Below, one piece after another: positions 1 to 33,995 of a DNA stretch of 33,995 nt (the first letter of the stretch is position 1; each line of letters starts with the position of its first letter). Made by a program: the position numbers and the translations under genes. Source of the DNA: Candidatus Hinthialibacter antarcticus (GTDB lineage Bacteria > Hinthialibacterota > Hinthialibacteria > Hinthialibacterales > Hinthialibacteraceae); assembly GCA_030765645.1 (NCBI GenBank), contig JAVCCE010000024.1, positions 1-33,995 of the forward strand. Reading direction: 5' to 3'. The notes beneath the pieces were generated by a model. The model worked only from the letters and a program-made list of their open reading frames with translations. It ran no database searches and was not told where the DNA came from.

Positions 1-91
1 ACAGGCGCTCCCAGAGTTGCACCCATGCCTGATTTGGTTTGTCAATTTTTGATGCGCCGGGATACGTTTTCGTAATCAAAATCATGACCAT
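1..91 (-). CDS. Possible N-terminal fragment of an unidentified protein, cut by the window edge
   Basis: Reading leftwards from an ATG at 91 (or the in-frame ATG at 85) gives about 28-30 codons that stay open to the window edge, beginning MVMILITKTYPGASKIDK. The composition, with a short hydrophobic strand and then a charged helix-like segment, looks like a real protein start. It would diverge from the DUF4139 gene that follows. No convincing ribosome binding site is seen, only a GGATGG purine run. The fragment is too short for a family assignment and could be chance. Confidence 0.3.
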   Translation of the reverse strand, partial: MVMILITKTYPGASKIDKPNQAWVQLWERL

Positions 92-215
92 CCATCAATG
101 CAAGTACTCACTTACCGGATGAACCTTTTTTGTTATAGTAAAAACCAATTGGTATTGACCATCGTTAAATAACTGTTGTTCTATGTTTGTATTCGCTTGA
201 AAAAGGAGATTTCTG

Positions 216-1871
216 ATGAACCGACATCATTTTGCGTACATTGTTGTATTTGTATTAACGGTTGTTTGTTTGCCGCTGACGGCCCGGGTCGGTTTTGCGG
301 CGGAGACGCTGGCGTCTCGCCCCGTCGAAACGTTTGTGTTTAAAAATGGATATAGCCTGGCGGCGATTGAAGTCGACTTTCCGACCAAAATCGGCGTGTA
401 TCAAGTTACTCCGTTGCCTGACTCGGCGCTGGGCAGTTTTTGGCTCACTTGGCCTGAGGGAACGGAAATTAAAAACGTCAAAGCAACGGTAGCCGAAACG
501 GAAACCGATGTTGACGCCGCCAGCATCGCAGAATTGCTTGAAGCCAACATCGGCGCCAGCGTTCAAGTGGCGGATGAAGACACCTGGTATAAGGGCGTAA
601 TCGTTTCTGTTCCTAAACGCAGCGAGGGTCCGATCATTTACCCGCAAGATGACAAAACCATTCCAGCGCCAAACCCCGATGAGCGCGGCGACGTGGTCAT
701 TCTGAAAGACGGCGCTCAGCGCTTTGTCTTGAATATTCGCTCAATTAATAAAATCCGTTTTTTAGACGACGAAGCGGGAATGAAACTCAAACGGCTTTCG
801 CGGCAAAATGTGATTGAGTTTGAAGTGACGAAGACCTTCAGCGAGCTGGGAAAGCATTTGCAAATTCAATATCTGGCGAACGGATTGTCATGGTCGCCAA
901 GTTATGTGGTTGACATCACCAATGAAGGCAAAGCGTTGATTTCCGCGAAGGCTGTTCTGGTCAATGATTTGATTGGGTTGGATGATACCCGCGCGGAACT
1001 GGTGACGGGGTATCCGCATCTGGCGTATGCCGACAAGAGCAGCCACTTTACGCTGACGCCCTTACAGCAACTCATGCAGCAAATTCAAGCGGGAAGCGGC
1101 GTGCAAGAACGCTTTGCCTATGACACTGTAAGCAATAATTCCAGATCGTTTGGGTATGCAATGGCAAAAGCGCCGTCGATGCCCTCACAGACGCTTGAAG
1201 GCGAGGCGGAAGAAGATTTGTTTTTCTATCCAATTGAAAACGTCACATTGAAAAAAGGCGAGCGCGGCTATTATCCGCTCTTCGCCGCTGAAGCGCCTTA
1301 TCAACATTTATATACAGTGGCGCTGCCGGATGCGATTCAGCCTGAGGTTTATTTGCGCAATCGCGGCGGGATGCCGGAAGCGCCCGACCCGGTGGTTTGG
1401 CATACGCTCAAACTCGTAAATGAATCGAACTCGCCATGGACGACAGCGCCCGCGATGACGATGAAAAATGGTCGGATACTGGGTCAAGACGCCATCCGCT
1501 ACACGCCGCGCGGGGCGACGATTGATTTGAAAATCACGCAGGCGGTCTCGGTGAAAGCGGAACATAACGAATATGAGATTGAACGCGATCCGAACCCGTT
1601 CCAGATTGGGACGGTGAGTTACGCCAAAATTCGCGTCAAAGGCGAAGTGGTTGTGACCAATTTCAAAGATGAAGCCATCGAATTAGAAGTAGAAAAAATC
1701 GTGACTGGCGAAGTGGTTGAGGTTGAAGGCGGGCCGAAGGTCAAAAAACTTGTCAAAGGCCTGCAAAATGTGAATCCCCAAACACAATTGACCTGGGAAC
1801 AGACGGTGGAACCGGGCGTCGATAATGCGTTGCGGATTGAGTACACTTATTCCGTTTATGTGCGGATGTAA
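216..1871 (+). CDS. Secreted DUF4139 domain-containing protein
   Basis: A 551-residue protein of unknown function. Residues 1-29 form a signal peptide (charged start, hydrophobic core, cleavage near GFAAE), so it is probably exported. The rest looks beta-rich. The central stretch around residues 220-235 (QYLANGLSWSP followed by SYVVDI) matches the conserved core of DUF4139 proteins, in which a sheet repeat containing G-x-x-W-x-P-x-Y is typical. The C-terminal third has alternating strands ending in a short hydrophobic Tyr-rich tail. The ATG at 216 is well supported by AAAAAGGAG a few bases upstream. The gene appears monocistronic and is followed by repeats rather than a partner gene. DUF4139 proteins are known as a conserved family without a fixed role. 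The family call rests on the motif and fold pattern only. Confidence 0.7.
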   Translation: MNRHHFAYIVVFVLTVVCLPLTARVGFAAETLASRPVETFVFKNGYSLAAIEVDFPTKIGVYQVTPLPDSALGSFWLTWPEGTEIKNVKATVAETETDVDAASIAELLEANIGASVQVADEDTWYKGVIVSVPKRSEGPIIYPQDDKTIPAPNPDERGDVVILKDGAQRFVLNIRSINKIRFLDDEAGMKLKRLSRQNVIEFEVTKTFSELGKHLQIQYLANGLSWSPSYVVDITNEGKALISAKAVLVNDLIGLDDTRAELVTGYPHLAYADKSSHFTLTPLQQLMQQIQAGSGVQERFAYDTVSNNSRSFGYAMAKAPSMPSQTLEGEAEEDLFFYPIENVTLKKGERGYYPLFAAEAPYQHLYTVALPDAIQPEVYLRNRGGMPEAPDPVVWHTLKLVNESNSPWTTAPAMTMKNGRILGQDAIRYTPRGATIDLKITQAVSVKAEHNEYEIERDPNPFQIGTVSYAKIRVKGEVVVTNFKDEAIELEVEKIVTGEVVEVEGGPKVKKLVKGLQNVNPQTQLTWEQTVEPGVDNALRIEYTYSVYVRM

Positions 1872-1962
1872 TCGAGCCTGTGTCATTGACTAAAGGGGTG
1901 GCGAGCCAAGGCGTCGCGAAATGAAGGCAGCCCTTGATGCAACGAATCAAAAATATCAGCCC

Positions 1963-2071
1963 TGTAGGGGCGCAACGTGTTGCGCCCGAATCCCCCCTGA
2001 CGCTTTCAGCGCCGGCCCCCCCCTTAAAAAGGGGGGCTAAAAGTTTTAAGCCAATGACATTGGCTTTTTGA
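1963..2071. repeat. Block of intergenic palindromic repeats between the DUF4139 gene and dxr
   Basis: This gap holds no gene. It contains a palindrome GGGCGCAACGTGTTGCGCCC at 1968-1987. Next comes a C-run / CGCTTTCAGCG / C-run / TTAAAAAGG unit at about 1989-2037, which reappears in the same orientation at 33544-33590. A hairpin AAGCCAATG-A-CATTGGCTT follows at 2048-2066 with a short T run. The last hairpin could end transcription of the upstream gene, but its loop is very tight. Confidence 0.7.
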
Positions 2072-2140
2072 GGGGGGAGCAGCGATAGAAATATCTATGA
2101 TCATTCGATCCGCACAGAATTAGAGCAACAAAAATAACAA

Positions 2141-2174
2141 CCCTCATCCTCACCTTCTCCCAGAGGGAGAAGGG
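2141..2174. repeat. Solo copy of the CCCTCTCCC/GGGAGAGGG palindromic repeat
   Basis: The sequence runs CCCTCA..., a short spacer, CTTCTCCC, AGA, then GGGAGAAGGG, a hairpin with 8-bp arms. It is a degenerate copy of the repeat that frames the DUF559 gene at 33061 and 33443, in the orientation of the latter. It lies just past the dxr stop. Read on the minus strand, the hairpin is followed some bases later by a T-rich tract, so it may also serve as the dxr terminator. Confidence 0.7.
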
Positions 2175-2189
2175 ATCACATTTCTCGTT

Positions 2190-3350
2190 TTAGGACGCGT
2201 ACGCCTGGATGAGTTCTGATGTGCGCTGGCGGGCTTCGGCGTCTGCGATGTGGATGTCTTCCAGTGTGTAATCCAAAGCCGGTTTGTGTTTGTTCATGCT
2301 GGCTTCCAACAAACGGGGAATCGCGCCGAATGGGATGCGTTCGTTTAGAAACGCATCCACCACTTCCTCATTGGCGACGGACAAATACGCCGGCATGGTG
2401 CCGCCGATGCGGGCGGCTTCATAACACAAGCGCAGGCAGGGGAAACTGTCCATATCCGGCGGGAAGAAGGTCAGGTTGGGCGTATCGAGCAGGTTGAGTT
2501 TTCGTCCGGTGCGTTCGATGCGCTCCGGGTAGGACAGCGCGTATTGAATGGGCGTACGCATGTCGGCGTCGCCCAGTTGCGCCATGATGGAGCCATCGAA
2601 AAATTCGACCATCGAATGGATGATCGACTGAGGGTGCACCACCACGTCGATGCAGTCGAGCGGTTGGTTGAACAGATGGTGGGCTTCGATGACTTCGAGG
2701 CCTTTATTAAATAGCGTGGCCGAATCAATGGTGATTTTCGCCCCCATGTCCCAGGTGGGGTGGTTGAGGGCTTCTTCGACTTTCACATTCTCGAACTGAT
2801 CCGGCGTCTGGCCGCGAAACGGGCCGCCGGACGCCGTGAGGATGATTTTTAACACTTCGCTGTGGTCGCCGCACTGCAAGCATTGCCAGATGGCGCTGTG
2901 TTCGCTGTCGATGGGGATGATCGGCGAATTGCTGTCGCGGGCGACTTTCATTAACAGGTCGCCTGCCATCGCGAGCACCTCTTTGTTGGCCAGGGCGATC
3001 TGCATTCCCTCGCTGGCGGCCTCGAAGGTCGGCTTGAAGCCCGCCGCGCCAACGGTGGCGATGACGGCGGTGTCTGCGTCGCAGGCTTGGGCTATTTCGC
3101 AAAACGAATTCGGGCCATACAGGAACTCGGTTTTTTGCGGCAGGGTATCTTGGGGGTATTCTTTGGCGGCGTCTTCATCCGATACGGCGGCCCATTTGGG
3201 TTTGAATTCTGTAATTTGCTCTTGTAGTAGGGTCGTATTCCGCCTGGTGGCGATTCCGGCTATTTCAAATTTGTCCGTGTGGTTTCGTACGACATCCAAC
3301 ACTTGTTGCCCAATCGAACCTGTCGAACCTAATAATAATAACCGTTTCAT
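2190..3350 (-). CDS. dxr: 1-deoxy-D-xylulose 5-phosphate reductoisomerase
   Basis: Cytoplasmic NADPH-dependent enzyme of the MEP isoprenoid pathway that rearranges and reduces 1-deoxyxylulose 5-phosphate to 2-C-methylerythritol 4-phosphate. The 386-residue length is normal. The N-terminal Rossmann motif GSTGSIGQQ is at residues 8-16. The metal/substrate segment IPIDSEHSAIWQ, the flexible-loop segment ASGGPFRG and the conserved run NHPTWDMGAKITIDSATLFN are all present, as is VVHPQSIIHSMVEF. The C-terminal helical domain with ANEEVVDAFL is complete. The ATG at 3350 gives the family start MKRLLLLGSTGSIG. The gene stands alone and diverges from gyrB. The intergenic region has a TATACT box on the minus strand but no matching -35 at ideal spacing. 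An ispG-like gene of the same pathway lies about 8 kb away. Confidence 0.97.
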   Translation of the reverse strand: MKRLLLLGSTGSIGQQVLDVVRNHTDKFEIAGIATRRNTTLLQEQITEFKPKWAAVSDEDAAKEYPQDTLPQKTEFLYGPNSFCEIAQACDADTAVIATVGAAGFKPTFEAASEGMQIALANKEVLAMAGDLLMKVARDSNSPIIPIDSEHSAIWQCLQCGDHSEVLKIILTASGGPFRGQTPDQFENVKVEEALNHPTWDMGAKITIDSATLFNKGLEVIEAHHLFNQPLDCIDVVVHPQSIIHSMVEFFDGSIMAQLGDADMRTPIQYALSYPERIERTGRKLNLLDTPNLTFFPPDMDSFPCLRLCYEAARIGGTMPAYLSVANEEVVDAFLNERIPFGAIPRLLEASMNKHKPALDYTLEDIHIADAEARQRTSELIQAYAS

Positions 3351-3507
3351 GCGGTAAAATTTATCCCCATTTGTTTGTGTTGTTTATTAAAGAGTATAGG
3401 AAAAGCGTACTTAAACAAATCCTTCTGAAACAAGCAAGTCGCAAGATATTGTTTCAAGAGCTGTAAATCAATTACTCGATAAACATCTGTTCAATCGACC
3501 TGCGATG

Positions 3508-3523
3508 AAAATTCGCGAATTTT
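3508..3523. promoter_or_regulatory. Perfect 16-bp palindrome between dxr and gyrB
   Basis: AAAATTCGCGAATTTT reads identically on both strands. It lies 77 bp upstream of the gyrB -35 box and 158 bp upstream of the dxr start, with the 14-bp palindrome at 3535-3548 centred 26 bp away. A two-fold symmetric site in a divergent regulatory region is what an operator for a dimeric repressor or activator looks like. The binding protein is unknown. Confidence 0.4.
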
Positions 3524-3534
3524 ATTTAAGGGTG

Positions 3535-3548
3535 CACAATATATTGTG
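3535..3548. promoter_or_regulatory. Perfect 14-bp palindrome CACAATATATTGTG
   Basis: A second perfect palindrome in the dxr-gyrB divergent region, centred 26 bp from the first, between two and three helical turns. Its arms continue imperfectly outward (TGCA on the left, TGCGCA on the right). Candidate operator or architectural protein site; function inferred from symmetry and position only. Confidence 0.4.
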
Positions 3549-3599
3549 ATTGCGCATTGGGGGCGGCTCAGCATGTTGGGGGTCGCAGTGGCCGAAGTC

Positions 3600-3628
3600 T
3601 TGACTGGCATAACCCATACACATATAAT
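3600..3628 (+). promoter_or_regulatory. Sigma70-type promoter for gyrB
   Basis: A -35 box TTGACT at 3600-3605 and a -10 box TATAAT at 3623-3628 are separated by exactly 17 bp. Transcription would start near 3635 and leave a leader of about 80 bases before the gyrB ATG. A second TATAAT at 3650-3655 has no good -35 partner at 17 bp. The close match to the housekeeping consensus fits high constitutive expression of a topoisomerase gene. Confidence 0.75.
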
Positions 3629-3692
3629 AGGTTAGTTACGCTTGGGCGATATAATTTCATTTCTTGCCCATCACCCGCACGTTAATTTTTAA

Positions 3693-6248
<2,556 letters not shown>

Positions 6249-6261
6249 AGTGGATTTTAGA

Positions 6262-6315
6262 ATGGTACGCATCGTTAAAAATCTGGAGAGCATTTCATCA
6301 TACGCCGCAGCATGA
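6262..6315 (+). CDS. Possible 17-codon leader peptide overlapping the next start
   Basis: A short ORF starts with ATG at 6262, preceded by GAGTGG at 6248-6253, and encodes MVRIVKNLESISSYAAA. Its TGA overlaps the ATG of the next gene as ATGA at 6312. That downstream ATG has no ribosome binding site at normal distance: the only good one, GGAGAG at 6285-6290, is over 20 bases away. Translational coupling through this leader would explain initiation. Evidence is positional only. Confidence 0.25.
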   Translation: MVRIVKNLESISSYAAA

Positions 6316-8174
6316 GCCGGCCTCTTACTTTATTCCTTTTGGCAACGACTATCGCGGCGTGGGTATGCGGCAACGCATTTTCCGCGCCGCTGACTCATTT
6401 GCAGAAGTTGCTGGATGAGTTTCCCGACCGTCAAGCGCAGTGTTTGCGCGAAGTCGCTGAGTCAAACAACGCTCCACTTTTTCTACGTGGCGCCGCGAAA
6501 CTGTTTCTCGGCGAGCCCACCGAAGACTCGCTTGCTTCTCTCACTGCCGTCTCAGGCGACCAATTAAGCATGATGGATGCCACCGTTATGCTGCGAATTT
6601 TGTTGGTTGAAGACTACGCCGAATCGGTTCCCGACAATGTACGCGCCATCCTCGAAGCAAACCTGATCGAGTTTTTTCAGAAACGCGAAGATGTGCTTCT
6701 GAACGAACTGGATGTGCGCGAGCCGGAAAGCCGCTTCGTCCTGCGCCACACGCTGAGGTTGTTGTGGGCGCAATATGCAAAGTCGCGTGAAGTGGTTTTT
6801 TCGCTGGCGGGCGAACAAGATGCGGCGGCGGCTTATCAAGCGTCTCTCGGTCAAATGCGTGAATGGCTGGCGCAGCGGTTGCAATACGGTTTGGTTGATC
6901 GTGGTTCGGCGTATCGAAACCGAACGCTCTCTTGCTTATTATTATTGTATGATGCGACGGAAGTTGATGAGTTGCGCAGGCAAGTGGAAGTGTGTCTCGA
7001 CGGCGCCGCAGCAGACTGGGCGCAGGAATCGCTTGATGGGGTGTGGGGAGGCGCGCGGTTGCGCTCGCTGGAGTCGATTTCCCCTCTGCCAGGCGACCGC
7101 GCCGGATTTATCTGGTTCGGTTCCAAACAGCGCGACCTGTCGGGCGTGGCGGACCCTGCTGCTTTACATTTGAGTGCAAGCCAATACCGGCCTCCAGCGG
7201 CGGTGATTCGCATCGGCGCCGAGCGTGAGGAGCGCGCGGCCTATGAGGTCAAGACGCGTTACTTTGAATCCCCACAAGGCGATCATCAGGAAGGCCGAAA
7301 ATATGCCTATGTTGATCCTGATTTCATACTCGGTTCATTCGTTTTGCGAGACGAAGCCGTCCCCTGGCAGTCGCGCCCCTGGGAACTGACATTGTGGGAC
7401 GGCGACAGCGCGGAAAATCGCATTTTCGCCTTTGCCGGGCGGCAGTTTTTTAGCGGCGCCCGCCCGCCGTACGACGCCGGGTATGACCAGTGGAACGCCA
7501 GCGTTTATCAATACAAAAATGTGTTGTTCTCTACATTTCATCGCAGCGACTATCATCAACCGGGGAAACAAAAACTCGACCGTCGTTATCAGAAACAACC
7601 CGTGAGGATATGGATCGACCGCAGCCTGCAGCCGGTTGAATTTAAAGACGGCTGGTGGTTCGCCCGCTTGGGCGGCGTCTATTTGGCGTTTCGGCCCATT
7701 CAGGGTCTCAGCTATTGGTGGCGCGATATCGAAACTGAATCCGGCGAAGGCGCCTCGATTCTTGCGTTGCAAGACCTGGATTCGCCCTTCTTGCTTGAAG
7801 TCGAACAAGCCGAACGCTTTCTCTCGTATGAGCGCTTTCAACAGCAAGTGGTTGATGCGCCATACATCGTTGAACACAATTCGGTTACGTTCGTTTCGCG
7901 AAAAGGCGATGTGTTCTTGTTTCCATTGGACGGCGGCGAATTTCTGGTGAACGGCTATGAAGTCGACCCCTGGGATGACAATGACTATCAACTCTACGGC
8001 GGGCGCTTTGTTACTGCTGAACCCGGGCCGCATTCATTCAAGGCCGAGTGGAAGCCTTTTGGCGTTTTGATTGATCGCAGCGATCCGTTTTTACCGGTCC
8101 GGATTTTGAAGCCGGACCCGCAGGGCGCCGATTGGATGAAGCAAGAGGTTTCGTTTCCGTATCGCCCCCGGTGA
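6312..8174 (+). CDS. Secreted protein of unknown function with helical N-terminal and beta-rich C-terminal halves
   Basis: A 620-residue protein I do not recognise. Residues 1-25 are a signal peptide ending AFSA, so it is exported. Residues 30-260 are helix-rich with many Leu/Arg/Glu. From about residue 290 the sequence turns beta-rich and aromatic, with YVDPDFILGSFVLRD, WWFARLGGVYLAFRP and a Trp-rich run. This order (helical domain, then beta sandwich) recalls heparinase-type or other polysaccharide-active proteins. That is only a fold-level guess, since no catalytic motif can be named. The gene follows gyrB by 63 bp with no visible terminator between, so it may share the gyrB transcript. 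The start is uncertain: GGAGAG at 6285-6290 is spaced for an in-frame ATC at 6297 rather than for the ATG at 6312. Confidence 0.65.
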   Translation: MSRPLTLFLLATTIAAWVCGNAFSAPLTHLQKLLDEFPDRQAQCLREVAESNNAPLFLRGAAKLFLGEPTEDSLASLTAVSGDQLSMMDATVMLRILLVEDYAESVPDNVRAILEANLIEFFQKREDVLLNELDVREPESRFVLRHTLRLLWAQYAKSREVVFSLAGEQDAAAAYQASLGQMREWLAQRLQYGLVDRGSAYRNRTLSCLLLLYDATEVDELRRQVEVCLDGAAADWAQESLDGVWGGARLRSLESISPLPGDRAGFIWFGSKQRDLSGVADPAALHLSASQYRPPAAVIRIGAEREERAAYEVKTRYFESPQGDHQEGRKYAYVDPDFILGSFVLRDEAVPWQSRPWELTLWDGDSAENRIFAFAGRQFFSGARPPYDAGYDQWNASVYQYKNVLFSTFHRSDYHQPGKQKLDRRYQKQPVRIWIDRSLQPVEFKDGWWFARLGGVYLAFRPIQGLSYWWRDIETESGEGASILALQDLDSPFLLEVEQAERFLSYERFQQQVVDAPYIVEHNSVTFVSRKGDVFLFPLDGGEFLVNGYEVDPWDDNDYQLYGGRFVTAEPGPHSFKAEWKPFGVLIDRSDPFLPVRILKPDPQGADWMKQEVSFPYRPR

Positions 8175-8233
8175 TTCGCCGTAAGCGGCTATAATAAAAC
8201 TTTGATCTTGACGCAATGGTGGAAGCGACTGAT

Positions 8234-10021
8234 ATGACATTGACGACTGACATCAAACACCAAGGCTCTTGGGTGCGGGTCGGCGCCGCGCAGATGAACA
8301 CCACCGTCGGCGACATTGACGGAAATGTAGCCATTATGCGCCAATGGATTCAGCGCGCGCGTAAACAGGGCGTCCAGGTTTTAGTGTTTCCTGAACTGTC
8401 TATCTGCGGGTATCCGCCCAAAGACTTGTTGCTCAAGACGCAATTTATTGAAGAACAACGGCAAGCGCTCGAAACGCTGGTTCCTGAAACCAAGGGCATG
8501 TTCGTCGTAGTCGGGCTGGTGGTCCGCGAACGCGATTCATACAACGCCGCCGCCGTGATGCACGATGGAAAGTTGCTCGGCATCGCCCGAAAAGTGGGGT
8601 TGCCGAACTATCGCGTGTTTGATGAGAAACGCTATTTTCAACGCGGCGAGTTTCTCTCGGCGTTTCATACTGATATCGCCGATGTCGGCGTGTTGATTTG
8701 CGAAGACGTTTGGCACCCGGAAATCGTGTCGCAAATCGCCGCCAGCGGCGTCGAACTCATCGTCTGCGTGTCGGCGTCTCCCTTCAGCGTGGGGCGCTCG
8801 CGCGAACGCGAAACCATGATTCAATGCCGTTGCCAAGACCATTCGGTCGGTTTTGTTTTTTGCAATTTAGTCGGCGGGCAAGACGAACTCATCTTCGACG
8901 GCAATAGCCTGATCGCTGCGCCCAGCGGGCGCATGTTGTCGCGAGGTAAATCGTTTGAAGAAGACTTGGTCGTCGCGGACATTCAATTTGAAGAAATACA
9001 CCGCAACCGCTTGGCTGCTCCGATTCAGCGCGATATCGCGCCCGGTGAACCGTTGTCGCGCGAGGCGGTGCGGCTGACGGTGTCGGACGGGGAAACCCAA
9101 TCGTTCGAGCGCACCGTCAAGCCGCCGTCAGACGCCAACCCCTTTTTGTACGCCGCCGGGCAAAAGTTCAACCCGGTCGAAGACGCTTACAATGCGTTGG
9201 TATTGGGCGTGGGGGATTACGTTCGCAAAAACGGATTTAAGTCGGTTGTGATTGGATTAAGCGGCGGCATCGACTCGGCGCTGACCGCGACCATCGCAGT
9301 GGATGCGCTCGGGGCGGACAACGTGGTCGGGGTTTCGATGCCCAGCCGTTATTCGTCGGGGCATAGCAAGTCGGACGCGGAAGACCTGGCCAAAAATCTG
9401 GGCATTGAATATAAACAGTTCGCCATCGAAACACTGTTTCAGACATACCTGGAATTATTTGAAGACGAATTCAAAGAAACAAAGCCTGACATTACCGAAG
9501 AGAACTTACAGGCGCGTATTCGCGGCGCATTGCTCATGGCGCTCTCGAATAAATTTGGGCACTTGGTTTTGGCAACAGGCAACAAATCCGAACTGTCGGT
9601 CGGCTATGCGACGCTATACGGCGATATGTGCGGCGGCCTCGCGGTGATTGGCGACGTGCCCAAGACGCTGGTGTTTCAGATGGCGCGTTATGTGAATCAA
9701 TCGTCGGGGCGTATCCGCATCCCGGAAAACACCATTGATAAACCACCGTCAGCTGAATTGCGCGAAGACCAGAAAGACACCGACAGCCTGCCGCCGTATG
9801 GCATCTTAGATGGAATTTTATACGCGTACATTGAGCAGGATTGCAGCGTTCCCGAAATCATTGAGTTGGGCTATGATCCAGACTTGGTGAGGCGCATTGT
9901 GAACCTGGTCGATAAGGCCGAGCATAAACGGCGCCAGGCGGCGATTGTCTTGCGCGTCACGTCAAAAGCCTTCGGCAGCGACCGGCGCCTGCCGGTGACC
10001 AACAAATATAAATCTGGATAA
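8234..10021 (+). CDS. nadE: Glutamine-dependent NAD+ synthase
   Basis: Catalyses the last step of NAD synthesis, ATP-dependent amidation of nicotinate adenine dinucleotide, using glutamine as nitrogen donor. The N-terminal carbon-nitrogen hydrolase domain (residues 1-265) carries the catalytic triad Glu54 (VFPELSICGYPPK), Lys120 (ARKVGLPNY) and Cys156 (LICEDVWHPE). The C-terminal synthetase domain has the ATP pyrophosphatase loop SGGIDSALT from residue 343 and TGNKSELSVGYATLYGD. The 595-601 residue length fits the two-domain form. An in-frame ATG at 8216 would add six residues but has no ribosome binding site. The ATG at 8234 has GGTGGAAG at good distance and is preferred. A small membrane-protein gene follows after 5 bp and is probably cotranscribed. 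Confidence 0.96.
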   Translation: MTLTTDIKHQGSWVRVGAAQMNTTVGDIDGNVAIMRQWIQRARKQGVQVLVFPELSICGYPPKDLLLKTQFIEEQRQALETLVPETKGMFVVVGLVVRERDSYNAAAVMHDGKLLGIARKVGLPNYRVFDEKRYFQRGEFLSAFHTDIADVGVLICEDVWHPEIVSQIAASGVELIVCVSASPFSVGRSRERETMIQCRCQDHSVGFVFCNLVGGQDELIFDGNSLIAAPSGRMLSRGKSFEEDLVVADIQFEEIHRNRLAAPIQRDIAPGEPLSREAVRLTVSDGETQSFERTVKPPSDANPFLYAAGQKFNPVEDAYNALVLGVGDYVRKNGFKSVVIGLSGGIDSALTATIAVDALGADNVVGVSMPSRYSSGHSKSDAEDLAKNLGIEYKQFAIETLFQTYLELFEDEFKETKPDITEENLQARIRGALLMALSNKFGHLVLATGNKSELSVGYATLYGDMCGGLAVIGDVPKTLVFQMARYVNQSSGRIRIPENTIDKPPSAELREDQKDTDSLPPYGILDGILYAYIEQDCSVPEIIELGYDPDLVRRIVNLVDKAEHKRRQAAIVLRVTSKAFGSDRRLPVTNKYKSG

Positions 10022-10026
10022 TTGCA

Positions 10027-10596
10027 ATGAAAATTGGATACCGTTTGTTTGCACTCTTCATGGTGATGGAATGCTTTGCGCTTCCGGCGTTTGCCCAGGA
10101 AGGCGATTTTTTTGATACCTATATTCCTATCGCAAAACTGTTTGACTCTCCAGTGTTTTTTGCGTGCGTGGTCGGCAGCGCCGTCTTGATTTTGGTTATC
10201 ACCCTCTTATTCATCCTCTATACCAATAATCTTGAAAAAAAATGTTATGAATGGGGCAAGAAAAAGAAAACCAGCGAATTGATCGGTCTGTTAGAAAGCC
10301 CCATCGCGGCGGAGCGTCGCTCGGCGTTTATTTATCTTCGCAATCATGGAAGCGACGATGAGGCCGAAGAACTCATCATCAATCAACTGCACGAACAGCG
10401 GCGCAATGGCGAAGTGAATCCCTACCTGATTTATTTGATGGAAGACTTGCGTTGTTTTTCGGGCATCCCCGTTTTGAAAACCATCAACAAAAGCAATTCG
10501 CAATACGCCCAAATCGCGGGCGAGTCGCTCGCGGGATTGTTGTCTGACCAAAGTCAGGATCAAGAAAAGCAAAGCGACAAAGACAAAACGAAGTAA
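10027..10596 (+). CDS. Small membrane-anchored protein with helical repeat-like cytoplasmic tail
   Basis: A 189-residue protein without a recognised family. An N-terminal signal sequence ends near PAFAQEG. A second hydrophobic segment at about residues 44-66 (FFACVVGSAVLILVI and on) spans the membrane. It is followed by a basic KKKK patch, so the remainder should face the cytoplasm. Residues 80-180 are helical with paired helices (SELIGLLESP..., ESLAGLLSD) resembling HEAT or armadillo-like repeats, usually protein-protein contact surfaces. The tail is Gln/Lys/Asp-rich. It begins 5 bp after nadE, so the two are likely cotranscribed, although no functional link to NAD synthesis is evident. Confidence 0.6.
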   Translation: MKIGYRLFALFMVMECFALPAFAQEGDFFDTYIPIAKLFDSPVFFACVVGSAVLILVITLLFILYTNNLEKKCYEWGKKKKTSELIGLLESPIAAERRSAFIYLRNHGSDDEAEELIINQLHEQRRNGEVNPYLIYLMEDLRCFSGIPVLKTINKSNSQYAQIAGESLAGLLSDQSQDQEKQSDKDKTK

Positions 10597-10621
10597 ATCC
10601 TGATCGTTTAATTTCCCTAAA

Positions 10622-10649
10622 GTAGGGTGGGTTCTTAACCCACTATTAC
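10622..10649. repeat. GTGGGTTCTTAACCCAC repeat (family with copies near 26.5, 27.9 and 33.6 kb)
   Basis: GTAGG, then the palindromic core GTGGGTTCTTAACCCAC. The same core occurs inverted at 26641-26664 and truncated at 33606-33622, and related hairpins with other loops flank the AT-rich island. Here it sits directly upstream of the DUF433 gene. Confidence 0.75.
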
Positions 10650-10663
10650 AACTGAATACAGTG

Positions 10664-10669
10664 TATAAT
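10664..10669 (+). promoter_or_regulatory. Candidate -10 box for the DUF433 gene
   Basis: TATAAT lies 28 bases before the ATG. No convincing -35 is seen at 16-18 bp. The small inverted repeat ACTG-AATA-CAGT at 10651-10662 lies immediately upstream and could be an operator, which would fit an autoregulated antitoxin-type gene. Weak evidence. Confidence 0.3.
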
Positions 10670-10696
10670 GTAACAAATTAGTATCAGGGGTTTTCC

Positions 10697-10927
10697 ATGA
10701 ACTGGAAAGAGTACATCGAACAGCAACCGGGCGTTATGTTAGGCAAGCCTGTGATTAAGGGTACTCGCTTGACTGTAGAAATGGTTTTAGAAAGCATGGC
10801 TGAAGGCGCGACAGAAGCAGACCTTCTTGAAGCCCACCCCCGCTTGCGCCCGATACATATTAAAGCCGTTCACGCCTATGCCGCCGCCTCACTTTCCGCA
10901 GACAAAATCCTTTCACTGACAGACTGA
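10697..10927 (+). CDS. DUF433 domain-containing protein (antitoxin-like), orphan
   Basis: A 76-residue protein matching DUF433 over its whole length. Visible family marks are the PGVMLGKPVIKGTRLTVEMV segment (residues 11-30) and LLEAHPRLRPIHIKAVHAYAA, which correspond to the small winged-helix-like DNA-binding fold of this family. DUF433 proteins are commonly the antitoxin partner of a PIN-like (DUF5615) toxin encoded directly downstream. Here the next 157 bp hold no such ORF, so the gene is an orphan or the toxin has been lost. GGGG at about 10687-10690 is a modest ribosome binding site. A palindromic repeat lies just upstream, often a sign of local rearrangement. Confidence 0.85.
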   Translation: MNWKEYIEQQPGVMLGKPVIKGTRLTVEMVLESMAEGATEADLLEAHPRLRPIHIKAVHAYAAASLSADKILSLTD

Positions 10928-11084
10928 TCCATTTTCGTGAACGTGCGGCTTATTGGAAAATTCGTTTTTGAATCTTATTCTCAATTTTTTATATTCCCTC
11001 TGAATGTTTCATTCTCTCCTCTCGTATCACTCTTTGAAAGCAGTTCATAACCTACAGAAATGATACGAATAGGAGCGCGAAACC

Positions 11085-11681
11085 ATGAATCAAAGTCAAG
11101 TGAAAAGAAGTGTCGATTGGATTGGGATTGCCATCATTGCCGCAATGGTGGGGGTGTTGTGTGTTTCCGGGGCTTTTGCACAGACCGCTAGTTCAGATAA
11201 GGTGTTGTTCGTCCAGGTTAAAACGGAAGACGGCGTGAACATTGATGCGAGCCTGCCGTTCTCCGTGTTAGAAACGCTGATCGATTCCGCTCCCAAAGAG
11301 CTCGATGAGATTGTGAAAAAACATTCGGTGCACGTCAGAGAGATGCTGGCGGAGCTGAAAAAGATGGAAGGCAAAGATTTGGTGCGCGTCATCGGCGCCA
11401 ACGATGTTCGGATCGGCGTACTCGCCTGGCAATCTGAAGAAGATAATTTTATCAAAGTTAATGTGAAGCCCGGCGGTGAAGACGAGGACGTCGAAGAAGT
11501 TAACATCTGTTTGCCCAAGGGGCTGGTTACAATCGCATTGGCCGCAGCCAAAGACCTTGATCTGGGCGAAGATCAAAAAGAAATCGGCAAGATCGTTGAA
11601 GAAATCATGAAAGCGGTTAGCGAAGGCATGAAACAAGGCGGCGACAATGGCGACGATCACAACGGAGAGAATGAGCAATAA
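11085..11681 (+). CDS. Small secreted acidic protein of unknown function
   Basis: A 198-residue protein. Residues 1-33 form a long signal peptide (basic start, hydrophobic IAIIAAMVGVLCVSGAF, cleavage after FAQ). The mature part begins with a strand-rich segment (VLFVQVKTEDGVNIDASLPF) and continues through a helix pair. It then has a second strand segment (VNICLPKGLVTIAL) and an acidic/amide C-terminus rich in Asp, Gly, Asn and His. The two similar 'V(N)I-x-LP' strand-turn-helix units (INIDASLPFSVLETL-like and VNICLPKGLVTIAL) suggest an internal duplication. AGGAG at about 11071 supports the ATG. It converges with ispG across a large inverted repeat. No function can be assigned. Confidence 0.65.
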   Translation: MNQSQVKRSVDWIGIAIIAAMVGVLCVSGAFAQTASSDKVLFVQVKTEDGVNIDASLPFSVLETLIDSAPKELDEIVKKHSVHVREMLAELKKMEGKDLVRVIGANDVRIGVLAWQSEEDNFIKVNVKPGGEDEDVEEVNICLPKGLVTIALAAAKDLDLGEDQKEIGKIVEEIMKAVSEGMKQGGDNGDDHNGENEQ

Positions 11682-11707
11682 GCAATAGTCCGAGTGAGTT
11701 GATTGGA

Positions 11708-11803
11708 TCAACTTGGGGAGGGCGAACCTCCTGGTGAGCCGCGTGAGAACAAAACCATTTCTCATACCCGCGGCTCGTCGGGAGACTCGCCCTCCCCTTG
11801 GTT
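11708..11803. repeat. Large inverted repeat (about 35-bp arms) between convergent genes
   Basis: The left arm (11708-11743) and right arm (11769-11803) are inverted copies. They share GGGGAGGGCGA, CTCC and GAGCCGCG blocks with a few substitutions, several of which allow G-U pairing in RNA read on the plus strand. The 25-bp centre is AT-rich. It can fold as a strong hairpin at the convergent 3' ends of the 11085 gene and ispG, so it may act as a bidirectional terminator. The arm motif resembles dispersed intergenic palindromes. The right arm ends 16 bp from the ispG stop codon. Confidence 0.8.
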
Positions 11804-11819
11804 TGTCTAACGATGGATT

Positions 11820-12725
11820 TTACGGCTTGAAGGCAAAACGCGGCAGTCCAAGATAATGCAGCAGCAAATGTCCAACCACCACTTCGAGGCGCGAATCTTC
11901 CGTCAGTGAAATACGGATGGTGTCGCCCAAGCCCATCTGCAATAGCGAGCCGAGTCCCGCCCACGAGTTAATCACCGCCGCGCGACCACAGCCCGCTTCG
12001 GTCACGCCGAGGTGGAGTGGGTACGGCGAAGTCTTGGCGAAAATCTGATACGCGTCGATGATCCAACGGGCGTCGTTGGCTTTCAGCGAAACCACCATGT
12101 TCTCCACGCCTTCTTCTTCCATCAAGCGTACGGAATTTTGCGCACTGATGGCGAGCGCTTCGGCGGAATGGTCGCCGTATTTTTCTAAAAGATCGCGATC
12201 CAGCGAGCCTGCATTAACGCCGACGCGAATCGGGATGTTGCGGGCGACGGCTTCGCGGGCAATTTTTTTGAGCAATTTGGGGTCGCGAATGTTGCCGGGG
12301 TTGATGCGCAACTTGTGCGTGCCTGCTTCAAGCGCGGCCAACGCCATCGGTGGACGAAAATGAATATCGGCGACCAATGGAATGGGCGAATCTTTTACGA
12401 TTCGCTCAAACGTGCCCGCCGAGCCTTCGTCAGGAACGCTGACGCGGTTGATGTCGGCGTGGAAGGGCTGCAATTCCATCGCGTCTTCCCAGCAGTTAAT
12501 TTGCTTGAGAATGTTTTGCTCGCGGTCGGGCAGATTTTCAGGATTGATGCTATAGACGTTGTCGATCTCGCGCATGGCGGAGTCGTAATCGGTGGTTGGC
12601 ACTTTGACCATGGTTTGAACGGCGATGGGGTGGTTTTCGCCGATGGATACATCGCCGATGGTCACGGCTTTGGTTTGACGCCGGGGGCGCAACACGGGCG
12701 CCAGAGGAGGCGTAGCGGTACTCAT
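11820..12725 (-). CDS. ispG: IspG-like 4-hydroxy-3-methylbut-2-enyl diphosphate synthase, lacking the C-terminal iron-sulfur domain
   Basis: IspG converts methylerythritol cyclodiphosphate to HMBPP in the MEP pathway. The 301 residues from ATG 12725 match the N-terminal TIM barrel: VQTMVKVPTTD, LVADIHFRPPMALAALEAG, LRINPGNI, IPIRVGVNAGSLD, GVTEAGCG, and GLGDTIRISLTED. Between REIDN and RVSVPD there are about 25 more residues than usual. The protein ends LGLPRFAFKP just where the family continues into the C-P-x-C...C...E domain that holds the [4Fe-4S] cluster, and none of the three downstream minus-strand frames supplies it. So it is truncated, pseudogenised, or relies on a separately encoded part. 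The start overlaps the ligase stop (TAATG), so the two are coupled. The same frame stays open to 13070, but that part is only a shadow of the upstream gene. Confidence 0.85.
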   Translation of the reverse strand: MSTATPPLAPVLRPRRQTKAVTIGDVSIGENHPIAVQTMVKVPTTDYDSAMREIDNVYSINPENLPDREQNILKQINCWEDAMELQPFHADINRVSVPDEGSAGTFERIVKDSPIPLVADIHFRPPMALAALEAGTHKLRINPGNIRDPKLLKKIAREAVARNIPIRVGVNAGSLDRDLLEKYGDHSAEALAISAQNSVRLMEEEGVENMVVSLKANDARWIIDAYQIFAKTSPYPLHLGVTEAGCGRAAVINSWAGLGSLLQMGLGDTIRISLTEDSRLEVVVGHLLLHYLGLPRFAFKP

Positions 12726-14530
12726 TAGTTTCGTTCCTCGATTTCTTGTTTGATGCGCCGGGCGGTTTCTTCCATCCGGGCGACGTCTTCTGTCCGGTCG
12801 AGCGCTTGGTAAAGTTTGGCGGCGAGGTCGTAATAGCGCGGTCGGGCAGGAAAGAGCGCTTGTGCGGCGCGAAGTTCCTGTATGGCTTCTTCGGTATATC
12901 CTAGCGCAAACAGCGCTTCGGCCAAATCGGCGCGTAACGTTGCACGGCGCGGCGCCCGGGCGACTGCCCGGTGCATGCAATTGAGGCGCGTCTGTTGTGC
13001 GATGGGGGTTGGAGTTCTCGCCCAGAGATTGCCCAAACTGTTCCAGGAGGACGCGTCGCTTGGGTCCCAAAGGACGGCGCGTTCGTACGCGGTTCGCGCC
13101 GGGTAAAATTTTTCGTCAAGCAGACTGTAATAGCCCTCATCGGCGGCGAGGCGGTTGGCGTACTTGCATCCTGCAAAATACCCCCAGCAAAGGAATAGGA
13201 GGATTGCCAGCGCCCAATTGATTGCTATAGGCCATTGTCGAATGGATTGCATCTGGATTTTTGAAACGGAAACTGCACTCATTAAAAAGAGCGGAACATA
13301 CCACAGTTCCGGCAAACGGTTGTGGAAATCAACGCATGACAGAAACACGAATACGCTGCAAGCGCCGAATGCCGCCCAGACGGCGGCGCGATCAGGAACC
13401 GGTTGGCGCCAGCGTTTCCATAGATAGGCAAAGACAACCAGCAATAACCAAGTAAGCAAGACGGCGCCAATCAGTCCGCCTTCGACCGTGCTTTCAAGAA
13501 ATACATTATGGACATAACGCGCTTCGAGGTCGCCGGGGCGGATGTGCTGGGCATAGAATCCTTCGAATCCTTCGAGGCCGACGCCGAAGCAGGGGTGGTC
13601 TTGAATGACCGCTAACGCGCCGCGATAGAAGTGGGTGCGCGCAACGATGGTAGACAGCGTCATCAGCCGGTCGCCGAACAAATGAGCGGGAAGAATGAAA
13701 ATTGCGCCCGCCAGTGCGATGATTGGCGCTGATAGTGATAGGGCGATTGCCTTCCACGTGATGCGTCCGCCGCGCTGCAGCCACTCAAACAACGCTATCA
13801 GAACAAACGTCAGCGCCAGCGCCAACAACGCGCTACGCGAGAAGGTGCGGTAAATCCCTGTTGTTAGAATGAACCCCGCGAGGCAGAGCGCGATGCGCGC
13901 GCCCCAGGTTTTCGACTGGCGAAGCAATAACCACAGCGGCCATAAGCAGAGAACAAAATAGCCTGCGGTGTGGTTGGGATTGCCGAAATTTCCCATGGCG
14001 CGATTGGCTTCGAGCGAGACGATCATTTCCGCGTTCATGGTTTCGTCGTACATTGGATTCGTGCGCAAGGCTTCGATGAGTTCGCCGTGTCCAGTCCACT
14101 GCACATAGAGTGCTTGCAGCGCCGCCGCCGCGCCGCCAATGACCAGCGCCATAGTAAGTGTGCGGCGGTGGGACGTTGAGAAGTTCATCAGTCGCAAGAC
14201 GGTCCATAAGAAAAGAAGCGCTACGAGATTTGAAAAAGCGTTGCCTGCGCGAAAAAAATCGGGCGCGTAGGACAGGCTGACGGCGGAGGCCGCGACCCCC
14301 AAGAATGCGGGCAAAAAAAACGGTTCGTGGTTGAGTTGGCGAACGGCGCCCCGCCATCCGTATTGCGCGATCAACACCGCGACGCACAAATATAAAAACG
14401 AGCGGAACGCAAAGGCGATATCGTAATGAATGAGTTGCGGCAATAGCGGCGCGAGAAAAAACAACACCGCCAGCGCGCCGACGATGACGGCGTGATGGCG
14501 CGTATTGAGCGTGAGTGGGGCGTCGTTCAT
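12725..14530 (-). CDS. O-antigen ligase / Wzy-like polymerase membrane protein with C-terminal TPR region
   Basis: A 601-residue integral membrane protein. About ten to twelve hydrophobic segments cover residues 12-455. The Wzy_C (O-antigen ligase, PF04932-type) hallmarks are visible: FGNPNHTAGYFVL near residue 186, TFSRSALLALAL, and the large extracytoplasmic loop with IQDHPCFGVGLEGF and RYVHNVFLES followed by a hydrophobic segment. The last 130 residues form tetratricopeptide-like helices (YSLLDEKFYPARTAYERAVLWDPS..., AVARAPRRATLRADLAEALF, EEAIQELRAAQALFP). The family transfers or polymerises undecaprenol-linked glycans at the periplasmic face of the inner membrane. Some members with TPR tails act on proteins instead, so the substrate is open. 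It starts 28 bp after the VWA gene and overlaps ispG by one base. Confidence 0.88.
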   Translation of the reverse strand: MNDAPLTLNTRHHAVIVGALAVLFFLAPLLPQLIHYDIAFAFRSFLYLCVAVLIAQYGWRGAVRQLNHEPFFLPAFLGVAASAVSLSYAPDFFRAGNAFSNLVALLFLWTVLRLMNFSTSHRRTLTMALVIGGAAAALQALYVQWTGHGELIEALRTNPMYDETMNAEMIVSLEANRAMGNFGNPNHTAGYFVLCLWPLWLLLRQSKTWGARIALCLAGFILTTGIYRTFSRSALLALALTFVLIALFEWLQRGGRITWKAIALSLSAPIIALAGAIFILPAHLFGDRLMTLSTIVARTHFYRGALAVIQDHPCFGVGLEGFEGFYAQHIRPGDLEARYVHNVFLESTVEGGLIGAVLLTWLLLVVFAYLWKRWRQPVPDRAAVWAAFGACSVFVFLSCVDFHNRLPELWYVPLFLMSAVSVSKIQMQSIRQWPIAINWALAILLFLCWGYFAGCKYANRLAADEGYYSLLDEKFYPARTAYERAVLWDPSDASSWNSLGNLWARTPTPIAQQTRLNCMHRAVARAPRRATLRADLAEALFALGYTEEAIQELRAAQALFPARPRYYDLAAKLYQALDRTEDVARMEETARRIKQEIEERN

Positions 14531-14557
14531 TGCTCCGACCCTTTGCGGGCGAATCCG

Positions 14558-16492
14558 CTAAAGCGAGGCCAAGCGATTGGCCAACCAGGATTCGAGCAAC
14601 GCAAGCAGCAAGCAAATAAAAATCAGCACGATGCGAAGATCAAATCCGCCCTGCATTTTTCCGAGCGCATCATTGATTGAATCGAGATCGACAAACTCGA
14701 TGCCGTAGCGGGCTTGCAGTTGCTGGCGTTCGTCTTGGGTGAGCATGGTCAGGTCTGATTCAAATCGGCGTTGCGGGGGCGTCCAGTTTTCTTGTCGCGT
14801 TACGCGCGCGGCGTCTTTGGCGAGTTCCCACATCAGGGCGGGGAACAGCGGCGACAATAGTGCGCCTTGGTTGGTAGACAGCGGCGCGTTGAGCAGCCAG
14901 ATGCGTCCTTGTCCGAGCGTGAAGCCAGCCAAGCTATGCGCGGTCGCGGCGCCATATTCGTAGGCCGTCGTCGGTTGCGCTTCGCTGCGGGTGAGTGCGC
15001 CGTGTTGCTTCGGGGTCCAATCATCCCAGGCGGATTTCGGCCAGACCGAAAGGGCGTCGCCCAGTGTTTCTATTGATGAAACTGTGATCGAACCTGCCTG
15101 CGCTTCTGTATTTTCCGGCAGCCATTCCCAGCCGAGTTCTCCCAAAAATTCCGCCCATGCGCCTTGGGGAACTTCGCCGCCGGTCATAACCAGGACCGCG
15201 CCGCCTTGTTTGGCGAACTCTATCACTAACGAAGTTTCCGCCGCCGACCATTCCGTCCGCCAGGCTGGATTCAACACCAACCAATCATCATCGGGACTCA
15301 ATGCTTCGAGTGAAGTTGGGGCGTAATGAATTTGAATGGGGCCTGTTTGCGTATCGTCTGGTTTCACTGACGCCCGCAAGACGGCGAGCGACGATGAAGG
15401 CGCCGTTTCGTCCGCTGCGAGAACAATGTTGAACTGCGTTTGAATGGGGACCTGAAATTCTAACTGATTGTCGATGGGCAATGGGTCGTCTGGTTCGATT
15501 TGAATCCGCCATTGGGAAGCGTAGGTCTCTTCATTCGTTTTGATCGCGACCAAATCGCCTGCGGACGCGGTGAATGAAAAGGGGACGCGCTGAACGCCGG
15601 ATGTGTTGCCGGGAAACGAAACGTCGTTTTGCAATACGTCTTCGTCGGCATCAACGCGGGTGACGGTCAAGCCGCCGTTGACGGTTTCTTGCCAGCCGAT
15701 CGCGCCTGTATAGCCCGTGAATGATTCCCACCCCGCGACGCCCCATGGCGGAAGCGAAATGGCGTCGATGTCGCACCATAAATTGACCGCAGGTTCAGTG
15801 CCAACTACCGCGACAATACAGGGCGGTACGCTGGACGGGGGAACCGGTCCGTCTAACAGGGATTGCCAAGGCAAGCGTTGCCCATCGGTAATGATGACGA
15901 TGCGCTCGCCGCTGTTGAGTTGACTGCGGAGAGAGGCAAATAAATCAATGGAAGACGCGCCGTTTGCGGTTGGCGTCTCTTCAAAGAGCAAGTCGATTTC
16001 GGCGCGGCTCAGCGGGTTTAACGCGGCTGCGGCGCTGGCGCCAACCGATGCGGCGTCCCAACGGTAGGTTCTGAGCGCAAGCCCGCCGAGCGATTGCTTG
16101 ACGTTGTTCCATGCGTCATTGGCGCGGGGCATCCATTGCGCGTCGCCGTCGTCGTAGCCCATGCTGTATGACGAATCAATCACAGCAATTTGCTGTTGTA
16201 ACGCGCTGGCGAACGGCAGCCAACTCCATAGGCGCGCGCCTGCGCCGCTGGTTTGCCAACGCGGCCCGGCCAGAGCCAAGAGGATCATCGCCAACAACAA
16301 CGTGCGAAGAATCAACAATAATAATTCTTGCAGTTGCGGGTTGATGAAATCTTTTTCCTTCGCCTCAAGCAAAAAGCGAATCAGCGGGAAGTCAACGCGC
16401 TGAATCTGGTCTTCGCGGCGGCGGCGAAAGATCCACGGCAGCGCTAGAATAGGGAACGCCCACAATAAGAATGGATTGGCAAATGTGAACAT
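14558..16492 (-). CDS. BatA-like membrane protein with von Willebrand factor A domain
   Basis: A 644-residue membrane protein. The N-terminus MFTFANPFLLWAFPILAL is typical of BatA-type 'aerotolerance regulator' proteins. A second membrane segment lies at residues 55-80 (LLLLILRTLLLAMILLALAG). The VWA domain follows with an intact metal-ion-dependent adhesion start DSSYS at 106-110. A long beta-rich extracytoplasmic region and a glutamine amidotransferase-like segment (WLVLNP... VLVMTGGEVPQGAW) come next, and a C-terminal transmembrane helix (LRIVLIFICLLLALLES) closes it. This order matches the long BatA-like proteins of Planctomycetes and relatives. Such proteins are thought to work with MoxR ATPases and DUF58 proteins, none of which is adjacent here. 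Its paralogue lies at 29164-31077. No clear ribosome binding site is visible at the ATG. Confidence 0.85.
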   Translation of the reverse strand: MFTFANPFLLWAFPILALPWIFRRRREDQIQRVDFPLIRFLLEAKEKDFINPQLQELLLLILRTLLLAMILLALAGPRWQTSGAGARLWSWLPFASALQQQIAVIDSSYSMGYDDGDAQWMPRANDAWNNVKQSLGGLALRTYRWDAASVGASAAAALNPLSRAEIDLLFEETPTANGASSIDLFASLRSQLNSGERIVIITDGQRLPWQSLLDGPVPPSSVPPCIVAVVGTEPAVNLWCDIDAISLPPWGVAGWESFTGYTGAIGWQETVNGGLTVTRVDADEDVLQNDVSFPGNTSGVQRVPFSFTASAGDLVAIKTNEETYASQWRIQIEPDDPLPIDNQLEFQVPIQTQFNIVLAADETAPSSSLAVLRASVKPDDTQTGPIQIHYAPTSLEALSPDDDWLVLNPAWRTEWSAAETSLVIEFAKQGGAVLVMTGGEVPQGAWAEFLGELGWEWLPENTEAQAGSITVSSIETLGDALSVWPKSAWDDWTPKQHGALTRSEAQPTTAYEYGAATAHSLAGFTLGQGRIWLLNAPLSTNQGALLSPLFPALMWELAKDAARVTRQENWTPPQRRFESDLTMLTQDERQQLQARYGIEFVDLDSINDALGKMQGGFDLRIVLIFICLLLALLESWLANRLASL

Positions 16493-16604
16493 AGATATAT
16501 CGCGCTAAGGCGCAGTAATGGTTTCTGTTTAAGTTTCTTTGTTACTAGCGCTGCATCAAATTGGCAATGTCCTTCAGAGATGAAACGAGCGCTTAATAAC
16601 AGGT

Positions 16605-16668
16605 GAGATTGCGTCGGTCGAAAACTCCCTCGCAATGACACTGGTGCTAGAAATATACCCTAGCACCA
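16605..16668. repeat. Intergenic repeat plus 9-bp hairpin
   Basis: 16605-16639 is a copy of the dispersed GAGATTGCG...CGCAATGAC element, seen again inverted at 26801-26827. Next to it, TGGTGCTAG (16642-16650) and CTAGCACCA (16660-16668) form a perfect hairpin with a 9-base loop. It lies downstream of the TPR lipoprotein stop on the minus strand and may mark its transcript end, though no T run follows. Confidence 0.6.
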
Positions 16669-16677
16669 ATAGGGCGC

Positions 16678-17220
16678 CTACGGCAGGCGGGCTTGGATGT
16701 TTAATGCGCCGGGATGAGCAGGGTCGAGAGCCAATAGTTGCTTCACGGTTTCCTGGGTTGCGTCAATGTTTTCTGTGAGAAAATAGACTGTCGCCAGCGC
16801 ATTCAGTGTTTCCAGGTTTTTGGGGTCTGCTTGCAGAGAAAGTTCAAACCATTCCATCGCCGGGTCGTATTGATTGCGCGCGGCGAAGGTGAGGCCCAGG
16901 TTGCGGGAATAAGCCGGATTGAGAGAATTGATTTCATACGCTGAGCGGAAGCGTTCTTCCGCCGCCGCCCAATCTTCGCGCTCGAAGGCAATGATGCCCA
17001 ATTGGTTCCAGGATTCGGCGTGGTCGGGGCGCTCGACTAAGTCTTCGAGCAATAAGGTTTCCGCCGTGGTTTCGTTGCCAGTGTTCATTTCGAGGATGCC
17101 CTGGTTGTATTTGGCAAAGGGTTGGCTGGAGCACCCGGCGAAAAGCAGCGCGGCAATACTAAAACCGGCGAACAAAAGGCCGCCGGTTGGTAGGTTCTGT
17201 GAGAGGATTCGTTTTAACAT
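16678..17220 (-). CDS. TPR repeat lipoprotein
   Basis: A 180-residue exported lipoprotein. The N-terminal hydrophobic segment ends in a lipobox LFAGC at residues 26-30, so it should be anchored to a membrane by its Cys. After the linker come about four tetratricopeptide helix pairs, with the usual alternation of Ala/Gly/Leu and Pro between units (NPAYSRNLGLTFAARNQ, AMEWFELSLQADPKNLE, LNALATVYFL, LLALDPAHPGALN). TPR lipoproteins act as scaffolds for envelope complexes; the partner is unknown. The gene starts 3 bp after the prmC stop, so it is in the prfA-prmC group. It lacks a strong ribosome binding site of its own, which fits coupling. Confidence 0.8.
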   Translation of the reverse strand: MLKRILSQNLPTGGLLFAGFSIAALLFAGCSSQPFAKYNQGILEMNTGNETTAETLLLEDLVERPDHAESWNQLGIIAFEREDWAAAEERFRSAYEINSLNPAYSRNLGLTFAARNQYDPAMEWFELSLQADPKNLETLNALATVYFLTENIDATQETVKQLLALDPAHPGALNIQARLP

Positions 17221-17223
17221 ACG

Positions 17224-18117
17224 CTATGCTTTGAGCCTGAACTGGCAGACGCGGTCTTGGTCATTTAAATCTTTGTGAATCACCACATCGCCAAATTGCG
17301 TGCGGCGGCGAACTTCCGTGCGAATCACCGGAATAATGGTCGGGTCGGCTTCGATTAAGACATAACCGCCGGGGCGAAGCAATGGAGCCGCGCCGTCGAG
17401 AATGCTCTTGATGCAGATCATGCCGTCGCGCCCGCCGTCGAGGGCGATCACGGGTTCGTGGTCGCGTATCTGGTTGGGCAATTTATTGATATCCTGGGTT
17501 TTGATGTAAGGGGGGTTGGTTACCAGAATATCAAAGTCCAAACTCAGTTCTGTCCGCATCGGCGTGAACAAGGTGCCTTCGCGCAAGGTGACGTAATTTT
17601 GTAAGTCATGGCGGCGGACATTTTGCCCGGCGACCTGAATCGCGATATTGGAGACGTCGCTGGCGATAAACTCGCCTTCTGGCATATTCAACGCCATTGA
17701 GATCACGATATTGCCTGAGCCGGTGCACATATCGTAAACGCGCGGCTCGTGGTCGGTGATGCCTTTGGTGATTTCTAATGCGGCGTCAACCAGGCATTCG
17801 GTTTCCGGGCGAGGAATAAACACGCCTTTCGAAATATGAAACGGCGTCGAATAGAACTCAACTTCTTCAATAATATAAGGAATGGGTTCGTGTTTCATGC
17901 GCCGGGTCAGGCACAGTTCAAGTTGGGCCGCTTCAACGGGAGAAACCAAGCGCTCGGGGCTGGCCAAGACTTCGGACCTGGTTTGGTGAGTTACATGGGC
18001 TACGAGCAACTCAGCGGACAGTTTGGGCGACTCGACCTTGCGCGTCTCCAAAACAGAGGTGCAATTTTCAAGGGCTTCTTTTACGTCGGCGGGCGGTTTT
18101 CGGGTCATTGCGTTCAT
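17224..18117 (-). CDS. prmC: Peptide chain release factor N5-glutamine methyltransferase
   Basis: Methylates the Gln of the GGQ motif in release factors RF1 and RF2, using S-adenosylmethionine, in the cytoplasm. The 297 residues show the helical N-terminal substrate domain and the linker with VEFYSTPFHISKGVFIPRPETE, characteristic of PrmC. The SAM-binding motif YDMCTGSGNIVISMA follows, and the catalytic NPPY is at residues 201-204 (VTNPPYIKT). The motif is DxCTGSG rather than the common DLGTGSG, a known variant. The gene lies just downstream of prfA, whose product is its substrate, a widely conserved pairing. The second in-frame ATG (18108) is an alternative start. Confidence 0.95.
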   Translation of the reverse strand: MNAMTRKPPADVKEALENCTSVLETRKVESPKLSAELLVAHVTHQTRSEVLASPERLVSPVEAAQLELCLTRRMKHEPIPYIIEEVEFYSTPFHISKGVFIPRPETECLVDAALEITKGITDHEPRVYDMCTGSGNIVISMALNMPEGEFIASDVSNIAIQVAGQNVRRHDLQNYVTLREGTLFTPMRTELSLDFDILVTNPPYIKTQDINKLPNQIRDHEPVIALDGGRDGMICIKSILDGAAPLLRPGGYVLIEADPTIIPVIRTEVRRRTQFGDVVIHKDLNDQDRVCQFRLKA

Positions 18118-18154
18118 GGTATTTTGGCCTTATCTCTAGAATCAAAATAAAAAA

Positions 18155-18179
18155 ATACTCATCCACTGCCAAGGCAGTG
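18155..18179 (-). terminator. Possible terminator or attenuator after prfA
   Basis: CACTGCC-AA-GGCAGTG at 18164-18179 forms a tight hairpin. On the minus strand it is followed, after six bases, by TATTTTTTTATTTT. The stem is 6-7 bp and the T run is slightly offset, so termination is likely partial. That would set prfA expression above that of prmC and the TPR gene. Confidence 0.45.
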
Positions 18180-18186
18180 AGGCCTC

Positions 18187-19260
18187 TCAACCCATGTCAC
18201 GCATACGTTTCAACTGATCTTCTTGCATTAAAGCATCAATCATTTCATCTAATTCTCCGCTCATAATGGCTTCTAAGCGGTGCAAAGTCAAGTTAATACG
18301 ATGGTCGGTCACCCGGTTTTGCGGAAAGTTATAGGTTCGGATGCGTCCGCTGCGGTCGCCGCTGCCGACCATTGATTTGCGTTGGGCGGCTTGTTCTTCG
18401 GCGAGACGGCTGCGTTCCATTTCAAATAAGCGGCTACGTAAGACCTTGAGCGCACGCGCCCGGTTTTTGTGTTGCGATTTTTCGTCCTGGCATGAAACCA
18501 CCAAACCGGTTGGAATGTGATTGATGCGCACGGCGGAATCGGTGGTGTTGACGCTTTGCCCGCCGGGGCCGGATGAACGAAACACGTCAATGCGGATATC
18601 TTCGTTTTTGACTTCAATGTCGACTTCTTCGGCTTCGGGCAAGACCGCGACGGTGGCGGCGGAAGTATGAATGCGGCCCGAGGCTTCCGTCTCAGGAACG
18701 CGCTGCACCCGGTGGCCTCCAGCTTCAAATTGCAGGCGGGAAAAAACGTCCTCGCCGCTGACGTTAAATATCACTTCCTTGAATCCGCCCAAGCCGGTTT
18801 CGTTTGACGACAATACTTCATATTTCCATCCCTGCGATTCGGCGTAGCGGCAGTACATGCGAAACAAGTCGCCCGCAAACAAGGCCGCTTCGTCGCCGCC
18901 GGTGCCGGCGCGTACTTCGATGATGGCGTTGCGGTCGCCGTAGGGGTCTTTGGGAATCAGGTGCTTCTGTAAAAGTTCGAGCAGTTCGCTTTCTTGTTCG
19001 CGCAGCTGCGGCAATTCGTCTTGCGCCATCTCGGCGAGTTCTTCGTCATCGCTTTGAACGGCTTCTTCTAGTTCGATGCGTTCGGCTTTTGTTTTTTTCC
19101 AACGATCAAAATCTTGCAGCACTGGCGAGAGTTCTGAATGGCGCTTGCTGAGTTTGGTCATGAGGTCGCGGTCTTTAGATGTTTCAGGATCGCTCAGCCG
19201 GGTTTCGAGGTTTTTAAATTCATCTTGTAGGCTCTGCAGTTTTTCTTCAATCAATTTCAT
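18187..19260 (-). CDS. prfA: Peptide chain release factor 1
   Basis: Recognises UAA and UAG stop codons in the ribosome and triggers peptide release. Length 357 is standard. The codon-recognition tripeptide of RF1 type is visible as PET within [20 protein letters not shown] (RF2 would have SPF). The catalytic GGQ is at residues 233-235 in [16 protein letters not shown], followed by [19 protein letters not shown]. The N-terminal coiled helices and the C-terminal helical domain are complete. It heads the prfA-prmC-TPR group and diverges from ppdK. Because RF1 reads UAG, its presence argues against general UAG reassignment in this organism, relevant to the amber codon in the DUF559 gene. Confidence 0.97.
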
Positions 19261-19404
19261 AGTGGTCTCAATAAACGATAGGCAATCTATATACCGTGCA
19301 GCAATGTAACGGGCATAGGCTTGGTTCGCAACTGGCGCTGGCGGCTTTTATGAGCCAAAATGTAAAAGTTTAATTAATTTGAATCGAAAAAGTCGTCTTT
19401 GACC

Positions 19405-19434
19405 TTCACACTTATTAAGTTAGTCGACTATAAT
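19405..19434 (+). promoter_or_regulatory. Sigma70-type promoter for ppdK
   Basis: TTCACA at 19405-19410 and a consensus TATAAT at 19429-19434 are spaced by 18 bp in an AT-rich stretch. The leader to the ATG at 19532 would be about 90 bases. No riboswitch fold was recognised in it. Confidence 0.6.
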
Positions 19435-19531
19435 AATGCGTTTTGCATAACAGGATAGAAAGCACCAGGCATCATTCCCGGTCATACAACGGGATGGTAC
19501 ACAACTCTAGGTTAGGACGGGAAAAGTATCA

Positions 19532-22252
19532 ATGGCTAAGAAAAACGTTTACTTCTTCGGAAACGGCCGTGCAGACGGCAATGGCAAGATGGGGAATCTG
19601 TTGGGCGGAAAAGGCGCCAACCTGGCGGAAATGAGCAGCCTTAAAATTCCAGTACCCGCAGGATTCACAATCCCCACAGACATGTGCAACATCTACTACG
19701 CCAACAAAGGAAAATATACGCCCGCCTTCATCAAAGAGGTTAATGAAAACCTTGTAAAAATCGAACGCGCGATGAAGAAAAAATTCGGCGATCCCAAAAA
19801 CCCTCTGTTGTTGTCCGTCCGTTCGGGCGCGCGTAAATCCATGCCCGGCATGATGGAAACCATCCTCAACGTCGGCCTCAACGCTGACACCATCGCCGGC
19901 ATCGTCGCCAAAACCGGCAACGCCCGCTTCGCGTGGGATTCATACCGCCGCTTAATTCAGATGTACGCTGACGTCGTTATGGAAAAAGCCGCTGGCTTCG
20001 AACCCAAAGACGGCCAGGGCATCCGCGCTCAGTTGGAACGCGAACTGGAAGCGATCAAAAAGAAATACAAAGTCAAAAATGATCCAGACCTCAGCGCCGA
20101 ACAACTGCAAGAAGTCGTTGCGGCCTACAAAAAGAAAATCAAGCAAGTTCTGAAAAAGAACTTCCCAGATGACCCCAAAGAACAATTGTGGGGTTCCATC
20201 AATGCGGTCTTCCGTTCCTGGAACGGCAAGCGCGCCTTCGCTTATCGTAACATCGAAGGTATTCCTCACGACTGGGGTACAGCGGTTAACGTCCAGGCGA
20301 TGGTCTTTGGCAACATGGGCGAATCGTCCGCGACCGGCGTTGCGTTTACCCGCAATCCGGCGACTGGCGAAAACATTTTCTACGGCGAATGGCTGATTAA
20401 CGCTCAGGGCGAAGACGTGGTCGCGGGCATCCGCACCCCGGCGCCGATGGGCAAGAAGATGAAAAAAGAAACCGGCGCCAAAGAAGCCTCGCTGGAAGAA
20501 GCGTATCCGAAACTCTACAAAGAGCTCGATAGCATTCGTTTGCGTCTTGAGAAGCACTACAAAGACATGCTCGACGTCGAATTCACCATCGAAGAAGGCG
20601 TGTTGTGGATGCTGCAATGCCGCGTCGGCAAACGCAACGGCCCCGCCGCTGTGCAGATGGCCGTCGATATGAAAGACGAGCGCCTCATCAACGCCAAGAC
20701 TGCTGTCTTGCGCGTGACATCCGACCAATTGGACGAACTGCTCCACCCGATCATCGACCCGAAGGTCGAAGCCAAGACGAAAGTCATTTGCAAAGGCTTG
20801 CCTGCCGGTCCTGGCGGTGCAACGGGTCAAATTGTCTTCACGGCGGATGAAGCGGTGAAATGGCGCAAAGCCGGTAAGCAAGTTATTCTCGTTCGCGATG
20901 AAACCAACCCCGAAGACGTCGAAGGCATGCGCGCTGCAGAAGCCATCCTGACCGCTCGCGGCGGTATGACCAGCCACGCGGCTTTGGTTGCCCGCGGCTG
21001 GGGCAAATGCTGCATCGTCGGCGCTGGCTCCATCGAAATTGATTACAAAAAAGGCATTCTCACTGTTGGCGACGTGAAACTGAAAGAAGGCGCTTGGGTT
21101 TCGTTGAATGGAACCAAGGGCGTTGTCTATGAAGGCGCACTGCCATTGATCGAAGCGGGCGATGACAACAAATACCTCGATAAATTCTTGGCGATTTGTG
21201 ACACGATCCGCAGACTCAAAGTTCGCACCAACGCCGAAACCCCTGAAGACGCAAAGAAAGCGCTTGGCTTTGGCGCCGAAGGTATCGGCCTGTTCCGCAC
21301 CGAGCACATGTTCTACGGTAAAGGCTCCGAACAACCGCTGTCGAAATTACGCAAGATGATCATGTCTGAAACCGTCGAAGAGCGCAAAAAAGCGTTGAAA
21401 GAGCTTTATCCATTCGTAAAGAAAGACATCAAGGCGACCTTGCTGGCGATGAACGGCTTGCCCGTCACCTTCCGTCTGCTCGATCCTCCTTTGCACGAAT
21501 TTGTTCCGCACGAAAAAGCGGAAGTCGCCAAACTCTGCAAAGAGTTGAAGATCAGCCCGGCGGAATTTAAAAAACGCGCCGAAGCCCTCAGCGAAGTTAA
21601 CCCCATGATGGGCCATCGCGGCGTTCGTTTGGGCGTTACTTATCCCGAAGTTGCCGAAATGCAAATTCAGGCGATTCTCGAAGCTTCAGCGGAATTGTTG
21701 AAAGCCAAAAAGAAACCGCTTCCTGAAATCATGATTCCAGTTGTTAGCGCAACCAGCGAATTAGACGTAATGAAAGCCTTGGCGGAAGGCGTCTATAACG
21801 AAGTCTTGAAAAAGACCAAACTCAAAAAGATTCCTCACATGTTCGGTACGATGATCGAAATCCCGCGCGCTTGCCTGGTTGCGGACGACATCGCCGAAGT
21901 GGCGGAATTCTTCTCATTCGGCACCAACGATCTGACTCAGATGACCTTCGGCTACAGCCGCGACGACTCGGCGGGCTTCTTACACCAATACGTCGAAGAC
22001 GAATTGTTGGAGGGCGATCCGTTCCAGTCCATTGACGAGAGCGGCGTTGGCGAGTTGATCAAAGTTGCGGTCGAACGCGGTCAAAAAACCCGCAAGGGCA
22101 TCAAATTGGGCATCTGCGGCGAACACGGCGGCGATCCCAAATCGGTGTTCTTCTGCCACAAAGTCGGTTTGGATTATGTGTCCTGCTCGCCGTTCCGCGT
22201 ACCCATCGCGCGTCACGCGGCGGCCTGTGTCGCAGCGCTCGAAAAGAAATAA
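19532..22252 (+). CDS. ppdK: Pyruvate, phosphate dikinase
   Basis: Interconverts pyruvate + ATP + Pi and phosphoenolpyruvate + AMP + PPi, linking glycolysis and gluconeogenesis in the cytoplasm. The 906 residues contain all three parts. The N-terminal ATP-grasp nucleotide domain begins with MGNLLGGKGANLAEM and has VRSGARKSMPGMMETILNVG. The phosphohistidine domain has GGMTSHAALVARGWGKC with catalytic His482. The C-terminal TIM barrel has GLFRTEHMFYG, NPMMGHRGVRLG, FSFGTNDLTQMTFGYSRDD and GICGEHGGDP with catalytic Cys862. The 30-odd residues beyond the usual 870-880 lie mainly in a Lys-rich helical insertion near residues 170-215. The start follows GGACGGGA at workable distance. Its own promoter and terminator make it monocistronic. 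Confidence 0.97.
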   Translation: MAKKNVYFFGNGRADGNGKMGNLLGGKGANLAEMSSLKIPVPAGFTIPTDMCNIYYANKGKYTPAFIKEVNENLVKIERAMKKKFGDPKNPLLLSVRSGARKSMPGMMETILNVGLNADTIAGIVAKTGNARFAWDSYRRLIQMYADVVMEKAAGFEPKDGQGIRAQLERELEAIKKKYKVKNDPDLSAEQLQEVVAAYKKKIKQVLKKNFPDDPKEQLWGSINAVFRSWNGKRAFAYRNIEGIPHDWGTAVNVQAMVFGNMGESSATGVAFTRNPATGENIFYGEWLINAQGEDVVAGIRTPAPMGKKMKKETGAKEASLEEAYPKLYKELDSIRLRLEKHYKDMLDVEFTIEEGVLWMLQCRVGKRNGPAAVQMAVDMKDERLINAKTAVLRVTSDQLDELLHPIIDPKVEAKTKVICKGLPAGPGGATGQIVFTADEAVKWRKAGKQVILVRDETNPEDVEGMRAAEAILTARGGMTSHAALVARGWGKCCIVGAGSIEIDYKKGILTVGDVKLKEGAWVSLNGTKGVVYEGALPLIEAGDDNKYLDKFLAICDTIRRLKVRTNAETPEDAKKALGFGAEGIGLFRTEHMFYGKGSEQPLSKLRKMIMSETVEERKKALKELYPFVKKDIKATLLAMNGLPVTFRLLDPPLHEFVPHEKAEVAKLCKELKISPAEFKKRAEALSEVNPMMGHRGVRLGVTYPEVAEMQIQAILEASAELLKAKKKPLPEIMIPVVSATSELDVMKALAEGVYNEVLKKTKLKKIPHMFGTMIEIPRACLVADDIAEVAEFFSFGTNDLTQMTFGYSRDDSAGFLHQYVEDELLEGDPFQSIDESGVGELIKVAVERGQKTRKGIKLGICGEHGGDPKSVFFCHKVGLDYVSCSPFRVPIARHAAACVAALEKK

Positions 22253-22283
22253 GCGCTGTCTCATAGATTGAATCCGTAATCAA

Positions 22284-22313
22284 ACGGGGGCTGAATCCGG
22301 CCCCCGTTTTTTT
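22284..22313 (+). terminator. Rho-independent terminator of ppdK
   Basis: ACGGGGGC (22284-22291), an 8-base loop, GCCCCCGT (22300-22307), then a run of seven T including the last stem base. A GC-rich 8-bp stem with a T tract starting 31 bp after the stop codon is a textbook intrinsic terminator. Confidence 0.9.
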
Positions 22314-22421
22314 ATTCAATGGTTCTGAGTCGTGTAATTTCAGAATCAAACGCCAAGCCCTTGCCATTCGCCGCCAGATTCGGACAATAGCAGAGTTGTT
22401 AAATCACATCTGGAGGAACTC

Positions 22422-23468
22422 ATGTCTAATATTCGTCAAATCACAATCATGGCGCTTTGCGTCGTATGCGCGTTTGCGTTCGCAATCAGCGCGGGCGCAC
22501 AGAGCGAGTCTGAAGTACAAGGCAATTGGCAGGGAGAAGTCGACGGTTGGAGCGGACATTCGCTTCACGCCCAAGTGGTTGCGCTGGGCGGCGACAATTT
22601 TCGGGCGGTGTTGTTTTTAGATACCACCTTTCCCGAAAACCACCGTACCGAGATTAAGGGCAAAGCCATAAAGAACGTCGTCTATTGGACGGGCGACGCC
22701 ACGTTTCCTGGCATGGGAACGTTTAGCGTCAAAGCCGAAACCCGCTTCACGGGCAAAGGCGCCGATAAAAAAGGCGAACTGGCGGGAACCTTCACCAAAG
22801 ACGGTAAAACGTCGGTCTTCACCTTAAACAAAATATACATTCAATCGCCGACGCTGGGCCAGGACCCGCCCGCAGGCGCGAAAGTTTTGATCCCAAAAGA
22901 TTTGAAACCCGGTATGGACGACCAGGTCAACCAAAATTGGGAACGCGGCTACCGTTGGGCGATTAACAATGAAGGCGCCTTGGTCAGTAGCGGCAGTTCG
23001 CTGATTGCGAAATATGAATATCAGGACGCGCAGATTCACGTCGAATTTTCGACGCCGTTTGAACCCAACGACCGCGGCCAGGCGCGCGGAAACAGCGGCT
23101 GCTATGTGCATGGCCGCTATGAAGTGCAGGTGCTCGACAGTTTCGGCGATCCTCCGGCGGACAACCTGTGCGGCGGCATCTATCAGCAATTGGTCCCGCG
23201 TATTTGCGCGGCGCTGCCTCCCGGCGAATGGCAGACGTACGACATTACCTTTATCGCGCCCAAGTTTGACGCGAGTGGAAAGAAGACCAAGAACGCGATT
23301 CTGACCATCGTGCACAACGGCGAAACCATTCACGATCAACGCGAACTCAAACACGGCACCCCGGGCGGAATTGGCGGCAAAGAAGCGCCTTTGGGCCGCA
23401 TGTTGTTGCAAGACCACACTGACAACGGCCTGCGTTACCGTAATATCTGGATCAAACCACTGAAGTAG
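22422..23468 (+). CDS. Secreted DUF1080 (3-keto-disaccharide hydrolase-like) protein
   Basis: A 348-residue exported protein. A signal peptide covers residues 1-26 (FAFAISAGAQ, cleavage near GAQS). Residues 27-150 form a beta-rich N-terminal domain with repeated GEVDGWSGH/ELAGTFTKDG-like turns. The C-terminal DUF1080 domain (about 160-347) has the concanavalin-like marks AQIHVEFSTPFEPNDRGQ, RGNSGCYVHGRYEVQVLDSF, CGGIYQQLVPR, GEWQTYDITFIAP and RMLLQDHTDNGLRYRNIWIKP. DUF1080 proteins are beta-jelly-roll proteins, some of which hydrolyse 3-keto-glycosides, and they are abundant in polysaccharide-degrading lineages. Here it is a single gene between two terminators, so the substrate is not hinted at by neighbours. 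TGGAGGAACTC just before the ATG is a strong ribosome binding site. Confidence 0.92.
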   Translation: MSNIRQITIMALCVVCAFAFAISAGAQSESEVQGNWQGEVDGWSGHSLHAQVVALGGDNFRAVLFLDTTFPENHRTEIKGKAIKNVVYWTGDATFPGMGTFSVKAETRFTGKGADKKGELAGTFTKDGKTSVFTLNKIYIQSPTLGQDPPAGAKVLIPKDLKPGMDDQVNQNWERGYRWAINNEGALVSSGSSLIAKYEYQDAQIHVEFSTPFEPNDRGQARGNSGCYVHGRYEVQVLDSFGDPPADNLCGGIYQQLVPRICAALPPGEWQTYDITFIAPKFDASGKKTKNAILTIVHNGETIHDQRELKHGTPGGIGGKEAPLGRMLLQDHTDNGLRYRNIWIKPLK

Positions 23469-23499
23469 TTTACGCAAAATTCAAATTGTATGAACGATG

Positions 23500-23529
23500 G
23501 GGGCACAGAGCGCTGTGCCCCTATTTTTT
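23500..23529 (+). terminator. Rho-independent terminator of the DUF1080 gene
   Basis: GGGGCACAG (23500-23508), loop AGCG, CTGTGCCCC (23513-23521), then TATTTTTT. It begins 32 bp after the stop codon. Confidence 0.9.
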
Positions 23530-23556
23530 GCGCCCAAATAAAATCACGCAGCCTAC

Positions 23557-23580
23557 TCCCTCTCCCGGCGGGAGAGGGGA
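23557..23580. repeat. Solo copy of the CCCTCTCCC/GGGAGAGGG palindrome
   Basis: TCCCTCTCCC-GGCG-GGAGAGGGGA-type hairpin in the short space between the DUF1080 gene and the converging radical SAM gene. It shares its core with the inverted repeats that frame the DUF559 gene and with 2141-2174. Confidence 0.75.
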
Positions 23581-23656
23581 TGAGTTTTCACATTTACATT
23601 TCGTTTTCAATTGAATCATACAGTGAAGAAAAATGGGACGCGGGGTTGGGTTCTTT

Positions 23657-25090
23657 CTACACCGCTTTGGCTTTGGCGCCCCAGGCGAGCAGACGGATTC
23701 CGGCGCGAGCTTTGCGGACGAACTCGTTCCAGTTTCGTAGTTCCAACACGCGCTTCATGATGTAACCGCCGCGCATGTAAAACCGGTTGTATCCCCATTG
23801 CATCAGGTTGATGAGTTCTTCTTCGCTCATCACTTCCGTCCATAATTTCGGGCGGAAGTCAGGGCTGGGGTTGCGTGAAAACTCGCGCCAATAGTCGTTT
23901 TGGTAGAGGCCGGTTTTGAAGGCCATGCGGTAGAGTTCGGTCGCGGGGAAGGGCGTCGCGACCGAGAGGTGAATGAAATCGGCGTCGAGACGCCGCGCAA
24001 ACTCGATGGTTTCGATGGCTTGCTCTTTGGTCTCGCCGGGGTTGCCGATCATAAAATAGCCCAGGGTGGTGATTCCGCGTTTTTTGGTTTCGCGAAATAC
24101 CTCGCGGGTGCGGTTGAGGTCGATGCCTTTTTTGAGCACTTTGGTGATTTCCTCGGTGCCCGCTTCGACGCCGTAGTGCAGCCGGGTCACGCCCGACGCC
24201 GCCATCGCGTCAAGCATCGGCTCGGTGATGGTGTTGATGTGCGCGCGCGAATCCCACTTGATGGTCAGGCCGCGCTTGCGATAGAGGCGGCAGATTTCCA
24301 TCACGCGGTCGCGGCGGATGGTAAACGTGTCGTCGTAAATGAAAATCTCTTTGATGCCCATGCGCTCGCAGGCTTCCATCTCATCGACTACGCTCTGCGG
24401 GCTGCGGTAGCGAAACTGCTTGCCGAGATGGGGGCGGTCGCAGAAAATGCACTGCATGGGGCAGCCGCGGCTCGACATCATGGTGGTGATGGGCGTCTCT
24501 CGGGCGAGCACGGAGTAATAGCGGTCTTGCGGCACCAGATGGCGCGCGGGCATGGGCAATGCATCGAGGTCTTGATTGAGCGCCACCGCCGGCGTCAGTT
24601 TGATCTCGCCGTTTTGTTTGTAGCCGATCCCATTGACCGTCGAAGGATCGCGTCCTTCTGATAATGCGTTGACCAGGTCGGCGGTGGTTTTTTCGCCTTC
24701 GCCGATGACGATGTAATCAACCTGGGGAATCTGCAACGTCTCATTCGGGTAGATATATACATGCGGCCCACCGAACATCACGGGGATATTCGGGTCAATC
24801 GACTTCACCACTTTTGCCGCCAGCGTCGCGTCAATGAGCGTGAAGGTCATCGCCTGAATGCCGACCACGTCCGGCTTGCGGCGGCGGATTTCCGCTTCCA
24901 AGCCATCGTAATCGAGGCCATCGAGAATCGCGTCGAGAATCTCAACCGTATGGTCAGTCTGTTGTTCTAAAAACGCCGCGACGTAGAGCAGCCCCAGCGG
25001 TGGATACGCGCCGGTCTCTTCATCGACCACGCTGGGCACGTTGGTCGTAATCATGTTGAATTCGGGCGGCTGAATCAATAATACTTTCAT
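23657..25090 (-). CDS. B12-binding radical SAM protein
   Basis: A 477-residue cytoplasmic metalloenzyme. The N-terminal domain (1-150) is the cobalamin-binding Rossmann fold typical of class B radical SAM enzymes: MKVLLIQPPEF, YPPLGLLYVAAFLE, DVVGIQAMTFT, VMFGGPHVYIYP and YIVIGEGEKT. The radical SAM barrel begins with the cluster motif C210-x3-C214-x2-C217 (SSRGCPMQCIFCDRPH). It continues with IFIYDDTFTI, RLHYGVEAGTEEITKVLKKG and GYFMIGNPGETKEQ. The C-terminal ~90 residues are helical with many aromatics, as in enzymes that methylate or rearrange unactivated carbons (hopanoid, BchE-like or P-methylase groups). The substrate cannot be named from sequence alone. The gene is alone and diverges from purB with about 146 bp between. 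Confidence 0.92.
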   Translation of the reverse strand: MKVLLIQPPEFNMITTNVPSVVDEETGAYPPLGLLYVAAFLEQQTDHTVEILDAILDGLDYDGLEAEIRRRKPDVVGIQAMTFTLIDATLAAKVVKSIDPNIPVMFGGPHVYIYPNETLQIPQVDYIVIGEGEKTTADLVNALSEGRDPSTVNGIGYKQNGEIKLTPAVALNQDLDALPMPARHLVPQDRYYSVLARETPITTMMSSRGCPMQCIFCDRPHLGKQFRYRSPQSVVDEMEACERMGIKEIFIYDDTFTIRRDRVMEICRLYRKRGLTIKWDSRAHINTITEPMLDAMAASGVTRLHYGVEAGTEEITKVLKKGIDLNRTREVFRETKKRGITTLGYFMIGNPGETKEQAIETIEFARRLDADFIHLSVATPFPATELYRMAFKTGLYQNDYWREFSRNPSPDFRPKLWTEVMSEEELINLMQWGYNRFYMRGGYIMKRVLELRNWNEFVRKARAGIRLLAWGAKAKAV

Positions 25091-25236
25091 GATTATGGTT
25101 GCATTTCTTTCTTGCGCGGCATACTTGTTAGTATATCAAATGCGCATAAATTGACAGCGTCAAGTAAATCGCGGTCTTCGGCGGCAGCAGTCTGGGATGT
25201 ATCCTAAATTCAATATCATTATTATGGAGGCATTCG

Positions 25237-26532
25237 ATGATCGAACGCTATACCCGGCCTGAAATGGGCACTATCTGGAGCGAGGAGTTTCGCTTCAATA
25301 CCTGGTTGCAGGTCGAAATCGCCGCCTGCGTGGCGCACAACAAACTCGGCGTTGTTCCCGACGACGCGCTGCAAGAGATCAAAACCAAAGCCAGGTTCGA
25401 CATCGAACGCATTAAAGAGATCGAAAAGACGTGCGACCATGAAACCATCGCGTTTCTTACAAACGTGGCCGAATACGTCGGCCCCGCCTCGCGCTACATC
25501 CATTATGGAATGACCTCGTCCGACAAACTCGATACCGCCACTGCGCTGCAACTGGTCGCCGCCAGCGATTTGCTGCTCGAAGATATCAAGACGCTGCACA
25601 AATCCGTTGGCGCCCTCGCCAAGAAACACAAACACACCATCATGGTGGGCCGCAGCCACGGCATTCACGCCGAGCCGATTACTTTCGGCCTCAAGGTTGC
25701 AATCTGGTATACCGAATTGGGGCGCCACCTTGAACGCATGGAACGCGCGCGCGACACCATCCGCGTCGGCAAAGTGTCTGGCTCTGTCGGGACCTTTTCG
25801 CATATTGATATGCGCGTTGAAGAGATTGTCTGCGATGAACTCGGCCTCGAAGCGGCGGGCGTTAGCAACCAGATCGTCCAGCGCGACCGCCATGCGGAAT
25901 GGCTGGCGGCTATCGCGGGCGTCGGCGCGACGCTCGAAAAAATCGCGGTCGAAATTCGCGGCCTGCAACGCACCGAAGTACGTGAGGTTCAGGAGCCGTT
26001 CCCACCGGGCAACAAAGGCTCGTCGTCGATGCCCCACAAAAAGAACCCCAACCTCAGCGAGCGTATCACCGGCTTGGCGCGGTTGCTGCGCGGTTATGCT
26101 ATCACCGGGTGGGAAAACGTCGCGCTGTGGCATGAACGCGACATCTCTCATTCATGCGTCGAACGCGTGTCGCTGACCGACGCGTCGATCCTGCTCGATT
26201 ACATGTTGGAGCGCATGAACTGGATCATTGAGAACCTCATCGTCGATCCCGACCGCATGAAGCACAATCTTGATTCGACCCACGGCGTGGTCTTCTCACA
26301 AAAAATATTGTTAGCATTAGCCCTCAAAGGCATGTCGCGTGAGGACGCCTACAAGATCGTGCAGGAAACCTCGCTGCGTATTTGGGGTTCGGACGCGATG
26401 TTGATTGACGAACTCAAAGCCAACGCTGATGTCAAAAAACATTTAAGCGACGATGAGATCGACGCCTGCTTCCAATGCGACGAAATCCTGGTCAACGCCG
26501 ACAAAATTTTTGAACGCATCGGCTTGGGGTGA
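25237..26532 (+). CDS. purB: Adenylosuccinate lyase
   Basis: Cleaves adenylosuccinate to AMP + fumarate and SAICAR to AICAR + fumarate, in purine synthesis. The 431-residue length fits the short bacterial type (MIERYTRPEMGTIWSEEFRF start). The fumarase/aspartase superfamily blocks are visible: IHYGMTSSDKLDTATALQL, GRSHGIHAEPITFGLK with the catalytic His, and the signature GSSSMPHKKNPNLSERI at residues 261-277, in which Ser263 or its neighbour on the mobile loop is the general base. The C-terminal helices are complete. TGGAGG upstream of the ATG is a strong ribosome binding site. The gene stands alone, with no other pur genes nearby. Confidence 0.96.
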   Translation: MIERYTRPEMGTIWSEEFRFNTWLQVEIAACVAHNKLGVVPDDALQEIKTKARFDIERIKEIEKTCDHETIAFLTNVAEYVGPASRYIHYGMTSSDKLDTATALQLVAASDLLLEDIKTLHKSVGALAKKHKHTIMVGRSHGIHAEPITFGLKVAIWYTELGRHLERMERARDTIRVGKVSGSVGTFSHIDMRVEEIVCDELGLEAAGVSNQIVQRDRHAEWLAAIAGVGATLEKIAVEIRGLQRTEVREVQEPFPPGNKGSSSMPHKKNPNLSERITGLARLLRGYAITGWENVALWHERDISHSCVERVSLTDASILLDYMLERMNWIIENLIVDPDRMKHNLDSTHGVVFSQKILLALALKGMSREDAYKIVQETSLRIWGSDAMLIDELKANADVKKHLSDDEIDACFQCDEILVNADKIFERIGLG

Positions 26533-26550
26533 GATTATATACATTCCAGG

Positions 26551-26830
26551 GTAGGGTGGGCTCGCGAAGCAGCCCACCATGAAATTTGATTACATATGGG
26601 AAGGCGAAAGCGCAATGTTGAGATTACTGCCGTTTTCATTGGTGGGTTAAGAACCCACCCTACCGTTCTTTGAACGGATTGGGTTGGGTTGAGTGTGAAT
26701 CAAATGTAGGGCGGATCATTTTCGACCCGCCGAATGATGGTTTAATAAATCCGGTGGGTCGATAATACGCGACCCATCCTGCCTTTGCTAATTGTTTGAG
26801 TCATTGCGAGCGAAGCGAAGCAATCTCGGA
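26551..26830. repeat. Cluster of five hairpin repeats between purB and the AT-rich island
   Basis: This 338-bp gap has no gene but holds five palindromic units. 26551-26580 is GTAGGGTGGGCT / core / AGCCCACC. 26641-26664 is GGTGGGTTAAGAACCCACC plus CTAC. 26705-26731 is GTAGGGCGGATC / core / GACCCGCC. 26753-26782 is GGTGGGTCG / core / CGACCCATCC. 26801-26830 is TCATTGCGAGCGAAGCGAAG plus CAATCTC. The first four share the outer frame GTAGGG(T/C)GGG...CCCRCC but have different centres. The spacing and cores are not regular, so this is not a CRISPR. Confidence 0.85.
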
Positions 26831-26870
26831 TTCAGTCACACGAAAAGTTGGGCAAAATCTTAAAATTGCT

Positions 26871-27374
26871 TCAAGATTTGCCGCCGCTTCGCGACGCTTT
26901 GCTCTTGCCACCCCGCCCTGATCTGATTCTTTCTATTATTTCTTCTCCTTCTTCAGGGGATATTTTTTCTAATGTGAACTTTGATCCCCAATTTTCGAAT
27001 TTTGTGTCTAAATATAAATAGTTTATCTGATTTGGATTTGTCGTTAGTTGTAATTGAATCGATGAGAGAAAGCGATGGTCGCATTGTATTGTAGTTTCAG
27101 AAGGAATAACCGTGAAATAAGTAAAAGATTTTGATGCAACCGTTCCTCTTAGTTGACCATTAGCATATACAGAAACTCCTTTTGGTGCATCTGTACTAAC
27201 TGATCCATCGCAAATTACTACAATAACTGCTTCATCATTACTTGGTTCTGGAATGGTCTCATTTTTGTCTACTATAACCTCATTATATACCCCCTGAGAA
27301 TCAAAATAGCCTCTTGTACTATTTGCTGAGCATCCACATAACAAAAGAATTATAAAAGCGTATGATAATTTCAT
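26871..27374 (-). CDS. Small lipoprotein in AT-rich island
   Basis: A 167-residue exported lipoprotein. The signal region MKLSYAFIILLLCGCSAN has a lipobox LLCGC with the modified Cys at residue 15. The mature part has strand-rich segments (AVIVVICDGS, GVSVYANGQLRGTVASKSFTYF, IQLQLTTNPNQINYLYLD). These resemble the DUF2846-type lipoprotein fold, where a 'vyvngq..g.l..gsy.....pG' pattern is usual; this match is tentative. The tail is Arg/Gly/Lys/Ser-rich. The start at 27374 is chosen because GGAG sits 7 bases upstream; the ATG at 27386 lacks one. Base composition is clearly poorer in G+C than in neighbouring genes. It is probably cotranscribed with the DUF4268-like gene, whose stop lies about 30 bp upstream. 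Confidence 0.7.
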   Translation of the reverse strand: MKLSYAFIILLLCGCSANSTRGYFDSQGVYNEVIVDKNETIPEPSNDEAVIVVICDGSVSTDAPKGVSVYANGQLRGTVASKSFTYFTVIPSETTIQCDHRFLSSIQLQLTTNPNQINYLYLDTKFENWGSKFTLEKISPEEGEEIIERIRSGRGGKSKASRSGGKS

Positions 27375-27404
27375 GCTTATCTCCATTGCGTTTAAAGTTA
27401 TTTG

Positions 27405-27860
27405 CTAACTATTTATTTCTAGCAGCAAGTCTCTGTGGTTATTGACAGATTCTTCAAGGTTTTCAATTTCACATACTATCTCATCAAATATTTGAGGCCA
27501 TCTTCCTTCATTATTTAGATTGCTACAATTTATTCTTTTAATAATTTTGCAATTTATTTTTTCGGATATATTCACCCATTCTAATTCACCACATCTATTT
27601 TCAATTTCAGTTTGAAAATCCTGTAATGTTCTCAATTTACTTTCATTTTCGGTTTTGGGATTCCAGTGATCTAATAGTATTTCTACTGTAAAACTATTAG
27701 ATTGTAATCGAACCATATATTTTAAATTAGGAATATTTGAATTTATTTGAAACTTTGATGAATTAAATTTTTCTGGTTGAGTATGCTTGACATGCCTATT
27801 CAAAAATGACTGGAAGTTGTTGCACTCGTAAAGTCTGTTCCAAAACAATTGTTTATTCAT
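27405..27860 (-). CDS. DUF4268-like protein in AT-rich island
   Basis: A 151-residue cytoplasmic protein, MNKQLFWNRLYE onwards. The order of marks fits DUF4268: an aromatic F-W start helix, a strand pair with hydrophobic alternation (YMVRLQSNSFTVEILLD), an acidic helix with QTEIENRCGELEW, and a last strand after it (KINCKIIKRI). DUF4268 is often found alone or at the C-terminus of restriction-like or defence-associated proteins, but its activity is not established. The usual N-terminal nuclease-like domain is absent here. AAAGG 8 bases before the ATG at 27860 sets the start; the frame stays open to a TTG at 27875. Low G+C and strongly AT-biased codons suggest recent acquisition with the lipoprotein gene. 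Confidence 0.6.
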   Translation of the reverse strand: MNKQLFWNRLYECNNFQSFLNRHVKHTQPEKFNSSKFQINSNIPNLKYMVRLQSNSFTVEILLDHWNPKTENESKLRTLQDFQTEIENRCGELEWVNISEKINCKIIKRINCSNLNNEGRWPQIFDEIVCEIENLEESVNNHRDLLLEINS

Positions 27861-27881
27861 AAATTTACCTTTCAATAGCAG

Positions 27882-27979
27882 GGTTGGGTAGGCTCAAATT
27901 GCATAGCAGTTTAGCCCACAAAGCAATGTATCAATTTTATCCGGTGGGCTGTCCGCCGCGGCGGACGAGCCCACCCTAC
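27882..27979. repeat. Hairpin repeats on the far side of the AT-rich island
   Basis: 27943-27979 is GGTGGGCT / GTCCGCCGCGGCGGAC / GAGCCCACC plus CTAC. The 16-bp centre (27951-27966) is a perfect palindrome, and the outer frame is that of the repeats at 26551-26782. 27882-27920 is a degenerate relative (GGTTGGGTAGGCT ... TTAGCCCAC). Together with the cluster at 26551-26830 they bracket the two-gene island. Confidence 0.8.
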
Positions 27980-28074
27980 ATAGCTTCCGGCAGCGCCCGA
28001 AGGTGCTCTACTACTTTTTCTAATTTTCCGTCATGAGGCGTCTCTATAAGCCCGTCATGAATACGAAGGCTCAT
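27976..28074 (-). CDS. Short ORF, possible gene remnant
   Basis: ATG at 28074 opens 32 codons (MSLRIHDGLIETPHDGKLEK and on to VVEHLRALPEAM) that end inside the hairpin repeat. The peptide looks protein-like, with an amphipathic helix, and the frame is open for another dozen codons upstream (SSPIGIFDVILY). No ribosome binding site or family is recognised. It may be the 3' end of a gene whose front was lost when the island or repeat was inserted, or chance. Confidence 0.2.
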   Translation of the reverse strand: MSLRIHDGLIETPHDGKLEKVVEHLRALPEAM

Positions 28075-28120
28075 ATAAAGTATAACATCAAAGATGCCTA
28101 TAGGTGAACTTCATCTTGAT

Positions 28121-29164
28121 TCATATTCCAACTGCTATCTCAGGCGGCGTCACATCAGGGAACATTTCGTCGCGCAGCCGCGTCCAGGTTTTCCAGGCGG
28201 CGGCAGGGGGGAGGCCTGCAAAGTTTATCGCATTGCGTAATCCCTCAACCGGTGTGAGCGACGACCCCGCAAAGTTGTTGGTTCCCGGCAGGCGCACGAC
28301 GCGGTCTTCGCCGACTTCGACTTCCACAGCGCCCAGCGTATACCGCCCCGGCGGCGCCCCTGCCGCGCTCATTGCGTCAGTCGTGAACACGACGCGGTCG
28401 GCTCCTAAATAATCCACCCAACTTTTAAGCACCCACGGCGGGACATGAATGCCGTCGGGAATAATCGAAACCATGAGTTCCGGCAGGCTTAACACCCGTT
28501 GAATAATATTGTCATGGCGGTGCATCTGCGCCGGACAGCCGTTGCCCAAGTGAGTGAACATGTGCGCTCCCGCATCGACGGCGCGTTGCAGGTCATCAAT
28601 GCCCGCGTCTGTGTGTCCCAGACTGACGAGTATGTTTTCACCCACGGCGCGGCGAATGAAATCCGCGCTGCCGCTGCGTTCCGGCGCAAGCGTAACCAGA
28701 CGGATCATGCCGCCAGCGGCTTCTTGCAATCGCTGAAACATATCCCAATCAGGGCCGCAAGTATGCTGCGGGGGATGTGCGCCGATGTATCCCGCTTCGG
28801 ACGACAAAAACGGCCCTTCAAGATGAAAGCCCAAAATGCTCTCTCGCAATAAAGGAGATTGCTCAATATAGGTGTGAATGGTTTTGAATTGCGCTTCAAG
28901 AAACTCAGGCGCCGCCGTGATTAGAGTCAACAGAGAATGAAAACAGCCAGCCTTGCGAAGTTCCAAGGTCGCGCGTTCGAGGTCATCAAACGATAGATGT
29001 GGATTCATAAAATCCACGCCCGCAAAGCCATTTACCTGCGGGTCAAACAGCGCCGGTCCGACGAGGTATTCGGCGGCTTCTTTGTCGCCGATTACGATGG
29101 CGCCCTCAGGCTGAGAAGGGTATCGGGCGCCAGTAAGCGCATCAATGTATCGAGGAGTGTTCAT
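28121..29164 (-). CDS. nagA: N-acetylglucosamine-6-phosphate deacetylase-like amidohydrolase
   Basis: A 347-residue cytoplasmic TIM-barrel amidohydrolase. NagA removes the acetyl group from GlcNAc-6-phosphate in amino-sugar and cell-wall recycling. Metal and catalytic residues are visible: Glu116 in GFHLEGPFLS, His184 in SLGHTDA, His205 in MFTHLGNG, and catalytic Asp263 in TTDAMSAAG. The substrate-binding IPDGIHVPP is also present. The N-terminal FDPQVNGFAGVDF is the NagA-type replacement for the usual HxH. The start at 29164 overlaps the VWA gene stop as TGATG, so the two are coupled; the ORF open upstream to 29203 is not needed. No nagB, nagC or sugar transporter is adjacent, and the sugar specificity could differ from GlcNAc-6-P. 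Confidence 0.88.
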   Translation of the reverse strand: MNTPRYIDALTGARYPSQPEGAIVIGDKEAAEYLVGPALFDPQVNGFAGVDFMNPHLSFDDLERATLELRKAGCFHSLLTLITAAPEFLEAQFKTIHTYIEQSPLLRESILGFHLEGPFLSSEAGYIGAHPPQHTCGPDWDMFQRLQEAAGGMIRLVTLAPERSGSADFIRRAVGENILVSLGHTDAGIDDLQRAVDAGAHMFTHLGNGCPAQMHRHDNIIQRVLSLPELMVSIIPDGIHVPPWVLKSWVDYLGADRVVFTTDAMSAAGAPPGRYTLGAVEVEVGEDRVVRLPGTNNFAGSSLTPVEGLRNAINFAGLPPAAAWKTWTRLRDEMFPDVTPPEIAVGI

Positions 29165-31077
29165 CAAAACGAATACCGTGCGCGGCGGACGTACACAAAC
29201 CACTCGACGCAGAGCACGATGAACGCGATCAGCGCCAGCAGCCGCCAGATTTCCTGGTTGGACGCCACCGAACCGAGGTCGCCTTCGATCTGCACTTCGC
29301 CGAATTGTAACTCAAGCCGGGGCGCGATTTTCGATTCTTCGGTTGAGAGTAAATTCACCGCATAACGGGTGCGTATCGTATCTGCGATCAGATATTCATA
29401 AATGCCCTGGCGGTCGGTCTCGTCATAAAAAAGCGGGCTGGCAGCGGTGAAGGTGTACGTTTTCGGCTCGAGTGGAGCGGGCGGTTTGAGAAACGCCTCA
29501 TCCAAGAGTGACTGCGGCGGCGCCAGCGTTAACACTTCGCCGGTCGAACGCATCATGGCGTCGCCTTTGCCGGTTGCGATCCAATCAATCAGGTTCATGA
29601 TAAAAATGGGAAACGAAACCCGGTTCGGCCAATTGCTGTCGAACAAGTCAAACGAGGCGACTACGCCTTGCACGGCGTCCGTCTCGAACGCAACCACCAG
29701 CGGCGTCTCGCGTGATTCGACGATGGTCTCCACCCAGGCGGGCGCGGCCATGTTGCGGCATCGGTTGACGATCAGCGTGTCAAAATTCACATAACGCGCC
29801 AGTGAGTGAAAGCGGTCAAACGAAACGATGTACGGCAACGTCAACTCGTCGCCCATCGACCAGCCCGGCATGGGCGGCACGGCGTTAATGAAGAAGTAGG
29901 AGCCGTTCGTCAGCGCGGGCGGCGCGTATGCGTCAAACACGACCAAGTCAAAGTTGCCCGGCCCGGTATAGTCGCTGGGCGCTTGCACCGAAACGCGGGT
30001 GCGCGCATCCAGGTTGAGTGCGCGTTCCAGGTAGGGATTGTTGACCGTGACCAATAGCACATCCAGATAGGCTTCGCCCTGAATGACCGCCCATGCTTGG
30101 TTGTCGTTGGGCAAGGGGTCGTCGTTGTCCACGCGGACGCGCAACACTTCGGTGAAGTTGCCGGGGTCTTTAAATAACAGCGACTCATGCGCGCCGGGCG
30201 CCAGCGTCACTTCGCGGGCGTCTAGTAGAATCTCCTCCGGCTCTTCGCTTTCTTCGTGCTGGTGTTCATCTTCTTCGCCAGCGACAACCTTGTGGCCCTG
30301 GCCCAGCAATTCAACGAACACCGTTTTTTCAATGGAACCGGAATTTTGAACGCCAACCAGCACCTGGTAACTTTGTTGCAGGCTAAAGTCGCGGCGTACG
30401 ACCAGATCGGTAATCCCGATGTTGTCCGCTGATTGGCCGATGGGAATGTAGCGGACCTTCATGCCTTCTAACGATTCGACATCCGGCGGCTCGAATCCAC
30501 CGTCTGAGAAGATCACCACTTCGAGGTTCGTTTGTAACTCTGACGCAGATTGCGCAATTTTGATGGCTTCTTTGAGATCGGTCGGGTTTTCGGTCGCGCG
30601 GATTTTCTGAATGACATTACGCAAGACGCTTTTGTTGCGCTCGAAGGGCGTAATCACCTGCGCGTTGGATGAGAACGACGCCACCATCATGCGGTCGCCC
30701 ATGCTCATATCGTTGACAAGGTCGATGGCGAGTTTTTTTGCTTCGTCGAGGCGCGATGGGCGCACGTCATTTGCGTTCATGCTGGCTGACTGGTCAATCA
30801 ACACCACAAAACTCTGCCCGCGCAATCCGCCCAGTTCCAATACCGGACGCGCAATCGCCAGCGCCAACAGCGCCATGATGAGCAGCTGAAGGTATAACAG
30901 CAGACTGCGTTTTAATTTTTGAAATGGCGTGTTCGCCTTCAGGTCTTCAAGGCTTTGCCGCCATAACAGCGTACTGGAAATCGGCTGGTCGATTCGCTTG
31001 AGTTTCAGCAAATATAAAATGATGACTGCGGGAATCGACAGTCCAAACAATAATCCCAACGGCGCCAGAAAGTTCAT
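29164..31077 (-). CDS. BatA-like membrane protein with von Willebrand factor A domain
   Basis: A 637-residue membrane protein of the same design as the one at 14558-16492. The N-terminal segment MNFLAPLGLLFGLSIPAVIILYLL is followed by KLKRIDQPISSTLLW and a second membrane helix (residues 60-80). The VWA domain carries an intact metal site DQSAS at 95-99 and SDGG further on. A long strand-rich periplasmic part contains a Glu/His-rich acidic loop (GEEDEHQHEESEEPEE) that could bind metal. A last membrane helix (IWRLLALIAFIVLCVEWFVYV) ends with a short Arg-rich tail. GGAG precedes the ATG. It follows the DUF58 gene by 18 bp and overlaps the nagA-like gene by one base. DUF58 + BatA pairs are known to work with a MoxR ATPase, which is not seen here. 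Confidence 0.88.
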   Translation of the reverse strand: MNFLAPLGLLFGLSIPAVIILYLLKLKRIDQPISSTLLWRQSLEDLKANTPFQKLKRSLLLYLQLLIMALLALAIARPVLELGGLRGQSFVVLIDQSASMNANDVRPSRLDEAKKLAIDLVNDMSMGDRMMVASFSSNAQVITPFERNKSVLRNVIQKIRATENPTDLKEAIKIAQSASELQTNLEVVIFSDGGFEPPDVESLEGMKVRYIPIGQSADNIGITDLVVRRDFSLQQSYQVLVGVQNSGSIEKTVFVELLGQGHKVVAGEEDEHQHEESEEPEEILLDAREVTLAPGAHESLLFKDPGNFTEVLRVRVDNDDPLPNDNQAWAVIQGEAYLDVLLVTVNNPYLERALNLDARTRVSVQAPSDYTGPGNFDLVVFDAYAPPALTNGSYFFINAVPPMPGWSMGDELTLPYIVSFDRFHSLARYVNFDTLIVNRCRNMAAPAWVETIVESRETPLVVAFETDAVQGVVASFDLFDSNWPNRVSFPIFIMNLIDWIATGKGDAMMRSTGEVLTLAPPQSLLDEAFLKPPAPLEPKTYTFTAASPLFYDETDRQGIYEYLIADTIRTRYAVNLLSTEESKIAPRLELQFGEVQIEGDLGSVASNQEIWRLLALIAFIVLCVEWFVYVRRARYSF

Positions 31078-31095
31078 GCGGTGACTCCGTAATCA

Positions 31096-32046
31096 TTATG
31101 CGACCAGTCCCAAACGGCGGAACGCGTCAGTTAACAAACGCTCGACCGGAGCGTCAGACGATAGCGGCAGATAGTGCATCCCGTATCGCAGCGAAAAATC
31201 ACGAACGTCTGCCTGAAAGGCTTTCATGCGCCGTTCATATACGCCCAACAGTTCTTCGGTCACGCTAATCTCGACCGGTTCGTTGGTTTCGACGTCTAAC
31301 AGACGCAACGCGCCGACTAAGTCAGGGTTCAACTCTTGCGGCGAAAGCGTTTGTAACAGGTACACATCATTTTGTTTTTGTAATAATTGTTTAACGGCGT
31401 CTTCGCAGCCTTCCGGGTCAAACAGGTCAGAGAGCAGAATCACAATGCCGCCTTGTTTTTGCTGCATCATAAAACGCTTGCAGCCGTCCGCCAGCGTGGT
31501 CTCGCCGTCCATCGGCAGCTCTTCGAGAAAATTGAGAATGCGCCAGATGCTGCCTTTGCCGCGGGCGGGTTGCATCCAGCGGTAGCGTTCTTTGCCGAAG
31601 CCGACCAGACAGACGCGGTCCATTCCCGCCAGGGTGATATACGCCAGCGCGGCTGCCATGCGTTTGGCGAAGACGCCTTTATTGGGGTCGCCGGTGTCCA
31701 TCGACTTGCTGGAATCGACCAGGATATAGAGATAGAGGTCTTCTTCTTCATGAAATAATTTGGTGAACAGGCGGTCGAGGCGCCCGAAGATGTTCCAGTC
31801 GAGAAAGCGCAGGTCGTCGCCTTTGGAATAGTCGCGGTAGTCGGCGAATTCGATGGAGACGCCGCGTTTTCGCGAGCGCCGCTCACCCTTGAGCCGACCC
31901 AGAAACGTCTTGCGCGACACCAGCGCCAGCTGTTCCAGATATTTCAGGAACGAGGCGTCCATTAACCCCTTATCATTGATATCTGATGGGGGAGCGGGGG
32001 CTTCGGTTGGTTCGACAGTCTCGTTGGCGGTTTGCGGGTCAGCCAT
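31096..32046 (-). CDS. DUF58 domain-containing protein
   Basis: A 316-residue cytoplasmic protein. After an acidic Pro/Glu-rich leader of about 25 residues comes the DUF58 core: the conserved RRSRKRGVSIEFADYRDYSKGD stretch followed by LRFLDWNIFGR. A VWA-like fold then follows with VDSSKSM (DSSKS at 111-115), VCLVGF and ILLSDLFD. DUF58 proteins are standard members of MoxR-BatA clusters and are thought to be clients or adaptors in metal- and ATP-dependent assembly of envelope or enzyme complexes. GAGGA lies 8 bases before the ATG. The gene is second in the four-gene minus-strand unit running from 32899 to 28121. Confidence 0.92.
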   Translation of the reverse strand: MADPQTANETVEPTEAPAPPSDINDKGLMDASFLKYLEQLALVSRKTFLGRLKGERRSRKRGVSIEFADYRDYSKGDDLRFLDWNIFGRLDRLFTKLFHEEEDLYLYILVDSSKSMDTGDPNKGVFAKRMAAALAYITLAGMDRVCLVGFGKERYRWMQPARGKGSIWRILNFLEELPMDGETTLADGCKRFMMQQKQGGIVILLSDLFDPEGCEDAVKQLLQKQNDVYLLQTLSPQELNPDLVGALRLLDVETNEPVEISVTEELLGVYERRMKAFQADVRDFSLRYGMHYLPLSSDAPVERLLTDAFRRLGLVA

Positions 32047-32074
32047 GTGTTAAATCCTCTTTGAATTTTTCACA

Positions 32075-32899
32075 TTATAGATGAAGTTGCCGTTCTTCTT
32101 TCAGCATTTGTTCTCGTCCCAGCCAGGCCAACGCATTCAGGTCGCCGATTGGCTCGATTTGCATCCGAACGCAGTACGGTTCAATCTCCGTTTTGCCTGT
32201 TGTTTCCAGATGCGCGGAAGAAGGCGTCGCGATTCTACTCCCATTGGTATCACGAATATCTACCCGCGACAACGGATGCTGAAGAAAAAATAACAATCCG
32301 CTGGTGGGATGGACGCCGTCATTTCGCACGACGGCGTAAAATGGCGCGCCCACTATGCGGTGTTCTTGACCGGGATCGACCTCAAAAAGCACGTCTTGAC
32401 TCGGCTCTTGGTCGCGGATGGTTTTGAGGTCTTGCGGCGCAAAGATGCGGTCGGTTCCGGCTGTTACCGGCGTGGGGCCGATAGGGAATTCGATGCGACT
32501 GACTTTTTCGACGCCTTCGCCGTCGGCGTAACAAAAACAATTGAGAATGGGGAAGGTGCTGGAAAATAAATACCGGATGGTTATCTTGAGGCCGGAGCCG
32601 TCATTGGCGGCGCCGCTCAGGCTCACATCATGAAAATCGTCGGTCTCAGTCGAACGTACCATATAAAAATTTTGCTCAAATAGAATGCCCGCATCGCCTT
32701 TGACGCCGAGTTGATAGAGTTGTTCTCCGCCGTCACGATTGACCGCGACGGCGCCGCTGCCCAAGGCCGAGTCCATCGCCCAGATGACGCCCGTCACTTT
32801 GTCGACGATGGTGAGACATCCACTCGGCGTCTTGATGACGACTTGCAGACATTGATTATCGAGAACAATTTCGCCCTCAACAGGTTTCGATGGTTTCAT
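32075..32899 (-). CDS. Beta-rich protein of unknown function, first gene of the DUF58-VWA unit
   Basis: A 274-residue protein without signal peptide or membrane helix. Almost the entire sequence alternates short strands and turns (VLDNQCLQVVIKTPSGCLTIVDK, GVIWAMDSALGSGAVAVN, LKITIRYLFSSTFPILNCFCY, RIEFPIGPTPVTAG). That pattern is compatible with a galactose-mutarotase-like or glycosidase-associated beta sandwich. A short helical end (LNALAWLGREQMLKEERQL) closes it. No catalytic residues can be named. It begins the unit with DUF58, VWA and nagA-like genes (28 bp to the DUF58 start), which suggests carbohydrate or envelope work. No good ribosome binding site is seen at the ATG. Confidence 0.65.
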   Translation of the reverse strand: MKPSKPVEGEIVLDNQCLQVVIKTPSGCLTIVDKVTGVIWAMDSALGSGAVAVNRDGGEQLYQLGVKGDAGILFEQNFYMVRSTETDDFHDVSLSGAANDGSGLKITIRYLFSSTFPILNCFCYADGEGVEKVSRIEFPIGPTPVTAGTDRIFAPQDLKTIRDQEPSQDVLFEVDPGQEHRIVGAPFYAVVRNDGVHPTSGLLFFLQHPLSRVDIRDTNGSRIATPSSAHLETTGKTEIEPYCVRMQIEPIGDLNALAWLGREQMLKEERQLHL

Positions 32900-33060
32900 A
32901 ATGGTATAAACGGTTTTGTATGGATTATCAGAACGCTGTTTCAGTTATTATAGGTGATAAAAATATATTGGAGCACAGCGCTGCTTCATAGTTTCTAAAT
33001 TGACATACTATTGAACTAATTGATTGAACGTACTATGAATTAACAATGCGAAAACACATC

Positions 33061-33093
33061 CCCTCTCCCTCTGGGAGAGGGTTAGGGTGAGGG
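33061..33093 (+). repeat. Left 33-bp inverted repeat of the DUF559 cassette
   Basis: Begins CCCTCTCCCTCTGGGAGAGG and continues GTTAGGGTGAGGG. It matches the reverse complement of 33443-33475 at 31 of 33 positions. The inner CCCTCTCCC/GGGAGAGGG makes it a hairpin by itself. Its last purines (GGTGAGGG) lie just before the DUF559 ATG and can serve as the ribosome binding site. Confidence 0.9.
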
Positions 33094-33096
33094 AAA

Positions 33097-33390
33097 ATGA
33101 ATGAGAATAAACTCAATCCTGAAATTTTAGAATTTGCCAGGAAGTTAAGACAAGATCAAACTTCAGTAGAAAATTCACTATGGCGAATACTCCGAAATCG
33201 TACTTTACTAAACGCCAAGTTCAGACGCCAACATCCCATCCCGCCTTATATCGTCGACTTTTATTGTCATGAAGCGAGACTCGTTGTTGAATTAGACGGT
33301 GGTCAGCATAATTCCTTCAAAGAGATTGAATATGACAAATCACGAGACGAATTTTTGAGCGAAAAGGGAATCGCTGTTTTGCGGTTTTAG
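33097..33390 (+). CDS. DUF559 (Vsr-like) endonuclease domain protein, ending at an amber codon
   Basis: A 97-residue protein of the DUF559 family, small PD-(D/E)xK nucleases related to Vsr mismatch endonucleases. Family marks are LRQDQTSVENSLWRILRNR, KFRRQHPIPPYIVDFYC (Asp of the active site), and LVVELDGGQHN with the E-x-D-G-x-Q-H catalytic pattern. The tail YDKSRDEFLSEKGIAVLRF follows. The usual family continuation is F-W-N followed by a helix; here the Trp position is TAG. After it the same frame continues NRELSDSPESVIEAIVHA for 39 codons to a stop at 33508-33510, and the last part is encoded by the right inverted repeat. So this is either a slightly shortened enzyme or a nonsense-mutated gene. 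Both DNA ends carry the 33-bp inverted repeat, as in a mobile or domesticated cassette. Confidence 0.85.
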   Translation: MNENKLNPEILEFARKLRQDQTSVENSLWRILRNRTLLNAKFRRQHPIPPYIVDFYCHEARLVVELDGGQHNSFKEIEYDKSRDEFLSEKGIAVLRF

Positions 33391-33442
33391 AACCGTGAAC
33401 TAAGTGATTCTCCTGAGAGTGTAATCGAAGCGATAGTTCATG

Positions 33443-33475
33443 CCCTCACCCCAACCCTCTCCCAAAGGGAGAGGG
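33443..33475 (-). repeat. Right 33-bp inverted repeat of the DUF559 cassette
   Basis: Reverse-complement partner of 33061-33093 with two mismatches. In the readthrough frame of the DUF559 gene it encodes LTPTLSQRERE, a peptide that such repeats generate wherever they run into coding frames. Solo relatives occur at 2141-2174 and 23557-23580. Confidence 0.9.
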
Positions 33476-33543
33476 AGTCGGCCGCGATTCTTCTCAGGCA
33501 AAAAATTTAGCGCAAGTCAAAGCGTAGATATCTCACCTTTTTC

Positions 33544-33622
33544 GATCCCCCCTGGCGCTTTCAGCGCCGTCCCCCCTTAAAAAGGGAGGCGAACATACTG
33601 AAGTGCGGGTTCTTAACCCACC
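33544..33622. repeat. Two further dispersed repeats beside the DUF559 cassette
   Basis: 33544-33590 is the second copy of the C-run / GCGCTTTCAGCGCC / C-run / TTAAAAAGG element found at 1989-2037, in the same orientation. 33606-33622 is a short copy of the GGGTTCTTAACCCACC palindrome. No gene lies between the DUF559 cassette and the rpmG terminator. Confidence 0.75.
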
Positions 33623-33640
33623 AGATATAATCTAGAAACC

Positions 33641-33683
33641 AAAAAAATAAAAGACGGGCGGTCTGTAATAGGCCGCCCGTCTT
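33641..33683 (-). terminator. Rho-independent terminator of the tuf-rpmG transcript
   Basis: Arms AAGACGGGCGGTC (33651-33663) and GGCCGCCCGTCTT (33671-33683) pair over 13 positions with one wobble. On the minus strand the stem is followed by TTATTTTTTT. It lies about 25 bp after the rpmG stop and closes the operon. Confidence 0.9.
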
Positions 33684-33707
33684 GATTGCCGTTCGTATTT
33701 CGTCGAA

Positions 33708-33857
33708 TCAGCGCGTTTCCCGATGCGAGGTGTGCTTCCGGCAACGCGGGCAATACTTCTTCGTTTCCATCCGGTCGGGATGGAGTTGTTTGTTCTTATC
33801 GGTGCTGTAATTACGTTCCTTGCAATCCGTGCAAGCGAGAATAACTTGTTCGCGCAT
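33708..33857 (-). CDS. rpmG: Large ribosomal subunit protein bL33
   Basis: A 49-residue ribosomal protein, reading [20 protein letters not shown] and ending HTSHRETR. It has the zinc-binding form with two Cys pairs, C9-x2-C12 and C36-x2-C39, and the typical [13 protein letters not shown] tail. The ATG is preceded by GTAGGTGG. It lies 11 bp after the tuf stop, the usual tuf-rpmG arrangement in many bacteria, but neither tRNA-Trp nor secE/nusG accompanies it: a terminator follows directly. Confidence 0.95.
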
Positions 33858-33868
33858 GATCCACCTAC

Positions 33869-33995
33869 TTATTCAATGATTTTATCAACGACGCCGGCGC
33901 CGACGGTGCGGCCGCCTTCGCGAATGGCGAAGCGCAGTTCCTGCTCCATCGCGATCGACTGATGCAATTCCGCTTCCATGACCACGTTGTCGCCC
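33869..33995 (-). CDS. tuf: Elongation factor Tu, C-terminal part, cut by the window edge
   Basis: The last 41 codons of EF-Tu are visible, reading [19 protein letters not shown] and on through [17 protein letters not shown] to DKIIE. This is the third beta-barrel domain, whose [16 protein letters not shown] block is nearly invariant. EF-Tu carries aminoacyl-tRNA to the ribosome. The 5' part lies beyond the window. It is cotranscribed with rpmG. Confidence 0.97.

Follow-up and report, generated by a model that had tools for sequence, protein, structure and literature searches.

Lone DUF559 nuclease genes and TM/PIT triplex repeats as a likely nuclease-repeat element of bacteria

Solo DUF559 genes and the intergenic TM/PIT repeats likely belong together as one nuclease-repeat element, in which binding, cleavage and movement by the nuclease are inferred. 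We regard this as the best explanation. The analysis shows the framing of DUF559 genes by inverted repeats, the specificity of the ends for their gene, covariation within the ends, defined element boundaries, insertion between operon genes and the predicted fold of the protein. The DUF559 gene is probably the source of the TM/PIT repeat family, including the repeats of E. coli. A wider claim, towards which we lean only slightly, is that these are a new enzymatic class of mobile element: hairpin-triplex-ended units whose mover would be a single nuclease of the Vsr/EDxHD-type PD-(D/E)XK kind, able to read the single strand in its folded state together with a base pair between flank and linker. 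Such an element would account for the TM/PIT repeats of hundreds of bacterial species, among them E. coli K-12 (ycjD). Its type of enzyme and the build of its ends both set it apart from known repeat-mobilising systems.

No agent of spread has been known for these repeats; Holder et al. found no mobility gene around TM (PMC4666352). With the link to a protein family that has already been crystallised, E. coli K-12 offers a direct way to test the question. If true, the mobility enzyme would belong to none of the DDE, HUH, tyrosine/serine recombinase or reverse-transcriptase classes, and the covariation would be evolutionary evidence for selection on a DNA triplex fold in cells. Neither the repeat nor the protein family is new in itself; what the open-licence papers searched do not describe is that the two are partners, that the ends are gene-specific and that flank and linker pair, and no prior description of a DUF559 gene with an inverted repeat was found there.

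The window locus

The window, that is, the whole stretch of 33,995 nucleotides analysed here, is one contig (C24) of the Candidatus Hinthialibacter antarcticus genome (5.15 Mb, 78 contigs). A sequence-only reading of this DNA had placed a DUF559 gene between inverted copies of a 33-bp repeat, 3 bp before the ATG and about 50 bp after the stop. Alignment of the arms confirms this: 33061-33093 and 33443-33475 are inverted copies of 33 nt that agree at 31/33 positions (94% complementary), the gaps are 3 bp before the ATG and 52 bp past the annotated stop, and no other inverted pair of at least 31/33 within 1 kb is present anywhere in the window. The same reading took each repeat to be a hairpin; there is indeed a 9-bp hairpin in each, but both repeats are more than that, as a third G-rich strand comes after it.

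The 5' end repeat (33061..33093, minus strand, assigned by the CCCTCACCC pattern) is TM and type-A-like. It consists of a C-arm (33061-33069), a loop (33070-33072), a G-arm (33073-33081), the linker TTA (33082-33084) and, on the gene-proximal side, the third strand GGGTGAGGG (33085-33093), which mirrors the G-arm. The 3' end repeat (33443..33475, plus strand), also TM, begins with the complement of the third strand (33443-33451) and continues with the linker CAA (33452-33454), the C-arm (33455-33463), the loop (33464-33466) and the G-arm (33467-33475). Among the outer bases at 33059..33060, T33059 (position o2, see below) is Watson-Crick to linker A33084 and takes part in the covariation; among those at 33476..33477, G33477 pairs with linker C33452. 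The two ends thus differ, the 5' end being of the T-A type and the 3' end of the C-G type.

The ORF in between (33097..33390, plus strand, 97 aa) matches DUF559 (PF04480) with E 4.1e-32 and 110.7 bits, above the Pfam cut-off of 20.6. The stop given by the sequence-only reading is present at 33388-33390; it is a nonsense codon, however, an in-frame TAG at the position of a Trp conserved in the family (LRF*N vs LRFWN), and the domain continues to 33447, reaching 127.5 bits over its whole extent (33127..33447, plus strand) with one TAG inside. Past the TAG, the open frame runs on into the 3' repeat (LTPTLSQRERE), and the 3' part of the domain is a relic frame entering that repeat; with the TAG at the conserved Trp, the domain is not intact at full length. 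An alternative code with TAG readthrough was ruled out, TAG being a used stop that ends 5/19 long ORFs of the window; we therefore take the window copy to be truncated by it. This copy is probably dead, and is a recognisable, nonsense-truncated member of the group.

A second class of repeat lies beside the unit at 33547..33590 (plus strand), with a G-tract, a spacer hairpin GGCGC..GCGCC and a hairpin CCCCCCTT..AAGGG. It is of the same design, here as hairpin, spacer hairpin and G-tract, and has 78 copies in the genome, one of them beside the DUF559 gene of contig C15; the nuclease of this class is unidentified.

The 33-mer itself equals a motif that Holder et al. described in 2015 (PMC4666352) as an intrastrand triplex motif, TM/TMECO, also called PIT. 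TM is intergenic, has the layout CCCTCTCCC-loop-GGGAGAGGG-TTA/CCG-GGGTGAGGG and occurs in more than 260 genomes, with 23 copies in MG1655 (PMC4666352); TM/PIT repeats are known from E. coli, Neisseria, cyanobacteria and many other bacteria. Copies are unstable between strains, those of E. coli form stable triplexes in vitro, and some are arranged as an inverted A+B pair, type A always being partnered by type B (PMC4666352). The window repeats meet the TM pattern, with a hairpin and a mirror-image third strand, GGGAGAGGG-NNN-GGGTGAGGG.

Framing of DUF559 genes by inverted repeats

Scanning with the protein alone yielded 80 DUF559 loci spread over many phyla, each taken with as much as 10 kb of flanking sequence per side. 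TM-like matches cluster around the genes, where they are mostly inward-oriented: 117 were found in the 69 kb within 300 bp of the gene vs 56 in the remaining 1.22 Mb, a motif density about 37 times that elsewhere in the 80 loci. When flanks were searched for inverted repeats without any motif, a score of at least 18 was reached by 47/79 DUF559 loci vs 0/1585 intervals of the same size. At a score of at least 16, 28/61 DUF559 genes were framed, as compared to 4/808 neighbours among the called genes of the same loci (p=1.4e-31); one of these four is another DUF559 gene. In a set of relatives picked by Pfam profile, not by similarity to the window, 14/19 loci reached a score of 16. The sequence-only reading had proposed comparing DUF559 with neighbouring genes, and had stated that the pairing would be coincidence if other DUF559 genes in the genome lacked flanking repeats and the repeats were scattered uniformly between genes. 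DUF559 genes are framed far more often than their neighbours, and the dispersed repeats form inward pairs; the framing is not coincidence.

For a quarter to a half of the DUF559 genes, no matching ends could be detected, and these include the other two of the window's genome. Many of the loci are orthologous across genera (e.g. Lysobacter, Dyella, Xanthomonas, Pseudoxanthomonas), and the framed loci are therefore not all independent; the genes are inherited mostly vertically.

In 28/63 DUF559 proteins the C-terminal tail (e.g. TPTPLPEGEG) is an in-frame reading of the 3' repeat and not part of the domain. One genome that is 59% complete (G014) has eight DUF559 matches, and G008, a relative from the same order as the window's genome, is identical to another record over 1191 bp (L036/L120).

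One nuclease, one repeat type

Some genomes contain two or three DUF559 genes, the paralogues being 37-64% identical. The similarity of a 5' end to the 3' end of its own gene has a mean of 22.8, vs 12.25 to the ends of a paralogue (permutation p=2e-4). In both of two planctomycetes, protein clade A goes with GCTCCCCTCTCC ends and clade B with CTCCCCTTCTCCT-like ends; in one of them clade B ends are also found apart from the gene. The correlation between protein and repeat across genomes is modest (Mantel 0.226, p=0.003).

Genome G061 has, in addition, outward pairs of clade B repeats on contigs C235 and C437 (L191, L192). These are 200-260 bp apart, share sequence with the interval adjoining the DUF559 element and are arranged like a BIME array.

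Structure of the ends

An antiparallel purine triplex requires a mirror third strand. From family to family, it is indeed the purine arm of the hairpin that the third strand mirrors (A may be T), and in some families the linker is a hairpin too. For asymmetric ends, the mirror fits better than a direct repeat in 49 cases and worse in 3, with 19 tied; counted by arm type, the ratio is 17 to 2 (p=7e-4). With 49/52 decided ends favouring the mirror, a direct repeat was ruled out for asymmetric arms.

There is a further regularity between o2, the base two positions outside the hairpin, and X, the linker base that directly precedes the third strand. These are Watson-Crick in 56/57 DUF559 ends (C-G 35, T-A 20, A-T 1) and in 34/34 ends of the window's genome; shuffles have a mean of 29 and 0/1000 reach 56 (relatedness uncorrected), and neighbouring registers gave nothing comparable. 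The test was exploratory, as the association was found first and then tested on overlapping data. Several arm families contain two or more pair types, which speaks for a genuine pair, as far as sequence alone can tell. In 11/17 elements the two ends differ in pair type, as in the window, and this offers a reason for Holder's rule that A is always found with B. The ends thus appear to covary at the level of structure, while triplex formation itself is inferred.

The nuclease

The AlphaFold model of an intact relative (pLDDT 91) matches three solved folds, namely NGO0050 of N. gonorrhoeae (3hrl), itself a DUF559, the homing endonuclease I-Bth0305I (3r3p, 4.6e-5) and Vsr (1vsr, probability 0.99), and a profile search agrees (3hrl 3.7e-39, 3r3p E 2e-5). 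The kinship with Vsr-type nucleases, which the sequence-only reading had put forward, is thus supported by the predicted fold. In 51 DUF559 proteins E25, D54, E65, D67 and D80 are invariant, and H71 is found in 50/51; in fold and in conserved acidic and His positions the family belongs to the Vsr-type PD-(D/E)XK nucleases, and the 3r3p match establishes homology to the catalytic domain of EDxHD homing endonucleases. An intron or intein setting or a long DNA-binding region is absent; these are single-domain proteins of ~110-150 aa in repeat-bounded units. YcjD has been placed in PD-(D/E)XK near Vsr, its profile detecting Vsr (PMC1189080). A search with PADLOC gave weak matches only.

The N. gonorrhoeae DUF559 locus (L149), of which 3hrl (NGO0050) is apparently the product, has a degenerate TM-like repeat just upstream.

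Element boundaries, insertion sites and alleles

A transposable element is expected to occur as one unit at unrelated sites with sharp ends, and this is met by the clade A elements L065 and L075 of the two planctomycetes and by relatives of their insertion site. The two elements are 87% identical but lie in unrelated flanks, their homology ending where the repeats end on the outside, at GCTCCCC..GGGGAGC. The L065 unit lies between cas5 and cas4-cas1; in six relatives (L198-L203), cas4-cas1 is preceded directly, or almost so, by the next upstream ORF, with no DUF559 in between (cas identities were read from translations, without a profile search). A search with the joined flanks of the L065 site gave no contiguous match, only separate cas genes. 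In S. parapaucimobilis, an element is found between pntAA and pntAB, and in a Sphingobium plasmid the two genes overlap without an insert.

In E. coli, gene-less pairs are polymorphic: alleles without the TM pair exist at hrpB-mrcB and fepB-entC, and further alleles retain a single hairpin that bears both outer flanks. The absence of the pair could be due to deletion or to its never having been inserted, which are indistinguishable. No target-site duplication was found, and at hrpB-mrcB none is clear; many element classes make none. The window has a counterpart of the one-hairpin alleles at 23557..23580 (no strand assigned), where a single hairpin carries the outer flank of each end, the form left when the inner part of an end pair is deleted. 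This site and 2141-2174 had been read from the sequence as solo copies of the repeat. Both are related to it; the site at 2141..2174 (plus strand) is a lone end of variant type, with a CCTTCTCCC arm and a GGATGAGGG third strand, whereas that at 23557-23580 is the single hairpin just described.

Some further loci are of note. The sapF-fabI interval has two E. coli alleles, with either ycjD or the eef efflux operon; sapF-ycjD-fabI was rejected as an empty site, since ycjD-less strains carry the operon there (PMC12817139). In E. coli K-12, the terminal part of ycjD (L034) is a TM-like remnant, CACCCTCTCCCTGA, with TMECO no. 9 following ~168 bp downstream. At L075, ~70 bp of flank (AAAACATGGNTGAATCGAT..CTTGCTCCCC) is present on either side of the element and may be a trace of how it was copied. 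The DUF559 gene on S. meliloti pSymB (L159) is framed by near-perfect inverted repeats of ~113 bp, pieces of which recur many times on the plasmid; these resemble the rhizobial RIME elements.

The alternative that fares best, though we consider it unlikely, is a homing-type cassette, where the nuclease cuts existing repeat pairs, repair copies the gene in, and the repeats spread otherwise. The nearest solved folds after the Neisseria homologue, I-Bth0305I and Vsr, would suit such a cassette, and the gene-less pairs are possible empty targets. However, the L065/L075 cassettes begin and end exactly where their repeats do, the cas5/cas4-cas1 relatives without DUF559 have little or no space for a repeat pair, and the repeats are gene-specific inside one genome. 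Less probable still, in our opinion, is that DUF559 is a host repair or triplex-processing enzyme whose regulatory or structural sites, the repeats, gather at its own gene. In its favour are the mostly vertical inheritance of the genes and the finding that Caulobacter VsrA, a DUF559 protein, affects DNA damage and has been proposed to be a mismatch-repair nuclease (PMC12907096); against it, sharply bounded elements occupy loci that are unrelated, and each gene keeps company with ends that match it.

Spread of the repeats in genomes

The window's genome holds 48 TM copies at no more than 1 mismatch, while reversed-pattern controls gave 0-1. Among 80 tabulated sites (the table is a manual copy of the site list) there are 14 inward and 2 outward pairs; 13 inward pairs are gene-less, with spacers of 11-112 bp, and the sole gene-bearing one is the DUF559 unit. 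The genome-wide search that had been suggested from the sequence thus shows the repeat dispersed as inward pairs; as for the motif, it had already been described. Some TM-rich relatives are without a full DUF559 (G002, G006, G007). Co-occurrence of TM and DUF559 has p=0.09 across the phylum, with 14 genomes only, and p=3e-4 in a 61-genome set, uncorrected for phylogeny; a phage collection gave three matches only.

We see very little room for RAYT/Y1 or another transposase as the mover of the repeats, with DUF559 as a passenger. Y1_Tnp genes are present in 9/11 TM-carrying genomes, but TM lies within 400 bp of 0/18 Y1 genes in the 11 repeat-carrying genomes; as 6/18 Y1 genes have inverted flanks of their own, the test could have detected TM framing, and on these 18 genes we reject RAYT as the mover of TM. 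Coincidence, or the base composition of G-rich intergenic DNA, can be dismissed, common as TM is in some genomes, by the interval and gene controls, the mostly inward orientation and the near-zero reversed-pattern controls.

Proposed mechanism

We thus favour a nuclease-repeat element whose unit would comprise, at each end, a hairpin, a linker and a G-rich third strand, the ends being inverted with the third strands inward and enclosing one gene for a Vsr/EDxHD-type PD-(D/E)XK nuclease. The likely mechanism, which is inferred, is that the ends become single-stranded during replication and fold into the hairpin-triplex, and that the cognate nuclease recognises the folded end and nicks its outer flank. 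Repair or copying would then move gene-less end pairs often and the whole gene-bearing unit rarely. Gene-less pairs would spread in a REPIN-like manner, solo hairpins would be the remains of internal deletions, and the nuclease gene itself would be passed on mainly vertically, as are RAYTs.

Comparison with known systems

The TM/TMECO/PIT repeat is the same as that described before, intergenic, often an inverted A+B pair and unstable between strains (PMC4666352); what differs here is that the repeat bounds a DUF559 unit, and that types A and B can be explained as the T-A and C-G pairing ends of one element. Vsr, E. coli YcjD and N. gonorrhoeae NGO0050 (3hrl, the solved DUF559) have a common fold, but Vsr systems as described have no repeats, unlike DUF559 units. 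With I-Bth0305I (3r3p) the family has in common the fold of the catalytic domain and, as inferred for DUF559, a nuclease serving the spread of its own gene; in contrast to EDxHD homing endonucleases, DUF559 proteins are of catalytic-domain size only, are not in an intron and have structured ends.

The closest likeness in behaviour is to REP/REPIN-RAYT, with short palindromic intergenic repeats in inward pairs, a framed nuclease gene, distinctive single-copy genes with their own repeats, and solo decay products (PMC3116915, PMC3733652). One trait of that system, inward pairs genome-wide together with a gene framed by those repeats, is found here. No consistent GTAG or CGTC tetranucleotide tag, as in REP, was found in the repeats examined. 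The sequence-only reading had called the locus REP/RAYT-like, which holds for the pairs, the framing and the gene-specific ends, but the gene is not a RAYT: the REP-RAYT enzyme is an HUH Y1 nuclease, whereas DUF559 is PD-(D/E)XK/Vsr-like (PF04480), and none of the 18 Y1 genes has TM nearby. The ends differ as well, since REP-RAYT repeats are without the third-strand feature and DUF559 ends carry a third G-rich strand. By analogy, we infer that the DUF559 element works like REP-RAYT, though its enzyme is unrelated and its ends are of another kind; the parallels between the two lie in behaviour and not in descent.
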